From contig NZ_CP087203.1 of assembly GCF_026016325.1 (NCBI RefSeq), positions 3,968,001 through 4,032,000 of the forward strand: a stretch of DNA of 64,000 nucleotides. The letters are read 5' to 3'. The DNA is from Pseudomonas sp. B21-056. Its GTDB lineage: Bacteria > Pseudomonadota > Gammaproteobacteria > Pseudomonadales > Pseudomonadaceae. Of the stretch, positions 1 through 64,000 are shown one piece after another (positions within the stretch are counted from its first letter, which is position 1; every line of letters begins with the position of its first letter). Both the position numbers and the translations under genes were made by a program. The notes beneath the pieces were generated by a model. It saw only the letters and a list, made by a program, of their open reading frames with translations. It had not been told where the DNA came from and ran no database searches.

Positions 1-1537
1 TGATCTTGCGCCGCTCCTGGATCGAGGTCGCCAGCTCCGAATGCAGCATCATGTAGGAGCCGTCTCCCACCAGGGCGTACACCTCTTTATCAGGTTCGGC
101 GAGTTTCACCCCCAGCGCCGCATTCACCTCGTAACCCATGCAGGAATAGCCGTACTCGAGGTGATAGGTATTGACGCCCTTGCTGCGCCAACTGCGTTGC
201 AAATCACCGGGCAGGCTGCCGGCGGCGGCGACGATGATCGCGTCGTCCGCCAAGGCTTCGTTGAGCGTGCCCAGCACACGACTCTGGGTCAGGCAGGAAC
301 CGGTGAGTTCGATGAACTCGCGAAACACCGCCGGGTCCATGCCGTCGTTGATTTCCGGGACGAAATCCTCGGCCTGATAATCAGCCTGGTAGACCCGGTC
401 CACCTCAGCCTCCAGTTGGCCCTTGGCGTCGGCGATCCGCCCGCCCCAGCCGGCACGATAGTCGCCCAGGGCGGCAGACAATGCCTCCAGGCCTGAACGC
501 GCATCGGCCAGCAGCTGCACGCCATCGAGTTTCAGCGCGTCGCATGGGCTGATATTGAGGTTGAGGAACTGCACATCCGGGTGCTGGAACAGCCATTTGG
601 AGCCGGTGGTGAAATCGCTGTAGCGCGTACCGATGCCGATGATCAGGTCCGCTTCCTTGGCCAGCAGGTTCGCCGCCAGGCAACCGGTTTCGCCGACACC
701 GCCGACGTTCAGCGGATGACTGGACACCACCGCGCTCTTGCCGGCCTGGGTCTCGGTAAAGGGAATGTCGAAGCGTTCGGCAAAGGCTTGCAAAGCAGCG
801 TTGGCGCCGGCGTACTTCACCCCGCCGCCACAGATGATCATCGGCTGGCGCTTGCCCTTGAACAGCGCCAGGGCATCGCCGAGCATCGCCGCGGTGGCCG
901 GACGGCGGTCGATGCGATGCACGCGCTTGGCCAGGAAATAATCCGGGTAGTCATAGGCTTCGGCTTGCACATCCTGAGGCAGCGCCAGGGTCACCGCGCC
1001 GGTTTCGGCCGGATCGGTGAGCACGCGCATGGCCTGGATCGCGGCGCTCATCAGCTGTTCGGGACGGTTGATCCGGTCCCAGTATTTGCTCACTGCCTTG
1101 AACGCATCGTTGGTACTGATGCTCAGGTCGTGGAACTGCTCGATCTGTTGCAGCACCGGGTCCGGTTGGCGGCTGGCGTAGACATCGCCGGGCAACAGCA
1201 GCAGCGGAATGCGATTGGCCGTCGCGGTGGCCGCCGCGGTCAACATGTTCGCCGCGCCGGGGCCGACCGATGAGGTGCAGGCGTAGATCTTGCGACGCAG
1301 GTTCTGCTTGGCGAAACCAATGGCGGCGTGGGCCATGCCCTGTTCGTTGCGGCCCTGATGGACCACCAGGTCGCCGCTGTCCTGCTCCAGCGCCTGGCCC
1401 AGGCCCAACACGTTGCCGTGGCCGAAAATGGTAAAGACCCCGGCGACGAACTTGCTCTGGACGCCGTCGACCTCGACGTACTGGTTATCGAGGAATTTCA
1501 CCAGGGCCTGGGCCATGGTCAGTCGTGTTGTGGACAT
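1..1537 (-). CDS. iolD: IolD, 3D-(3,5/4)-trihydroxycyclohexane-1,2-dione hydrolase (C-terminus beyond window)
   Basis: ThDP-dependent ring-opening hydrolase of myo-inositol catabolism; it converts trihydroxycyclohexanedione to 5-deoxy-glucuronate. About 512 codons are present, against roughly 620-650 for the family, and the frame is open through position 1. The start is the ATG at 1537 ([12 protein letters not shown]). The [13 protein letters not shown] segment that opens the ThDP/Mg-binding motif lies near residue 490, so the end of that motif is outside the window. It is the last visible gene of the minus-strand run iolC-iolE-iolB-iolI-iolD, separated from iolI by a REP pair. Identity rests on the family pattern and the unmistakable iol neighbours. 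Confidence 0.93.
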
Positions 1538-1563
1538 GCTTGCACCTTGTCTGGAATGCAGAT

Positions 1564-1659
1564 CCCTGTGGGAGCGAGCCTGCTCGCGAAGCGGTGGGTC
1601 AGACAACATCACTGTTGAATGTGAGATCGCTTTCGCGAGCAGGCTCGCTCCCACAGGGG
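1564..1659. repeat. Paired REP palindromes between iolI and iolD
   Basis: Two inverted copies of the Pseudomonas REP unit (GTGGGAGCGAGCCTGCTCGC and its complement) flank about 45 bases, forming a BIME-like stem. It sits inside the iol run, so it could attenuate or stabilise the transcript between iolI and iolD. Confidence 0.85.
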
Positions 1660-1682
1660 TGTTCATCATGTTGGAAGTTGTG

Positions 1683-2504
1683 TCAGGCCTGTGAATCCTG
1701 CAAATGGCTCATGCTCGCCCCCAACGCCTGACGGATGTCGGCCAGTTCATGGACGCTCTCGGCGAACGGTTCGAAGGACAAGTAACCGTCATAGCCACCG
1801 GCCCGCAGCGCCTCGATCTGCGCGGCGTTGCCGAGGATGTCGGCCTTGCCCACCAACACCCGGTGGCCGTCGCGGATCGTCGCCAGCGGTGCCTGGGCAT
1901 CCTCCACGCCGGAGATGTGCACCAGCCCGGTCAGCTCGGGGAAGAACACCTGCTCACCCGCCAGATGGTGGTGAAAGGTGTCGTGCACCAGACGGAACAC
2001 ATCCAGCCCGCCGATGGCCTTGATCGCGTCCACCGCCGTCTCCTTGCGGCGCAACGAACACTCCTCGAACCCCAGGGGTTCGATAAAGCCGTAGATGCCG
2101 AAGGCTCGCAAAATCGGCGCCAGTTCGCTGAGCGCCGTGCGCAGCCCCGCCGCGCGCTCGGCCTCGCTGCGTGGGTCGGCGCGGTCGTTGAGCGGGCACA
2201 TGACCAGGCCCTCGGCACCACATTCGCGAGCATAGTCGGCCAGCCGCACGGCCTGGGCACGCCGCTCCTCGTTCCACACGTCGAAGGGATAAAGCGCGTT
2301 GATCGACAACACCTTGATGCCCCGCTCTTCGCACAACTCACGCACGTGAGCAGGCGCCATGCCGTTCTCGATCTCGACGCCCTTCAGGTCGTTGCGGATC
2401 TCGATGGCATCGGTTTTCAAAGCCAGGGCCAGATCGATGAATTCGGGCAACGCCAGGCGCGGGGCGACCATTCGGTTCAAGGCAAAACGCAGGGGCTTGT
2501 TCAT
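1683..2504 (-). CDS. iolI: IolI-like sugar phosphate isomerase/epimerase (inosose isomerase)
   Basis: A 273-residue TIM-barrel protein of the AP endonuclease-2/xylose isomerase-like family. In the iol context it most likely interconverts inosose isomers (2-keto-myo-inositol and 1-keto-D-chiro-inositol). Candidate divalent-metal ligands are Glu142 (IEPLGF), His174/Asp175 (LVHDTFHHH), His196 (VHISG) and Glu245 (SFEPF). The reading frame is open 17 codons further upstream, but [10 protein letters not shown] at 2504 has a strong GGAGGG ribosome binding site and fits the family start. It follows iolB by 58 bases. A hydroxypyruvate isomerase-like role is the main alternative. Confidence 0.87.
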
Positions 2505-2562
2505 GTTGTTATCCCTCCAGTGTCCATACGAAACGGCTTGGGTGAGTGGCAGCAAACGGTAT

Positions 2563-3372
2563 TCAGAGATCCAGCAGCCAACTGTGCTGCGGGTCGTTAT
2601 GGAACTGCCAGACCCGCTTCGGGCCGGCCATGACGTTCAGGTAGTACGATTCGTACCCGTAGGGCACGCTGACCGGGTGGTAGCCCTTGGGTACGACTAC
2701 CAGGTCGCTGTTTTCCACGGCCATGGCCTGGTCGATGCTGCGGTCGTCGGTGTAGACCCGCTGGAACACGAAGCCCTGGGACGGGTTGACCTGGTGGTAA
2801 TAGGTTTCTTCCAGGAAACTCTGATGCGGCAGGTCATCGGTGTCGTGCTTGTGGGGCGGATAGCTCGACGAGTGACCCGACGGCGTGCGCACCTCCACCA
2901 CCAGCAGCGAATGGGCCGGTTCGCTGTCCGGCAGGATGTCGCAGACGTAGCGGGTGTTCGCCCCCTTGCCGCGCACGCTGCGCTTCATGCTGTCCGGGCG
3001 GATCAGCCGTGGGCCGTAATCGTTCTGGCGGGAACCCGGCGCGGCACACACCGCGACCTGCACGTCACTCAAGGCGATCACCTGGGCCTGGCTGCCGGGT
3101 GGCAAGTAGGCGGCATAGGGCGATTTGTCCTCGAAGACCGACTGGCGATCGCCGAGGTTGTCCCACGCGAAGCTGCCCTGCCCCGGTGCTTCACCCTTGA
3201 GGCTGATGCGACCACTGAGCAGCACCAGGCACAGCTCCTTGTCACCGGCGGCCACCGGCAGGGTTTCGCCGAGGCTCAGGCGATAGGCGGCGAAGCCGAC
3301 ATATTCCAGCTCACCCGGGGGCAATTGGACCATGGTCCGGCCACCGGACTGGCTTTTGATCAACAGACTCAT
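2563..3372 (-). CDS. iolB: IolB, 5-deoxy-glucuronate isomerase
   Basis: Isomerises 5-deoxy-glucuronate to 2-deoxy-5-keto-D-gluconate, the substrate of the IolC kinase. At 269 residues it is normal for the family and has the bicupin KduI/IolB fold. The metal-binding cupin motif is visible as PPHKHDTDD around residues 172-180 (His174, His176), followed by Glu188/Glu189 and YYHQ. The ATG at 3372 is preceded by AGGAG. It overlaps the end of iolE by the four bases ATGA (3369-3372), indicating translational coupling. Confidence 0.96.
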   Translation of the reverse strand: MSLLIKSQSGGRTMVQLPPGELEYVGFAAYRLSLGETLPVAAGDKELCLVLLSGRISLKGEAPGQGSFAWDNLGDRQSVFEDKSPYAAYLPPGSQAQVIALSDVQVAVCAAPGSRQNDYGPRLIRPDSMKRSVRGKGANTRYVCDILPDSEPAHSLLVVEVRTPSGHSSSYPPHKHDTDDLPHQSFLEETYYHQVNPSQGFVFQRVYTDDRSIDQAMAVENSDLVVVPKGYHPVSVPYGYESYYLNVMAGPKRVWQFHNDPQHSWLLDL

Positions 3373-4262
3373 GACGAACTCCTTTCCTGCAACAGGGCGC
3401 GCAAGGTGTCGTAGCCCTTCTTGGCGTAGGCATAACTCGGCGCTACAGCCGGGTCCTGTTCGGCTTCCACCACCAGCCAGCCCTGGTAATCGGCGGCCAG
3501 CAGCACGTCCAGCAACGCGGCGAAATCAATGTCGCCGTCCCCCGGCACGGTAAAGGTGCCGTTGACGATGCAATCCGGGAAGCTCCAGAGATGGTTGCGC
3601 GCCAGTTGCACCACCGGCTTGCGCACATCCTTGAAGTGCACATGGCAGACCCGCTCGATGTGCTTGCGCAGGACCTGCAACGGCTCGCCGCCGCCCATGT
3701 AGCAGTGGCCCGAGTCGAACAGCAGGCCGACCTCACTGCCGGTCAGGGCCATCAACTTGTCGATGTCCGAGGGTGACTCGACATAGGCCCCCATGTGGTG
3801 GTGATACGCCAGGCGCACGCCCTGGGACAAGGTGAAGCGTGCCAGTTCGGTCAGCTTGTCGGCATAGGCCTGCCAGGCGTCGTCAGTGTGGAAACGCGGC
3901 CGCTCGATCAGCGCAATGCGCTGGCCCTGGATGGAGTCGGCGACTTCGCCATAGACCAGCACCGTCGCGCCGTTTTGCGCCAGCAACTGCACATGGGCGG
4001 CAATCGCGTCGATTTCCTCGGCCGCCGAGCGCCGGGCCAGGCGACTGGAATACCAACCGGACACCAGCGCCAGGTCATAGGGACGCAACACATCGCCGAC
4101 GCCCTTGGCGTCCTTGGGAAACTTGCCGTTGAGCTCGAAACCTTCGTAACCGATGGCCTTGCCTTCGCTCAGCGCAGTGCTCAACGGCGTCTCACCGCCC
4201 AGGGACGGCAAGTCGTCGTTGCTCCAGGAAATCGGGTTGATGCCAATTCGAATAGCGGGCAT
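3369..4262 (-). CDS. iolE: IolE, myo-inosose-2 dehydratase
   Basis: Dehydrates 2-keto-myo-inositol (scyllo-inosose) to trihydroxycyclohexanedione, the IolD substrate. A 297-residue TIM-barrel protein; metal-site segments typical of the family are visible in order: YHHHMG, LFDSGHC, VHFKDVR and VVEAEQD. It starts at the ATG at 4262 with an AAGGTG ribosome binding site and is coupled to iolB by ATGA overlap. A 233-base gap holding a nested palindromic element separates it from iolC. Confidence 0.96.
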   Translation of the reverse strand: MPAIRIGINPISWSNDDLPSLGGETPLSTALSEGKAIGYEGFELNGKFPKDAKGVGDVLRPYDLALVSGWYSSRLARRSAAEEIDAIAAHVQLLAQNGATVLVYGEVADSIQGQRIALIERPRFHTDDAWQAYADKLTELARFTLSQGVRLAYHHHMGAYVESPSDIDKLMALTGSEVGLLFDSGHCYMGGGEPLQVLRKHIERVCHVHFKDVRKPVVQLARNHLWSFPDCIVNGTFTVPGDGDIDFAALLDVLLAADYQGWLVVEAEQDPAVAPSYAYAKKGYDTLRALLQERSSS

Positions 4263-4306
4263 GGCTGCACCTTTTATTGTTTTCTCTGATATTCAACCGA
4301 GCCCCC

Positions 4307-4477
4307 GTGGCGAGGGAGCTTGCTCCCGCTCGGCTGCCCCCTGTAGGAGCTGTCGAGCGAAGCGAGGCTGCGATCTTTCCCCTGGCACTTGAGTCCCAAG
4401 CGAAAGATCAAAAGATCGCAGCCTCGCTTCGCTCGACAGCTCCTACAGAATCCAGCGGGAGCAAGCTCCCTCGCCAC
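4307..4477. repeat. Nested BIME-like inverted repeat between iolC and iolE
   Basis: The outer arms are GTGGCGAGGGAGCTTGCTCC and its complement. The inner arms (about 4341-4380 and 4401-4447) are a second repeat type containing TAGGAGCTGTCGAGC and GAGGCTGCGATCTTT. The same inner unit recurs at 40522-40624 and 48882-48977. The whole 171 bases can fold into one long hairpin inside the iol operon. Confidence 0.85.
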
Positions 4478-4495
4478 AAAAGCCTTTTACTGTCT

Positions 4496-6433
4496 TCACG
4501 CCCGCGCAGCACGCCACGCCTCGATCAATTCCACAAACGTGCCCTGCACCTGCCGGATCAGCGTTTCATCATCGATTTCCCCCGCCAGCCAGGCCCGGCT
4601 CGGCTCCTGGAAAATCGTGCGTCCCACGGCAAACCCGCGACAAGTCGTGCTCTGGCTGGCCTGGCGAAACCCTTCGGCCAGCGTGGAGGCCGGGGCGTTG
4701 AGGCCCAGCAACACCACGCCCCGGCAGTACGGGTCACGCTGCTGGATCAACTCGTCGAGTTGCTTCCATTCCTCCGCCGTCTGGGCTTCGATCTTCCACC
4801 ACGCTGGATAGATCCCCAGGTTGTAGAGGCGCTTGAGCGCGCGGTACAGCACGTCCGGGTGCGGCGATGGATGATCCTTCGGTGGAATGACCTCCAGCAG
4901 CAATTCATGGCCGCTGACCTGGGAGGCCTTGTAGAGCCCCATCAGTTGCGCCTCCTGCTCCAGGCGCAGCAGCGGTTCGTCATCGGGGTGGAATTGCACC
5001 AGGCACTTGATGATTTGCTCGCTGGGCCAGGCGATCAGGCTGCTGCCTATGGAACGCCCGTGTTCGAACGCCAGCGGCCGCGAGCCTTGCACTTCCACCG
5101 GCCGTGCGACCCACCAGCCGCGCCCGGTGGCGGCGTTCAACGAGTCCTGGCCGAAACGCTGATCGGCCAGCAAGCCGACATCGGCCTCGATGCCCTGGCG
5201 CCGCAGGTCAGCTTCGACCCGTTCCACCGCCTGGACGAACAGTTGCTTGAGTGCACCGATGCAACTCAGGTCCCGAGCGCCCTTTTGCGCCAGTTCCACC
5301 AGTTGCCAACGATGATCAAAGGCAAATATGAACAGTTGTTTCCAGGCCTTGCGTGGCACGCTGACCTGATGCAGCCGTTGCAGCACGAGGTCCTGGTCCG
5401 GGCGGGTGATCGGCACCGGGCTGTCGAACAGATAGTCGAGCTCAACCCGGGTCGGCATCGCCGGCGCACAGCCGTGACGCGACACCACCAGGCCACCGCA
5501 GGCGTTGGCCAACTGGCAGCAGCGCTCATCACTGGCGTCCTCCAGCCAGCCGGCGAGGAAGCCCGACATGAAGGCATCGCCGGCGCCCAGTACATTCAGG
5601 ACTTCAACGCGGACACCCGGATAAATGGCACCGTCCTCAAGTCGGGCCGGAATGGCGCCGTGAATCACCGTGCAACCCTGCGGGCCGAGCTTGACCACCA
5701 GGGTGGCCGCGGTCAGCGAGCGGACAGTGCGCAGCGCCGTCAGCAGATCTTCGCTGCCGCCGGCAATCAGGAACTCTTCTTCGGTGCCGACGATCAGGTC
5801 GAAACGCGGCAGGATGCCCTGCACATGCTGGCTGGTTTTCTGGTCGGCAACGAAACGGGTTTCCCCATCGGCCTTGCCCGTCAGCCCCCAGAGCACCGGC
5901 CGATAGTCGATGTCCAGTATGCGTTTGACGTTGTGCTTAGCGGCATGGTCCAGCGCCTGGAGGCTGGCCTGGTAGACGCCTTCGGTGGAGAAATGAGTGC
6001 CGGTGATCAGCAAGGCCTTGCTCGACGCAATGAAAGCCTCGTCAATGTCTTCGGCGCGCAACGCCATGTCGGCGCAGTTTTCCCGGTAGAACACCAGGGG
6101 AAAGGTTTCCCGATCCTTGATACCCAGCAAGACCAGGGCAGTCAGACGCTCAGGATCAACCTTGATGCCGCTGACATCGCAGCCTTCGCGTGCCAGGGAT
6201 TCCACCAGGAAACGGCCCATGTGGTCATCCCCTACCCGGCTCAACATCGCTGACCTGAGCCCAAGTCGCGCGGTGCCGAAGGCGATATTGGCAGACGAGC
6301 CGCCCAGGTATTTGGCGAAGCTCGACACATCTTCCAGCCGCGCCCCGACTTGCTGCGCATACAGGTCGACGCCCAGGCGCCCCAGGCAGATCACATCCAA
6401 TTGACGCCCACTGGCAAAACGAGTCTGGCCCAT
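4496..6433 (-). CDS. iolC: IolC, 5-dehydro-2-deoxygluconokinase fused to a DUF2090 aldolase-like domain
   Basis: The N-terminal half (about residues 10-335) is a PfkB/ribokinase-type kinase that phosphorylates 2-deoxy-5-keto-gluconate. It has the GGSSANIAFG substrate-side motif near residue 44 and GAGDAFMSG (283-291) with catalytic base Asp286. The C-terminal half (about 345-645) is a DUF2090 domain resembling the aldolase that splits the phosphorylated product into DHAP and malonate semialdehyde. At 645 residues it is the fused proteobacterial form, not the roughly 325-residue Bacillus kinase. It is the first gene of the minus-strand iol run, and its promoter lies in the 309-base gap shared with iolR. 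Confidence 0.95.
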   Translation of the reverse strand: MGQTRFASGRQLDVICLGRLGVDLYAQQVGARLEDVSSFAKYLGGSSANIAFGTARLGLRSAMLSRVGDDHMGRFLVESLAREGCDVSGIKVDPERLTALVLLGIKDRETFPLVFYRENCADMALRAEDIDEAFIASSKALLITGTHFSTEGVYQASLQALDHAAKHNVKRILDIDYRPVLWGLTGKADGETRFVADQKTSQHVQGILPRFDLIVGTEEEFLIAGGSEDLLTALRTVRSLTAATLVVKLGPQGCTVIHGAIPARLEDGAIYPGVRVEVLNVLGAGDAFMSGFLAGWLEDASDERCCQLANACGGLVVSRHGCAPAMPTRVELDYLFDSPVPITRPDQDLVLQRLHQVSVPRKAWKQLFIFAFDHRWQLVELAQKGARDLSCIGALKQLFVQAVERVEADLRRQGIEADVGLLADQRFGQDSLNAATGRGWWVARPVEVQGSRPLAFEHGRSIGSSLIAWPSEQIIKCLVQFHPDDEPLLRLEQEAQLMGLYKASQVSGHELLLEVIPPKDHPSPHPDVLYRALKRLYNLGIYPAWWKIEAQTAEEWKQLDELIQQRDPYCRGVVLLGLNAPASTLAEGFRQASQSTTCRGFAVGRTIFQEPSRAWLAGEIDDETLIRQVQGTFVELIEAWRAARA

Positions 6434-6742
6434 GCTGGCTCCTGTTATTTTTATCAGCCTGCGTTCGCTGCCGGACCGGCGCCAACGCTCTTGGTGGGCT
6501 CAGACTAAAACGAGCGAGGACCAATAATCAATAATTATTCTATAAATTTTTTATGTGGAATATTTTTTCCAATAGACTGCAAATCAACCGTGTCAGACGC
6601 AGTGCGTCGTTTCAGTCATGGATTGCGACGTTACCCGTCATGATTTTCCCTGCGCCTACGCGGTAGACTGCAAGCAGCCAACTTATTGTCGAGGGCCGGC
6701 CTTTACCGGACGGCCTATAAGAACAAGCCAGAAGGATTATCT
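6434..6742. promoter_or_regulatory. iolC/iolR divergent intergenic region
   Basis: The only clearly AT-rich stretch in this part of the window (about 6525-6575), so it probably holds both the minus-strand iol promoter and the iolR promoter. It contains the candidate IolR dyad at 6556-6571. Confidence 0.7.
6556..6571. promoter_or_regulatory. Candidate IolR operator TGGAA-N6-TTCCA
   Basis: A perfect dyad with a TATTTT spacer. A GGAA-N6-TTCC motif has been reported for RpiR-type IolR regulators of rhizobia. It lies 122 bases upstream of iolC and 171 upstream of iolR, where a repressor controlling both would be expected. Sequence match only. Confidence 0.65.
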
Positions 6743-7663
6743 ATGACCCGCCCCGATCTGCCGGCGCCATCCGAGCGCGCGTCCGAGGCCGCCCTCGCCA
6801 GCCCCCCGATCAATGCCGAGCGTCTGTTGCAACTGATCACCGATGAATATGAAAGCCTGCCGCGCCAGCTCAAACGCATTGCCAGCTACATGAGCCAGCA
6901 AAGCGACCGGATCATGGTGGATCGCATCAGCGACATCGCCCGCGAATGCGAAGTGCATCCGTCGGCCATCGTGCGTTTCTCGCAACGGTTCGGGTTCAGC
7001 GGGTTCAGCGAAATGCAGGCGTTGTTCCGCGAGGCCTACACCCACAAGACCACGCCGGTGCAGAACTACCAGCAACGCATCCGCAGCATGATCGCCAACA
7101 AGTCGCAGAAGGCCAGCGGCGGTGACCTGGCCCGTGAATGCATCAATGCCACGCTGTCGGGCATCGAGCGGCTTGGGCTGGAACTGGACGACCAGGCGTT
7201 CGACAAAGCGGTCGACCTGGTGGTCAACGCCGACAACATCTATGTGGTGGGCGTGCGGCGCTCCTTCGCGGTGGCCGATTACCTGGTCTATAACCTGCAG
7301 CACACCAACAAGCGCATTCACCTGGTTTCCGGGCTGGGCGGCAGTTATCGCGAGCAGATGCGCAGCGTACGGGCCAACGACCTGGTGATCGCCATCAGCT
7401 TCACGCCCTACGGCAAGGAAACCCAGCACTGCCTGCGCATCGCCCAGCATCACCAGGCCAAGACGCTGATCATCACCGACAGCAACCTGTCGCCCCTGGC
7501 GAAACGGGCCAACACCGTGCTGCTGGTGAACGAAGGCAGCTCCTTCGCCTTCCGCTCGCTGAGCGCCACCCTATGTCTGTGCCAGGCACTGTTCATCGCC
7601 GTGGCTTATCGGCTGGAACTCAAGGTCGATGAGATCCATGAACAGGTGGGGTTCGAGGATTGA
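6743..7663 (+). CDS. iolR: IolR, RpiR-family transcriptional regulator of inositol catabolism
   Basis: A 306-residue regulator. An N-terminal RpiR-type helix-turn-helix (about residues 25-100; ECEVHPSAIVRFSQRFGF is the recognition region) is followed by a SIS sugar-phosphate-binding domain (about 145-280; NIYVVGVRRSFAVADY). The ATG at 6743 has AGAAGGA seven bases upstream; the frame is open 19 codons further but with no better site. Divergent from iolC across the shared operator region. In relatives such regulators repress iol genes and respond to a phosphorylated inositol intermediate; that role is inferred here. Confidence 0.9.
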   Translation: MTRPDLPAPSERASEAALASPPINAERLLQLITDEYESLPRQLKRIASYMSQQSDRIMVDRISDIARECEVHPSAIVRFSQRFGFSGFSEMQALFREAYTHKTTPVQNYQQRIRSMIANKSQKASGGDLARECINATLSGIERLGLELDDQAFDKAVDLVVNADNIYVVGVRRSFAVADYLVYNLQHTNKRIHLVSGLGGSYREQMRSVRANDLVIAISFTPYGKETQHCLRIAQHHQAKTLIITDSNLSPLAKRANTVLLVNEGSSFAFRSLSATLCLCQALFIAVAYRLELKVDEIHEQVGFED

Positions 7664-7724
7664 CGCCCAACACCCTTCCCACAGGGTCCTGAGGTGATCG
7701 CAGACTTGGCGTTCACTGCAAATC

Positions 7725-7820
7725 CCCTGTGGGAGCGAGCCTGCTCGCGATAGCGGTGGATCAGCTTGCGTCGATGTTGTTTGTGCCGCCGTCATCGCGA
7801 GCAGGCTCGCTCCCACAGGG
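7725..7820. repeat. Paired REP palindromes between convergent iolR and hcnC
   Basis: CTGTGGGAGCGAGCCTGCTC and its inverted copy flank about 35 bases between two converging genes. Probably acts as a transcript end or stabiliser. Nothing else is seen in the 202-base gap. Confidence 0.85.
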
Positions 7821-7865
7821 TTCCCAGATGGCTGCAAATGTTGTGTTCACAACAGGCTCGCTGCC

Positions 7866-9156
7866 TCAGGCCATCTGCACTTCCTTGTCTTCAGCAACCC
7901 TCGTCGCCACCTCGAAGCGGTCTGCCAGGAACGGCGTGATATCCAACGGTAATGGCTCGTTGTTCACCAGTTTGTCCAGCAAGACCCCAGTAATGGCCGA
8001 GGTCAGGATGCCCGTGCGGAAATGCCCGCAGGCATTGAGATAACCTTCCACCCCTTGCATCGGCCCCAGGATCGGTAATTCATCGGGAGAGCCCGGGCGC
8101 AGGCCGGCCCAGGTTCGCTTCAGGTTGATGTCGGCCAACTGTGGGATGCAACGCACCGCGCCCTGCACCAATCCCTCGATCTCAGGGTAGGTGGTGGTCA
8201 CGTCGAAGCCCTTGTCTTCAGTGGTGCTGCCGATGAGGATTTCGCCGTTGTCTTTCTGCGCCACGTAGCAGTCGCTGGTGGTCAGGCACCCGTTGAGGAG
8301 CTTCGGCATGCGCTCGGTCAGCAGGATCTGCCCCTTGACCGGTTTGACCGGAATCCGCACGCCGGTGGCCTGCTCGCTCAGGTCCGCCGCCCAGGCTCCG
8401 GTGGCATTGATCAGGGTCCGGCAGTTGAAGGTGCCGGCCTCGGCGGTTTTTTACCCCGGTCACCCGCGCCCCGCTGCGCAACACCTCGGTCACGTGGGTG
8501 TTGAAGTGCAGGTCGACACCATTCTGCCGGGCACCTTCGGTGTAAGCGTCGGCCAGCCTGAACGGACTGACCTGGTGATCGCACAGGAATTCCAGCGCTC
8601 CCCGGGCTTCGTGGCTGACGCTGGGCTCGGCCTCGCGCAGGGCGGCCTGGTCAAGCCAGCGCACCTGATCGGCCAGGTGGGGAATGCAGGCGACGATGTG
8701 CTCGGCATACAAGCGGTCTTCATCGTCGTAGATCACGAACTTGAGTCCGGTTTCCTCGAATTTGATATCCATGCCGTGGTTGTCCAGTAACTCCCGGTGC
8801 AACTGGGGGTACATCGCGTTGGACTGCAAGGCAAAGTCGAAGAACGACTGGGGCAGGATATGCGGCGTGCTGGCATCCACCGCCACGGCGGCACTCTGGT
8901 TCCGGATGGGGGTCTGGCGCTTGCGATTGGCCGACATCATGCGAAAGAAGATCACCCCGCAACCCAGCCCCACCGACTCGCCAATGGCCCACAGGCCGCC
9001 GGCCGAAGCGCGGGTCGCGTTGCCGGGACGCTTGGCGTCGATCAGGGCGACTTTCAGGTGCTTGCGCTTGGACAGTTGGTAGGCACAGGAGGCGCCGATC
9101 ACGCCGCCACCGGCGATGACGACGTCGTAGTCCTTGATCCCTGGATGTTCAATCAT
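7866..9156 (-). pseudogene. hcnC: hcnC, hydrogen cyanide synthase subunit C, split by a frameshift
   Basis: FAD-dependent DAO/glycine-oxidase-like subunit of membrane-bound HCN synthase, which oxidises glycine to HCN and CO2. It starts MIEHPGIKDYD at 9156, overlapping hcnB by eight bases, with the Rossmann motif VVIAGGGVIGASCAYQL near residue 11. The frame is intact to ARVTGVK near 8450, where a run of six A (coding strand) occurs. Homology then continues in the +1 frame (AEAGTFNCRTLINATG, later GLRPGSPDELPILGP) to the stop at 7866. Removing one A restores about 429 residues, close to other HcnC proteins. It could be a real mutation or a homopolymer sequencing error. Confidence 0.85.
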
Positions 9157-10558
9157 GCCCGGCAGCCTCCATGGCAACATTACGGAACGCTGAAAACGGT
9201 ATCGGATCGATCGGGAAGCGTGGCCGTAGCCAGCCGACGTCGGCACGCCCGGTGGCTTCGCGCAGGCGGTCGCTGCAATACCCCACGCACATCCGCCCCT
9301 GGCAATCGCCCATGCTCACACGGGTGCGCATTTTCAGACTGGCCATGTCCTGCACGCCCTGCTCCAGGGCCCGGTCGATGTCGGCGCGGGTGGCGTGTTC
9401 ACAACGGCAGATCACCGTATCGGCAGCCGGCAGCGCAGTTTGTCCAGCACCGCGCCGGGTGTAGCGGTCCACGCCCGCACGGAAGCGGATGATCCGGTCC
9501 AACTGCGCCTGATACTGCCCTCGACGCTCGAGGGCGGCACGGCAATCCAGCACATTGCGTTGCATCAGGATCGACAGCGCGGCAATCCGCCCGCTCAGCA
9601 TGGCGGCTTCACCGCCGCGAATCCCGCCCATGTCACCGGCCAGATGGATGTGCGCCTCGCTGCTCTGCTGCCAGGCATCGGACACCGCCCGCAGGTAGCC
9701 ATCGTCGCTGAAACCATGGTCCAGGCCCATCTGTTGGCTCAACTGGGTACGCGGGATGAAACCGTAGCCGACCGCCAGCGTCTGGGCCGGCACCTGTTCG
9801 GCCCGTTCGAGATCGGGCTCCCAGGTGCTGGAATACGGCGCGACGGTGACCATGTCCAACTCGCCCTCGCCATGGGCCTGCACCACGCCCCAGCCATAGC
9901 GCACGGGTATGCGATGGCGCCTGAGGTAGGCGAGCATGCTCAAACCGTCGAGAAAAAGCTGCGGCTTGTTCAGCAATGCCAGGCTTTCCCTGGCGATCCT
10001 GCTGAATGCACAAGCCTCATAGACACCGGCCACGGCCACGCCCGAGGCGTGCAGCTGACATGCCACCAGCGGCAGCAACGGACCGGTACCCGCGATCAGC
10101 ACCGGGCTCGGCGGCTTGACCACCCCGCTCTTGATCTGCAGTTGCAGGCCACCCAGCAGCATCACCCCCGGCAAGGTCCAGCCGGGAAACGGCACGCTGC
10201 GTTCATGACAACCGGCCGCCAGGACCAGATGGGAATAGCCGACCTCGCGCACGCGCTCATCGGCATCCAATAGCATCAGTGCCCGGAACCCTTCGGCCCC
10301 GATGACGCGGTGGTTGAGCCGGACGTCGATCAGCCCGGCGTGCTGCTGGAATTCGCCATGGAGCTTTTCCAGGGCTTCGCTATAGCGCGGTCCCAGGTAG
10401 TCGAGGCTGACGCCATCGCGCAACGGCCCCCGATACACCACGCCGCCCAGGCGCGGTGCCTCTTCAAACAAGGTACACCGCACCCCATGGGCGGCCAGCT
10501 CGATGGCGGCCGCCATACCCGCCGGCCCACCGCCGACAATCACCGGATCGAGGTTCAT
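9149..10558 (-). CDS. hcnB: HcnB, hydrogen cyanide synthase subunit B
   Basis: A 469-residue FAD/NAD-binding oxidoreductase subunit. The N-terminal dinucleotide fold VIVGGGPAGMAAAIEL begins near residue 6, a second Rossmann region PVLIAGTGPLLPLVAC lies mid-protein, and the C-terminal Cys cluster (CRCEHATRAD, then DCQGRMCVGYC) is a BFD-like [2Fe-2S] binding domain. The frame is open far upstream through hcnA, but MNLDPVIVGGG at 10558 is the correct start and overlaps the hcnA stop as ATGA. The family also includes opine and D-hydroxyproline dehydrogenase subunits. I chose HcnB from overall resemblance to remembered pseudomonad HcnB, the operon order A-B-C and the leader signals. Confidence 0.87.
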   Translation of the reverse strand: MNLDPVIVGGGPAGMAAAIELAAHGVRCTLFEEAPRLGGVVYRGPLRDGVSLDYLGPRYSEALEKLHGEFQQHAGLIDVRLNHRVIGAEGFRALMLLDADERVREVGYSHLVLAAGCHERSVPFPGWTLPGVMLLGGLQLQIKSGVVKPPSPVLIAGTGPLLPLVACQLHASGVAVAGVYEACAFSRIARESLALLNKPQLFLDGLSMLAYLRRHRIPVRYGWGVVQAHGEGELDMVTVAPYSSTWEPDLERAEQVPAQTLAVGYGFIPRTQLSQQMGLDHGFSDDGYLRAVSDAWQQSSEAHIHLAGDMGGIRGGEAAMLSGRIAALSILMQRNVLDCRAALERRGQYQAQLDRIIRFRAGVDRYTRRGAGQTALPAADTVICRCEHATRADIDRALEQGVQDMASLKMRTRVSMGDCQGRMCVGYCSDRLREATGRADVGWLRPRFPIDPIPFSAFRNVAMEAAGHD

Positions 10559-10878
10559 GGCGCCTCCGTTTCGGCGATGCGGTTGGTCCGGGTTTCGATC
10601 TGCATGCCGGGGCGTACCTGGGTCTGGCAGGCGCGGCGCTTGTGGCGGCCGTCGATCCTGACCAGGCAGCATTGGCAGACGCCCATGCCGCAATACGCAC
10701 CGCTGATCTGGCCATGATCGTTGCGGGCCACCTGGCGTTGGCCCTGGGACTGGATGACGGTCAGGACGGTTTCCCCCTGGGCGGCATTGACGACCCGCCC
10801 GTCCAGGTGCACCGTCATGTCGGGCCGGGTCAACGGCTGGATATCGAATTTTTGGCGTAGAAAGTCTTGAGGCTGCAT
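10555..10878 (-). CDS. hcnA: HcnA, hydrogen cyanide synthase [2Fe-2S] subunit
   Basis: A 107-residue ferredoxin-like subunit passing electrons from glycine oxidation. The [2Fe-2S] ligands are Cys63, Cys68, Cys71 and Cys84 (AYCGMGVCQCC and RRACQ), with an additional Cys70. The length matches HcnA proteins. It is the first gene of hcnABC. The ribosome binding site AAGGAAG lies inside a site matching the RsmA/RsmE consensus, and an ANR-like box lies 174 bases upstream of the start. A generic opine-oxidase gamma subunit is the alternative. Confidence 0.87.
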   Translation of the reverse strand: MQPQDFLRQKFDIQPLTRPDMTVHLDGRVVNAAQGETVLTVIQSQGQRQVARNDHGQISGAYCGMGVCQCCLVRIDGRHKRRACQTQVRPGMQIETRTNRIAETEAP

Positions 10879-10886
10879 GATGCTGC

Positions 10887-10896
10887 TCTTCCTTGA
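10887..10896 (-). promoter_or_regulatory. RsmA/RsmE-type binding site over the hcnA ribosome binding site
   Basis: On the coding strand the leader reads TCAAGGAAGA, a full match to the published RsmE consensus (A/U)CANGGANG(U/A), and it contains the Shine-Dalgarno bases. A second, weaker GCAAGGAGC lies further upstream in the leader. GacS/GacA-Rsm control of hcnA translation is established in other fluorescent pseudomonads; here it is inferred. Confidence 0.7.
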
Positions 10897-11024
10897 TGCT
10901 TTTAATGAAAGACCGGTGAGGTCTCGGCTCCTTGCGGCACACCATCACCGGTTAGCGTCAGTACCCGACAGCGACAGCGCGCCAAAGCAGGGCAAGACGC
11001 AACATAATCGTGCGCACGACATTC

Positions 11025-11030
11025 ATGTTA
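11025..11030 (-). promoter_or_regulatory. Candidate hcnA -10 element (TAACAT)
   Basis: Centre-to-centre distance to the ANR-like box is 31 bases, as expected for a class II FNR/ANR promoter with the box near -41.5. It implies a leader of roughly 140 nucleotides. Confidence 0.5.
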
Positions 11031-11051
11031 GGGATTATTTGTGACCAAGTG

Positions 11052-11065
11052 TTGATCCAGGCCAG
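11052..11065 (-). promoter_or_regulatory. ANR/FNR-like box upstream of hcnA
   Basis: The coding-strand sequence is CTGGC-CTGG-ATCAA against consensus TTGAT-N4-ATCAA: one perfect half-site and one degenerate half-site. Position relative to the candidate -10 fits oxygen-limited activation of hcnABC by ANR, known in P. aeruginosa and P. protegens. Confidence 0.6.
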
Positions 11066-11167
11066 GGAAACCGCTTGCCCGTCCATGAACTTTTTTTCAG
11101 AAAGCCGACAGGTTTTCTTTGGCAGAATGCTGCGCAATGGCATCAATTTCTCAACTCGGTACCGCCC

Positions 11168-11851
11168 ATGAACCGCATCCTGACCATCGAAGACGACGCC
11201 GTGACCGCCCGTGAAATCGTCGCCGAGCTGACCCGTAACGGCCTGAACGTCGACTGGGTCGACAACGGTCGCGAAGGCCTGGAACGAGCGGTGAGCGGGG
11301 ATTACGACCTGATCACCCTCGACCGCATGCTGCCCGAGCTCGACGGCCTGGTGATCGTCACCACGCTGCGCACCATGGGCGTGGTGACGCCGATCCTGAT
11401 GATCAGCGCCCTCTCCGATGTGGATGAACGTGTGCGTGGCCTGCGGGCCGGCGGTGACGATTACCTGACCAAGCCGTTCGCCACCGATGAAATGGCTGCC
11501 CGTGTCGAAGTGTTGCTGCGACGCAACAATGGCGCCCGGGAACCGGAAACCATCCTGCGGGTGGCCGATCTGGAACTGGATCTGATCAGCCGCGAAGCCA
11601 GTCGCAACGGGCAACTGCTCAGCCTGCTGCCCACGGAATACAAACTGCTGGAATTCCTGATGCGCAACTGCGGGCAGATTCTTTCACGCATGATGATTTT
11701 CGAGGAAGTCTGGGGCTATCACTTCGACCCCGGCACCAACCTGATCGACGTCCATATCGGTCGCCTGCGCAAGAAAATCGATCCGCCAGGCCTGGAACCG
11801 CTGATTCGCACCGTGCGGGGTTCCGGCTATGTCATTGCTGAACCCCGCTAA
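11168..11851 (+). CDS. OmpR-family two-component response regulator
   Basis: A 227-residue regulator: receiver domain (residues 1-118) with acidic pair Glu8-Asp9-Asp10, phosphoacceptor Asp52 (LITLDRMLP) and Lys102 (YLTKPFA), then an OmpR/PhoB winged helix (about 130-225; LIDVHIGRLRKKID). The ATG at 11168 is chosen because the receiver begins at once with MNRILTIEDD; the upstream open stretch is the intergenic region shared with hcnA. Its 3' end overlaps the sensor kinase start by 23 bases. Target genes cannot be told from sequence. Confidence 0.92.
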   Translation: MNRILTIEDDAVTAREIVAELTRNGLNVDWVDNGREGLERAVSGDYDLITLDRMLPELDGLVIVTTLRTMGVVTPILMISALSDVDERVRGLRAGGDDYLTKPFATDEMAARVEVLLRRNNGAREPETILRVADLELDLISREASRNGQLLSLLPTEYKLLEFLMRNCGQILSRMMIFEEVWGYHFDPGTNLIDVHIGRLRKKIDPPGLEPLIRTVRGSGYVIAEPR

Positions 11852-13214
11852 GGGCTGGCGCTCCTCCAGCAGCCGCCTGCTGGCGCTGTACAGTGCGCTG
11901 TTCGTGCTCTGGAGCGCGATCCTGATGGGGGTGATGTACTACGAGGTATTCGGCTACCTCGACAGCCTGGCCAAGCACTCCCTGATGCAGCGTCAGCACC
12001 TGTTCGCCCGCATCCATGGCGATCAACTGGAAGACGCGCTCATGGCCAGCCTGACCCTGGACGACCGTGGCGTCGACGCCTATGGCCTGTTCGACCCTCA
12101 GCTGCGGCATCTGAGCGGACCGATCCTGCGGATTCCCACCGACCTGCCGCTGGACGGCAGAATCCACCTGCTGGGCGATTGTGTCGACTCCGACGAGCCG
12201 GGCGTGCCCTCCGACAGTTGCGACGCCGTGGCGACCCGGACCCAGGACGGGCGCTGGCTGGTACTGGCGCGGGACAATGGCTCGCTCTTCGCGGTGACCC
12301 GCATCATCCTCCATGCACTGCTATGGGGTGTGTCGCTGACCATTCTGCCGGGAATCGCCGGTTGGCATCTTTTGCGCCGTCGACCGTTGCAGCGCATCCG
12401 TAAATTGCAGGCCAGTGCCGAAGCCATCGTGGCCGGCGACCTGACCCACCGCCTGCCGCTGTCGAGCCGGCGGGATGAGCTGGACATGCTGGCGGCAATC
12501 GTCAATGCCATGCTCGACCGCATCGAGCGCCTGATGAACGAGGTCAAGGGCGTGTGCGACAACATCGCCCATGACCTGCGCACGCCACTGACCCGTCTGC
12601 GCGCCCAGCTTTACCGCATCCAGCAGCAAGCCGCGGATGGCTCGCCCGAAGCCTTGCAAATGGATCAGGTGATTGCCGAGACCGATACCCTGATGGCGCG
12701 GTTTCGAGGCTTGCTGCGGATCTCCGAACTGGAAGACCAGCAGCGCCGCTCGGGTTTCGTGCGGGTCGACCCGCTGCAGTTATTGCAGGAGTTGCATGAC
12801 TTCTACCTGCCCCTGGCCGAGGAAGGCGAGCTGACCTTCAGCCTCGAAGTGCCCGAGACTCTGCCCTTGCTCAATGGCGACCGGGCCTTGCTGTTCGAAG
12901 CGGTGTCGAACCTGCTGAGCAATTCCATCAAGTTCACCCCGGCGGGAGGCAAAGTGATCCTGCGGGGGATCGACCAGGGCGACAGCACCCGCATCGAAGT
13001 GCTCGACTCCGGCCCCGGCATTCCGGAAGCAGAGCGCAAGGCCGTGTTCCGCCGCTTCTACCGGGCCGAAGGCAGCAGCCACCATGGCGGCTTTGGCCTG
13101 GGCCTGTCGATCGTCGCGGCGATCGTCAATTTGCACGGGTTCACGTTGGAGGTGGGCAACAGCGAACATGGCGGCGCGCGGTTGGCGCTCGATTGCCGGG
13201 CGACGTTGTTGTAA
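11829..13214 (+). CDS. Two-component sensor histidine kinase
   Basis: A 461-residue inner-membrane kinase: first membrane helix about residues 16-38 (LLALYSALFVLWSAIL), a periplasmic sensor of about 120 residues, second helix about 160-178, then HAMP, HisKA with phosphorylated His248 (HDLRTPLTRLR) and HATPase with N box (EAVSNLLSNSIKF) and G boxes (DSGPGIP, GFGLGLSIV). The ATG is chosen despite overlapping the regulator by 23 bases, because the first helix starts directly after it. The short periplasmic loop gives no ligand clue. Confidence 0.92.
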   Translation: MSLLNPAKGWRSSSSRLLALYSALFVLWSAILMGVMYYEVFGYLDSLAKHSLMQRQHLFARIHGDQLEDALMASLTLDDRGVDAYGLFDPQLRHLSGPILRIPTDLPLDGRIHLLGDCVDSDEPGVPSDSCDAVATRTQDGRWLVLARDNGSLFAVTRIILHALLWGVSLTILPGIAGWHLLRRRPLQRIRKLQASAEAIVAGDLTHRLPLSSRRDELDMLAAIVNAMLDRIERLMNEVKGVCDNIAHDLRTPLTRLRAQLYRIQQQAADGSPEALQMDQVIAETDTLMARFRGLLRISELEDQQRRSGFVRVDPLQLLQELHDFYLPLAEEGELTFSLEVPETLPLLNGDRALLFEAVSNLLSNSIKFTPAGGKVILRGIDQGDSTRIEVLDSGPGIPEAERKAVFRRFYRAEGSSHHGGFGLGLSIVAAIVNLHGFTLEVGNSEHGGARLALDCRATLL

Positions 13215-13232
13215 GGATCAAACCCAGTCCAC

Positions 13233-13264
13233 CTGTGGCGAGGGGATTTATCCCCTCGCCACAG
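13233..13264. terminator. Perfect 14-bp hairpin between convergent genes
   Basis: The stem CTGTGGCGAGGGGA pairs with its exact complement around a TTTA loop, 18 bases after the kinase stop and 22 before the end of the opposing DUF1652 gene. No long T tract, so it may be a REP-like element acting as a bidirectional end. Confidence 0.6.
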
Positions 13265-13286
13265 AAGACTGCATTCACTTGATTAT

Positions 13287-13535
13287 CTACACGGGATCGT
13301 TGCGATGCCCTGGGGTGTTATGCAGCTCATAGCGTAATTCGTCGATCAGCTTCGCCAGGCTTTCTTCCGAGCGAACGCTGTCGAGGTTCAAGCCACTCAC
13401 CACCAAGTCCACCTCCCCGCTTTCGCGGTGATAGAGCCGGACGGTCAGGGTGCCGTCGCCATTGAGGCTGCACTCGCAGGACAGCGGCGAGAAACTTTCT
13501 TCGAGTCGGGTGCGCAGGGGGGCCAACTGGGTCAT
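13287..13535 (-). CDS. DUF1652 domain-containing protein
   Basis: A small acidic protein of 82 residues (MTQLAPLRTRLEESFSPLSC start; conserved SLAKLIDELRYEL near the C-terminus) resembling the pseudomonad DUF1652 family, whose function is unknown. The frame opens 33 codons earlier, but the ATG at 13535 has a GAGGTG ribosome binding site and fits the family length. It stands alone between the two-component pair and the PAS-LuxR regulator. Identification is by resemblance only. Confidence 0.75.
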   Translation of the reverse strand: MTQLAPLRTRLEESFSPLSCECSLNGDGTLTVRLYHRESGEVDLVVSGLNLDSVRSEESLAKLIDELRYELHNTPGHRNDPV

Positions 13536-13752
13536 GGGCTGCACCTCAACGCAGGAAACACAAAGGAGCGGCAAACAACACCGGGCTCCCGGTTCCAGCA
13601 GACATCCTGTCAATGGCATGTTGGTTTCGATCACTACACATTACGGCGTATTCCTTGACTGTTTCCTGGGGACGCGGCAGTCATCTGATACCGGCGCACC
13701 ATCACATCCTAAGCAGCCGCCTGTCCGCCAGATACCCGAATTTGCACTAGTC

Positions 13753-13775
13753 GGCCCGGTGCATTTGCACCGGCC
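13753..13775 (-). terminator. GC-rich hairpin at the stop of the PAS-LuxR gene
   Basis: GGCCGGTGCA and TGCACCGGGCC pair around a very short loop, starting one base after the TAA stop. No T tract follows, so intrinsic termination is uncertain; it may protect the 3' end. Confidence 0.5.
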
Positions 13776-13776
13776 A

Positions 13777-15261
13777 TTATGGTGCCTTCATGCTCCAGTC
13801 ATTCCCGAACAGGCCCCGCTCCCGGGCCCAGACAATAGCCTCGCTGCGGCTATGAACATCCAGTTTCGAGTACAGCGTAGCGACGTGATTTCGCACGGTA
13901 TTGGGCGCCAGTTTAAGGCGCGCGGCGATCTCCTTGTCCGCCAGGCCCTGGCAGATAAGCCCCAGCACATCACGCTCGCGGGCGGTCAGTTCGGTGTAGG
14001 AGGTACTGGGCAGTTGGGTGTTGATGCTCTTCACATTGGCCAGCTTTTCAATCAGCGTACGGCTGAACCAGGAAGCATCCTTCATCACCTCCTCAATCGC
14101 CGCCACCAGTTCCAGGTGCGAGCGCTTGCGTTCGGTGATGTTCACCAGGACCAGCAGATAACAAGGCTGGTCCTGGATGATCACGGTGTCGGCCGCCACT
14201 TCGCAGTCGATCAGCTCGCCGCCCTTCTTGCGCACCTTGACGTCGACATTGGACACCGCGGTGGTCTTCTCCAGGCGAGCAAACAGCGTGGCGCTGGCGT
14301 CCTTGTCGAGAAAGCCGATCTCGTCCACAGTCTTGCCGAAGAGCTCTTCACTGGCGTACCCGGTGGTCTGCAAAAAGGCTTCGTTGATTTCCAGCAACAA
14401 CTGTTCGGCGCTGCACACCACGGTCGGCACGGGGGACAGGCGAAACGACTTGGCAAAGCGCTCCTCGCTCTGGCGCAGCGCCGTTTCAGCCTTGCGGCGC
14501 GGCTCCATGTCCATGAAGGAAAACAGCATGCAATCTTCATCGTGCAGGTCCAGTGGCTGGCCGGCGACGATCACTTGCTTGCTGGTCCCTTCCGGCAACC
14601 TCAACTCGGCCTGCATCTGCGGAATGGTCGCGCCCTGCCCCAGGCGTTCGATGGCCAGCTCACGGCGTTCGGCGGCTTCGAGCACGTCCAGTTCATACAC
14701 TGAACGACCGATCACCTGCTCGCGGCTGTAGCCGGTCATTTCCAGGAAGCCCTGGTTGACCTTGATGTAGCGCAGGTCGCTGAGGCGGCAGATCACCGCC
14801 GGTGCCGGGTTGGCGCCGAAGGTTTTCTCGAAACGCTGCTCGGCGCTGGCCCACTCCGTGGCGTCGCTGAGAATCAGCACCAGCAGCTCCGGTGCGTCGT
14901 TGCGATCGGTCAGCACCATGCTGCGGATGCGGTGGACCCAGGTGCGGTCCGGATCGGCCACGGGGGTGACCTCCACCAGCACATCGCTGAACTCATCGCC
15001 ACGGGCAACCCGGGCGATCGGATAGTTGTCCGCCGTCAGCGGATGGTTATTGCGATAACGCAAATTGAAGCGCCGCGCATACTGCCGGGCGTTGGCACCC
15101 AGCTTACCGAGGTCCTTGACCCCATGCATGTTCAGCGCGGCCTCGTTGGCCCAGGCGATGGTCTGGTCGACTTCGATCAACATCACACCGTCCGACAGCC
15201 CGGCGATGATTTGCAGCAGTTGACGGCGATTGGTCTCCGTGGTCGGGACGTCCGGGCTCAT
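13777..15261 (-). CDS. PAS-domain LuxR-type transcriptional regulator
   Basis: A 494-residue cytoplasmic regulator. Three PAS modules in tandem (about residues 12-135, 140-260 and 268-385; the third ends LLVLVNITERKRSH) precede a short helical linker and a LuxR/FixJ-type helix-turn-helix (about 425-488; LTARERDVLGLICQGLADKE). There is no receiver or kinase domain and no transmembrane helix, so the PAS domains presumably sense a small ligand or redox state directly. The start at 15261 has a GGAGA site. It is co-directional with pydC 97 bases away, so it might regulate the pyrimidine cluster, but nothing proves it. Confidence 0.88.
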   Translation of the reverse strand: MSPDVPTTETNRRQLLQIIAGLSDGVMLIEVDQTIAWANEAALNMHGVKDLGKLGANARQYARRFNLRYRNNHPLTADNYPIARVARGDEFSDVLVEVTPVADPDRTWVHRIRSMVLTDRNDAPELLVLILSDATEWASAEQRFEKTFGANPAPAVICRLSDLRYIKVNQGFLEMTGYSREQVIGRSVYELDVLEAAERRELAIERLGQGATIPQMQAELRLPEGTSKQVIVAGQPLDLHDEDCMLFSFMDMEPRRKAETALRQSEERFAKSFRLSPVPTVVCSAEQLLLEINEAFLQTTGYASEELFGKTVDEIGFLDKDASATLFARLEKTTAVSNVDVKVRKKGGELIDCEVAADTVIIQDQPCYLLVLVNITERKRSHLELVAAIEEVMKDASWFSRTLIEKLANVKSINTQLPSTSYTELTARERDVLGLICQGLADKEIAARLKLAPNTVRNHVATLYSKLDVHSRSEAIVWARERGLFGNDWSMKAP

Positions 15262-15358
15262 TGGGTCTCCATGGGGTCAGAAGCGCATGGAGGTTACGAC
15301 CGTCCGTGGTCGTCGTGCGTTCCCTTGCCGGCGCCGGCAAAACCGCTGATCGGCCCGG

Positions 15359-16642
15359 TCAAGCCGCCATGCGCCCTTCGGCGATGGCCTGGGAGGCGGC
15401 CAGCATTGCCCGCAGCAATACCGCACAGCCGGCGGCGAGGTCGTCGGGGGCGGCGTTTTCGATTTCGTTGTGGCTGATCCCGCCTTCACAGGGCACGAAA
15501 ATCATGCCGGCCGGGCCCAGTTCGGCCAGGAAAATCGCGTCATGGCCGGCGCCGCTGACGATGTCCATATGGGACAGGCCCAGCCCCTGGGCAGCACCGC
15601 GCACGGCTTCGACACAACCCGGGTCGAAATACAGCGGCGGGAAGTCGGCGGTGGGGGTCAGCTCATAGGTCAGGCCGTGTTGCCGGCAGGTGTCTTCGAT
15701 GACTTGCTTGACCTCGGAGATCATCGAATCCAGTCGCGCCGGTTCCAGATGCCGGAAATCCAGGGTCATGCGCACTTCGCCCGGAATGACATTGCGCGAG
15801 CCCGGGTAGGCTTGCAGGCAACCGACGGTCCCGCAGGCGTGGGGTTGATGGCCGAGGGCGGCACGGTTGACGGCGCCGACGATGATCGAGGCGCCCACCA
15901 AGGCGTCCTTGCGCAGGTGCATCGGGGTCGGACCGGCGTGGGCCTCGACGCCCCGCAGCGAGAGGTCGAACCACTTCTGCCCGAGGGCGCCCATGACGAC
16001 GCCGATGGTCTTGCGCTCGTCTTCCAGGATCGGTCCCTGTTCGATGTGCGCCTCGAAATACGCCCCCACCGGATGACCGGTGACCTGACGAGGGCCGGCA
16101 TAGCCGATGGCATTCAGCGCCTGCCCCACGGTGATGCCTTCGGCGTCAACCTTGGCGAGGGTTTCTTCGAGGGTGAATTTTTCCGCGAACACCCCGGATC
16201 CCATCATGCACGGTGCGAAGCGCGAGCCTTCTTCGTTGGTCCACACCACCACTTCCAGCGGCGCTTCGGTTTCGATGTTCAGGTCATTGAGGGTGCGCAG
16301 CACTTCCAGCCCGGACAACACGCCGAAACAACCATCGAACTTGCCGCCGGTGGGTTGGGTGTCGATGTGGCTGCCGGTCATCACCGGCGGCAGGATCGGA
16401 TTGCGCCCCGGGCGCCGGGCGAAAATATTGCCCACTGCATCGATGCTGACGGTACAGCCGGCCGCCTCGGCCCACTGCACGAACAGGTCCCGGGCCTGGC
16501 GATCCAGGTCGGTCAGGGCCAGCCGGCACACGCCACCCTTGACCGTGGCGCCGAGTCGGGCCAGGTCCATGAGCGACTGCCAGAGGCGGTCGCGGTTGAT
16601 GTGTTGATGGGTGGATTGCAGGACGTCGATGGCGGCGTTCAT
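15359..16642 (-). CDS. pydC: Zn-dependent N-carbamoyl amidohydrolase (beta-ureidopropionase / carbamoylase family)
   Basis: A 427-residue M20-family hydantoinase/carbamoylase enzyme. In this cluster it most likely hydrolyses N-carbamoyl-beta-alanine to beta-alanine, CO2 and NH3, the last step of reductive uracil degradation. Metal-site motifs are GSHIDTQPTGGKFDG, TNEEGSRFAP and the late SGAGHDAIFLAELGP. MNAAIDVLQ at 16642 is the start, with an AAAGGAGA ribosome binding site; the 28 codons upstream in frame translate a REP element. It could also act on N-carbamoyl-L-amino acids. Confidence 0.88.
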   Translation of the reverse strand: MNAAIDVLQSTHQHINRDRLWQSLMDLARLGATVKGGVCRLALTDLDRQARDLFVQWAEAAGCTVSIDAVGNIFARRPGRNPILPPVMTGSHIDTQPTGGKFDGCFGVLSGLEVLRTLNDLNIETEAPLEVVVWTNEEGSRFAPCMMGSGVFAEKFTLEETLAKVDAEGITVGQALNAIGYAGPRQVTGHPVGAYFEAHIEQGPILEDERKTIGVVMGALGQKWFDLSLRGVEAHAGPTPMHLRKDALVGASIIVGAVNRAALGHQPHACGTVGCLQAYPGSRNVIPGEVRMTLDFRHLEPARLDSMISEVKQVIEDTCRQHGLTYELTPTADFPPLYFDPGCVEAVRGAAQGLGLSHMDIVSGAGHDAIFLAELGPAGMIFVPCEGGISHNEIENAAPDDLAAGCAVLLRAMLAASQAIAEGRMAA

Positions 16643-16690
16643 GGGGGAATCTCCTTTTTTCCAGGCATTATTCGGTGTATCCGAGGCCGC

Positions 16691-16757
16691 CATCGCGAGC
16701 AGGCTCGCTCCCACAAGGGAATGCATTTCAAATGTGGGAGCGAGCCTGCTCGCGATG
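16691..16757. repeat. REP pair between the NCS1 permease and pydC
   Basis: Inverted REP copies (ATCGCGAGCAGGCTCGCTCC and its complement) separated by about 20 bases, in the gap between two co-directional minus-strand genes. Confidence 0.85.
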
Positions 16758-16767
16758 GGGCCCTCCT

Positions 16768-18246
16768 CTACACAGCAGATTTAGCGACGGATGGGCTCGC
16801 ACGCAAACCGCACAACCCGTAATAAATCACCCCACCCAGCACCGAGCCGGTGAACCAGCCGTAGCTGTAGAACCAGTTGAACGCATCGCTGCCCAGGGAC
16901 AGCAGCGTCAAGGCCACCGGCACGCCGAAGGCGATGAAACCGTTCCAGTTCCACGCCGGGTAGACGTCGTCGCGGTACAACCCGGCCAGGTCCAGTTGTT
17001 GTTTCTTGATCAGGAAGTAATCCACCACCATGATCCCGGCAATCGGCCCGAGCAGGCTTGAATAGCCCAGCAGCCAGTTGGAATACACCGATTCAAGGCT
17101 GACGTCGGAGACGATCCAGCCGAGCTTTTTCAGCAGCTCATGGGCCATCAGCGCCAGCCCCACCAGCCCGGTCAACATCACCGCCTTGGAGCGACCGATC
17201 AGCTTGGGCGCCAGGTTCTGGAAGTCATTGGTGGGCGAGACGATGTTGGCGGCGGTGTTGGTCGAGAGCGTGGCGACGATGATCAGCACCATGGCCAGCG
17301 CCACCCACAACGGGCTCTGGATGTGCCCGATCAAGGTCACCGGGTCGGAGACGGTCACGCCCACCAGTTTTTCCGAGGCAGCCGTCATGACCACGCCGAG
17401 GGAGGCGAACAGGAACATGGTCAACGGCAACCCGATGATCTGCCCCACGACCTGGTCCTTCTGGCTCCTGGCATAACGGCTGAAGTCTGGAATGTTCAAC
17501 GACAGGGTTGCCCAGAAACCGACCATGGCCGTCAGCCCGGCAAGGAAGTAGCCGGTCACGCCGGCCCCCTCGGGCCGTTTGGCCGGGACCGCCATCAGCT
17601 CGGTCAGGGAGACGTTGGGCAAGGCCCACACCAGCAGACCGGCCCCCACCAGCACCAGCAGCGGCGCGGACAGGGTTTCCAGCCATTTGATCGATTCGGC
17701 GCCGCGCAGCACCACCCAGAGGTTCATGACCCAGAACATCATGAAGCCGAGTACCTCGCCCGTGCCCCCCAGGCTCTTCCAGCCTTCGAACACCGAACCG
17801 AGAAACAGGTGGATCGCCAGCCCGCCGAACATCGTCTGGATGCCGAACCAGCCGCACGCCACCAGGGCGCGGATCAGGCATGGAACGTTGGAACCGATGA
17901 CCCCGAAGGACGAGCGCAACAGCACCGGAAACGGAATGCCGTACTTGGTCCCGGCAAAGGCATTCAGGGTCAGGGGAATCAACACGATAATGTTGGCAAA
18001 CAGAATCGCCAGCAGCGCCTCGCCCACCGTCAGGCCGAAATAGGCGGTGAGCACGCCACCAAGGGTATAGGTCGGCACACAAATCGCCATGCCGACCCAC
18101 AGGGCAGTGATGTGCCACTTGTTCCAGGTTCGCTCGTGCACCTTCGTCGGTGCGATGTCGTGGTTGTAACGAGGGCTCTCGAGCACGTCGCTGCCGGCTT
18201 CAAGCTCAAACAACCCGTCGCGCTCGGTCACAGTTGATCTGGTCAT
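16768..18246 (-). CDS. NCS1 family nucleobase:cation symporter
   Basis: A 492-residue inner-membrane permease with about twelve hydrophobic helices, NCS1 family (uracil, hydantoin, allantoin and cytosine transporters). Typical regions are YTLGGVLTAYFGLTVGEAL near the first helices and FGVIGSNVPCLIRALVACGW. Its place beside dihydropyrimidinase and carbamoylase suggests pyrimidine or hydantoin uptake. The frame opens 11 codons earlier, but MTRSTVTERDG at 18246 has GTGGAG upstream. It is transcribed away from hydA, with pydC downstream. Confidence 0.88.
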   Translation of the reverse strand: MTRSTVTERDGLFELEAGSDVLESPRYNHDIAPTKVHERTWNKWHITALWVGMAICVPTYTLGGVLTAYFGLTVGEALLAILFANIIVLIPLTLNAFAGTKYGIPFPVLLRSSFGVIGSNVPCLIRALVACGWFGIQTMFGGLAIHLFLGSVFEGWKSLGGTGEVLGFMMFWVMNLWVVLRGAESIKWLETLSAPLLVLVGAGLLVWALPNVSLTELMAVPAKRPEGAGVTGYFLAGLTAMVGFWATLSLNIPDFSRYARSQKDQVVGQIIGLPLTMFLFASLGVVMTAASEKLVGVTVSDPVTLIGHIQSPLWVALAMVLIIVATLSTNTAANIVSPTNDFQNLAPKLIGRSKAVMLTGLVGLALMAHELLKKLGWIVSDVSLESVYSNWLLGYSSLLGPIAGIMVVDYFLIKKQQLDLAGLYRDDVYPAWNWNGFIAFGVPVALTLLSLGSDAFNWFYSYGWFTGSVLGGVIYYGLCGLRASPSVAKSAV

Positions 18247-20066
<1,820 letters not shown>

Positions 20067-20083
20067 AATCGAGGCCTTCGGCC

Positions 20084-20150
20084 TATCGCGAGCAAGCTCG
20101 CTCCCACAGGGGACCGCATTTCAAATGTGGGAGCGAGCCTGCTCGCGATG
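20084..20150. repeat. REP pair between hydA and preT
   Basis: Inverted REP copies ending about 70 bases before the preT start, inside the likely hydA-preT-preA transcript. Confidence 0.85.
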
Positions 20151-20219
20151 AGGCCAGCACAGGCCCCAAAAAACACTGCCCACCAGAGGCAGCACCTCAA
20201 ACACCGTGAGGCCCATTCC

Positions 20220-21587
20220 ATGATCCAGCCCTTGAGCCACCTCCCCCATTCCCTGGAAGACCCGACCACCCTCGCCGCCCGCTTCAGCGACCTGGCACCA
20301 CCACTCAACGCCCGACAGGCCCATCTGGAAGCGTCCCGGTGCCTGTACTGCTACGACGCCCCCTGCGTGAACTCTTGCCCGAGCGACATCGATATTCCTT
20401 CGTTCATTCGCAACATCCACCAGGACAATGTCCAGGGCGCGGCCCAGAAGATTCTCTCGGCCAACATCCTCGGCGGCAGTTGCGCCCGGGTCTGCCCTAC
20501 GGAAATCCTCTGCCAGCAAGCCTGCGTACGCAACAACAGCCACGAATGCGCCCCGGTGTTGATCGGCCTGTTGCAGCGCTACGCCGTGGACAATGCCCAC
20601 TTCAGCGAACACCCGTTCAAACGGGCTGCCGCCACCGGCAAGCGTATCGCCGTGGTCGGTGCCGGCCCGGCGGGCCTGTCCTGCGCTCACCGCAGTGCGA
20701 TGCACGGCCATGACGTGGTGATTTTCGAAGCCCGGGACAAGGCCGGCGGCCTCAATGAATATGGGATCGCCAAGTACAAGCTGGTGGACGATTACGCCCA
20801 GCGCGAACTGGACTTTCTGCTGGAGATCGGCGGCATCGAAATCCGTCACGGTCAGAAGCTGGGCGAGAACCTCAGCCTGAGCGAACTGCATCAACAGTTC
20901 GATGCGGTGTTCCTCGGCCTCGGCCTCGCCGCCAGCAAACAACTGGGCCTGAGCGACGAGCAGGCGCCGGGGCTGCTGGCCGCCACCGAGTATATCCGCG
21001 AGCTGCGCCAGGCCGACGATCTCAGCCAATTGCCGTTGGCCGACCGCTGCATCGTGCTCGGTGCCGGCAACACCGCCATCGACATGGCCGTGCAGATGGC
21101 CCGCCTCGGCGCCCGCGACGTCACTCTGGTCTACCGTCGCGGTCTGGAGGACATGGGCGCGACTGGTCATGAGCAGGACATCGCCAAGGCCAATCAGGTC
21201 CGCCTGCTGACCTGGGCCCAGCCGCAACAAGTGCTGCTCGACGAGACCGGACAGGTGCGCGGCATGAGGTTTTCCCGCACCCATCTGGAAAACGGTCGAC
21301 TGGTCATCGATGCCGAAACCTTCGAGCTGCCCGCCGACGGCATTTTCAAGGCCATCGGCCAGGCCTTCGACGCGGACGCGCTGGCGGACCCGCTGGCCCG
21401 GGAGCTCAAGCGCCAGGACGGACGGATCCTGGTGGACGAACAACTGCGCACCAGCGTTCCCGGCGTGTATGCCGGCGGCGATTGCACCAGCCTGGACCAG
21501 GACCTCACCGTACAGGCAGTGCAACACGGCAAGCTCGCCGCCGAGGCGATCAATGCCCAACTCATGCTCAACGTGGAGGCTGCGTAA
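20220..21587 (+). CDS. preT: PreT, NAD-dependent dihydropyrimidine dehydrogenase flavoprotein subunit
   Basis: A 455-residue GltD-like FAD/NAD(P) flavoprotein that supplies electrons for reduction of uracil/thymine by PreA. N-terminal Fe-S cysteines are CLYCYDAPCVNSCP and CARVCPTEILCQQAC; the FAD fold is VVGAGPAGLSCAH; the second dinucleotide fold is IVLGAGNTAIDMA; the C-terminal FAD segment is VYAGGDC. The frame runs 31 codons further upstream but only through a REP element; MIQPLSHLPH at 20220 has GTGAGG. It is directly coupled to preA. Confidence 0.94.
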   Translation: MIQPLSHLPHSLEDPTTLAARFSDLAPPLNARQAHLEASRCLYCYDAPCVNSCPSDIDIPSFIRNIHQDNVQGAAQKILSANILGGSCARVCPTEILCQQACVRNNSHECAPVLIGLLQRYAVDNAHFSEHPFKRAAATGKRIAVVGAGPAGLSCAHRSAMHGHDVVIFEARDKAGGLNEYGIAKYKLVDDYAQRELDFLLEIGGIEIRHGQKLGENLSLSELHQQFDAVFLGLGLAASKQLGLSDEQAPGLLAATEYIRELRQADDLSQLPLADRCIVLGAGNTAIDMAVQMARLGARDVTLVYRRGLEDMGATGHEQDIAKANQVRLLTWAQPQQVLLDETGQVRGMRFSRTHLENGRLVIDAETFELPADGIFKAIGQAFDADALADPLARELKRQDGRILVDEQLRTSVPGVYAGGDCTSLDQDLTVQAVQHGKLAAEAINAQLMLNVEAA

Positions 21588-22862
21588 ATGGCCGATCTGT
21601 CGATTGTCTTCGCCGGCATCAAAGCCCCCAACCCGTTCTGGCTGGCCTCCGCCCCGCCCACCGACAAGGCCTACAACGTGGTCCGCGCCTTCGAGGCCGG
21701 CTGGGGTGGCGTGGTCTGGAAAACCCTGGGGGAAGACCCGGCGGCGGTGAACGTGTCGTCGCGCTATTCGGCGCACTTCGGCGCGAATCGCGAGGTGTTG
21801 GGCATCAATAACATCGAGCTGATCACCGACCGCTCCCTGGAGATCAACCTGCGGGAAATCACCCAGGTGAAAAAGGACTGGCCAGACCGGGCGCTGGTCG
21901 TGTCGCTGATGGTGCCCTGTGTCGAAGAGTCGTGGAAACACATCCTGCCGTTGGTGGAAGCCACCGGTGCCGACGGTATCGAGCTGAACTTCGGCTGCCC
22001 CCACGGCATGCCGGAACGGGGCATGGGTGCGGCGGTCGGCCAGGTGCCGGAGTACGTCGAACAGGTGACCCGCTGGTGCAAGACCTATTGCTCGTTGCCG
22101 GTGATCGTCAAGCTCACGCCGAACATCACCGACATCCGCGTCGCCGCCCGGGCGGCCCATCGCGGTGGCGCGGATGCGGTGTCGCTGATCAACACCATCA
22201 ACTCCATCACCAGCGTCGACCTGGACCGCATGGTCGCACTGCCTACGGTCGGCAGCCAGAGCACCCATGGCGGTTACTGTGGCTCGGCGGTCAAGCCCAT
22301 CGCCCTGAACATGGTCGCGGAAATCGCCCGTGACCCGCAGACCCGCGGCTTGCCCATCTGCGGCATCGGTGGCATCGGCAGTTGGCGCGACGCCGCGGAA
22401 TTCATCGCCCTGGGCAGCGGCGCGGTGCAGGTGTGCACGGCGGCGATGCTGCATGGTTTTCGCATTGTGGAAGAGATGAAGGACGGCCTGTCACGCTGGA
22501 TGGACAGCCAAGGCCACGCCAACCTCCAGGCGTTCTCAGGTCGTGCGGTGGGCAACACCACCGACTGGAAGTACCTGGACATCAATTACCAGGTCATCGC
22601 AAAAATCGACCAGCAAGCGTGCATCGGCTGCGGCCGCTGCCACATCGCCTGCGAAGACACTTCGCACCAGGCCATCGCCAGCCACAAGCAAACTGACGGA
22701 ACGCGAAAATATGAAGTGATCGATGAAGAGTGCGTGGGCTGCAACCTGTGCCAGATCACCTGCCCGGTGCAGGATTGCATCGAGATGGTGCCGGTGGAAA
22801 CGGGCAAGCCGTTTCTGGATTGGGATCATGATCCGCGTAATCCCTATCATGTAGCGGTTTGA
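21588..22862 (+). CDS. preA: PreA, NAD-dependent dihydropyrimidine dehydrogenase catalytic subunit
   Basis: A 424-residue FMN-barrel enzyme of the dihydroorotate-dehydrogenase family that reduces the 5,6 double bond of uracil/thymine. The barrel (about residues 1-320) includes LNFGCPHGMPERGMG and VKLTPNITDI. Two [4Fe-4S] motifs close the protein: CIGCGRCHIAC and CVGCNLCQITCP, as in the C-terminal domain of mammalian DPD. The ATG follows the preT stop with no gap and uses GGAGG within preT. Confidence 0.95.
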   Translation: MADLSIVFAGIKAPNPFWLASAPPTDKAYNVVRAFEAGWGGVVWKTLGEDPAAVNVSSRYSAHFGANREVLGINNIELITDRSLEINLREITQVKKDWPDRALVVSLMVPCVEESWKHILPLVEATGADGIELNFGCPHGMPERGMGAAVGQVPEYVEQVTRWCKTYCSLPVIVKLTPNITDIRVAARAAHRGGADAVSLINTINSITSVDLDRMVALPTVGSQSTHGGYCGSAVKPIALNMVAEIARDPQTRGLPICGIGGIGSWRDAAEFIALGSGAVQVCTAAMLHGFRIVEEMKDGLSRWMDSQGHANLQAFSGRAVGNTTDWKYLDINYQVIAKIDQQACIGCGRCHIACEDTSHQAIASHKQTDGTRKYEVIDEECVGCNLCQITCPVQDCIEMVPVETGKPFLDWDHDPRNPYHVAV

Positions 22863-22886
22863 GATTTGACGCGTCTGGGCTGACGC

Positions 22887-22981
22887 CATCGCGAGCAAGC
22901 TCGCTCCCACAGGAGATTTGTTGCGAACTCAGAACCTGTGTTCGCCAGAGATCCCCTGTGGGAGCGAGCTTGCTCGCGATG
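22887..22981. repeat. REP pair between convergent preA and the TetR regulator
   Basis: Inverted REP copies flanking about 45 bases in the 142-base convergent gap; probable transcript end region. Confidence 0.85.
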
Positions 22982-23004
22982 AGGCCATCAGCCACACCAC
23001 AGTT

Positions 23005-23625
23005 TCAGGGCTCCAACCCGATCCCCCGCAAAATCACCCCGGTCACCGTCTGCACCGCCCGCTCGAACTGCATGTCCGACAGCGGCTGGTGATCGTTGAG
23101 GATGTTGATCTGGTGGTCGAAGTCGGCGTAGTGCTGGGTCGAGGCCCAGATCATGTAGAGCAGGCTTGAAGGCTCCACCGGCAGGATGCGTTTGTCGTCC
23201 ACCCATTGGCGAATTTTCGCTTCCTTCATCTTGGCCCATTCATAGAGACTGGCGTCCAGCGCCTGCCCCAGTGTCGGCGCGCCATGGATCACCTCGTTGG
23301 CCCAGACCTTGGAGCCATAGGGCCGGCTGCGGGAGTGGTTCATCTTGGCGCGGATGTAGCTGCTGAGCACCACCCGCGGATCGTCGAACATCTCGAAGCA
23401 CAAGGCGTCCTGCTTCCAGACTTCCAGCAGATCGAACAGCACGGCGCTGTACAGCTCGCTCTTGGTGCTGAAGTAGTAATGCAGGTTGGAACGGGGCAAC
23501 TGCACTTCAGCGGCGATGTCGGCCATGGCGGTACTGCCGAAGCCCTTCTCGGCAAAGACTTTCTCGGCGGCCAACAGGATTTTCTCGACGTTACTGCGAC
23601 GAATCTCGATCTTGTGATTGCCCAT
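23005..23625 (-). CDS. TetR-family regulator, RutR-like
   Basis: A 206-residue TetR regulator with helix-turn-helix at about residues 15-60 (STAMADIAAEVQLPRSNLHYYF) and a long C-terminal ligand domain (YADFDHQI near 170) resembling RutR, which binds uracil. It is convergent with preA at the end of the pyrimidine cluster, so it probably senses a pyrimidine and controls hydA-preTA and the permease. The MGNHKIEIRR start at 23625 has GGGAG upstream; fourteen further upstream codons are less likely to be translated. Confidence 0.85.
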   Translation of the reverse strand: MGNHKIEIRRSNVEKILLAAEKVFAEKGFGSTAMADIAAEVQLPRSNLHYYFSTKSELYSAVLFDLLEVWKQDALCFEMFDDPRVVLSSYIRAKMNHSRSRPYGSKVWANEVIHGAPTLGQALDASLYEWAKMKEAKIRQWVDDKRILPVEPSSLLYMIWASTQHYADFDHQINILNDHQPLSDMQFERAVQTVTGVILRGIGLEP

Positions 23626-23696
23626 GAGGGCTCCCTGGCAACAGCGATGCCCAAGACTAGCATTCACCCACTGTCGAAAACACAGGAGTTCCCTGT

Positions 23697-23718
23697 GGGA
23701 GCGAGCCTGCTCGCTCCC
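23697..23718. repeat. Compact REP hairpin upstream of the TetR gene
   Basis: GGGAGCGAG-CCTG-CTCGCTCCC, a single perfect REP stem 71 bases upstream of the TetR start. Confidence 0.8.
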
Positions 23719-23760
23719 GTCGGATCATGTTCGTATCCAGCCGAGCGTATACAGATGCTC

Positions 23761-23896
23761 TTGTGGCGAGGGGATTTATCCCCGCTGGGCTGCGAAGCAG
23801 CCCCCAAAACACTCAGAACACAATATGTCTGATACACCGAGTATCAGGAATTTGGGCTGCTGCGCAGCCCAGCGGGGATAAATCCCCTCGCCACAA
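23761..23896. repeat. Long palindromic BIME of the GGCGAGGGGATTTATCCCC type
   Basis: Arms of about 43 bases (23761-23803 and 23854-23896) pair around a roughly 50-base centre that itself holds a small TGATAC/GTATCA dyad. The arms include TTGTGGCGAGGGGATTTATC and GCTGGGCTGCGAAGCAGCCC. Near-identical elements occur at 30502-30665 and 31598-31729. Confidence 0.85.
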
Positions 23897-24136
23897 AAAA
23901 GCTGTAGTGAACCTTCGGGCGTGGTTCTTCGACTAATGTCTTAGACCAGTCATCGCATAACTATTTGTCACCACTGCGACCGTAACGCGGGTGCGTTGGG
24001 CCTCCACCAAGGCCTTCTCCTGCACTTCACTTTGCTACAACCCTTGAACCAGTCAATTCTCAGCCCCGCGCCAATTGGATTATTGCAATCATGGCCAGTT
24101 GACAACGCGCCACGTCCCCACAAATAATCCACGCCA

Positions 24137-24158
24137 TGTTGTACGACGACGTATGACA
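24137..24158. promoter_or_regulatory. Candidate operator upstream of the OprD porin
   Basis: A 22-base imperfect dyad of the form TGT-N2-TACG-W-CG-W-CGTA-N2-ACA with 8 of 11 positions paired, ending 34 bases before the porin start. A GTCATAC half-site recurs upstream of uronate dehydrogenase (about 25756). GntR-type sites often look like this; the regulator is not in the window. Confidence 0.45.
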
Positions 24159-24192
24159 AATAAAAACAACAAAAAAGTAGGGAGCCGTCATA

Positions 24193-25494
24193 GTGAGCAC
24201 ACGCGTCCGTTTTTCGCCCGACAACCGTCCAACCCGCCGTACCCTTCTCCATTCCAGTCCCGCAATGCTCTTGCTCGGTTGCAGCGGCCTGGCCGCGTTC
24301 CTGCCAGTCACCGCCCACGCCGAAGGTTTCGTCGATGACGCCAAGGCCACGCTGACTCTGCGCAACGCCTACTTCAACCGCAACTTCACCAACCCGAGAA
24401 ACGCTCAGGGCAAGGCCGAGGAATGGACCCAGAGTTTCATCCTCGACGCCAAGTCCGGTTTCACCCAGGGCACGGTGGGTTTCGGCATGGACGTGCTGGG
24501 CCTGTACTCGCTCAAGCTCGATGGCGGCAAAGGCACCGCCGGCACCCAGTTGCTGCCGGTCCACGATGACGGGCGTCCGGCCGATGACTTCGGGCGCCTC
24601 GGTGTGGCTCTCAAGGCCAAGGTGTCGAAGACCGAATTGAAGGTCGGCGAATGGATGCCGGTGTTGCCGATCCTGCGTTCCGACGACGGTCGTTCCCTGC
24701 CGCAAACCTTCCGCGGCGGCCAGGTCACCTCCACCGAGATCAGCGGCCTGAGCCTCTATGGCGGCCAGTTCCGTGGCAACAGCCCACGCAACGACGCGAG
24801 CATGGAAGACATGTTCATGAACGGCCGCCCGGCCTTTACCTCCGACCGCTTCAACTTCGGTGGCGGCGAGTACGCCTTCAACGACAAACGCACCCAGGTC
24901 GGCGTCTGGTACTCGGAACTGAGCGACATCTACCAACAGCAATACTTCAACCTGACCCACAGCCAGCCCATCGGCGACTGGACCCTGGGCGCCAACCTCG
25001 GTTACTTCACCGGCAAGGAAAACGGCAGTGCCCTGGCCGGCGACCTCGACAACAAGACCGCCTTCGCCATGCTCTCGGCCAAGTACGGTGGCAACACCTT
25101 CTACGTCGGCCTGCAGAAACTCAGCGGCGACGACGCCTGGATGCGCGTCAACGGCACCAGCGGCGGCACCCTGGCCAACGACAGCTACAACTCCAGCTAC
25201 GACAACGCCAAGGAAAAATCCTGGCAGGTGCGCCACGACTTCAACTTCGCCGCCGTCGGTGTACCGGGCCTGACCCTGATGAACCGCTACATCAGCGGCG
25301 ACAACGTGCACACCGCCACGGTGGACGATGGCAAGGAATGGGGACGTGAGAGCGAGCTGGCGTACACCGTGCAGAGCGGTGCGCTGAAGAATCTCAACGT
25401 GAAGTGGCGCAACTCGACGTTGCGGCGGGATTTCAGCACCAATGAGTTCGATGAGAACCGGATCTTCATCAGCTACCCGATGAGTTTGTTGTAA
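24193..25494 (+). CDS. OprD-family outer-membrane porin
   Basis: A 433-residue precursor with an N-terminal signal (hydrophobic AMLLLGCSGLAAFLPVTAHA, cleavage near AHA-EG) followed by an OprD-type beta-barrel: FVDDAKATLTLRNAYFNRNF start, LKVGEWMPVLPIL strand, and a C-terminal phenylalanine-poor end ISYPMSLL. It starts with GTG at 24193, preceded by GGGAG. It faces the uronate dehydrogenase/TRAP genes 313 bases downstream, so uptake of hexuronates or aldarates is the likely job. OprD paralogues differ in substrate, which cannot be read from sequence. Confidence 0.9.
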   Translation: MSTRVRFSPDNRPTRRTLLHSSPAMLLLGCSGLAAFLPVTAHAEGFVDDAKATLTLRNAYFNRNFTNPRNAQGKAEEWTQSFILDAKSGFTQGTVGFGMDVLGLYSLKLDGGKGTAGTQLLPVHDDGRPADDFGRLGVALKAKVSKTELKVGEWMPVLPILRSDDGRSLPQTFRGGQVTSTEISGLSLYGGQFRGNSPRNDASMEDMFMNGRPAFTSDRFNFGGGEYAFNDKRTQVGVWYSELSDIYQQQYFNLTHSQPIGDWTLGANLGYFTGKENGSALAGDLDNKTAFAMLSAKYGGNTFYVGLQKLSGDDAWMRVNGTSGGTLANDSYNSSYDNAKEKSWQVRHDFNFAAVGVPGLTLMNRYISGDNVHTATVDDGKEWGRESELAYTVQSGALKNLNVKWRNSTLRRDFSTNEFDENRIFISYPMSLL

Positions 25495-25807
25495 CGCGGC
25501 TGCGGCGGGCCTGCTGGATCAGGTGGCGACTGGACTGTCGTCATCGCGAGCGGGCTCGCTCCCACAGGGGATTGTGATGAACACATTATCTGCACACGAC
25601 GCCAAACCACTGTGGGAGCCGAGCTTGCTCGCGATGGCGACGGTACATCCAACCTCTATGCAAGCTGACCCACCGCTATCGCGAGCAAGCTCGCTCCCAC
25701 AGGGGAATTGTGGCGTATGTAGATCAGTCGTCACGACAAGGATGTCTCCCAGCGGTCATACAAACCTATAACAATTGATACCTCCCACTGTTTGCTCAGG
25801 TAATTTC
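25495..25807. repeat. Gap with three REP copies and the udh upstream region
   Basis: REP units at 25541-25570, 25610-25638 and 25678-25705, in alternating orientation. The rest of the gap (25707-25807) is the presumed promoter region of udh and includes a GTCATAC half-site like that upstream of the porin. No coding potential seen. Confidence 0.75.
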
Positions 25808-26629
25808 ATGACTACGACACAGATCCGCCATCCTCTCAATCGCCTGCTGCTGACCGGTGCCGCCGGCGGCCTGGGCAAGGTCCTGCGCGAACGCCTCAAG
25901 CCTTTCGCCCGGCACATTCGCCTGTCGGACATCGCCAACATGACCCCGGCCATCGATGAAAGCGAGGAAGTGGTGCTCTGCGACCTGTCCGATAAACAGG
26001 CGGTGCATCAACTGGTGGAGGGCGTCGACGCGATCCTGCATTTCGGTGGTGTTTCGGTCGAGCGCCCGTTCGAGGAAATCCTCGGTGCCAACATCAGCGG
26101 TGTGTTCCACCTCTATGAAGCCGCCCGCAAACATGGCGTCAAACGGGTCATTTTCGCCAGCTCCAACCACGTCATCGGTTTCTACAAGCAGGACGAAGCC
26201 CTCGACGCCCTCTCCCCTCGCCGTCCGGATGGCTACTACGGCCTGTCCAAGTCCTACGGCGAAGACATGGCCAGTTTCTACTTCGATCGCTACGGCATCG
26301 AGACCGTCAGCATCCGCATCGGCTCGTCGTTCGTCGAACCCCAGAACCGCCGCATGATGAGCACCTGGCTGAGCTACGACGACCTGACCCAGTTGATCGA
26401 ATGTTCGCTCTACGCCCCGAACGTCGGGCACACCGTGGTGTACGGCGTGTCCGCCAACCGTGACGTCTGGTGGGACAACAGCCTCGCCGCGCACCTGGGC
26501 TACCAGCCCAAGGACAGCTCCGAGATTTTCCGCGCCAAAATCGAAGCACAGCCGATGCCGGCCGCCGATGATCCGGCCATGGTCTATCAGGGTGGTGCCT
26601 TCGTCGCGGCCGGCCCGTTCGACAACTGA
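25808..26629 (+). CDS. udh: Uronate dehydrogenase
   Basis: A 273-residue short-chain dehydrogenase/epimerase-fold enzyme oxidising glucuronate or galacturonate with NAD to the aldaro-1,5-lactone. Visible are the nucleotide motif TGAAGGLGKVLRE near residue 13, SSNHVIGFY, and catalytic Tyr/Lys in YYGLSKSYGED. It starts MTTTQIRHP at 25808. The lactonase gene follows 42 bases later and acts on its product, which strongly supports the assignment over a generic NAD-dependent epimerase. Confidence 0.92.
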   Translation: MTTTQIRHPLNRLLLTGAAGGLGKVLRERLKPFARHIRLSDIANMTPAIDESEEVVLCDLSDKQAVHQLVEGVDAILHFGGVSVERPFEEILGANISGVFHLYEAARKHGVKRVIFASSNHVIGFYKQDEALDALSPRRPDGYYGLSKSYGEDMASFYFDRYGIETVSIRIGSSFVEPQNRRMMSTWLSYDDLTQLIECSLYAPNVGHTVVYGVSANRDVWWDNSLAAHLGYQPKDSSEIFRAKIEAQPMPAADDPAMVYQGGAFVAAGPFDN

Positions 26630-26671
26630 TTCGCCTGTACCCATGGGATACGAATGCACAAGGGAATCACC

Positions 26672-27577
26672 ATGCAAGCCGAACTGATTGTCGATGCACG
26701 CAACGCCGTCGGGGAAAGCCCGGTGTGGGTGCCTGAGGAAAACGCCCTGTATTGGGTGGACATTCCCAGCGGCGGCCTGCAGTGCTGGAACGCCGGGACC
26801 GGCCAGCTCAAGGGTTGGCAAGCCCCCGAAATGCTCGCCTGTATCGCCCGTCACCAGGACGGTGGCTGGGTGGCTGGGATGGAGAGCGGTTTCTTCCGCC
26901 TGCACCCCAATGACGACGGCAGCCTGGACAGCGAACTGTGTGCCAGCGTCGAGCACAGCCGCACCGACATGCGCCTCAACGATGGCCGTTGCGACCGCCA
27001 GGGCCGTTTCTGGGCCGGCAGCATGGTGCTGAACATGGGCGCGAACGCCAACGAGGGCCGGATGTACCGTTACGAAGCCGGGCAACGCAGCCCGGTCGCG
27101 GCGCAGTTGGGCGGCTTCATAGTGCCCAACGGCCTGGGTTTCAGCCCGGATGGACGGACGATGTACCTCTCCGACTCCCACCCGCTGGTGCAGCAGATCT
27201 GGGCCTTCGACTACGACATCGACAGCGGCACGCCCTCCAACCAGCGCGTGTTCGTCGACATGCTGCCATTGGCCGGTCGCCCGGACGGCGCGGCGGTGGA
27301 CGCCGAGGGCTGCTACTGGATCTGCGCCAACGATGCCGGGCTGATCCATCGCTTCACTCCCGATGGCCGGCTGGACCGCTCGCTGTTCGTGCCGGTGAAA
27401 AAACCGACGATGTGCGCTTTTGGCGGCAGTCGTCTGGACACGCTGTTCGTCACCTCGATCCGCCCCGGGGACGACACTGATCCTCACTCCCTGGCCGGAG
27501 GCGTGTTCGCCTTCAATCCCGGCGTCAAGGGCCTGGCCGAACCCGCGTTTGGAGGGCTGCAACACTCAGCGAACTGA
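26672..27577 (+). CDS. uxuL: SMP-30/gluconolactonase family aldarolactonase (UxuL-like)
   Basis: A 301-residue six-bladed beta-propeller that hydrolyses the lactone made by uronate dehydrogenase to galactarate or glucarate. SMP-30 metal-site residues are present: Glu in VGESPVWVP, the NDGRCDRQGRFW segment, PNGLGFSPDG and the Asp in RPDGAAVDAEG. The start is MQAELIVDAR at 26672, with an AAGGGA ribosome binding site; an in-frame ATG six codons earlier has none. The UxuL name is by context and family resemblance. Confidence 0.85.
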   Translation: MQAELIVDARNAVGESPVWVPEENALYWVDIPSGGLQCWNAGTGQLKGWQAPEMLACIARHQDGGWVAGMESGFFRLHPNDDGSLDSELCASVEHSRTDMRLNDGRCDRQGRFWAGSMVLNMGANANEGRMYRYEAGQRSPVAAQLGGFIVPNGLGFSPDGRTMYLSDSHPLVQQIWAFDYDIDSGTPSNQRVFVDMLPLAGRPDGAAVDAEGCYWICANDAGLIHRFTPDGRLDRSLFVPVKKPTMCAFGGSRLDTLFVTSIRPGDDTDPHSLAGGVFAFNPGVKGLAEPAFGGLQHSAN

Positions 27578-27634
27578 TCTGCTTTGCCGCTTCACTGGAT
27601 GAGCACATAAAAACAACAAGACAGGAGATTGACC

Positions 27635-28603
27635 ATGAACTTCAAACGTACCCTTCTGATCGCAGCGCTTCCCTTGGCCTTCCTGGCACAAGCAGCGCAC
27701 GCCCTGGAAATCAAGTTCGCCGACATCCACCCGGCGGGCTACCCGACCGTGGTCGCCGAGGAAAACATGGGCAAGGCCCTGACCAGGGACACCAACGGCG
27801 AGTTGACCTTCAAGTACTTCCCTGGCGGCGTGCTGGGCTCGGAAAAGGAAGTCGTCGAGCAAGCCCAGGTCGGCGCTGTCCAGATGACCCGCGTCAGCCT
27901 CGGCATCGTCGGGCCGGTGGTGCCGGACGTGAACGTGTTCAACATGCCGTTCATCTTCCGTGACACGCAGCACATGCGTAATGTCATCGATGGCCCCGTC
28001 GGCGACGAGATCCTCGACCGCATCACCCACTCCGAATTCGGCCTGGTGGCCCTGGCCTGGATGGACGGCGGCACGCGCAACCTCTACACCAAGAAGCCGG
28101 TACGCAAGCTCGAAGACCTCAAGGGCATGAAAATTCGCGTGCAGGGCAACCCGATGTTCATCGAGACCATCAACGCCATGGGCGGCAACGGTATCGCCAT
28201 GGACACCGGCGAGATCTTCAGTGCCCTGCAGACCGGCGTGATCGACGGCGCGGAAAACAACCCGCCGACCATGCTCGAGCACAACCATTACCAGAACGCT
28301 AAGTTCTACAGCCTGACCGGTCACCTGATCCTGCCCGAGCCGATCGTGATGTCGAAAATCACCTGGGAAAAACTCACCCCGGCGCAACAGGACCTGGTGA
28401 AGAAAGCCGCCAAGGCTGCCCAGCTGGATGAGCGCGCGCTGTGGGACAAGAAGTCTGCCGCCAGTGAGGAAAAACTCAAGGCCGCCGGCGTCGAGTTCAT
28501 CACTGTCGACAAGAAACCCTTCTACGACGCCACCGCGCAAGTGCGGGCCAAATACGGCGCACCGTATGCCGACCTGATCAAGAAAATCGAAGCCGTTCAG
28601 TAA
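27635..28603 (+). CDS. TRAP transporter substrate-binding protein, DctP family
   Basis: A 322-residue periplasmic binding protein with signal peptide (TLLIAALPLAFLAQAAHA). Family features are GVLGSEKEVVEQAQVGAVQM and the substrate-carboxylate region LEDLKGMKIRVQGNPM with the conserved Arg. MNFKRTL at 27635 is preceded by CAGGAG. It is followed by DctQ and DctM genes; with udh and the lactonase upstream, the ligand is probably a hexuronate or aldarate. Confidence 0.93.
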   Translation: MNFKRTLLIAALPLAFLAQAAHALEIKFADIHPAGYPTVVAEENMGKALTRDTNGELTFKYFPGGVLGSEKEVVEQAQVGAVQMTRVSLGIVGPVVPDVNVFNMPFIFRDTQHMRNVIDGPVGDEILDRITHSEFGLVALAWMDGGTRNLYTKKPVRKLEDLKGMKIRVQGNPMFIETINAMGGNGIAMDTGEIFSALQTGVIDGAENNPPTMLEHNHYQNAKFYSLTGHLILPEPIVMSKITWEKLTPAQQDLVKKAAKAAQLDERALWDKKSAASEEKLKAAGVEFITVDKKPFYDATAQVRAKYGAPYADLIKKIEAVQ

Positions 28604-28677
28604 CCCCTCGATCTGTACTCCTGAAAAGGCCCGGCGCGCCTGCTGCCCAAGGCGCGCCCGGTTTACGGTGGAACCCG

Positions 28678-29205
28678 ATGAAGAATTTGCTGCTGCGTAT
28701 CAACGATAGGATTTACATGACGTGCATCTGGGTGGCCGGCCTGTCTGTCCTGGCGATCTCCCTGATGATCCCCTGGGGCGTGTTCGCCCGCTACGTGCTC
28801 GGTACCGGCTCAAGCTGGCCGGAGCCCACTGCAATCCTGCTGATGATGGTGTTCACCTTCATCGGTGCCGCCGCCAGTTACCGCGCGGGTGCACATATGG
28901 CGGTGGCGATGCTCACCGATCGCATGCCGCCCAACCTGAAAACCGCCGCGTCGGTTTTTTCCCAATTGCTGATGGCGATGATCTGCATCTTCATGACCAT
29001 CTGGGGCGCCAAGTTGTGCATGTCGACCTGGAACCAGTTCATGAGCGCCCTGCCTACCCTGCGGGTCGGCATCACCTACCTGCCGATTCCAGTGGGCGGC
29101 CTGCTGACCCTGATTTTCGTGCTGGAGAAACTCTTGCTCGGTGACCAGAGCAAACGGCGTGTCGTGCAGTTCGACCTGGTTGAAGAAAGTGAAGGTGCCG
29201 CTTAA
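28678..29205 (+). CDS. TRAP transporter small permease, DctQ family
   Basis: A 175-residue protein with four hydrophobic helices (beginning CIWVAGLSVLAISLMIPWGV) and the family WPEPTAILLMM segment after the first pair. It follows the binding protein by 74 bases and overlaps dctM by one base (TAATG). Confidence 0.92.
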   Translation: MKNLLLRINDRIYMTCIWVAGLSVLAISLMIPWGVFARYVLGTGSSWPEPTAILLMMVFTFIGAAASYRAGAHMAVAMLTDRMPPNLKTAASVFSQLLMAMICIFMTIWGAKLCMSTWNQFMSALPTLRVGITYLPIPVGGLLTLIFVLEKLLLGDQSKRRVVQFDLVEESEGAA

Positions 29206-30485
29206 TGGACGCTCTGATTCTGCTGGGCAGTTTTATCATTCTGATCCTGATCGGCATGCCGGTCGCCTATGCCCTGGGCGCCGCTGCCCTGATCGGTGCA
29301 TGGTGGATCGACATTCCATTCCAGGCCGTGATGATCCAGGTGGCGGGCGGGGTGAACAAGTTCTCGCTGCTGGCCATTCCGTTCTTCGTGCTGGCCGGTG
29401 CGATCATGGCCGAGGGCGGCATGTCCCGCCGGTTGGTGGCGTGTGCCGGCGTGCTGGTGGGCTTCGTGCGTGGCGGCCTGTCGTTGGTCAACATCGTGGC
29501 ATCGACTTTCTTCGGGGCGATTTCCGGTTCTTCCGTGGCGGACACCGCTTCGGTGGGCTCGGTGCTGATTCCGGAAATGGAACGCAAGGGCTATCCGCGG
29601 GACTTCTCCACCGCCGTGACCGTCAGTGGTTCGGTGCAGGCCCTGCTGACCCCGCCAAGCCACAACTCGGTGCTCTACTCCCTGGCCGCCGGCGGTACGG
29701 TGTCGATTGCCTCGCTGTTCATGGCCGGCATCGTCCCGGGCCTGCTGATGAGCGCCTGTCTGATGGTGCTGTGCCTGATCTTCGCGAAAAAGCGCGACTA
29801 CCCCAAGGGTGAAGTCATCCCGATGCGCGAAGCGCTGAAAATCGTCGGCGAAGCCCTCTGGGGCCTGATGGCGATGGTGATCATCCTCGGCGGGATCCTG
29901 TCGGGCATCTTCACCGCCACCGAATCGGCAGCCATCGCGGTGTTGTGGTCGTTCTTCGTGACCATGTTCATCTACCGCGACTACAAGTGGCGTGAACTGC
30001 CGAAGCTGATGCACCGCACGGTCCGCACCATCTCCATCGTGATGATCCTGATCGGCTTTGCCGCCAGTTTCGGCTACATCATGACGCTGATGCAGATCCC
30101 GGCGAAGATCACCACGCTGTTCCTGACCCTGTCGGACAACCGCTACGTGATTCTGATGTGCATCAACGTGATGTTGCTGCTGCTCGGTACGGTGATGGAC
30201 ATGGCGCCGCTGATCCTGATCCTGACGCCGATCCTGATGCCGGTGATCATGGGCATCGGCGTCGACCCGGTGCAGTTCGGCATGATCATGCTGGTCAACC
30301 TGGGCATCGGGCTGATTACACCGCCGGTGGGTGCGGTACTGTTCGTCGGCTCGGCGGTGGGCAAGGTCAGCATCGAAAGTACTGTCAAGGCGCTGCTGCC
30401 GTTCTATGCCGTGCTGTTCCTGGTACTGATGCTGGTGACCTACGTTCCAGCGCTGTCACTGTGGTTGCCGCATCTGGTGTTGTAA
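29205..30485 (+). CDS. TRAP transporter large permease, DctM family
   Basis: A 426-residue ion-coupled permease with about twelve helices. Family motifs include FFGAISGSSVADTASVGSVL, TPPSHNSVLYSLAAGG and GLITPPVGAVLFV. Its ATG shares one base with the dctQ stop. Completes a DctP-Q-M importer. Confidence 0.94.
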   Translation: MDALILLGSFIILILIGMPVAYALGAAALIGAWWIDIPFQAVMIQVAGGVNKFSLLAIPFFVLAGAIMAEGGMSRRLVACAGVLVGFVRGGLSLVNIVASTFFGAISGSSVADTASVGSVLIPEMERKGYPRDFSTAVTVSGSVQALLTPPSHNSVLYSLAAGGTVSIASLFMAGIVPGLLMSACLMVLCLIFAKKRDYPKGEVIPMREALKIVGEALWGLMAMVIILGGILSGIFTATESAAIAVLWSFFVTMFIYRDYKWRELPKLMHRTVRTISIVMILIGFAASFGYIMTLMQIPAKITTLFLTLSDNRYVILMCINVMLLLLGTVMDMAPLILILTPILMPVIMGIGVDPVQFGMIMLVNLGIGLITPPVGAVLFVGSAVGKVSIESTVKALLPFYAVLFLVLMLVTYVPALSLWLPHLVL

Positions 30486-30501
30486 CCCGAAGCAAATCCC
30501 C

Positions 30502-30665
30502 TTGTGGCGAGGGGATTTAGCGAAACGTCGCACCGCCCCGCTGGGCTGCGAAGCAGCCCTAAAACCAGCCAACTCGGTGTGTCAGGCAGATTGAGTTGAA
30601 TGCTTTGGGGCTGCTTTGCAGCCCAGCGGGGCGGTGCGACGTTTCGCTGAATCCCCTCGCCACAA
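30502..30665. repeat. Long palindromic BIME after dctM
   Basis: Outer arms TTGTGGCGAGGGGATTTAGC and its complement with inner GCTGGGCTGCGAAGCAGCCC arms; the same type as 23761-23896 but with a variant extension (AAACGTCGCACCGCC) between outer and inner arms, mirrored on both sides. Confidence 0.85.
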
Positions 30666-30721
30666 CAGCGTTCACATAGAAACCCTTGCACCGCTCCTCC
30701 TACCCTGCAGACAACGCCAAC

Positions 30722-31588
30722 ATGACATCCCTCCTGCACCTCGAAGACGAACTGACCCGCCTTACCGTGGCGCCACACCTGGGTGCCAGCCTGGTCAGTT
30801 GGACCCTGCGCAGCAACGGCCAGCCACTGCTACGCCCGCCAGCACCGCAGGCCGTGGAGAACGGCCTGCCCGGTAAGCTCGGCTGTTTTCCATTGATTCC
30901 CTGGTCGAACCGGATCGCCAACGGCGGCTTCGATTGCCCCGGCGGCTGGTTGGCACTGGAAGCCAACAGCCCCAACGATCCCTTCCCGATTCATGGCAGC
31001 GCCTGGCAACAGCCGTGGCAGGTGATCGAGCAGAGCCCTCAGCACGCGCTGCTGCAACTGGACAGTCAATACCCGTTCGCCTATGGCGCCAGCCTGCGGA
31101 TCCGCTTGAGCGGCGGACAGCTGCAAATGGCGATGCACGTCACCCATCGGGCCGAGCAGCCGGCATGGCACGGGCTGGGCCTGCATCCGTACTTTCCCCG
31201 CACCGCCACTACCCGCCTGCAAACCCGCGCCACCGAAGTCTGGCTGTGCGATGCCACGAAGCTGCCGACCGAACTGCGCGACATCCCCGCGCACTGGGAT
31301 TTCCAGCAACCCCGCGTGCTGCCGGATACGCTGGTGGACAATGGCTTCGGCGGTTGGGATGGACACTGCCTGATCGAGCAACCCGATCTGGGCTATGAAC
31401 TGGAATGCCGGGCCAGTGGCAGCGAGTACTTCCTGCTGTACTGTCCCGTGGGCCTGGACTTCTTCTGCATCGAGCCGGTCAGTCATCCGGTCAATGCCCA
31501 TCACCTGCCAGGAAAGCCGGGGCTGCGGCTGCTGGAGCAAGGTCAGTCGGTGGCGTTGGGGTTTTCGATGCGGTGCCGGTTGTTCTGA
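30722..31588 (+). CDS. Aldose 1-epimerase (mutarotase) family protein
   Basis: A 288-residue GalM-like beta-sandwich protein. The conserved substrate region GLHPYFPRT contains the candidate catalytic His, preceded by FPLIPWSNRIANGGF and IHGSAWQQPW; a C-terminal ICIEPVSHPVNA-like segment (FCIEPVSHPV) holds the candidate catalytic Glu. It starts MTSLLHLEDE at 30722. Co-directional with the uronate/TRAP genes, it may interconvert anomers of the imported sugar acid; separation by a BIME means operon membership is uncertain. Confidence 0.85.
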   Translation: MTSLLHLEDELTRLTVAPHLGASLVSWTLRSNGQPLLRPPAPQAVENGLPGKLGCFPLIPWSNRIANGGFDCPGGWLALEANSPNDPFPIHGSAWQQPWQVIEQSPQHALLQLDSQYPFAYGASLRIRLSGGQLQMAMHVTHRAEQPAWHGLGLHPYFPRTATTRLQTRATEVWLCDATKLPTELRDIPAHWDFQQPRVLPDTLVDNGFGGWDGHCLIEQPDLGYELECRASGSEYFLLYCPVGLDFFCIEPVSHPVNAHHLPGKPGLRLLEQGQSVALGFSMRCRLF

Positions 31589-31597
31589 CCACACACC

Positions 31598-31729
31598 TGT
31601 GGCGAGGGGATTTATCCCCGCTGGGGTGCGAAGCAGCCCTAGAACCAAGCGACTCGGCTGTGTCAGACAGACTGATTGGGTTGCTTTGGGCTGCTGCGCA
31701 GCCCAGCGGGGATAAATCCCCTCGCCACA
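31598..31729. repeat. Long palindromic BIME between mutarotase and TauE genes
   Basis: Arms TGTGGCGAGGGGATTTATCC / complement and GCTGGGCTGCGCAGCAGCCC-like inner arms, lying between two convergent genes. Likely bidirectional transcript end. Confidence 0.85.
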
Positions 31730-31760
31730 AAAGCATCACAAGCTACAGGGTGTAAGTACG

Positions 31761-32561
31761 CTACGCCCGCACGAGCATATACACCGCCACCCCCAGGCAC
31801 ACCCCGGCAAACCCCACTTGCAGCACCCGGGCCGGGACTCGGGACGCCAGCCGCCGGCCCAGTATCATGCCGACAATGCTGGCCACGATGAATCCTGCCC
31901 CGACCTGATCGATACGCACCCCGGCATGAAAGGCCCCCACCACGCCAATCAGCGAAATCAGGCTGATGACCATCAGCGACGTCGCGACGATCCCGCGCAT
32001 CTGCACGTCGGTCAGTTGCTTGAACGCCGGCACGATCAGAAAGCCGCCGCCCACACCCAGCAGGCCGGACACCACACCCGTCACCGCGCCGAGCGCCGCC
32101 AACGTAGCGGTGCAGCGGGCGGTCCAGGCCAGGCGTCCGGTCTGGCGGTCGAGCATGCAATTCTTCTGGCCCCAACTGGCGGCACCGTGGTCGCTCGGCC
32201 CGGGTTGCGCGGTTTCCCGGCGCAACATGCGCGCTGCCACCAGCACCATCAACAGGCTGAACAGAACCATCAGGATTTTTTCCGAGAGCTGATGGGCGAA
32301 GTAGATGCCCAGCGGCGAAAACACCGCCCCCAACAGCGCAATCAGTAATGCCGCACGATAACGCACCAGGCCATGGCGCAAGCCGTCGATGGCGCCCACC
32401 GCCGCCGAGCTGCCCACGGCCAACAACGCCACGGGCGCAGCCTGGGTCATGGTCAAGCCCAGGCCCAACACCAAGGCGGGAACGGCGAGGATGCCGCCGC
32501 CCGCCCCCGTCAGACCCAGCACCAGGCCCATGACCACGCCAAAAAAACCTGCCAGTAACAT
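31761..32561 (-). CDS. TauE/SafE-family sulfite/anion exporter
   Basis: A 266-residue inner-membrane protein with two repeats, each opening with a glycine-rich motif (VLGLTGAGGGILAVPAL near residue 15 and VVSGLLGVGGGFLIVPAF near 165), typical of TauE/SafE. About eight helices. Divergently transcribed from an MBL-fold hydrolase resembling persulfide dioxygenases, so export of sulfite or another sulfur oxyanion is plausible. Confidence 0.88.
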   Translation of the reverse strand: MLLAGFFGVVMGLVLGLTGAGGGILAVPALVLGLGLTMTQAAPVALLAVGSSAAVGAIDGLRHGLVRYRAALLIALLGAVFSPLGIYFAHQLSEKILMVLFSLLMVLVAARMLRRETAQPGPSDHGAASWGQKNCMLDRQTGRLAWTARCTATLAALGAVTGVVSGLLGVGGGFLIVPAFKQLTDVQMRGIVATSLMVISLISLIGVVGAFHAGVRIDQVGAGFIVASIVGMILGRRLASRVPARVLQVGFAGVCLGVAVYMLVRA

Positions 32562-32698
32562 AAGCTTCTCTCACGCCGCGCACACCTGTTGGCAGGTGCG
32601 ATCGCATTTGCAGGACGCCGTGGCCCTCACTAAGCTGCGGACCATATGTTGCTAACCTTAGATGTTGCAACCGGTTCCTTCCGCACAGGTTAGTCGTC
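32562..32698. promoter_or_regulatory. Divergent TauE / MBL promoter region with direct repeat
   Basis: Contains ATGTTGCTAACC (32646-32657) and ATGTTGCAACC (32662-32672), a direct repeat with 16-base periodicity, within 55 bases of the MBL gene start. Possible activator or repressor site; no regulator gene adjoins. Confidence 0.4.
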
Positions 32699-33562
32699 AT
32701 GCCCGCGCAGATCCAAAGCTTCCTCGACCCCGCGTCAAAGACCTACACCCATGTCGTTTATGAGCAGGACGCCGGGCCATGCGCGGTGGTCGATCCGGTG
32801 CTCGACTACGATCCGGCCTCGGGGCGCAGCGGCACCACACAGGCCGACCGGGTGATCGCGTTCGTACGCGAACACCGGTTGACCGTGCAATGGCTGCTGG
32901 AAACCCACGCCCACGCCGATCACCTGTCCGCTGCGCCCTACCTGCGTCGGGAACTGGGTGGCAAGATCGCCATCGGCCAATCCATCGATCAGGTCCAGCG
33001 TGCCTTCAAGACCCTGTTCAACCTCGAACCGCAATTTGCCGTGGACGGTTCGCAGTTCGATCATCTGTTCGGCCCCGGTGAAACATTCTTCATCGGCAAC
33101 CTCAAGGCCACTGCACTGCACGTGCCCGGCCACACCCCGGCGGACATGGCCTACCTGATCGACGACGATGTGATCCTGGTGGGCGATACGCTGTTCATGC
33201 CCGACGTCGGGACCGCCCGTTGCGACTTCCCCGGCGGCAACGCCCATCAGCTCTACGCCTCGATCCGCAGGCTGCTGGCCTTCCCCGCCGGCGTGCGGCT
33301 GTATGTGTGCCATGACTACCCACCGGAGCATCGCGAACCCCATTGCATGAGTACCGTGGGCGAACAACGCCGGCACAATATCCACGTCCACGATGGCATC
33401 GACGAAGCGACGTTCGTCGCCATGCGCACCCAGCGCGACGCAACGCTGGGCATGCCGACGCTGCTGTTGCCGGCGATCCAGGTCAATGTGCGGGCGGGCA
33501 ACCTGCCGCCGGCCGAGGACAATGGGGTGACGTACCTGAAGATTCCGCTCAACCAGCTCTGA
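32699..33562 (+). CDS. MBL-fold metallohydrolase, ETHE1/Blh-like (putative persulfide dioxygenase)
   Basis: A 287-residue metallo-beta-lactamase-fold protein. Metal ligands are visible as HAHADHLSA (residues about 70-76), HVPGHTPAD and GDTLFMPDVGTARCDFPGG, with CHDYPP later. The single-iron ETHE1 subgroup oxidises glutathione persulfide to sulfite; the adjoining TauE exporter would then remove sulfite. No rhodanese domain is fused. Substrate is inferred from subgroup and neighbour, not shown. Confidence 0.82.
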   Translation: MPAQIQSFLDPASKTYTHVVYEQDAGPCAVVDPVLDYDPASGRSGTTQADRVIAFVREHRLTVQWLLETHAHADHLSAAPYLRRELGGKIAIGQSIDQVQRAFKTLFNLEPQFAVDGSQFDHLFGPGETFFIGNLKATALHVPGHTPADMAYLIDDDVILVGDTLFMPDVGTARCDFPGGNAHQLYASIRRLLAFPAGVRLYVCHDYPPEHREPHCMSTVGEQRRHNIHVHDGIDEATFVAMRTQRDATLGMPTLLLPAIQVNVRAGNLPPAEDNGVTYLKIPLNQL

Positions 33563-33599
33563 AGGCCAAACCCTGTGGGAGCGCGGTTGATCCATAGAT

Positions 33600-34088
33600 T
33601 CAGGTTCCCAAGGTCAACCCATTCGCCGGCAGCGGCAACGCCGTCTTGTAGCGCACCTGCTTGAGCGCGAAACTCGAACGGATATTCGCCACCCCCGGGA
33701 CCTTGGTCAAAAAGTCCATCATGAACCGCTCCAGGGACTGGATCGTCGGCACCAGCACACGGATCAGGTAATCCGGATCGCCCGCCATCAGGTAGCACTC
33801 CATCACCTCGGGCCGGTCGGAGATCGCCTCTTCGAAATGCTGCAGCGCCTCCTCCACCTGCTTCTCCAGGCTGACGTGGATGAACACATTGACATGCAAG
33901 CCCAGCAGGTCGGCATCCAGCAGGGTGACCTGCTCGCGGATCACCCCCAGCTCCTCCATGGCCCGGACCCGGTTGAAACACGGCGTCGGCGAAAGGTTGA
34001 CCGAACGGGCAAGGTCAGCATTGGTAATGCGGGCGTTCTCCTGAAGGCTGTTCAGAATGCCGATGTCGGTGCGATCCAGTTTACGCAT
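33600..34088 (-). CDS. bkdR: BkdR, Lrp/AsnC-family regulator of the bkd operon
   Basis: A 162-residue Lrp-type regulator with N-terminal helix-turn-helix (about residues 5-55; [21 protein letters not shown]) and a C-terminal RAM/ligand domain (about 68-145; [19 protein letters not shown]). Divergent from bkdA1, the order known in P. putida, where BkdR activates bkd in response to branched-chain amino acids. A Lrp-like dyad lies 30 bases upstream of its own start. Confidence 0.93.
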
Positions 34089-34117
34089 GAGACAAATAAT
34101 CCTGTTTTTTATCGTTG

Positions 34118-34136
34118 TGCAGATTTTTTATCTGCA
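34118..34136. promoter_or_regulatory. Candidate BkdR/Lrp-type operator
   Basis: TGCAGATTTTTTATCTGCA, a perfect 7-bp dyad around five T. The inner 15 bases match the E. coli Lrp consensus at 12 positions. Position upstream of bkdR and 144 bases from bkdA1 fits autoregulation and activation. Inference from sequence. Confidence 0.55.
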
Positions 34137-34273
34137 AACAGTCTGAACAGCAAGCCAACAGAGAAAAATATTCTTCGCCGTCGAGCCTATGATTGTTGTA
34201 GGACAATTCTCCTTAACCGGGGGATTTGTCAGCTAGCGCGCCCACTACAAGAAATTCACAAGATCGAGCGTAG

Positions 34274-35515
<1,242 letters not shown>

Positions 35516-35516
35516 C

Positions 35517-36575
35517 ATGAACGATCACAACACCAATATTGCGTTGGATACCGCCATGACCACTACCACCATGACCATGATCCAGGCCCTGCGCTCGGCC
35601 ATGGACGTGATGCTCGAACGTGACGACAACGTCGTGGTGTTCGGCCAGGACGTGGGTTACTTCGGCGGCGTGTTCCGCTGCACCGAAGGCCTGCAGAACA
35701 AATACGGCACCTCGCGGGTGTTCGACGCACCGATCTCCGAAAGCGGCATCGTCGGCGTGGCCGTGGGCATGGGCGCCTATGGATTGCGGCCGGTGGCCGA
35801 GATCCAGTTTGCCGACTACGTCTACCCGGCCTCGGACCAGATCATTTCCGAAGCGGCGCGCCTGCGCTATCGCTCGGCCGGCGAGTTCACCGCGCCGATG
35901 ACCCTGCGCATGCCCTGCGGCGGCGGCATCTATGGCGGCCAGACCCACAGCCAGAGTATCGAGGCGATGTTCACCCAGGTCTGCGGCCTGCGCACCGTAA
36001 TGCCATCGAACCCCTACGACGCCAAGGGCCTGCTGATCGCTTCCATCGAGAACGATGACCCAGTGATCTTCCTCGAACCCAAGCGCCTGTATAACGGCCC
36101 GTTCGACGGCCACCACGACCGCCCGGTAACGCCCTGGTCGAAACACCCGACGGCACAGGTACCCGACGGCTACTACACGGTGCCGCTGGATGTCGCCGCC
36201 ATCACCCGTCCGGGCAAGGACGTGACCATCCTCACCTACGGCACCACGGTCTACGTGTCCCAGGCCGCTGCCGAGGAAACCGGCATCGACGCCGAAGTCA
36301 TCGACTTGCGCAGCCTCTGGCCGCTGGACCTGGACACCATCGTCAAGTCGGTGAAGAAGACCGGCCGCTGCGTGATCGTCCACGAAGCCACCCGCACCTG
36401 CGGCTTTGGCGCCGAACTGGTGTCGCTGGTCCAGGAACATTGCTTCCACCACCTGGAAGCGCCTATCGAGCGTGTCACCGGTTGGGATACCCCCTACCCG
36501 CACGCGCAGGAATGGGCGTATTTCCCAGGGCCGTCCCGTGTGGGCGCGGCGTTGAAACGGGTCATGGAGGTCTGA
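35517..36575 (+). CDS. bkdA2: BkdA2, branched-chain 2-oxoacid dehydrogenase E1 beta
   Basis: A 352-residue beta subunit of E1 (transketolase-like pyrimidine-binding and C-terminal domains), with FGQDVGYFGGVFRCT, APISESGIVGVAVGM, and VIDLRSLWPLD typical of the family. The start MNDHNTNIALDT is kept because it matches the P. putida protein; it directly follows bkdA1 and abuts bkdB. Confidence 0.96.
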   Translation: MNDHNTNIALDTAMTTTTMTMIQALRSAMDVMLERDDNVVVFGQDVGYFGGVFRCTEGLQNKYGTSRVFDAPISESGIVGVAVGMGAYGLRPVAEIQFADYVYPASDQIISEAARLRYRSAGEFTAPMTLRMPCGGGIYGGQTHSQSIEAMFTQVCGLRTVMPSNPYDAKGLLIASIENDDPVIFLEPKRLYNGPFDGHHDRPVTPWSKHPTAQVPDGYYTVPLDVAAITRPGKDVTILTYGTTVYVSQAAAEETGIDAEVIDLRSLWPLDLDTIVKSVKKTGRCVIVHEATRTCGFGAELVSLVQEHCFHHLEAPIERVTGWDTPYPHAQEWAYFPGPSRVGAALKRVMEV

Positions 36576-37856
36576 ATGGGCACGCACGTTATCAAGATGC
36601 CGGACATCGGCGAAGGCATTGCGGAAGTTGAACTGGCGGCGTGGCACGTCAAGGTCGGTGACCTGGTGACCGAGGATCAGGTCCTGGCCGATGTCATGAC
36701 CGACAAGGCCATGGTGGACATCCCTTCGCCGGTGCATGGCCGGGTCATCGCCCTGGGCGGTGAGCCGGGTGAAGTCATGGCGGTGGGCAGTGAACTGATC
36801 CGTATTGAAGTGGAAGGTGCCGGCAACCTGAAGGAATCGGCACAACCCGTTGCTGCGGCCCCGGCCGCCAAACCTGCACCGCTCAAAGCCCCTGAGAAAG
36901 CGCCCGAGCCCGTAGCGGAACATCCCGTCGCTGCGCCACACCCGGCCCGGCAGCCCCAGGCCCCAGTGGCCCGCGATCCCGACGAGCGCCCACTGGCCTC
37001 GCCGGCGGTGCGTAAACACGCGCTGGACCTGGGCATTCAACTGCGCCTGGTCCAGGGCAGCGGCCCCGCCGGCCGGGTGCTGCACGAAGACCTGGAGGCG
37101 TATCTGGCCCAAGGTCCTTCGACGCCGGCCAAGGGCGGCTCAGGCTATGCCGAGCGCCACGACGAGCAGCAGATCCCGGTGATCGGCATGCGGCGCAAGA
37201 TCGCCCAGCGCATGCAGGAAGCCACCCAGCGCGCCGCCCATTTCAGCTACGTCGAGGAAATCGACGTCACCGCCCTCGAAGAGCTGCGGGTTCACCTGAA
37301 TGAAAAACACGGCGCCAGCCGTGGCAAGCTGACCTTGCTGCCGTTCCTGGTGCGGGCCCTGGTCGTCGCCTTGCGGGATTTCCCGCAGATGAACGCTCGC
37401 TACGACGACCAAGCCCAGGTCATCACCCGTTCCGGTGCGGTGCACGTCGGTGTTGCCACCCAGAGCGACGTCGGCCTGATGGTGCCGGTGGTGCGTCATG
37501 CCGAGGCCCGTAGCCTGTGGGACAGCGCGGCGGAAATCGCCCGGCTGGCCACGGCGGCCCGCAATGGCAAGGCCAGCCGCGATGAACTGTCCGGCTCGAC
37601 CATCACCCTGACCAGCCTCGGCGCGTTGGGTGGGATCGTCAGCACACCGGTGCTGAACCTGCCGGAAGTGGCGATCGTCGGCGTGAACAAAATCGTCGAA
37701 CGGCCCGTGGTGTTCAAGGGCCAGGTGGTGATTCGCAAGATGATGAACCTCTCCAGCTCTTTCGATCACCGGGTGGTCGACGGCATGGATGCTGCGCAAT
37801 TCATCCAGGCCCTGCGCGGCCTGCTCGAACAACCCGCCACCTTGTTTGTGGACTGA
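36576..37856 (+). CDS. bkdB: BkdB, lipoamide acyltransferase (E2) of branched-chain oxoacid dehydrogenase
   Basis: A 426-residue E2 core: lipoyl domain (1-78) with lipoylated Lys44 in [12 protein letters not shown], a Pro/Ala-rich linker (about 88-135), peripheral-subunit-binding domain (about 138-175; [14 protein letters not shown]), and catalytic domain (about 195-426) with [17 protein letters not shown] carrying the active His and Asp. No gap to bkdA2; the lpdV frame begins at its stop. Confidence 0.96.
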
Positions 37857-37870
37857 TGTCAGGAGCTGGC

Positions 37871-39256
37871 ATGCAACAGACTTTGAATACCACCCTGCTG
37901 ATCATTGGCGGCGGGCCCGGCGGTTATGTCGCGGCGATCCGCGCCGGCCAACTGGGCATCCCGACCATCCTCGTGGAAGGCCAGGCGCTGGGCGGGACGT
38001 GCCTGAACATCGGCTGCATTCCGTCCAAGGCGTTGATCCACGTGGCTGAGCAGTTTCATCAGGCGCAACACCACCGCCAGGGCTCAGCCCTCGGGATCAC
38101 CGTGTCGTCGCCAGTGCTGGACATCGGCAAGAGCGTGGAATGGAAGAACGGCATCGTCGATCGCCTGACCACAGGCGTCGCGACACTGCTGAAAAAGCAC
38201 AAGGTCCAGGTCATTCATGGCTGGGCCAAGGTGGTCGACGGCAAGACCGTTGAAGTCGGCGATAGCCGCATCCAGTGCGAACATTTGCTGCTGGCGACCG
38301 GCTCGAAAAGCGTCGACCTGCCGATGCTGCCCATCGGCGGGGCAATCGTTTCCTCCACCGAAGCCCTCGCTCCGACCTCGGTGCCCAAGCATCTGGTGGT
38401 GGTCGGTGGCGGTTACATCGGCCTGGAGCTGGGCATTGCCTACCGCAAGCTCGGCGCCGAGGTCAGCGTGGTCGAAGCCCAGGAACGGATCCTGCCGGCC
38501 TACGACGGCGAGCTGACCCAACCGGTGCATGAGGCGCTCAAGCAATTGGGCGTGAAGCTGTACCTCAAGCACAGCGTCGAGGGTTTCGATGCCCAGGCCA
38601 GCACGTTGCAGGTGCGTGACCCCGCCGGCGACACCTTGAACCTGGACACCGACCGGGTCCTGGTGGCGGTCGGTCGCAAGCCCAATACCCAAGGCTGGAA
38701 CCTCGAAGCCTTGAACCTGGCGATGAACGGCTTGGCGCTGAAAATCGACAGTCGCTGCCAGACCAGCATGCGCAACGTCTGGGCCATCGGCGACCTGAGC
38801 GGCGAACCGATGCTCGCCCACCGGGCCATGGCCCAGGGCGAGATGGTCGCCGAACTGATCGCCGGCCAGCCTCGCGAGTTCAACCCGACGGCCATCGCGG
38901 CCGTGTGCTTCACCGATCCGGAGCTGGTGGTGGTGGGCAAGACGCCGGACGAAGCCAAGGCAGCCGGCCTGGATTGCATCGTTTCCAGCTTCCCGTTCGC
39001 CGCCAATGGCCGGGCGATGACCCTGGAATCGAAGAGTGGTTTTGTACGGGTGGTTGCCCGTCGGGACAACCATGTGATCGTTGGCTGGCAAGCGGTCGGT
39101 GTCGGCGTCTCGGAACTGTCCACCGCATTCGGCCAGTCCCTGGAAATGGGCGCACGGCTGGAAGACATCGCTGGCACCATCCATGCCCATCCGACACTGG
39201 GCGAGGCGGTGCAGGAAACGGCGCTGCGGGCGCTGGGGCATGCGTTGCATGTGTGA
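37871..39256 (+). CDS. lpdV: LpdV, dihydrolipoamide dehydrogenase (E3) of the bkd complex
   Basis: A 461-residue FAD disulfide oxidoreductase. FAD motif [15 protein letters not shown], redox disulfide [15 protein letters not shown] (residues about 41-46), NAD fold [13 protein letters not shown], and C-terminal active His/Glu in [22 protein letters not shown] at 37871 is preferred, with AGGAG upstream and the same beginning as P. putida LpdV; an in-frame start at 37856 is possible. Last gene of bkd. Confidence 0.95.
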
Positions 39257-39266
39257 CCTGAGGATC

Positions 39267-39365
39267 GTTCCCACGCTCCGCGGGGGAATGCAGCCAGGGA
39301 CGCTCCGCGTCCCAAAGCCGAACGCGGAGCGTCCGTTGAAGTGTTCCCACGCGGAGCGTGGGAAC
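39267..39365. repeat. Inverted repeat of the GTTCCCACGCTCCGCG type after lpdV
   Basis: Outer arms GTTCCCACGCTCCGCG / complement and inner arms GGACGCTCCGCGTCC-like form a nested stem. A third repeat family, distinct from the GAGCGAGC and GGCGAGGGG types; only copy in the window. Confidence 0.8.
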
Positions 39366-39477
39366 AATCATGCGAGTGAGGCTGCGAAACACCCCCGGAA
39401 TGAAGTATTGTTGTCCCCATCCAAAAAACGTCAGAAGCCTTGACCGTTTCGACGGCTACGAAGATATAGAGGGTGTC

Positions 39478-40497
39478 ATGGGTAACGAGAGCATCAATTG
39501 GGACAAACTGGGCTTTGACTACATCAAGACCGACAAGCGCTACCTGTCGCACTGGCGCGATGGCGCCTGGGACGCCGGCACCCTGACCGACGACAACGTG
39601 CTGCACATCAGCGAGGGCTCCACCGCCCTGCACTACGGCCAGCAGTGCTTCGAAGGCCTCAAGGCCTATCGCTGCAAGGACGGCTCGATCAACCTGTTCC
39701 GCCCGGACCAGAACGCCGCCCGCATGCAGCGCAGCTGCGCCCGCCTGCTGATGCCGCACGTCGACACCGAACAGTTCATCGACGCCTGCAAGCAAGTGGT
39801 TCGCGCCAACGAGCGCTTCATCCCGCCTTACGGCACCGGCGGCGCGCTGTACCTGCGTCCCTTCGTGATCGGCGTGGGTGACAACATCGGCGTGCGCACC
39901 GCACCCGAGTTCATTTTCTCGGTCTTCTGCATCCCGGTCGGCGCCTACTTCAAGGGTGGCCTGACCCCGCACAACTTCCTGATCTCCAGCTTCGACCGCG
40001 CCGCCCCACAAGGCACCGGCGCGGCCAAGGTCGGTGGCAACTACGCCGCCAGCCTGATGCCCGGCTCCCAGGCCAAGAAGGCCAGCTTCGCCGACTGCAT
40101 CTACCTCGACCCGCTGACCCATTCGAAAATCGAAGAAGTCGGCTCGGCCAACTTCTTCGGCATCACCCACGACAACAAATTCGTCACCCCCAACTCCCCT
40201 TCGGTCCTGCCGGGCATCACCCGCCTGTCGCTGATCGAACTGGCCAAGACCCGCCTGGGCCTGGAAGTGGTTGAAGGTGATGTGTTCATCGACAAGCTGT
40301 CGGACTTCAAGGAAGCCGGCGCCTGCGGTACCGCGGCGGTGATCAGCCCGATCGGCGGCATCAGCTACAAGGACAAGCTGCACGTGTTCTACAGCGAAAC
40401 CGAAGTCGGCCCGGTCACCCAGAAGCTCTATAAAGAGCTGACCGGCGTGCAGACCGGCGACGTGGAAGCGCCGGCGGGCTGGATCGTCAAGGTCTGA
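39478..40497 (+). CDS. ilvE: IlvE, branched-chain amino acid aminotransferase
   Basis: A 339-residue PLP fold-type IV enzyme interconverting Val/Leu/Ile and their 2-oxoacids. The PLP lysine is in AAKVGGNYAASL; SKIEEVGSANFFGI carries the phosphate/cofactor loop, and CFEGLKAYR and LYLRPFVIG flank the site. MGNESINWDK at 39478 has GAGGGTG; the 40 in-frame codons upstream are repeat and leader. It feeds the bkd complex just upstream, but lies beyond a repeat element and is probably a separate transcript. Confidence 0.94.
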   Translation: MGNESINWDKLGFDYIKTDKRYLSHWRDGAWDAGTLTDDNVLHISEGSTALHYGQQCFEGLKAYRCKDGSINLFRPDQNAARMQRSCARLLMPHVDTEQFIDACKQVVRANERFIPPYGTGGALYLRPFVIGVGDNIGVRTAPEFIFSVFCIPVGAYFKGGLTPHNFLISSFDRAAPQGTGAAKVGGNYAASLMPGSQAKKASFADCIYLDPLTHSKIEEVGSANFFGITHDNKFVTPNSPSVLPGITRLSLIELAKTRLGLEVVEGDVFIDKLSDFKEAGACGTAAVISPIGGISYKDKLHVFYSETEVGPVTQKLYKELTGVQTGDVEAPAGWIVKV

Positions 40498-40521
40498 TCC
40501 CAGTTGTGGCGAGGGAAGCCT

Positions 40522-40709
40522 GCAGGAGCTGCCGAGTGCAGCGAGGCTGCGATCTTTTGATCTTTCACTTGAGACTCAAGTGTGAGGGGAGAGATCGCAG
40601 CCTCGCTTTGCTCGACAGCTCCTACGGGCCCATCGCGAGCAGGCTCCCGGTTGTTCATCAGGCTTGCGTTCAACGCAACTCTACGGTGGGAGCGAGCCTG
40701 CTCGCGATA
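40522..40709. repeat. Mixed repeat cluster between ilvE and the ArsR gene
   Basis: One AGGAGCTGCCGAG / GATCGCAGCCTCGC stem (40522-40624), a partial REP (40631-40646) and a full REP (about 40686-40709). The last overlaps the 3' end of the ArsR-type gene and encodes its final residues. Confidence 0.8.
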
Positions 40710-41425
40710 GCGCCAGCGGGTTCAACATCCCTTTCTGCACTGACACCCAATCGCCCCACCATCTCCCGACGCCCCTTGGCCGTCACCGCCAATGCCCGGC
40801 TGTCCAGATCCTGGGTCACCCACTGACGCTTGATCGCCAGTTGCAGCAACGCCGCCCCCAATGCACCGCCCAGATGCGGCCGACGCATGCTCCAATCCAG
40901 GCAAGGGCAGGCGAATCGGCGTCGCTCACTGGCCAGGGCCTGGACGTCAATGCCCAGCGTCTCGAACAACGTCTTGCCGGATTCGCTCAGCCGATAATCC
41001 TGCCCTTCCACCTCCAGCAGCCATCCGGCGTCGAGCATGCGGTCATGCAACCGCACCGCCAGGGTGCCGGCCATGTGGTCGTAGCAGGTGCGGGCGAATT
41101 GCAGGCGATCCGGCGTGCGCGACACGAATGCCGGCGCGGGTTTCTGGCCAATCACCATCAGCGCTTCGAGGGCCTGGGCGACACGTTTGTCTGCCAGGCT
41201 GTAGTAGCGATGGCGTCCCTGGACATGCAGGCGCACCAGAGCCAGGTCCTTGAGCTTCGCCAGGTGGGCGCTGGCGGTGGAAGCGCTGACCTCGGCGATG
41301 CTCGCCAACTCCGTACTGGTGCGGGCATGACCGTCCATCAACGAACAGAGCATCCGGGTACGCGCCGGTTCGGCAATCGCCGCAGCCACCTGGGACACGC
41401 CAAGATCAGAGTGTTCTGCGCTCAT
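40670..41425 (-). CDS. ArsR-family winged-helix regulator with C-terminal extension
   Basis: A 251-residue regulator: ArsR-type helix-turn-helix at residues about 10-90 (TSTELASIAEVSASTASAHLAKL, then HRYYSLAD wing), followed by a second, unassigned domain (about 105-235) containing CPCLDWS and a winged-helix-like RRPHLGGALGAALL. It lacks the CVC metal motif of classical ArsR. The last about 13 residues (AIASRLAPT) are translated REP sequence. Divergent from the P450 gene with 79 bases between, so it is the likely P450 regulator. Confidence 0.85.
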   Translation of the reverse strand: MSAEHSDLGVSQVAAAIAEPARTRMLCSLMDGHARTSTELASIAEVSASTASAHLAKLKDLALVRLHVQGRHRYYSLADKRVAQALEALMVIGQKPAPAFVSRTPDRLQFARTCYDHMAGTLAVRLHDRMLDAGWLLEVEGQDYRLSESGKTLFETLGIDVQALASERRRFACPCLDWSMRRPHLGGALGAALLQLAIKRQWVTQDLDSRALAVTAKGRREMVGRLGVSAERDVEPAGAIASRLAPTVELR

Positions 41426-41504
41426 ATTTCGCTCCCGGACGAATCAAGCCATGGGTCAACGGGAGATAGTAGCAACACTTTCTCCACGCACAAGGCAGCG
41501 CTGC

Positions 41505-42626
41505 ATGGACCCGATCACCGCCGCGACCCACTCCGACCCCTACCCTTACTACGCCAGCCTGCGAGCCGGTGGCGGGCTGGTTTTCGATCCGCAACTGAAG
41601 CTGTGGATCGCCAGCAGCGCCGAAGCGGCGTGCGCCGTGCTGCGTCACGCCGATTGCCATGTGCGCCCGGCCCACGAACCCGTGCCCAAAGCGATTGCCG
41701 ATGGCCCTGCCGGTCGGGTATTCGGACGCCTGATGCGCATGAACGAAGGCGAGCGCCAGCGCTGCCCCCGGTCGGCGATTGCTCCGGCGCTGCAGGACAT
41801 CGACCCGCAACAGGTAAAAGCACTGGTCAGGGCACGATTCAATGAAGGCGCCGAGGACCTGCATCACGGGCAATTCATCGGACCGGCCAGCGTGATAGCG
41901 GCGCTGCTCGGCTTCAGTCCGGCGGAAAGTCATCTGATCAGTGAACTGACGGGGGATTTCGTCGCCTGCCTGTCGCCCTTGAGTCAAACCGCGCAGTTGG
42001 ACGCGGCGCACCGGGCCACCGGGCAACTGCAAACACTGATCCGGGAACGCATTGAAGCGCCGGACAGCCCTTTGCTGGCGCGCATTTGCCAGGGTTTGGA
42101 AGCCGACCCGGACAGTCTGATCGCCAACCTGATCGGCCTGCTTTCGCAAACCTATGAAGCCACGGCGGGCTTGATCGGCAACGCGTTGCTGGCGCTGATC
42201 CGCGATCCGGCATTGCGCCGGGCAGTCATGGCCGATCCCACGCAGATCAGCCCGTTGCTGGCCGAAGTCCAGCGCTTCGACCCTGGCGTGCAAAACACCC
42301 GCCGCTTCGTCGCCGCCCCCTGCGAAATCCTCGGCGCGACGCTGAACAGCGGTGATGTGATCCTGGTGCTGCTGGCCTCGGCCAACCGTGATCCACTGCT
42401 CAACCCGCAACCGGACGTCCTGTTGCTGGATCGCCCCAACCGCCGCAGTTTCAGCTTTGGCATCGGCCGCCATGAATGTCCCGGGCAAACCCTGGCGCTG
42501 AGCATCGCCCACGCCACGTTGGAGATGATGCTTGAACGCGAACCGCGATGGGATCGTCTGACCTGGCGCTACCGCCCTTCGCTCAACGGACGCATCCCGA
42601 TATTCAGCGATCGGCCAGGCCATTAG
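41505..42626 (+). CDS. Cytochrome P450
   Basis: A 373-residue soluble bacterial P450. Heme ligand Cys lies in FSFGIGRHECPG near the C-terminus; the ExxR motif is EVQR in LLAEVQRFDPG; the I-helix has SQTYEATAGL in place of the usual AGxET, keeping Glu and Thr. MDPITAATHSDPYPYY at 41505 is chosen as the usual P450 opening; an ATG at 41451 is possible. Somewhat short for the family. No ferredoxin or reductase gene is nearby, so redox partners are elsewhere. Substrate unknown. It ends six bases from the convergent FKBP gene. Confidence 0.9.
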   Translation: MDPITAATHSDPYPYYASLRAGGGLVFDPQLKLWIASSAEAACAVLRHADCHVRPAHEPVPKAIADGPAGRVFGRLMRMNEGERQRCPRSAIAPALQDIDPQQVKALVRARFNEGAEDLHHGQFIGPASVIAALLGFSPAESHLISELTGDFVACLSPLSQTAQLDAAHRATGQLQTLIRERIEAPDSPLLARICQGLEADPDSLIANLIGLLSQTYEATAGLIGNALLALIRDPALRRAVMADPTQISPLLAEVQRFDPGVQNTRRFVAAPCEILGATLNSGDVILVLLASANRDPLLNPQPDVLLLDRPNRRSFSFGIGRHECPGQTLALSIAHATLEMMLEREPRWDRLTWRYRPSLNGRIPIFSDRPGH

Positions 42627-42632
42627 CGCCCA

Positions 42633-42974
42633 TCAATCGTCCCGGGTCAGCACTTCCAGCAGTTCGATTTCAAAGATGAGATTGGCGTTGGACTTGATGT
42701 GGGCGCCCATGGATCGCTCGCCGTAAGCCAGGTGCGCCGGCACAAGCAGCTTGCGCTTGCCGCCGACTTTCATGCCCATCAGGCCCAGGTCCCACCCCTT
42801 GATGACGCGCCCGGTGCCGATCACACACTGGAAGGGTTTGCCGCGACTGTAGGACGAATCGAACTCGGTGCCGTCCTCGAGGGTGCCGCGGTATTGAGTG
42901 GTAATCAGCGCGCCTTTGACTACGCTTTTACCGTCGCCCTGTTGCAGGTCGATGATTTGCAGTTCTTCGTTCAT
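42633..42974 (-). CDS. FKBP-type peptidyl-prolyl cis-trans isomerase
   Basis: A 113-residue single-domain FKBP. Core signatures YRGTLEDGTEFDSSY, GRVIKGWDLGLMGMKVGGKRKL and YGERSMG are all present. It has no signal peptide in this reading, so it is cytosolic. MNEELQIIDL at 42974 is chosen (an in-frame ATG lies two codons earlier); longer upstream reading is not family-like. Confidence 0.93.
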   Translation of the reverse strand: MNEELQIIDLQQGDGKSVVKGALITTQYRGTLEDGTEFDSSYSRGKPFQCVIGTGRVIKGWDLGLMGMKVGGKRKLLVPAHLAYGERSMGAHIKSNANLIFEIELLEVLTRDD

Positions 42975-43129
42975 GGGCATTCCCGTGTGATTCCAGGCGC
43001 GGGTTTTCGCAGAAATCGGCGCGCCTGGCAACAGATAGCCTACAGATGAATCCCGCAAGCAGGAGGGAACCGCAACGCCCGCTTTGGTTCACATGGGTAT
43101 CGACCCTGTATTCAGATAAGGATGTTCTG

Positions 43130-44191
43130 ATGATCGACTCTCGCCCGCTCCACGGTTTCATCCCACCCTATATCCTCAATCGCATCATCGCCCACGGCTC
43201 CGAACAACAACGCTCCAGTGCCCTCGGCACCCTGACCCATGTGCGCAACCTGCGGCACAACCCCGGCCCGCCCAACAACCCACCCGCCGCGGCCGTGCTG
43301 CCCAAGCCGGGCAAGGCCGGACACCCACAGCGCAGCGTGCACGACGCCCAGAACAGAATGGATCTGCCCGGCCAGCCCATACGCCTCGAGGGCCAGCCGG
43401 CCAGTGGCGATGCGGCCGTGGACGAGGCCTATGACGCCCTGGGTGCCACCTACGATTTTTTCTGGAAGGTCCTGGGCCGCGACTCCATCGACAACAAAGG
43501 CTTTGCCCTGGTCGGCAGCGTGCATTATGGCGAGGGCTACGAAAACGCCTTCTGGAACGGCGCGCAGATGGTCTTCGGCGACGGTGATGGGGAAATCTTC
43601 CAGCGTTTCACCCGCTCCCTGGATGTGGTGGCCCACGAACTGGCCCATGGTGTCACCGAAAGCGAAGCCGGGCTGATCTATGCCAATCAATCCGGGGCCC
43701 TGAACGAGTCCATCTCCGATGTGTTCGGCGTGCTGGTCAAGCAGTTCGTCCTCGAACAGACGGCCGACCAGGCCGATTGGCTGATCGGCGCCGACCTGCT
43801 CACCGACAAGATCAACGGCGACGGCCTGCGCAGCATGGCCAATCCCGGCACCGCCTACGACGACCCGCTGTTGGGCAAGGACCCGCAGCCCGCTCACATG
43901 CGCCAGTTCGTCATCACCCGTGAAGACAACGGCGGTGTGCACATCAACTCCGGTATTCCCAACCGTGCCTTTTATCTGATAGCCACTGCCCTGGGCGGAT
44001 TTGCCTGGGAAAAGGCCGGCCGGATCTGGTATGAAACCCTGTGCGACAGGAACCTGGCCAACGACGCGACCTTCAGTGCCTTCGCCCACCTGACCGTCGA
44101 GCATGCCCGCCGGCGTTTCGGCGAACGGGAGGTACGCGCAGTGCAGGACGGCTGGGCCCAGGTCGGCGTCAACCTGACCGAGGAGAGCTGA
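43130..44191 (+). CDS. Protealysin-like M4 metalloprotease
   Basis: A 353-residue thermolysin-family protease. The zinc motif is VVAHELAHGVTE, with the third ligand Glu in GALNESISDVFG about 20 residues on, and a C-terminal catalytic HINSGIPNRAFYL. The short propeptide contains FIPPYIL, the PPY motif of protealysin-type precursors, and there is no signal peptide. MIDSRPLHGFIPPY at 43130 has AAGGA. The next gene, overlapping by one base, is its predicted inhibitor, emfourin. Confidence 0.92.
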   Translation: MIDSRPLHGFIPPYILNRIIAHGSEQQRSSALGTLTHVRNLRHNPGPPNNPPAAAVLPKPGKAGHPQRSVHDAQNRMDLPGQPIRLEGQPASGDAAVDEAYDALGATYDFFWKVLGRDSIDNKGFALVGSVHYGEGYENAFWNGAQMVFGDGDGEIFQRFTRSLDVVAHELAHGVTESEAGLIYANQSGALNESISDVFGVLVKQFVLEQTADQADWLIGADLLTDKINGDGLRSMANPGTAYDDPLLGKDPQPAHMRQFVITREDNGGVHINSGIPNRAFYLIATALGGFAWEKAGRIWYETLCDRNLANDATFSAFAHLTVEHARRRFGEREVRAVQDGWAQVGVNLTEES

Positions 44192-44514
44192 TGAAAACCC
44201 TTCCAGACCTTGACGATAACGCCGTGGTCCGCCTGTCACGCCAGGGCGGCGTGGCAGCCATCCATGCCCTGACCCGCCCGCGGGAGATCGAATTCGCCCA
44301 ATGCGACCTCGACCAGCGCACGCGTATCTGTTCGGTCCTGGAGGGTTGCCTGCCGCTGACCTCCTCCACCTCGGGCCGGGGCGATCAACGCTTCTTCCAG
44401 ATCGAAGTGCGCTATCGCGCCAACGACCAGGACGATGAAATGGTGCTGCAAGTGCCCGAGGACCGGGCACCCGGCGAGCTGGTTCATCTGTGGGACAAGG
44501 GCGAAATACTCTGA
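44191..44514 (+). CDS. Emfourin-like protease inhibitor
   Basis: A 107-residue acidic protein coupled to the protealysin gene by TGATG overlap. Protealysin genes in Serratia and others are followed by emfourin, a tight protealysin inhibitor, and the size, lack of signal peptide and pattern (VVRLSRQGGVAA, then FFQIEVRYR and VPEDRAPGEL) fit that family. Inhibition keeps the cytosolic protease harmless. Assignment rests on synteny plus general resemblance. Confidence 0.85.
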   Translation: MKTLPDLDDNAVVRLSRQGGVAAIHALTRPREIEFAQCDLDQRTRICSVLEGCLPLTSSTSGRGDQRFFQIEVRYRANDQDDEMVLQVPEDRAPGELVHLWDKGEIL

Positions 44515-44518
44515 AGGC

Positions 44519-44827
44519 CTAACGCGTGGCCGGAACGATCTTGACGATCGCGCCGGACACGGTTTCGATCAGCAGGTACTTGTCGTCGATATGCACCCAT
44601 TGCTGGTCGTTTGTCGGCTGTTCGAGCTTCTTCTGTTTCCAGTCTTTCATGGCTCTGTCCGTGCGCTGGTAATCCGCGGGTACCCGGTCGTTCTCCACCA
44701 GCCTGCGGCCATTGCTCGGCGAATGCTCCAAGGCATCTCCGGTTTTCTCGACCGCTTGCGCAACAGGCCCAAGGGCTCCGAGGCCGGCGATCAGGACCAG
44801 GCTGGCGATCAGGGTTGGTTTGCGCAT
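44519..44827 (-). CDS. RcnB-family periplasmic protein
   Basis: A 102-residue protein with a signal peptide (MRKPTLIASLVLIAGLGALG, cleaved near AQA) and the RcnB pattern: DYQRTDRAMKDWKQKKL then QQWVHIDDKYLLIETVSG and IVKI at the end. RcnB in E. coli modulates Ni/Co efflux; many pseudomonad members are uncharacterised. It converges with emfourin, four bases away. MRKP at 44827 is chosen; the upstream 29 codons have no good start. Confidence 0.82.
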   Translation of the reverse strand: MRKPTLIASLVLIAGLGALGPVAQAVEKTGDALEHSPSNGRRLVENDRVPADYQRTDRAMKDWKQKKLEQPTNDQQWVHIDDKYLLIETVSGAIVKIVPATR

Positions 44828-45157
44828 AGAAAAACTCCAGTTATCAGGGTACTGAATCTCCGACTTCAATGGCGGCGAATCATTCCCTTTACTGTAGCGA
44901 CCCACCGGATGCACAAAACCTGTGGGAGCGAGCCTGCTCGCGATGGCAGCGGCACATTCGACATCATCTGCAACCGACCCACCGCTATCGCGAGCAGGCT
45001 CACTCCCACAAGGGAGTGGCGGTGGGTCTGAGTCTTGTGGTCGTCCCGGAACCCGTGTGGGAGCTAGCCTGCTCGCGATGACGGCGGCACAGCCAACATC
45101 ACCCGCAACTGACCCACCGCTATCGCGAGCAGGCTCGCTCCCACAGGGGACGCTGTT
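44828..45157. repeat. Gap with four REP copies
   Basis: REP units near 44921-44946, 44984-45013, 45053-45082 and 45119-45148 in alternating orientation (two BIME pairs in tandem) between the RcnB-like gene and the end of the MHYT protein gene. 44828-44915 is the presumed RcnB promoter. No gene seen. Confidence 0.85.
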
Positions 45158-47236
45158 TCAGACCACCACCAAGCGTGGTGCCTTGCGGATGTTTTGCAGG
45201 AACCGATCAGCCGGCAGCGGATGACCCAGCAGATAGCCTTGCAGCGAGTCGCAGCCCAGTTGGGTCAGGAAGTCCTGTTGCACATCGGTTTCCACCCCTT
45301 CGGCGACGATCCGCAGGCCAAGGGCCTGGCCGAGGGCGACGATGGCCGAGACGATGGCGGCGTCGTCGCTGTCGTGCTCCAGGTCCCGCACGAAGCCGCG
45401 ATCGATCTTCAGCTCGTTGGCCGGCAGGCGCTTGAGGTACATCAGGCTCGAATAGCCGGTGCCGAAGTCGTCGATGGACAGGTCCACGCCCATGTCCGAA
45501 AGCTGCTGCAGCACTGTCATGCTGGCATCCGCGTCGCTCATGGCGGTGGTTTCGGTGATTTCCAGGGTCAAACTGTTGGGCTGCAGATGATGGGTCTCCA
45601 GCGCCTTGGCCACGCTTTGCACCAGCCCGGTGTGGCAGAACTGCAAGGCCGAGAGGTTCACCGCGATGCGCCAATCGGTATAGCCGAGCACGTACCATTC
45701 ACGCATCTGGCGACAGGCCTCGTTCAGCACCCAATCGCCGATGGGAATGATCAGCCCGGTCTTTTCCGCCAGGTCGATGAAGGTGTCGGGCATCAACAGG
45801 CCCTGGGTCGGATGGTGCCAGCGCAGCAACGCCTCGGCGCCAACCGGACGACCGTTGGCCGCGTCGAACTTGGGTTGGTAATGCAAGCTGAACTGCCGCT
45901 GCTCGACGGCGAGGCGCAGATCCTGCAGCAACTGCAATTGCTTGCGGGCATTGCTGTTCATCGAGGCATCGAAAAAGCTGTAGCCGTTCTTGCCGGCACC
46001 TTTGGCGTGGTACATCGCCGCGTCGGCGTTCATCAGCAATTCTTCGGCGCTCAGGCCATTGCCCGGGAACAGCGCGATGCCGACGCTGGCGGAAATCTGC
46101 AGGTCATGCTCGGTGACCCGGAACGTGCGGCCGATCAACCCGACCTGGCGCGCCGCCAGCCGCAAGGCATCGTCAGGCTCGGCCAGTTGCACCAGCAGCA
46201 CGAATTCATCACCGCCGATCCGCGCCAGGGTGTCCTGGCTTCGCAAGTCTTCGCGCAGGCGCAGGGCCACGTCCCGCAACAGCAAATCACCCATGTGATG
46301 ACCAAAGGCGTCGTTGACCGGCTTGAAGCCGTCCAGGTCGATGAACATCAAGGCAAAGCAGCCACCCTGCTCCTGTACCCGGTGCATGGCCTGATCGATG
46401 CGGTCGGCCAGCAGCACCCGGTTGGGCAATCCGGTGAGGGGGTCGTGCAGGGCCAGTTGAGTCAGCTCCCGGTTCGCCAAAGTCAACGATTGGGCCAATT
46501 CTGCGGTACGGGCCTCAAGACGTGCATCGAGGATCGACGTGAGCAAGGCAATCGCCAGCACCGCCAACGTCGTGATCAGCACCACATTGTCCAGGCCTTT
46601 GCCGCTCAGGCCGTCGAGGGAACCACAGAAGCTGCCCTCCCTGAACTGCGCTCCGGCCATGCCGGTGTAATGCATGCCGACAATGGCGATGCCCATGATC
46701 ACCGCGGCACCGGCACGGGCCAATCGCACGTGCGGACTGTTCTGGCGCAGGCGGAAGGCAATCCACAACGCCGCGGCCGAGGCCGCCACTGCAATCACCA
46801 GCGAAGCGCCGAACAGCGTCGGGTCATAATCGATCCCCGGCTGCATCCGCAGCGCCGCCATGCCGGTGTAATGCATGGCGCTGATGCCGGCACCCATGAT
46901 CAGCGCGCCGAAAGCCAACTGCCAGGCAGGCAGACGTGGCTGGCTGACCAGCCATAGGGCGAAGCCGCTGGAAAGAATGGCGATCAGCAACGACAACGCG
47001 GTAATCGACACGTCGTAGCCAAGCTCCACCGGCAGGGTGAAAGCCAGCATGCCGATGAAGTGCATGGACCAGATCCCCACCCCCATCGCCAGCGCACCAC
47101 CGGTCATCCAGAGGTGAGCTGCGCGACCACGGGTGGTAGCGATACGCCCGGCCAAGTCCAACGCGGTGTAGGACGCCAGTACCGCAACCAATAGGGAAAT
47201 CAAAACAAGGGCGGGGGAATAACTGCCGATGAGCAT
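45158..47236 (-). CDS. MHYT-GGDEF-EAL cyclic-di-GMP signalling protein
   Basis: A 692-residue inner-membrane protein. The first about 230 residues form a seven-helix MHYT sensor with three MHYT-type motifs (WSMHFIGMLAF, SAMHYTGMAAL, VGMHYTGMAGA), thought to bind a metal and sense O2, CO or NO. GGDEF (about 275-435; ARIGGDEFVLLV intact) and EAL (about 445-685; GAEALLRWH, DDFGTGYSSL intact) follow. Both catalytic signatures are complete, so it could make or degrade c-di-GMP; the MucR/NbdA type comes to mind. MLIGSYSPALV at 47236 is the start. Confidence 0.9.
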   Translation of the reverse strand: MLIGSYSPALVLISLLVAVLASYTALDLAGRIATTRGRAAHLWMTGGALAMGVGIWSMHFIGMLAFTLPVELGYDVSITALSLLIAILSSGFALWLVSQPRLPAWQLAFGALIMGAGISAMHYTGMAALRMQPGIDYDPTLFGASLVIAVAASAAALWIAFRLRQNSPHVRLARAGAAVIMGIAIVGMHYTGMAGAQFREGSFCGSLDGLSGKGLDNVVLITTLAVLAIALLTSILDARLEARTAELAQSLTLANRELTQLALHDPLTGLPNRVLLADRIDQAMHRVQEQGGCFALMFIDLDGFKPVNDAFGHHMGDLLLRDVALRLREDLRSQDTLARIGGDEFVLLVQLAEPDDALRLAARQVGLIGRTFRVTEHDLQISASVGIALFPGNGLSAEELLMNADAAMYHAKGAGKNGYSFFDASMNSNARKQLQLLQDLRLAVEQRQFSLHYQPKFDAANGRPVGAEALLRWHHPTQGLLMPDTFIDLAEKTGLIIPIGDWVLNEACRQMREWYVLGYTDWRIAVNLSALQFCHTGLVQSVAKALETHHLQPNSLTLEITETTAMSDADASMTVLQQLSDMGVDLSIDDFGTGYSSLMYLKRLPANELKIDRGFVRDLEHDSDDAAIVSAIVALGQALGLRIVAEGVETDVQQDFLTQLGCDSLQGYLLGHPLPADRFLQNIRKAPRLVVV

Positions 47237-47590
47237 GGGGAGTTTTCTCGTAGCTGAAACGCCGAACTGCCTCCATGCCCGGTTGAGGTCGGGATTGTAC
47301 CCAATCGTGTCGCAGGGAAGTATCAAAAAGCCATCAGCCTGGGATATTTACGACGAAAGACACCTTGCGTTGCATGGAGATCATTGTGGCGGTGCCCTCA
47401 TTTCGCGGGCAGGCTCGCTCCCACAGTTGGATCGGAGTACACCCGAAAGAGTCAGGTCGGCTGTAAGGCCGCCTTCGCGAGCAAGCCCGTTCCCACAATG
47501 GGATCGCCATGATGCAGTTAGCGCCTGCAACGACACTGGATCCGATCCGGTTCGGCTAAGCTTGCACACGACTTCAAGGAGAACGCCGCA
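47237..47590. repeat. Gap with divergent REP pair and pncA promoter
   Basis: Two degenerate REP copies (47398-47430 and 47472-47502, same orientation, GCAGGCTCGCTCCCAC and GCAAGCCCGTTCCCAC) in the 354-base space between divergent genes. The pncA ribosome binding site AAGGAGAA lies just before 47591. No gene seen. Confidence 0.7.
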
Positions 47591-48220
47591 ATGACCCGCG
47601 CCACAACCACTGCATTACTGGTGATAGACGTCCAAAACGACTTCATCCCCGGCGGCCCGCTGGCCGTGCCGGGAGGCGACGAGATCGTGTCGCTGATCAA
47701 CCGCTTGGGCCGCTCATTCAATCAGGTCATCCTCGCCCAGGACTGGCACCCGGCCGGGCACGCCTCGTTTGCGTCCAGCCACCCTGGCAAGCAACCCTTC
47801 GACACCACCCCGTTACCCTACGGCGAACAAACGCTGTGGCCCGACCACTGCATACAAGGCACCCAGGGCGCGGCGCTGCACCCGGCACTGGAGCTGCCCC
47901 ACGCCCAATTGATCATCCGCAAAGGCTGCAACCCGGATATCGACAGTTATTCGGCCTTCATGGAGGCCGACCGCCGGACGCCCACCGGGCTGGCGGGCTA
48001 CCTCAAGGAACGCGGCATCGACACCGTCTACGTGGTGGGTCTGGCCCTGGATTTCTGCGTGATGTTCACCGCCCTGGACGCCCGCACCGCTGGCTTCAAC
48101 GCGTTCGTGGTGCTCGACGCGTGCCGGGGAATCGATATCGACGGCTCGATGGAAGCAGCGATCCGACGAATGCAGGCAGCAGGCGTGGAATTGATCCAGT
48201 CCAGCGCCATGACGGCCTGA
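47591..48220 (+). CDS. pncA: Nicotinamidase PncA
   Basis: A 209-residue isochorismatase-fold amidase converting nicotinamide to nicotinate for NAD salvage. The catalytic triad is visible: Asp13 (VIDVQNDF), Lys111 (IIRKGCNPD) and Cys156 ([10 protein letters not shown]); metal ligands are Asp51, His53 and His86. The start has AAGGAGAA. The DUF1345 gene begins five bases after its stop. Confidence 0.94.
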
Positions 48221-48224
48221 CCCG

Positions 48225-48866
48225 GTGCCCTTCCTCGCCCGCACCCACCCACGCCTTTCCGGCGCAACGGCCCTTGGCCTGATGGCGGGGCTTCTGGTTC
48301 CCGCGGATTCGGTCATCGGCAAAATCCTGATCGGCTGGAATATCGGCGTCTGGACGTACCTGGCGCTGATGTTCTGGCTGACCGTACGGGCCAAGGCCCC
48401 CGACGTCAGGCGCATCGCCGAAATCGAAGACGAAAATGCCGGGCTGGTCCTGCTGGTGGTCTGCATCGCGGCATTAGCCAGCCTGGCGACCATCACCTTC
48501 GAACTGGCCGGCAGCCGCGACCTGCAAACCGCGGGCAAGCTGATGCATTACGGCTTCACCGCGCTCACGGTGATCGGTTCATGGTTGCTGATCGGGATGA
48601 TCTTCAGCGTGCATTACGCGCGGTTGTATTACACCTGGGACGGCAAGGAACCGGCGCTGCGGTTTGCCGAAGGGCTGACCACGCCCAATTATTGGGACTT
48701 CCTGTATTTCTCGTTCACCATCGGCGTGGCAGTACAGACGTCGGACGTGGGCGTTGCCACGCGGCAGTTGCGCAAGATCGTGCTGGCGCAGTCGTTGATC
48801 GGGTTCGTGTTCAACACGGCGATTCTCGGGTTCTCGATCAATATTGCGGCGGGGTTGTTTGGGTGA
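48225..48866 (+). CDS. DUF1345 family membrane protein
   Basis: A 213-residue inner-membrane protein with five to six helices; the C-terminal [17 protein letters not shown] segment is characteristic of DUF1345. Function unknown. It starts with GTG at 48225, five bases after pncA, so it is likely co-transcribed with it; a link to NAD salvage is not established. Confidence 0.85.
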
Positions 48867-48881
48867 TGAATCGACTCGGCT

Positions 48882-48977
48882 GTAGGAGCTGCCGAAGGCT
48901 GCGATCTTTTGATCTTTCGCTTGAGATTCAACTGGTAGTGGAAAGATCGCAGCCTCGTTGCACTCGACAGCTCCTAC
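48882..48977. repeat. GTAGGAGCTG-type stem-loop containing a kinase stop codon
   Basis: Arms GTAGGAGCTGCCGA and its near-complement, with inner GCTGCGATCTTT / GAAAGATCGCAGC arms, between two convergent genes. The TAG stop of the sensor kinase (48974-48976) falls in the outer arm. Confidence 0.8.
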
Positions 48978-50287
48978 GGGGCGGGGTGAGTGGTGTCGGG
49001 CAGCCACAACCTGAAGCGGGCGCCGCCCAGCGGTGAGAGTTCGGCGGTCAGGGTGCCGCCCTGGGCTTCCAGGGCGCGGCGGCTGATGGCCAGGCCCAGG
49101 CCGAAGCCGCCCGTGGCGCGGTCGCGGCTGCGGTCCAGGCGGTAGAACGGCTCGAACACCCGCTCGCGCTCGCTGTCGGGAATGCCGATACCGTCGTCGT
49201 CAACCCAGATCTCACAGCCCTCGTCGCCCACCCGCACACCGACCTGGATCCGTTTCTCGCAGTAGCGCATGGCATTGCGCAACAGGTTCTGCAGTGCCCG
49301 GGCGGTCAGGCGTGGGTCGAGCACAAAACGCTCCAGCGCTCCATGCAAGAGCACGTCGATCACCACGTCCGGCGCCGCCAGATCCTCGTCGACGCTGCCC
49401 AGGATGCTGTCGATGAATTCGTCCAGTGGCACTTCGACTCGCTCCGGCAGACGCTCGGGGTTCTGCAACCGGCTGTAGGAGAGCAGTTCCAGCACCAACT
49501 CGTCCAGTTCGCGAATGTGCGCCACCAGCCCTTGCAGGCGCTCGCGGCTGGCCGGTGGCAGGTCGTCGGACAGCGCAAGGGCCAGGCCGAAGTCGAGCCG
49601 GGTCAAGGGCGTGCGCAGCTCATGGGAGACGGCGTTGAGCAGGTCTCGCTGCTGGTTGAGCAGACTCTCGATATCGCTGGCCATGGTGTCGAACACGTGG
49701 GCCAGGCTACCGATGTTCGAACTGGAAGCGATCTGCGTGCGCTCGCTCAAGTGGCCTTTACCGAAACGCTCAGCGGTGCTTCTGAGGCGCTCCAGATCAC
49801 GCCAGTGCGGCCGCAGCCAGAGCAACAGGCACGCCAGCATCGTCGCGCCGATCAACACGTTGATGCTCCAGTACAACCAATTGACGTCGGCCGGGTCAGG
49901 GGGAACGATCATCTTGACCACCGTGCGCTCATCCAGCGGCGCCACCGCCAGGGTTCGCCAGGCCCAGTCGCCGAGGCGCACCACATTCTCGCCACGCTTG
50001 AGACGGGCCTGTTCATCGGCGCTGAAATCCGCGTCATCGATGGCGGCCAGTTGGATGTGCAGCGGTTCGAACGCCTTGTCCATCTGTGCCGCCAGCGCCG
50101 GCCATTGCTCGCTCGGCACGGCATGGAACTGCTGGGTCATGAGGGTTTGCAAGCCACGGGAATGATCGAGGTTGTAGCTCACGAACCGCTCATGGAACAG
50201 TCGGATCACCAGCTCCGGCATCAGGTAGATCGCGGCGCTGTAGGACACGATGGTGACCAGGTAAAGACGGATCAACAGCTTCCACAT
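48974..50287 (-). CDS. Two-component sensor histidine kinase (RstB-like)
   Basis: A 437-residue inner-membrane kinase: helices at about 8-26 and 137-158 bracket a periplasmic domain of about 110 residues; HAMP (about 160-212); HisKA with VSHELRTPLTRLDFGLAL; HATPase with N box (ARALQNLLRNAMRY), DDDGIGIP and GFGLGLAIS. It follows its regulator by four bases. It resembles the PA1438-type kinase next to MexMN in P. aeruginosa. The final residues and stop are at the edge of a repeat. Confidence 0.9.
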   Translation of the reverse strand: MWKLLIRLYLVTIVSYSAAIYLMPELVIRLFHERFVSYNLDHSRGLQTLMTQQFHAVPSEQWPALAAQMDKAFEPLHIQLAAIDDADFSADEQARLKRGENVVRLGDWAWRTLAVAPLDERTVVKMIVPPDPADVNWLYWSINVLIGATMLACLLLWLRPHWRDLERLRSTAERFGKGHLSERTQIASSSNIGSLAHVFDTMASDIESLLNQQRDLLNAVSHELRTPLTRLDFGLALALSDDLPPASRERLQGLVAHIRELDELVLELLSYSRLQNPERLPERVEVPLDEFIDSILGSVDEDLAAPDVVIDVLLHGALERFVLDPRLTARALQNLLRNAMRYCEKRIQVGVRVGDEGCEIWVDDDGIGIPDSERERVFEPFYRLDRSRDRATGGFGLGLAISRRALEAQGGTLTAELSPLGGARFRLWLPDTTHPAP

Positions 50288-50291
50288 CGAC

Positions 50292-50993
50292 TCAGCACTC
50301 CCACTCGGAGCGACTGAACAGATAGCCCTTGCCCCACACCGTCTTGATCTTGCGGGCTTCGCCGGCGTTGTCGTCGAACTTGCGGCGCAGCTTGGAAATC
50401 GCCACGTCCACCGAGCGGTCGGTGCCGTTGAACTCGATGCCGCGCAGGCGCTGCAGGATCTGGTCGCGGCTCAGCACTTCGCCGGAATGACGGGCCAGCA
50501 CCACCAGCAGGTTGTATTCGCCGCTGGACAATTCCACCGCTTGCCCGCGCCAGGTCACGGTGCGTTCGGACAAATCGATGCACAGGTTGCCCATGAGGAT
50601 GCGGTCGTTGGCTGTCTGCGGCTCGCTGAGGCTGCTGCGCCGCAGCAAGGTCCGCACCCGCGCCAGCAACACCCGCGGCTCGCACGGCTTGGTGACGTAG
50701 TCGTCGGCGCCCATTTCCAGGCCCAGCACCTGGTCGTGACTGTCGTCCCGGGCGGTCAGCATCAGGATCGGCAAGGTCGCCGAGTCGGCCCGCAGCAAGC
50801 GGCAGACCTGCAAGCCGTCCAGCCCCGGCAGCATCAGGTCGAGGATCACCAGGTCCGGCGGATCGACCCGCGCCCGCTCGCGCACATGATCGCCACGGCT
50901 GAGCACGCTGACCTGATAGCCGTTGCGTTCCAGGTAACTGGCGATCAGCTCAGAGAGGGCGGTGTCGTCTTCGACCAGGAGGATGTTGGGCAT
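50292..50993 (-). CDS. OmpR-family response regulator (RstA-like)
   Basis: A 233-residue regulator. Receiver: Glu/Asp pair VEDDTA, phosphoacceptor in LVILDLMLPGLDGL, YVTKPCEPR Lys; then an OmpR-type winged helix (VDVAISKLRRKF). MPNILLVEDD at 50993 is the start; the 77 codons upstream in frame cross a REP pair and are not coding. It is divergent from the RND efflux genes, which it probably controls, as in the PA1437-PA1435/1436 arrangement. Confidence 0.92.
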   Translation of the reverse strand: MPNILLVEDDTALSELIASYLERNGYQVSVLSRGDHVRERARVDPPDLVILDLMLPGLDGLQVCRLLRADSATLPILMLTARDDSHDQVLGLEMGADDYVTKPCEPRVLLARVRTLLRRSSLSEPQTANDRILMGNLCIDLSERTVTWRGQAVELSSGEYNLLVVLARHSGEVLSRDQILQRLRGIEFNGTDRSVDVAISKLRRKFDDNAGEARKIKTVWGKGYLFSRSEWEC

Positions 50994-51031
50994 GGGTCTT
51001 CCAGAAAGTGCTGTGGCGCCTGTCGTACCGC

Positions 51032-51106
51032 TATCGCGAGCAAGCTCGCTCCCACAGGGTCTTGCTGCGACACAAAACCAATGTGGGAGCGAGCCTGCTC
51101 GCGATG
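51032..51106. repeat. REP pair upstream of the regulator gene
   Basis: Inverted REP copies in the divergent region between the response regulator and the efflux operon. The remaining 51107-51267 holds the efflux promoter, and a repeated CACACCCCCTACAAAGC-like stretch is the only feature noted. Confidence 0.8.
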
Positions 51107-51267
51107 AGGCCCTGCCAGGCGCAGAAAATCTCAAGCTGCCAAGGATATACGCCCTCACCCACCCACGAGCAAACCCCTTACACAATTTCACACACCCCCT
51201 ACAAAGCTTTACCGCTTCGCCCAACCGCCAGCCATAGCATGGCGAGGTTGATCATTGGGAAAGCACC

Positions 51268-52425
51268 ATGCCAAAGAACTCTTTCTCCATCCTGGGCCTG
51301 TTGCTCGGGGTACTGTCGTTGAGCGCCTGCGACAACGCCTCGGCGCCCACGGACGAAGCGCCGCGCCCTACCGTTGCCATCGAAACCGTCGAAGCCCGGC
51401 CGCTGTCCATCAGCAGCGAGTTGAGCGGGCGTATCGCCGCGCCGCGCATCGCCGAAGTCCGCGCGCGGGTGCCTGGCGTGGTGTTGCAGCGGGTCTACCG
51501 CGAAGGCAGCGATGTGAAAAAGGGCGACGTGCTGTTCCGCATCGACCCGGCGCCGTTCAAGGCCGACCTGGACAGCGCCGAAGCGGCGTTGCGCAAGGCC
51601 GAGGCCAACGCGTTCCAGGCCCGCTTGCAGGAACAGCGCTACGCCCGGTTGATCGAGGACAATGCCATCAGCGCCCAGGACTACGACAACGCCCGCGCCG
51701 CCGCCCGCCAGACCGCCGCCGATGTCGCCGCCAATAAGGCCGCCGTGGAGCGGGCCCGGTTGAACCTGGGTTATGCCACGGTCACCGCGCCGATTGCCGG
51801 ACGCATCGGTCGGGCGCTGGTGACCGAGGGCGCGCTGGTCGGTCAGAACGAAACCACGCCGCTGGCCCTTATCCAGCAGCTCAACCCGATCCACGCCGAC
51901 CTCACCCAATCGACCCGCGAACTCAACGAACTGCGCCGGGCCCTGCGTTCCGGCCAGTTGCAGCAGGTCGGCCAGGACCAGGCCAAGGCCACGCTGATCC
52001 AGGACGACGGCAGCCTCTATCCGCTGCCGGGCAAGCTGTTGTTCACCGACATCAGCGTCGACCCGGGCACCGGCCAGATCACCCTGCGCAGCGAATTCCC
52101 CAATCCCGACCTCGACCTGTTGCCCGGCAGCTTCGTGCGCGTGCGCCTGGAGCAGGCCTTCGACCGCCAGGGCATCAGCGTGCCGCAACGGGCCATCCAG
52201 CGTGACAGCGCAGGCACAGCCCAGGTGTTGCTGGTCGACGCCGAGCTGCAAGTCAGCCTGCAACCGGTGGAGCTGGGCGGCGTGCAGGACAACCGCTGGA
52301 TCGTCACCCACGGCCTGAAGCCCGGCGACCGCATCGTCGTCGAAGGCCTGCAACATGCCCGCCCCGGTGAAAAAGTCCAGATCGACAACTCCCCTCTTCC
52401 ACTTGCCCAGGCAGCTGGTCAGTAA
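51268..52425 (+). CDS. RND efflux periplasmic adaptor subunit (MexM-like)
   Basis: A 385-residue membrane fusion lipoprotein: the signal peptide ends in the lipobox LSAC (Cys near residue 20), then a biotin/lipoyl-like hairpin domain with paired coiled-coil segment (DSAEAALRKAEANAFQARLQ) and a beta-barrel (ATVTAPIAGRIGRALVTEGA). It pairs with the following RND pump gene, 14 bases apart. The nearest remembered relative by gene order is MexM of P. aeruginosa, which works with MexN and OprM. Confidence 0.92.
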   Translation: MPKNSFSILGLLLGVLSLSACDNASAPTDEAPRPTVAIETVEARPLSISSELSGRIAAPRIAEVRARVPGVVLQRVYREGSDVKKGDVLFRIDPAPFKADLDSAEAALRKAEANAFQARLQEQRYARLIEDNAISAQDYDNARAAARQTAADVAANKAAVERARLNLGYATVTAPIAGRIGRALVTEGALVGQNETTPLALIQQLNPIHADLTQSTRELNELRRALRSGQLQQVGQDQAKATLIQDDGSLYPLPGKLLFTDISVDPGTGQITLRSEFPNPDLDLLPGSFVRVRLEQAFDRQGISVPQRAIQRDSAGTAQVLLVDAELQVSLQPVELGGVQDNRWIVTHGLKPGDRIVVEGLQHARPGEKVQIDNSPLPLAQAAGQ

Positions 52426-52439
52426 GCAGGACGTTTCCC

Positions 52440-55400
52440 ATGCCGCAGTTCTTTATCGACCGCCCGGTGTTCGCCTGGGTGGTCGCGCTGTTCATCCTGT
52501 TGGCCGGTGTGCTGGCGATCCCGCAATTGCCGGTGGCGCAGTACCCTGATGTCGCGCCACCGCAAATCGAGATTTCCGCCACCTACCCCGGCGCCTCGGC
52601 GCAAAGCGTGGACCAGAGCGTCGTCAGCCTGATCGAGGAAGAACTCAACGGCACCGACAACCTGCTGTACTTCGGCTCCCAGAGCAGCCTGGGCAGCGCC
52701 ACCATCACCGCGACGTTCAAGCCTGGCACCAACCCGGAGCTGGCTCAGGTCGACGTGCAGAATCGCCTCAAGGCGGTGGAATCGCGCCTGCCCCAGGCGG
52801 TCACCCAACAAGGCTTGCAGGTGGATAAGGTCTCGGCCGGTTTCCTGCTGCTGATCACCCTTACGTCCAGTGACGGCAAGCTCGACGACGTCGCCCTCAG
52901 CGACTACCTGGCACGCAACGTGATGAATGAGATCAAGCGTCTGGACGGTGTCGGCAAGGCGCAGTTGTACGGCGCCGAACGGGCGATGCGGATCTGGATC
53001 GACCCGCAGAAACTGCTCGGCTTCAACCTGACCCCGGCCGACGTGAACGCCGCCGTCCAGGCCCAGAACGCCCAGGTTTCAGCGGGCAGCATTGGCGACT
53101 TGCCGAGCCGCGGCACCCAGGAAATCACCGCGACCATCCTGGTCAAGGGTCAGTTGTCGACACCGCAAGAGTTCGCCGACATCGTGCTCAAGGCCAATCC
53201 CGACGGCTCCACCGTACGCATCGGCGATGTGGCGCGGGTGGAAGTCGGCAGCCAGGAATATCAGTTTTCCACGCGGCTCAACGGCAAGCCGTCCACGGCC
53301 GTCGGCGTGCAACTGTCACCGGGGGCCAATGCCCTGAGCACAGCGACCCTGGTGCGGGCGAAGATGGACGAACTGGCGCGCTACTTCCCGGCTGGCGTGG
53401 AATACAAGATCCCCTACGACACCTCGCCATTCGTCAAGGTGTCCATCACCAAAGTGATCTACACCCTCGGTGAAGCCATGCTGCTGGTGTTCGCCGTGAT
53501 GTTCCTGTTCCTGCAGAACATCCGCTATACCCTGATCCCGACCCTGGTGGTGCCGGTGGCGCTGATGGGCACATTCGCCACCATGCTCGCCCTGGGCTTC
53601 TCCATCAATGTGCTGACCATGTTCGGCATGGTGCTGGCCATCGGCATCCTGGTGGATGACGCCATCGTCGTGGTGGAGAACGTCGAACGGATCATGGCCA
53701 GCGAAGGCCTGTCGCCCAAGGAAGCGACGCGCAAGGCGATGCGGCAGATCACCGGCGCCATCATCGGCATCACCCTGGTGCTGGTGGCGGTGTTCATTCC
53801 GATGGCGTTTATGCAAGGTTCAGTAGGGGTCATCTATCGGCAGTTCTCGCTGTCCATGGCCACGTCGATCCTGTTCTCGGCGTTCCTCGCCCTGAGCCTG
53901 ACGCCGGCGCTGTGCGCAACCTTACTCAAGCCCATCGGCCCGGGCGAACATCACGCCAAGGGCGGTTTCTTCGGCTGGTTCAATCGCCGCTTCGATCAAT
54001 TGGGCGAGCGTTATCAAGGCTGGGTCGCCTATGCCCTCAAGCGCACCGGGCGCTACCTGTTGATCTACGGTGTGCTGCTGGTGGGCATGGGCCTGCTGTT
54101 CAGTCGCCTGCCCTCCTCGTTCCTGCCGGTGGAAGACCAGGGCTACACCATCACCGACATCCAGTTGCCACCCGGCGCGAGCAAGAACCGCACGGTGCGG
54201 GTGGTCGAGCAGATCGAAGCCCATAACGCCGGTGAACCGGGAGTGGGTGACAGCACGGTGATCCTGGGTTTCAGCTTCTCCGGCAGTGGGCAGAACGCGG
54301 CGCTGGCCTTCACCACGCTCAAGGACTGGTCGGACCGTGGCAACGACGACTCGGCCAGCGCCATTGCCGAGCGCGCCAACCAGGCCTTCAGTGGGATCAA
54401 GGACGCCATGGCCTTCGCCGTACTGCCGCCACCGGTGGATGGCCTGGGCACCTCCAGCGGCTTCGAGTTCCGCCTGCAGGATCGCGGCGGCCTCGGCCAC
54501 GCGACGCTGATGCAGGCCCGCGACGAATTGCTCGCCGCCGCTGAAAAGAGCCCGCTGCTGATCAATGTGCGTGAAAGCGCCCTGGCCGAAGCACCGCAAG
54601 TGCAACTGGAAGTCGACCGCAAGCAGGCCAATGCCCTGGGGGTGTCCTTCGCCGACGTCGGCAACGTGCTGGCAACCGCCGTGGGTTCAAGCTATATCAA
54701 CGATTTCCCCAACCAGGGGCGGATGCAGCGGGTGGTGGTCCAGGCCGAGGGCGACCAGCGCAGCCAGGTGGCCGATCTGCTGAAGATCCATGTGCGCAAC
54801 GATGCCGGGAAAATGGTGCCGTTGTCGGCCTTCGTCCAGGCCAAATGGACCCAAGGCCCGACGCAACTGACCCGCTACAACGGCTATCCGGCCATCAGCA
54901 TTTCCGGCGAACCGGCACCGGGCTACAGCACCGGCCAGGCCATGGCGGAAATCGAACGGCTGGTGGCCCAGGGCCCGACGGGACTGGGCCAGGAATGGAC
55001 CGGCCTGTCCTTGCAGGAACGCCTGTCCGGCAGCCAGGCACCGATCCTGCTCGGCCTGTCCCTGCTGGTGGTGTTCCTGTGCCTGGCGGCGCTGTACGAG
55101 AGCTGGTCGATTCCGACGTCGGTGCTGCTGGTGGTGCCGCTGGGGGTACTCGGCGCGGTGCTGGCGGTGTCGTTGCGCGGCATGCCCAACGATGTGTTCT
55201 TCAAGGTCGGGCTAGTGACCATCATCGGCCTGTCGGCGAAGAACGCGATCCTGATCATCGAGTTCGCCAAGAGCCTGTACGACGAAGGCCATGACCTGAT
55301 CGACGCCACCCTCCAGGCTGCACGCCTGCGTCTGCGGCCGATCATCATGACCTCCCTGGCGTTCATTCTTGGAGTGGTGCCCCTGGCAATCGCCACCGGG

Positions 55401-55526
55401 GCCAGTTCGGCGAGCCAGCAGGCCATCGGGACCGGGGTGATTGGCGGGATGATCAGCGCGACGTTGGCGGTGGTGTTTGTGCCGGTGTTTTTTGTCGGGG
55501 TGATGAGGCTGGTGCGCAAACCATAA
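52440..55526 (+). CDS. RND efflux transporter permease subunit (MexN-like)
   Basis: A 1028-residue HAE1-type RND pump with twelve helices and two large periplasmic loops. It opens MPQFFIDRPVFAWVVALFI; the proton-relay Asp pair is in GILVDDAIVVVENVER, and FSINVLTMFGMVLAIGILV and GLSAKNAILIIEFAK are the central helices. No outer-membrane channel gene follows, so it probably uses OprM-type protein encoded elsewhere. Divergent from a two-component system. Confidence 0.95.
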   Translation: MPQFFIDRPVFAWVVALFILLAGVLAIPQLPVAQYPDVAPPQIEISATYPGASAQSVDQSVVSLIEEELNGTDNLLYFGSQSSLGSATITATFKPGTNPELAQVDVQNRLKAVESRLPQAVTQQGLQVDKVSAGFLLLITLTSSDGKLDDVALSDYLARNVMNEIKRLDGVGKAQLYGAERAMRIWIDPQKLLGFNLTPADVNAAVQAQNAQVSAGSIGDLPSRGTQEITATILVKGQLSTPQEFADIVLKANPDGSTVRIGDVARVEVGSQEYQFSTRLNGKPSTAVGVQLSPGANALSTATLVRAKMDELARYFPAGVEYKIPYDTSPFVKVSITKVIYTLGEAMLLVFAVMFLFLQNIRYTLIPTLVVPVALMGTFATMLALGFSINVLTMFGMVLAIGILVDDAIVVVENVERIMASEGLSPKEATRKAMRQITGAIIGITLVLVAVFIPMAFMQGSVGVIYRQFSLSMATSILFSAFLALSLTPALCATLLKPIGPGEHHAKGGFFGWFNRRFDQLGERYQGWVAYALKRTGRYLLIYGVLLVGMGLLFSRLPSSFLPVEDQGYTITDIQLPPGASKNRTVRVVEQIEAHNAGEPGVGDSTVILGFSFSGSGQNAALAFTTLKDWSDRGNDDSASAIAERANQAFSGIKDAMAFAVLPPPVDGLGTSSGFEFRLQDRGGLGHATLMQARDELLAAAEKSPLLINVRESALAEAPQVQLEVDRKQANALGVSFADVGNVLATAVGSSYINDFPNQGRMQRVVVQAEGDQRSQVADLLKIHVRNDAGKMVPLSAFVQAKWTQGPTQLTRYNGYPAISISGEPAPGYSTGQAMAEIERLVAQGPTGLGQEWTGLSLQERLSGSQAPILLGLSLLVVFLCLAALYESWSIPTSVLLVVPLGVLGAVLAVSLRGMPNDVFFKVGLVTIIGLSAKNAILIIEFAKSLYDEGHDLIDATLQAARLRLRPIIMTSLAFILGVVPLAIATGASSASQQAIGTGVIGGMISATLAVVFVPVFFVGVMRLVRKP

Positions 55527-55599
55527 AAGACCTTCGTTGCACACCTGGAAGAATGCGCGATGCGGCGTCATGCGTGAGACAAATCCACAAAAACAGCAG

Positions 55600-55631
55600 C
55601 TTGTAAACTGTTATAGGTGACAGTTTACAAG
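55600..55631. repeat. 11-bp perfect inverted repeat downstream of the efflux pump
   Basis: CTTGTAAACTG and CAGTTTACAAG around ten bases, overlapped by a second small stem AGCCCT-GGCCCA-AGGGCT (55630-55647) followed by TTTC. It may be an operator of the next gene or a transcript end of the efflux operon. Confidence 0.6.
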
Positions 55632-55718
55632 CCCTGGCCCAAGGGCTTTCATGGTTCATCCAGAATCACGGCTCACAGAGTCGCTGGATATCTCAATTCC
55701 AGCACGGAGATCGAATCC

Positions 55719-56180
55719 ATGAATGCTGTCATCAACCAATTGAGTTTTGCCAAAGGCAATTATGTCACTGCGTCAGCTTTCTCAAACCATGGCAAGGAGT
55801 TCCCTGAGTTTGCTGCCACTTCGCGACTGATTGAAAAGAAAAAAGCGGGAGTCAAACAAACAGAAACCGTAGTGATTACGGCAGTTGATCGGGAGGAAAA
55901 ACAGACAAGGGCATCGATTACATCCAAGCGTGAACTCATTATCAGCATTCCGGCCGATTATGAACCCGGCAGCTATGAGCTGAAAACACGCGATGATGTT
56001 AGTTTCAGCCTCAGAGAATCCGACCAGACTATCTATGAAGGTATTTCAGGGACAATTGATCTGGTACCGGCTCCGGAGGGAAATATCAAAGGCAAATTCA
56101 ATGTCGATCTCGAGCTGCCGGATACCGATGGAGAAACCTTCATCCTGAAGGGCCAGTTCCAAGTGCTCAAGGCCAGGTAA
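55719..56180 (+). CDS. Hypothetical protein, 153 aa
   Basis: Not recognised. A 153-residue, soluble, charged protein with no signal peptide or membrane helix: a lysine-rich middle (LIEKKKAGVKQTE) and a run of short beta-like strands in the C-terminal half (ELIISIPADYEPGSYELK, FNVDLELPD). Its base composition is clearly more AT-rich than the efflux operon before it. The start ATG at 55719 has GGAGA. It stands alone, converging on the autotransporter with a terminator between. A secreted or lipid-binding role cannot be told. Confidence 0.7.
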   Translation: MNAVINQLSFAKGNYVTASAFSNHGKEFPEFAATSRLIEKKKAGVKQTETVVITAVDREEKQTRASITSKRELIISIPADYEPGSYELKTRDDVSFSLRESDQTIYEGISGTIDLVPAPEGNIKGKFNVDLELPDTDGETFILKGQFQVLKAR

Positions 56181-56199
56181 TCCGCTCTGGCGATATAAA

Positions 56200-56221
56200 A
56201 AGGGAAGCCAAAGCTTCCCTT
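56200..56221 (-). terminator. Intrinsic terminator of the autotransporter gene
   Basis: AAGGGAAGC-TTTG-GCTTCCCTT followed by TTT on the minus strand (stem of nine), eight bases after the autotransporter stop. It may also stop the plus-strand gene that converges here. Confidence 0.85.
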
Positions 56222-56228
56222 CTATTAT

Positions 56229-58688
56229 TCAGAACGTGTAATGCGCACCGAAATTGAAACCGAAGTCCTTGGTCAGATTGTCACCTTTGCTGGTGTCCAG
56301 TTCAGCATGGACCTGCCAACGATCACTCAATGTCCAGGAGGCACCCGCGGCCACTTCGAAGCGGGTACCGGAAAGGTCGTTGTTGAACTTGTTATTGTTG
56401 ACTTGAACTTCGTTGTGCTTGGCAAATTCCTGAACCACCGCCGTGCGAATATGCGGTTGCAGTACACTGCCGTCGTCCAGGGTCATGCCTCGCCCCACTG
56501 TCACGCCCACCTTGCCAAGCATGGAACGCGTTGTGTCGGCGTCAGCCTTCAACCCATTGTCCAGGTTGAAATCCTTCCCCTGTACCGTCGCTACTTGCCA
56601 TTGCGTGAACGGCTCCACGTAGTAGCCATCTTTGATGTCGATGTGCTTGCCAAACTCAACGGACGCACTGGCCCCCAGGTTGTTATAGCCACCCTTGGTC
56701 TTGGCTCCATCACTCATCGTCACTTTGGCATCGTTGCGGAAGTGGTTGAGCTTGGCGACGGTATCCAGATAGTAACCGCTGTCACCCAGCCAGGTGCCGT
56801 ACATACCGATAGACGTGCTGTCGATCTCCCCTGAACTGCCACGACTCAAGTCAAGGTTCGACTTGCTGTAGCCGGCGAATGCCCCCAGCAGTACCCGCTC
56901 ACCCGCGATTTCGACCGGGGTATCGACGCCCATGGAAATGCCGTGCTGGTTCTGGCTGTAGCCGTTGCCGTAAGCCTTGTTGGTGATGCTGTATCGGCTG
57001 CCGAAGGAGCGAATCCATCCACCTGTTTGCCCGCCGTTGACACGAAGATCGCCCATTCGGTTGTTCAACAACGCCATCTCTCCGTAAATGACAGTAGGTG
57101 CAGTACCGAAGATGGCGAGGACCGAACGGGTCGGTGTGCTGATGACATCCTTATCGGGTTGCAGGTACCAATCATCGCCGTTCTTCACCAGGCGATAGGT
57201 ATACGCCCCGACGTCCACCCGATCATTGACGAGGTCGTATTGGGCGCCGGAAGCGACACTCTGGACCACCTTGATCGACGCATCGTTGACCGGATCGAGC
57301 CCCGAGCTGGCGACCAACAGTTGATGATTGCCGGTTGCGCTGCCGGTGATATTCAGAAGGTCGCTGATGCCCTGATTGAAATCGGTACCGATCTCGAACC
57401 GGCCACTACCCGACAGGTTGGCCACGTCCAACTGGAAGTATTCCTGATTACCCCCCAATCGAACCGTACCGCCGCTGTTGAGCGTGAGATTGCTCACCGA
57501 CTGGCTGTCGGTCATCTGCCACAGAGCCTGGTTGCTGATGGCGAAATTGGAGACGTTGCTCACCTTTCCGGTCAGGCTGGCACCGTTGTCCAATGTCAGG
57601 CTGGAAACACTGTTGGCAGCGCCTGTCACATCACCGACCATCACGCTCTGGTTGTTGATCGATACGCTGGCAACATCCTGCAGGTTACCCGTGAGCGTGG
57701 ACGCGTTGTTGATCACCACACTGGCGGCGCCCAGCACATTGCCGGTCATACGCGCCTGATTGTTGAGTGTCGCATTGGTGACGTTCTGCATGTCACCGGT
57801 CAACGAGGCCGCATTCTGCAGGGTGACGTTGCCGGAACCGCCAGCATCCACCACGATATTGCCCGTCAGTTGACTGTTGTCGACCAGCAAACCGGCCGTA
57901 GCACCGTTGCGAACCTCAAGCAAGTTACCGTTACCGCCAACCAGGCTGGAACCGTTACGCACTTCAATGTTGGCCACGGTCGGAAAATTCGGCGCGTTGA
58001 TGCCCACGACAATGGCCGAACCGGTGACGCCCTCCACCCTCGTCCCATCCAGCACGATGGAGGTAGGAATGACCGTTGTCGGGCCCGTATCGGTGCCCAC
58101 GGTTATCCCGTTCAGGCCACCTTTGATCGTGCTGCCGCTGGCCGTCAGCGTACTTTCCAGCATACGGATGCCAAAACTGTTGGCGCCCGTGCCCTCAACA
58201 GTGGAGTTCTGGAGGCTCAGCTCACTGAAGCGGTTGCCGGCGATCCCACCCAACAGCCCTCGCACGGTACTGTTGTTACTCAACGTCACCCTGGAGCCGC
58301 CAGCACTGTTGATGTCACGTACGGCAGATATGCCGATGCCCGTGGTACTGGTCACCGTGGAGTTGGCCAGGGTGGCACTGGCATTCGTGAGGAAAATTCC
58401 TTGGCTGATTCCGCCTCCTCCGGCGGAGTTCACCGTCGAGTTGGTCAGGTTGACCACGCCGCCGTTGGTGCTGGCGATGCCGAGCGTCGTGGCGCCCGTG
58501 CCAATCAGTGTCGCTCCGGGTCCAACGCTCCATGTTTCCACTGGGGTATTGGCGTCAATGGTTTCGCTTTGCCCACCGGGAACGACGCCGGCCTGAGCCG
58601 ATAATGGGTTTGTCAGCAACGGTATGCACAACATGACCGACAGACTGAGTGAGGTTCTACGAAAGAGAAATACGGATCTAGACAACAT
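56229..58688 (-). CDS. Type Va autotransporter, beta-helical passenger and outer-membrane barrel
   Basis: An 819-residue autotransporter. Signal peptide at residues 1-33 (LSLSVMLCIPLLTNPLSAQA). Passenger (about 34-500): beta-helix built of imperfect about 20-residue rungs ending in Asn- and Ser-rich turns, such as NNASTLTGNLQDVASVSINN and neighbours. Linker, then C-terminal barrel (about 540-819) ending in the aromatic strand FGFNFGAHYTF with terminal Phe, as expected for BAM recognition. No serine-protease motif and no RGD; probably adhesin or pertactin-like. Divergent from nothing; AT-richer than the genome average here. Confidence 0.9.
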   Translation of the reverse strand: MLSRSVFLFRRTSLSLSVMLCIPLLTNPLSAQAGVVPGGQSETIDANTPVETWSVGPGATLIGTGATTLGIASTNGGVVNLTNSTVNSAGGGGISQGIFLTNASATLANSTVTSTTGIGISAVRDINSAGGSRVTLSNNSTVRGLLGGIAGNRFSELSLQNSTVEGTGANSFGIRMLESTLTASGSTIKGGLNGITVGTDTGPTTVIPTSIVLDGTRVEGVTGSAIVVGINAPNFPTVANIEVRNGSSLVGGNGNLLEVRNGATAGLLVDNSQLTGNIVVDAGGSGNVTLQNAASLTGDMQNVTNATLNNQARMTGNVLGAASVVINNASTLTGNLQDVASVSINNQSVMVGDVTGAANSVSSLTLDNGASLTGKVSNVSNFAISNQALWQMTDSQSVSNLTLNSGGTVRLGGNQEYFQLDVANLSGSGRFEIGTDFNQGISDLLNITGSATGNHQLLVASSGLDPVNDASIKVVQSVASGAQYDLVNDRVDVGAYTYRLVKNGDDWYLQPDKDVISTPTRSVLAIFGTAPTVIYGEMALLNNRMGDLRVNGGQTGGWIRSFGSRYSITNKAYGNGYSQNQHGISMGVDTPVEIAGERVLLGAFAGYSKSNLDLSRGSSGEIDSTSIGMYGTWLGDSGYYLDTVAKLNHFRNDAKVTMSDGAKTKGGYNNLGASASVEFGKHIDIKDGYYVEPFTQWQVATVQGKDFNLDNGLKADADTTRSMLGKVGVTVGRGMTLDDGSVLQPHIRTAVVQEFAKHNEVQVNNNKFNNDLSGTRFEVAAGASWTLSDRWQVHAELDTSKGDNLTKDFGFNFGAHYTF

Positions 58689-58935
58689 AAGTGAGTCCTG
58701 CTCAATGACATTCCGTTAGGAACAAGTCTCCGACTCACAGATATGTCAGAGCCGGAATAAAAAGCGGCCGCCAGACTACGGTTTACCCATCCAGCCTTAT
58801 GTAGGACATATCCGTAAATACGTAGGACTTTTCCTGTTTCGTCGTGAGAGTTCTACAACTGAATGTATGAAAGGCTATTTCAATAGTTAAGGACGACTCA
58901 TACCATCGCCCTTAACTAGTCCATCTGAAGATAAG
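58689..58935. promoter_or_regulatory. Autotransporter upstream region
   Basis: AT-rich 247-base gap. It contains two GTAGGAC copies 21 bases apart (58801-58807 and 58822-58828), about two helical turns, and further on the TAGTTAAGG/CCTTAACTA stem (58884-58918) after the 707-residue gene. Confidence 0.5.
58884..58918 (-). terminator. Stem-loop after the 707-residue gene
   Basis: TAGTTAAGG pairs with CCTTAACTA across 17 bases, 18 bases beyond the stop of the gene ending at 58936. AT-rich and without T tract, so a weak terminator at best. Confidence 0.4.
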
Positions 58936-61059
58936 TTACGGTGTCTCAGGACGTTCCTCGTCGCAATAAACCAGGCTGGAGTTCAGTAGCTGTACCCCAA
59001 CGATAACTTCCGATTCGATACCATTGACCGTATAGGCAATACGCGCGTATCGAACAGCCGGCCGTTGCGTACCGTTTTTTGGCAATTGGATTTCACGGAT
59101 TTTTGCGTAATCCGTCAGCCTGAACTCCAGATCCCCCGTCGCAGGCATCGGCGCCGAAGCAGTGATGAGTGTGTTGGGGATCACAACGCCGCCAGGTGTA
59201 TTGGTCACTCGCCCCTCGAATTCCAGATCGACCGTGGCACCGGTGGGGATATTGGCATCACGCCGGATCCGGATGCGCAGGTTGCGTGGCGCATAGGGGG
59301 GCATGGGGCCATCAGCCACCTGCGGATGATTGAGGCTAGGGCAGTTGATGAGGTTGGCGATCCGTTCCGGTACCAGCGCTCCTGTGCTGCTTCTGAACGC
59401 CGAGATCACAATTTGCGGTGCAGGCAAGTCGATCACGATGGCCGTCACATCGACCTTGGTCGTGACCTGCTGTTTCATCAGGTTACCGCCCGGGTATTCG
59501 ATGGTGATATAGGCCTCCCTGGCGTCCCCCCCTGCTGTAGAGCCGTTCCCCTCCGCCAGGATCGTTGCCCATGGCAGCTCGGTACGGACGGTCGTGTCGC
59601 CCACCCGCACCGGTACCGGCGCCCCCACCTGTTTGCCCTGATAGTAGAATTTGACGATTTCACGTCCGGTCACGGGTCGACTGGCGTCGATCCACACCGG
59701 CCAGTTCATGGTCGCCGCCAGCCCTGCCTGGTCCGGTCCCAAAATGTTTGGAGCAGGTTGCGGAGTACCTGCACCCTGTACCACCACGGGATCAATATTG
59801 GGGTTCTCTGGATCGGGCAGATTAGGCTGCTCAGGTCCGGCGTAGGAGAAGTCGATGACAGCGAACTCGCGGCTCGAAACCGGATTGGGTGAAAGGGTGG
59901 AGCGCTCCAGTTCATACCAGTATTCCAACTCTGTCTCATCCTCCTTGTTGGCATCTCCAAACAACGTTGCCAACGTTGAATAGTCCAATTCGAACCTCAA
60001 GGGTCCAGGGGTGCCGACAGGCGGAACAGTGTCTTCAGGTAAGCCTATTGGTCCGTCTTCTATTGAATAGAGGTAGGGAATGATGCGGTCACCCGGAAGT
60101 GCATTGTCTGGAATATCGATTTCCATAATGACCCGCGTGTCGGGAGGCTCCGTCACCATCGAGAAGTTGATAGGTAATTGACCTCCATTGGTCACCGGGA
60201 TCTTTGGAGGATGGAGTATCGGTGCCGGCGTCCTGACCCGTTGGAACAGCAACGTGATGTTAGAGTTATTGCTGATATTCCCGGGCAGGTCAGTGAGATT
60301 GTAAGAGTAATAATAGGTCCCTTCGTTGAGCGCCTGCAGAAAAGCCAACGGAATATTGATAATACCCGTGGCTGGCACCGGACCTGTAAAAGCGGGGGGT
60401 TCTCCTTGCATCAAGGAAAAAGTCGTCTGAGTTGAAATATAGAAATTGACCTTGTCGTTATCCGCTTCGAACTTTTGATAGGCGTGGGGAATAGTCAGGC
60501 TCAATCCTCCGGCATTGGCCGGATCGCTCAGCCAGGCGTCGTCAACAATGGCAGGGACCGTGGCGCCCAGGGTCAATAGCGTTGGTCTCGTGCCCGTGCC
60601 ATTGCCCGTGCCTGGCTGACGCTGGTAGGGTGCGGTCAAATCAACCAGGACGGGGGTGTAAGTCGAGGTATCAATGTTCCCAGGAAGATCGTAGACAACA
60701 AAAGCAAAATTATAGGCGTTGTACTCACCAGCCGAGTCATATACATCTTCCAGATTCAAGGCATTGGTGTCCAAATCGAACTCTACCGGAAATACCCAAT
60801 CACCTGTGGGCTGATCAGCCTTGAGCTTTGTATCGACCACATACGAGGGATCGCCTGGGACAATATCAACACCTTCTGGAAACACATGGAGTTCTACTAA
60901 GATGCCGCTTTCGGGCCCTTGGTCAACGATGCCCGTCAACCGCACCTTGATACTCCGGTCTTCCTTGAGCTGTTTATAAGTGAGCCGGTCATCCGGTAAT
61001 ATATCGACAATTACCGGCTCTTCAGCAAACACACCACCCGACCTTACCTGCATATTCAT
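58936..61059 (-). CDS. Hypothetical beta-rich protein with Ig-like modules, 707 aa
   Basis: Not recognised as a named family. 707 residues, no signal peptide and no membrane helix. It appears to be built of tandem beta-sandwich modules: recurring YN(F/L) plus DLPGNI turns (VVYDLPGNIDTS near residue 125, NLTDLPGNISNN near 255), many short DxT/TxP turns, and proline-rich linkers (PNLPDPENPNIDP). This suggests repeated Ig- or cadherin-like domains of a surface or tail-fibre-like protein. The start MNMQVRSGG has GGAGT at proper distance. It follows a similar-looking 278-residue gene by 141 bases. Confidence 0.65.
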   Translation of the reverse strand: MNMQVRSGGVFAEEPVIVDILPDDRLTYKQLKEDRSIKVRLTGIVDQGPESGILVELHVFPEGVDIVPGDPSYVVDTKLKADQPTGDWVFPVEFDLDTNALNLEDVYDSAGEYNAYNFAFVVYDLPGNIDTSTYTPVLVDLTAPYQRQPGTGNGTGTRPTLLTLGATVPAIVDDAWLSDPANAGGLSLTIPHAYQKFEADNDKVNFYISTQTTFSLMQGEPPAFTGPVPATGIINIPLAFLQALNEGTYYYSYNLTDLPGNISNNSNITLLFQRVRTPAPILHPPKIPVTNGGQLPINFSMVTEPPDTRVIMEIDIPDNALPGDRIIPYLYSIEDGPIGLPEDTVPPVGTPGPLRFELDYSTLATLFGDANKEDETELEYWYELERSTLSPNPVSSREFAVIDFSYAGPEQPNLPDPENPNIDPVVVQGAGTPQPAPNILGPDQAGLAATMNWPVWIDASRPVTGREIVKFYYQGKQVGAPVPVRVGDTTVRTELPWATILAEGNGSTAGGDAREAYITIEYPGGNLMKQQVTTKVDVTAIVIDLPAPQIVISAFRSSTGALVPERIANLINCPSLNHPQVADGPMPPYAPRNLRIRIRRDANIPTGATVDLEFEGRVTNTPGGVVIPNTLITASAPMPATGDLEFRLTDYAKIREIQLPKNGTQRPAVRYARIAYTVNGIESEVIVGVQLLNSSLVYCDEERPETP

Positions 61060-61200
61060 TTTGATGACTCCACCGATGAGTTAATCATTGAACAATCAAC
61101 GTCATGACCCGATGAAGGACCGCACGATGGCAGGTCACAGGCGCCTGGCATTGATGTCTTGCAACTTTCGCCACTCAATAACGTAATCCGCCTCAGCGGA

Positions 61201-62037
61201 CTACCCCCCTGACACACCACTTGGACCACAAGGAACGGTTTGACCCGGAATAATTCGATCAATCTTTACCAGGCCCAGAGCGGACTTCCCTAATCCGACT
61301 CCATTTCGATAGAGCGTGTAAGTGGCCGTGGCCGACGCATTCCGTTCCATCGGTTTTATATGTTGTTCATATTTATCGCTCTCCAATACAAAATCGAACC
61401 CTTGCCCAGACGAAGCTTCTTCTTGCGTTAATAACTTGGTCAGTCGCAGCGACGTATCCGCGATCGGCGCTGTACCATTCAGGCTGTTGAATCCTTCCCA
61501 ATCCAGTGCGCAGTTGTCGCCCATCTCGAACCGCCCCGGTTGTGCAGGCACATGCACCACTACGCGCTCCCACAACTTTGGCTGGCTATCGCAGTTGAGA
61601 TAGCCCCATAACGTGGCACTCGGAAACGTCGGCGCCTCAAGGTTCTCCGGTGGCGCGCGATTGACAGTGAAACTTTGAGGGATCGATGTGTCCGGGTTGC
61701 CGGTATCTCCGGCAGTGACCCGATACTTCAAGCGAATGATTCCATCACGCTGAAGGTATTGCGGCGGCAAAGTAATGACGGGGGGAGTCTGTACGGGCAC
61801 AGGAAAATAAGTGCTGTAGAAAAGCACTTCCTCCTGATCGCCTGGCTGGAGCACCCAGATTTCCAACAGATCGCTATTGCCGGGTTGAGTCGAAGGGTCC
61901 ACCCACAGGGGAATCAACAGTTTGGCCCCCACTACGGCGGCCTCGGGCGGGAGCATGCCACTTGTGCCGACGCCTTCGACCGTCAAAGGCACTGCCAGAA
62001 CACCGCTACTCCTACTGTTTTTATCTGACCAGGCCAT
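61201..62037 (-). CDS. Hypothetical beta-rich protein, 278 aa
   Basis: Not recognised. 278 residues, no signal peptide. Composition and motif texture resemble the 707-residue neighbour: VDPSTQPGNSDLLEIWVLQPG near residue 45, beta-strand-like YLQRDGIIRLKYRV, and a proline-rich NRAPPENLEAPTFP hinge near residue 127. MAWSDKNSRSSG at 62037 is chosen over an in-frame TTG nine codons up because it has TGGAGA. The pair probably works together, perhaps as surface components; function unknown. Confidence 0.65.
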   Translation of the reverse strand: MAWSDKNSRSSGVLAVPLTVEGVGTSGMLPPEAAVVGAKLLIPLWVDPSTQPGNSDLLEIWVLQPGDQEEVLFYSTYFPVPVQTPPVITLPPQYLQRDGIIRLKYRVTAGDTGNPDTSIPQSFTVNRAPPENLEAPTFPSATLWGYLNCDSQPKLWERVVVHVPAQPGRFEMGDNCALDWEGFNSLNGTAPIADTSLRLTKLLTQEEASSGQGFDFVLESDKYEQHIKPMERNASATATYTLYRNGVGLGKSALGLVKIDRIIPGQTVPCGPSGVSGG

Positions 62038-62106
62038 GCTCCATTCTCCAGACCGAACCTTCAAAGGGCCTGGAGGAATTAGACGTGGATATCCCGGATG
62101 CGCCTA

Positions 62107-62122
62107 CTGTCAGATCTGACAG
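62107..62122. promoter_or_regulatory. Perfect 16-bp palindrome CTGTCAGATCTGACAG
   Basis: Lies between the aruH stop and the 278-residue gene, 70 bases before its start. It has the CTGT-N8-ACAG outline of a LexA box, though the centre is less AT-rich than usual. An operator of the two beta-rich genes is the leading idea. Confidence 0.45.
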
Positions 62123-62147
62123 GTCTTAGGCCCGTTCGTCGGGGCAA

Positions 62148-63338
62148 TCACTCTTGCGACAACTGTTCCAGTGAGTCCGCTGCGCACCGGGTAATCCGAC
62201 GACAGGCTTCTTCGAGTTGCGATTGCCCAAGCACTAAACCGATCCGAATATGCCCCGCCGCACTCGGCCCGAACGCCTCACCCGCCAGCACCGACACGCC
62301 ATACCCATCCAGCAGCCGCTCGGCAAACGCCTGGGCAGCGAGCCCCGTCCGGCGCACGTCCACCATCACGAACATGCCACCGTCAGGCCGAATGGGCGTG
62401 AGCCCCGGGCAGTCATCGAGCATGGCGCACACCAAATCCCGACGCTGGCGATACTCGTCACGCATGTACGTCACTTCAGGCAGCTCCTCCTCCAGCGCAA
62501 CCTGGGCCGCCCGCTGCACAAAGTCCGGCAGGCCGAACAGCATGCACAACGACAGGTTCGCCAGGTGTTCGGCCAGCGGCTCGGGGCCGATGACCCAGCC
62601 GATGCGCCAACCGGTCATGGCGTGGGATTTGGACAGACTGTTGATGGTCGCGGTGCGTTCGGCCATGCCCGGAAGGCCGGCCGGGCTGATGTGCTCGCCT
62701 TCGTACAGCAGGTCGCTGTAGACCTCGTCACTGATCAGCCACAGGTCATACTCCACGCACAGTTGCGCCAGCGCCTGCCAGGTGGGCAATGGCAGGCTGG
62801 CCCCGGAGGGGTTGTTGGGGCTGTTGAGCAGCAGGGCCCGGGTGTGCGGGGTGATCAGGCGGGCCACGTCGGCCGGCTCGACCCGAAACGCATTTTCCGG
62901 GCGTACCGGTACCGGCTGCACTTTCGCCCCGCAGGCGCCGAACACGGCTTCGTAGGTGACGTACATGGGCTCGGCAACGATGACTTCGTCGCCGGGGTTG
63001 AGCAGGCATTGCGCAACCGCGTACACCGCGCACTGTGCGCCCGGCAGTACCGTGACGTGTCCTGCCCCGACCGACTGGCCGCAACGCCGACGATGGCGGC
63101 CCGCGATGCTGGCGCGCAAACCGTGGATGCCGCGAACGTCGGAATAATGGGTATCCCCGGCCCGCAGACTGTCCACGGCGGCGTCGACGATGGCCCGCGG
63201 CGTGTCGAAATCCGGATCGCCCACCGACAGCAACAATACGTCCATGCCCTGCTCACGCATGGCCAGTGCCCGGTCGTGGATCTGCCATGCGGCGGCACCT
63301 TCACCGGTGATGCGTTGGGTCAAGGCTGAATAGCGCAT
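62148..63338 (-). CDS. aruH: AruH-like arginine:pyruvate transaminase
   Basis: A 396-residue class I/II PLP aminotransferase. PLP Lys is in SLSKSHAMTGWR; LLNSPNNPSG and SDEVYSDL are the substrate/PLP-site segments; ARG-type C-terminal SAAGHIRIGLVLG is present. Overall it resembles P. aeruginosa AruH, first enzyme of the arginine transaminase route, which yields 2-ketoarginine. The usual partner aruI and regulators aruRS are not in the window. A general aromatic/aliphatic aminotransferase is the alternative. Confidence 0.85.
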   Translation of the reverse strand: MRYSALTQRITGEGAAAWQIHDRALAMREQGMDVLLLSVGDPDFDTPRAIVDAAVDSLRAGDTHYSDVRGIHGLRASIAGRHRRRCGQSVGAGHVTVLPGAQCAVYAVAQCLLNPGDEVIVAEPMYVTYEAVFGACGAKVQPVPVRPENAFRVEPADVARLITPHTRALLLNSPNNPSGASLPLPTWQALAQLCVEYDLWLISDEVYSDLLYEGEHISPAGLPGMAERTATINSLSKSHAMTGWRIGWVIGPEPLAEHLANLSLCMLFGLPDFVQRAAQVALEEELPEVTYMRDEYRQRRDLVCAMLDDCPGLTPIRPDGGMFVMVDVRRTGLAAQAFAERLLDGYGVSVLAGEAFGPSAAGHIRIGLVLGQSQLEEACRRITRCAADSLEQLSQE

Positions 63339-63380
63339 GTACGGCTCCTGGTTTATGCGGTGTCCAGCCTCAACCCTATC

Positions 63381-64000
63381 TCAAATCACAAACCGCGCCA
63401 CCATCGCATTCAAGCCCACCGCCAGGCGCGACAGTTCGTGGGTCGCATCGCTGGTCTGCTGCGCGCCCGAGGCCGATTGCGTCGCCAGGTCGCGGATATT
63501 CACCAGGTTGCGGTCCACTTCGCGGGACACCTGGGCCTGTTCTTCCGAAGCGCTGGCGATGACCAGGTTGCGTTCGTTGATCTGGTGGATCGACTGGGTG
63601 ATCTGCTCCAGGGCGACGCCGGCGGCGCGGGCCAGTTCCAGGGTGCTCTGGGTCCGCTGGTTGCTCTGCTGCATCGATTGCACCGCCTCGCCGGTGCCGT
63701 TCTGGATGCCGGCGACCATTTTTTCGATTTCCTGGGTCGACTGTGCGGTGCGATGGGCCAGGGCCCGGACTTCATCGGCCACCACGGCGAAACCGCGTCC
63801 GGCCTCGCCCGCGCGAGCCGCTTCGATGGCGGCGTTGAGCGCCAGCAGGTTGGTCTGTTCGGCGATGGCGCGGATCACGTCCAGCACCTTGCCGATGTCG
63901 CGCCCCTGGACGGCCAGGCCCTCGACCATGTTGGCGGTGGCTTGCACGTCGTGGGTCATGGTCTGGATCGCCTCGACGGTTTCCACCACCCGGCTGCGAC
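63381..64000 (-). CDS. Methyl-accepting chemotaxis protein (C-terminal part, N-terminus beyond window)
   Basis: The final about 206 residues of an MCP; the frame is open through position 64000. The signalling tip is visible: [20 protein letters not shown] followed by [20 protein letters not shown], with glutamine/glutamate methylation-type helices before and after. The ligand domain is outside the window. Opposite-strand overlap none; the 42-base gap to aruH has no feature. Confidence 0.93.

Follow-up and report, generated by a model that had tools for sequence, protein, structure and literature searches.

Inverse autotransporters (type Ve: intimin, invasin, YeeJ) carry an N-terminal barrel and a string of immunoglobulin (Ig)-like domains in the same chain. 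The gene cassette described here also links Ig-like strings to an outer-membrane barrel, but this barrel is C-terminal and lies in another protein, no obvious signal peptide precedes the Ig strings, and no single protein joins an N-terminal barrel to an Ig passenger. Two-partner secretion (type Vb) offers another likeness, an outer-membrane barrel side by side with a separate large β protein. The autotransporter (AT) of the cassette, however, has its own passenger and a PF03797 barrel, the two β-rich proteins encoded beside it (A and B) lack an obvious Sec signal, and no match to a POTRA/FhaC-type transporter was found among the four proteins of the block. Type Va autotransporters with a pertactin-like passenger resemble the AT itself, which has a signal peptide (judged by eye), a pertactin-type passenger end, and the PF03797 barrel. 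The difference lies in its pairing with separate, signal-less multidomain proteins; to our knowledge, a conserved partnership with proteins of this kind is not part of the type Va class. The large multidomain adhesins or matrix proteins SiiE and RbmA are, together with a clostridial fibronectin type III (Fn3) pair, among the structural matches of the Ig/Fn3 strings. As to the families Big_3_5, Big_6, and Big_13, giant Ig-like proteins stand beside some cassettes, and of three scanned, those at loci L071 and L102 exceed the Big_3_5/Big_6 cut-offs and that at L073 does not. B reaches 16.2 bits for Big_13 (cut-off 27), and neither A nor P0002, a relative in which A and B are fused, has a Big match over a cut-off. 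The cassette is widespread in Pseudomonas and apparently undescribed: no account of such a cassette was recognized in the open-access literature searched.

The window, a stretch of 64,000 nucleotides from Pseudomonas sp. B21-056, belongs to a genome that is a single contig of 6.45 Mb. All four open reading frames of the block were confirmed as first described (Table 1). On the minus strand, A (278 aa) is followed by a 141-base spacer, B (707 aa), 247 bases, and the AT (819 aa); an alternative start at a TTG (62064) would lengthen A to 287 aa. When compared with the related loci L031 and L034, the genes for A, B, the AT, and the 153-aa protein all differ most at third codon positions, as expected for maintained proteins. 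The hairpin between the convergent genes is only a candidate terminator, because sites of this type are no commoner than in shuffled sequence (four found against 6.3 expected). The block also differs from its flanks in composition, in agreement with the original prediction: between 55 and 62 kb, all seven 1-kb bins have a GC content of 0.52–0.58, whereas only six of the remaining 57 bins fall below 0.60. The lowest of these lie at 6001–7000 (0.575) and 18001–19000 (0.554, the minimum).

Table 1. Coordinates of the cassette features in the window and of giant Ig-like proteins at other loci
Feature	Coordinates	Strand	Description
153-aa protein	55719-56180	+	Open reading frame, convergent with the AT gene; all-β barrel in the model; no signal peptide by eye
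Hairpin, candidate shared terminator	56200..56221	no strand	Between the convergent 153-aa and AT genes
Type Va autotransporter (AT), 819 aa	56229-58688	-	Signal peptide by eye, pertactin-type passenger end, barrel, terminal F
B protein, 707 aa	58936-61059	-	Corresponds to five β-sandwich domains of the fused relative's model; no signal peptide by eye
Spacer A-B	61060..61200	-	Matches the disordered linker of fused relatives; frame open, not that of A or B
A protein, 278 aa	61201-62037	-	Corresponds to two β-sandwich domains of the fused relative's model; no signal peptide by eye
Giant Ig-like proteins	L062:184-4182, L071:16543-19608, L073:4526-8506, L102:13268-17764, L059:1-5242		

By its domains, the 819-aa protein is an ordinary type Va autotransporter, as had been proposed. 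A PF03797 barrel (1.8e-51) occupies residues 558–797 and the last residue is F; residues 400–510 match Pertactin (9.9e-21), TIGR01414 is matched as well, and the hydrophobic start, read by eye as a signal peptide, is in the same chain as the passenger. A search of the window genome with the AT gave four matches: the protein itself, a single one elsewhere, and a pair in a third region. Neither of the other two regions has β-rich genes. The barrel also matches phrog_21473, a virus-derived family, at 5e-67, which suggests that such a barrel exists in some phage or prophage record. This is the best PHROGs match of the AT, its function is unassigned in PHROGs, and the AT alone among the four proteins has any; a phage origin of the block was rejected on this basis. 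A defense system was likewise rejected, none of the four proteins having a PADLOC match. Known structures, searched by sequence, gave no match at E ≤ 0.1, and no enzymatic or toxin domain was matched in the four proteins with Pfam, NCBIfam, PADLOC, or PHROGs.

A and B had been called unrecognized, and no described family was found for them over the Pfam or NCBIfam cut-offs, nor any PHROGs or PADLOC match at E ≤ 0.01. A Pfam scan of ten proteins left P0002 and seven others below every cut-off. The model of P0002, built from a 62-row alignment (pLDDT 84, pTM 0.42), contains by our reading of its strands two β-sandwich domains, a low-confidence stretch at 272–305, and five more domains, so that A and B both appear as tandem β-sandwich (Fn3/Ig) proteins. 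Structurally, this model matches a variety of Fn3/Ig arrays, most of them eukaryotic; matches to a predicted structure of this sort show fold, not function.

A and B have in common a C-terminal domain of about 135 residues, detected in 33 of the 34 A proteins compared, with E values as low as 2e-29; the second domain of the window A and the C-terminal domain of the family's B-like proteins are homologous. Among 188 β-rich proteins, the domain occurs in 33/36 of those of 230–310 aa, 95/99 of 560–780 aa, and 15/17 of 860–1030 aa, and it lies no more than 45 residues from the C terminus in 33, 94, and 11 of them, respectively. The corresponding counts are 10/25 (8 within 45 residues) for proteins of 340–560 aa and 3/11 (0) for those above 1030 aa. 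No AT has the domain. In the window B, it includes cysteines 573 and 699. Both cysteines are present in 91 of 92 B-like proteins, selected by profile score and a length of 600–780 aa (some upstream A-type proteins are included), and never one alone; the proteins are otherwise cysteine-poor. The 34 A proteins show two cysteine columns, each 94% filled. In the fused model, both cysteines of the pair lie in or beside low-confidence stretches. Such strict pairing at a median identity of ∼22% suggests a disulfide and hence an oxidizing compartment. The putative disulfide would sit oddly with the missing signal peptide: by eye, neither the 707- nor the 278-aa protein has a signal-peptide-like start, as originally noted. 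A signal-peptide heuristic was positive for 26/188 β-rich proteins, most of them with ordinary domain starts when inspected by eye, and for 71/86 ATs, which contain 0–4 cysteines each.

In the window, A and B are separate proteins, as had been stated, but the same description does not hold across the family, in which one chain is often found. Many of 80 B relatives are 1001–1043 aa long and align across the whole of B; at the fused loci L002–L004 the N-terminal part matches A, and by eye that of P0002–P0004 resembles A. A tree of 77 B regions including the window's (the partial P0046, P0053, and P0068 were dropped and P0080 was left out) contains 38 fused and 39 split rows, although some of the latter are metagenome sequences that may hide sequencing errors. 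The state changes 13 times on the tree, and at least 11 of these changes are forced by well-supported branches. The nearest relative, P0001, is split too, and the next nearest ones are fused. In the window, the spacer retains linker-like residues of the relatives in a reading frame that neither A nor B uses. The break between A and B thus coincides with a linker that is probably flexible, as would fit repeated splitting or joining in which the parts are kept. In Pseudomonas sp. MDT1-17, pieces of 487 and 543 aa (P0068 and P0083) result from a break inside B and not in the A–B linker.

The AT lies near β-rich genes at 104 of 106 loci in total, all of which were picked for a B-like match, a few genomes giving two loci. 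In the main set of 91 (L031–L121), the AT is present near the B-like gene at 90, when fragmented ATs (e.g., L064, L081, and L118) are scored as present. It lies on the same strand 55–319 bp downstream at 78 loci, 2.3–2.6 kb downstream at 8, and is otherwise placed at 3; at L120 it was found by tblastn. Of 15 further loci, 14 have an AT. At L078 and L220, tblastn found no AT in the stretch read beside the β-rich genes. Loci centered on the AT gave a consistent picture. In 20 of these, hand-picked so that genomes with no listed B match were represented, the 14 closest ATs (E < 1e-120, a limit chosen after the result was seen) all have β-rich neighbors and the 6 weaker ones have none. A chance neighborhood was rejected on the two sets of counts. 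Judged from these gene orders, the AT is encoded next to, and mostly directly downstream of, one or two predicted β-sandwich strings.

The arrangement varies: A is ∼270, ∼430–470, or ∼650 aa long, A and B can be fused, divergent copies occur, and extra ∼500-aa proteins are found behind the AT. Family members of ∼480–520 aa lie beyond the AT at L121:4081-5634, L115:12916-14454, and L187:8535-10088, those at L121 and L115 without the shared C-terminal domain. Giant Ig-like proteins of 1000–1750 aa stand at either end of some cassettes (Table 1). Tandem pairs of ATs that are less like the window's, at L172 and L173, have no β-rich neighbors.

Used alone as a query, B matched 51 of 298 Pseudomonas genomes, and relatives more than 60% identical to it were found in four of these besides the window's own. 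With a 17-row profile, the B-like family was detected in at least 195 of the 298, leaving 103 without a match. The same kind of search reached at least 23 of 248 genomes, in 2 of 19 genera, at the level of the family; at that of the class, the 368 other genomes gave no match, and the sole match among 369 was the window's own. These profile counts are lower bounds, owing to a loose first look, and each species is represented by one genome. All relatives of B, A, and the 153-aa protein that bear a name are from Pseudomonas. In the samples searched, the cassette is restricted by these matches to Pseudomonas and one near genus. Uniform presence among relatives, which had been named as a finding that would speak against the original prediction, is thus not what was observed.

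The flanking genes are taken to be aruH, ptxS, kgu, and an RND pump, names that in part follow that prediction. The site of the window, recognized by at least one of its neighbor genes (RND pump; ptxS-kgu or aruH) within the stretch, holds 60 of the 91 loci; a different conserved gene pair adjoins 8, another two sites account for 5, and 18 are unassigned. With so many loci at one site and the family in so many genomes, the reading of the block as an ad hoc accessory region is not supported. In many relatives a kgu/ptxS sugar-acid operon separates the cassette from aruH; it is missing at 61201–63338 of the window and likewise at L035, L039, and L040. At L091, the cassette is on the opposite side of the pump.

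At 58 site loci including the window, median identity is 83%–92% for the flanks, 34.5% for A, 22.4% for B, 41% for the passenger, and 46% for the barrel, the comparison having been made first as identity × coverage of a single local alignment and then repeated with multiple alignments. Identities of the flank genes correlate with one another (rho 0.77–0.91), as do those of the module parts (0.37–0.66). A does not follow the flanks (rho 0.01, −0.01, and 0.07), and passenger and barrel follow them weakly (0.00–0.31). B correlates with the pump (0.48) and ptxS (0.57) but not with aruH (−0.06); its identity partly tracks the flanks, and its divergence is thus not all by exchange. In 116 pairs with pumps at least 96% identical, which are not independent, B is below 40% identity in 86 and at 60% or more in 10. 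The window cassette itself is nearer to those of L032 and L033 (pump 90%–91%, aruH 78%–79%, B 67%–68%) than to those of L035, L039, and L040, where pump and aruH are 97%–98% and 89%–92% identical but B only 27%–31%. L055 and L057 have pumps that are 94% identical and nearly the same cassette (B 98.6%, passenger 99.4%), which likely reflects a recent transfer. By eye, A of L218 starts like that of L034 and B like that of P0019, a hint that A and B can also reassort. As far as these alignments go, the cassette genes stay together across the genus and diverge far more than their flanks, largely (for B, partly) independently of flank relatedness, and it seems that species exchange versions of the cassette at a set position in the chromosome.

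Horizontal movement, one part of the proposal that the block was acquired, is therefore likely from the decoupling of module and flanks, partial as it is for B. Composition, on which that proposal drew, fails as a sign: GC is lower in the cassette than in the flanks at 86 of 90 loci across the genus, a general property that gives no indication of recent arrival and for which recent acquisition as judged from composition was rejected. A search for the empty site in 20 genomes with no B match listed yielded seven aruH regions, none of which shows the cassette. No precise empty site was found among them; the kgu-aruH order is kept only in L211 and L217, both without the pump in the stretch.

The 153-aa protein had been described as an orphan. 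It has 29 relatives besides itself at E ≤ 0.001, which rules this out. Within the close subfamily (L031–L034 and L218), its gene has the same place, beyond the AT gene and convergent with it, and faint matches occur at the equivalent position in L037 and L038. The model is an all-β barrel (pLDDT 80.8) whose best structural matches are weak and mixed; a calycin/lipocalin-type fold was considered. The protein may be a subfamily-specific accessory.

We give about even chances to the reading that the block represents an allele of a polymorphic, allele-swapped Pseudomonas surface cassette, in which an AT and Ig-like strings serve in adhesion or recognition. A and B would be exported independently of the standard Sec signal, become disulfide-bonded outside the cytoplasm, and join the AT passenger at the cell surface in an adhesive or recognition structure, with the shared C-terminal domain as the best candidate for a docking or sorting part. 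Diversifying pressure from phages, partners, host surfaces, or competitors would favor the swapping of entire alleles, with recombination taking place via the conserved flanks. A surface location of the putative A/B assembly is suggested by the cysteine pair, the fold, and the gene neighborhood. Evidence to the contrary comes from the absence of an export signal and of any dedicated exporter recognized in an unsystematic reading of the loci; moreover, surface proteins are not alone in having Ig/Fn3-like folds or low GC. The original prediction is partly supported: a surface or adhesion system is the most likely kind of function, and we infer the surface placement of A and B as well as that function. 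A type V-linked assembly of a new kind, in which a cysteine-paired C-terminal sorting and docking tag for a dedicated AT would bring multi-Ig proteins that lack a Sec signal to the surface, at a genus-wide, allele-exchanged identity or adhesion locus analogous to a serotype or kin-recognition locus, seems unlikely, though not negligibly so.

The doubt about export is met directly if A and B never leave the cell and act as intracellular partners, for example as chaperones of the AT precursor or as factors in its assembly, with the AT alone outside. The scarcity of signal peptides in the β-rich proteins relative to the ATs, and the lack of a recognized exporter gene nearby, are as this would require. 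A cysteine pair co-conserved in cysteine-poor proteins is less easily accommodated, as is a predicted domain string resembling extracellular Fn3/Ig arrays, and a chaperone would not be expected to diverge more than its AT, as B does; we regard an intracellular role as improbable. A and B could instead be cargo of a type VI or type I system or of lysis, hitting competitors or building matrix, with the AT as receptor or protector. Proteins without a signal would suit such routes, and fast divergence with allele exchange, as found here, is usual for antagonism loci. The lack of any matched toxin or enzymatic domain in the four proteins argues against this idea, to which we assign a low probability; nor did an immunity-like gene shared by the loci come to notice in the unsystematic reading. 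For type VI in particular, at least five family-bearing genomes (G043, G045, G087, G151, and G192, drafts of 99%–100% completeness) have no match to TssB (PF05591); type VI does not look required, and dependence of the cassette on it was rejected on these drafts.

Two further explanations deny the block a joint or intact function. A gene for one chain may have been broken in two as the cassette decays in this strain, which would explain why the spacer keeps linker-like coding residues in another frame and why the closest fused relative, P0002, is still 77% identical. The two-gene form is nevertheless common and occurs in the nearest relative, both halves are open with third-position-biased differences, the split falls in a predicted disordered linker, and among 40 loci A and B are mostly encoded apart; decay is very unlikely. 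It is more doubtful still that the AT and A/B share only a location, through a mobile island or common descent, as low GC and the use of several chromosomal sites might suggest. The AT lies nearby at almost all loci across those several sites, with changes of orientation and extra genes, ATs less like the window's have no β-rich neighbors, and the identities of A, B, and the AT correlate with each other, those of A without correlation to the flanks.

If the reading as an exchangeable surface cassette is correct, a heavily studied genus of soil and plant bacteria would possess a hypervariable surface system that is easily overlooked, because its proteins have no domain names or obvious signal peptides. 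It would raise the question of how signal-less, cysteine-paired Ig-like strings reach the adjacent AT, and it would provide a fixed-site marker for the diversity of Pseudomonas surface types in relation to phage receptors, aggregation, and colonization.
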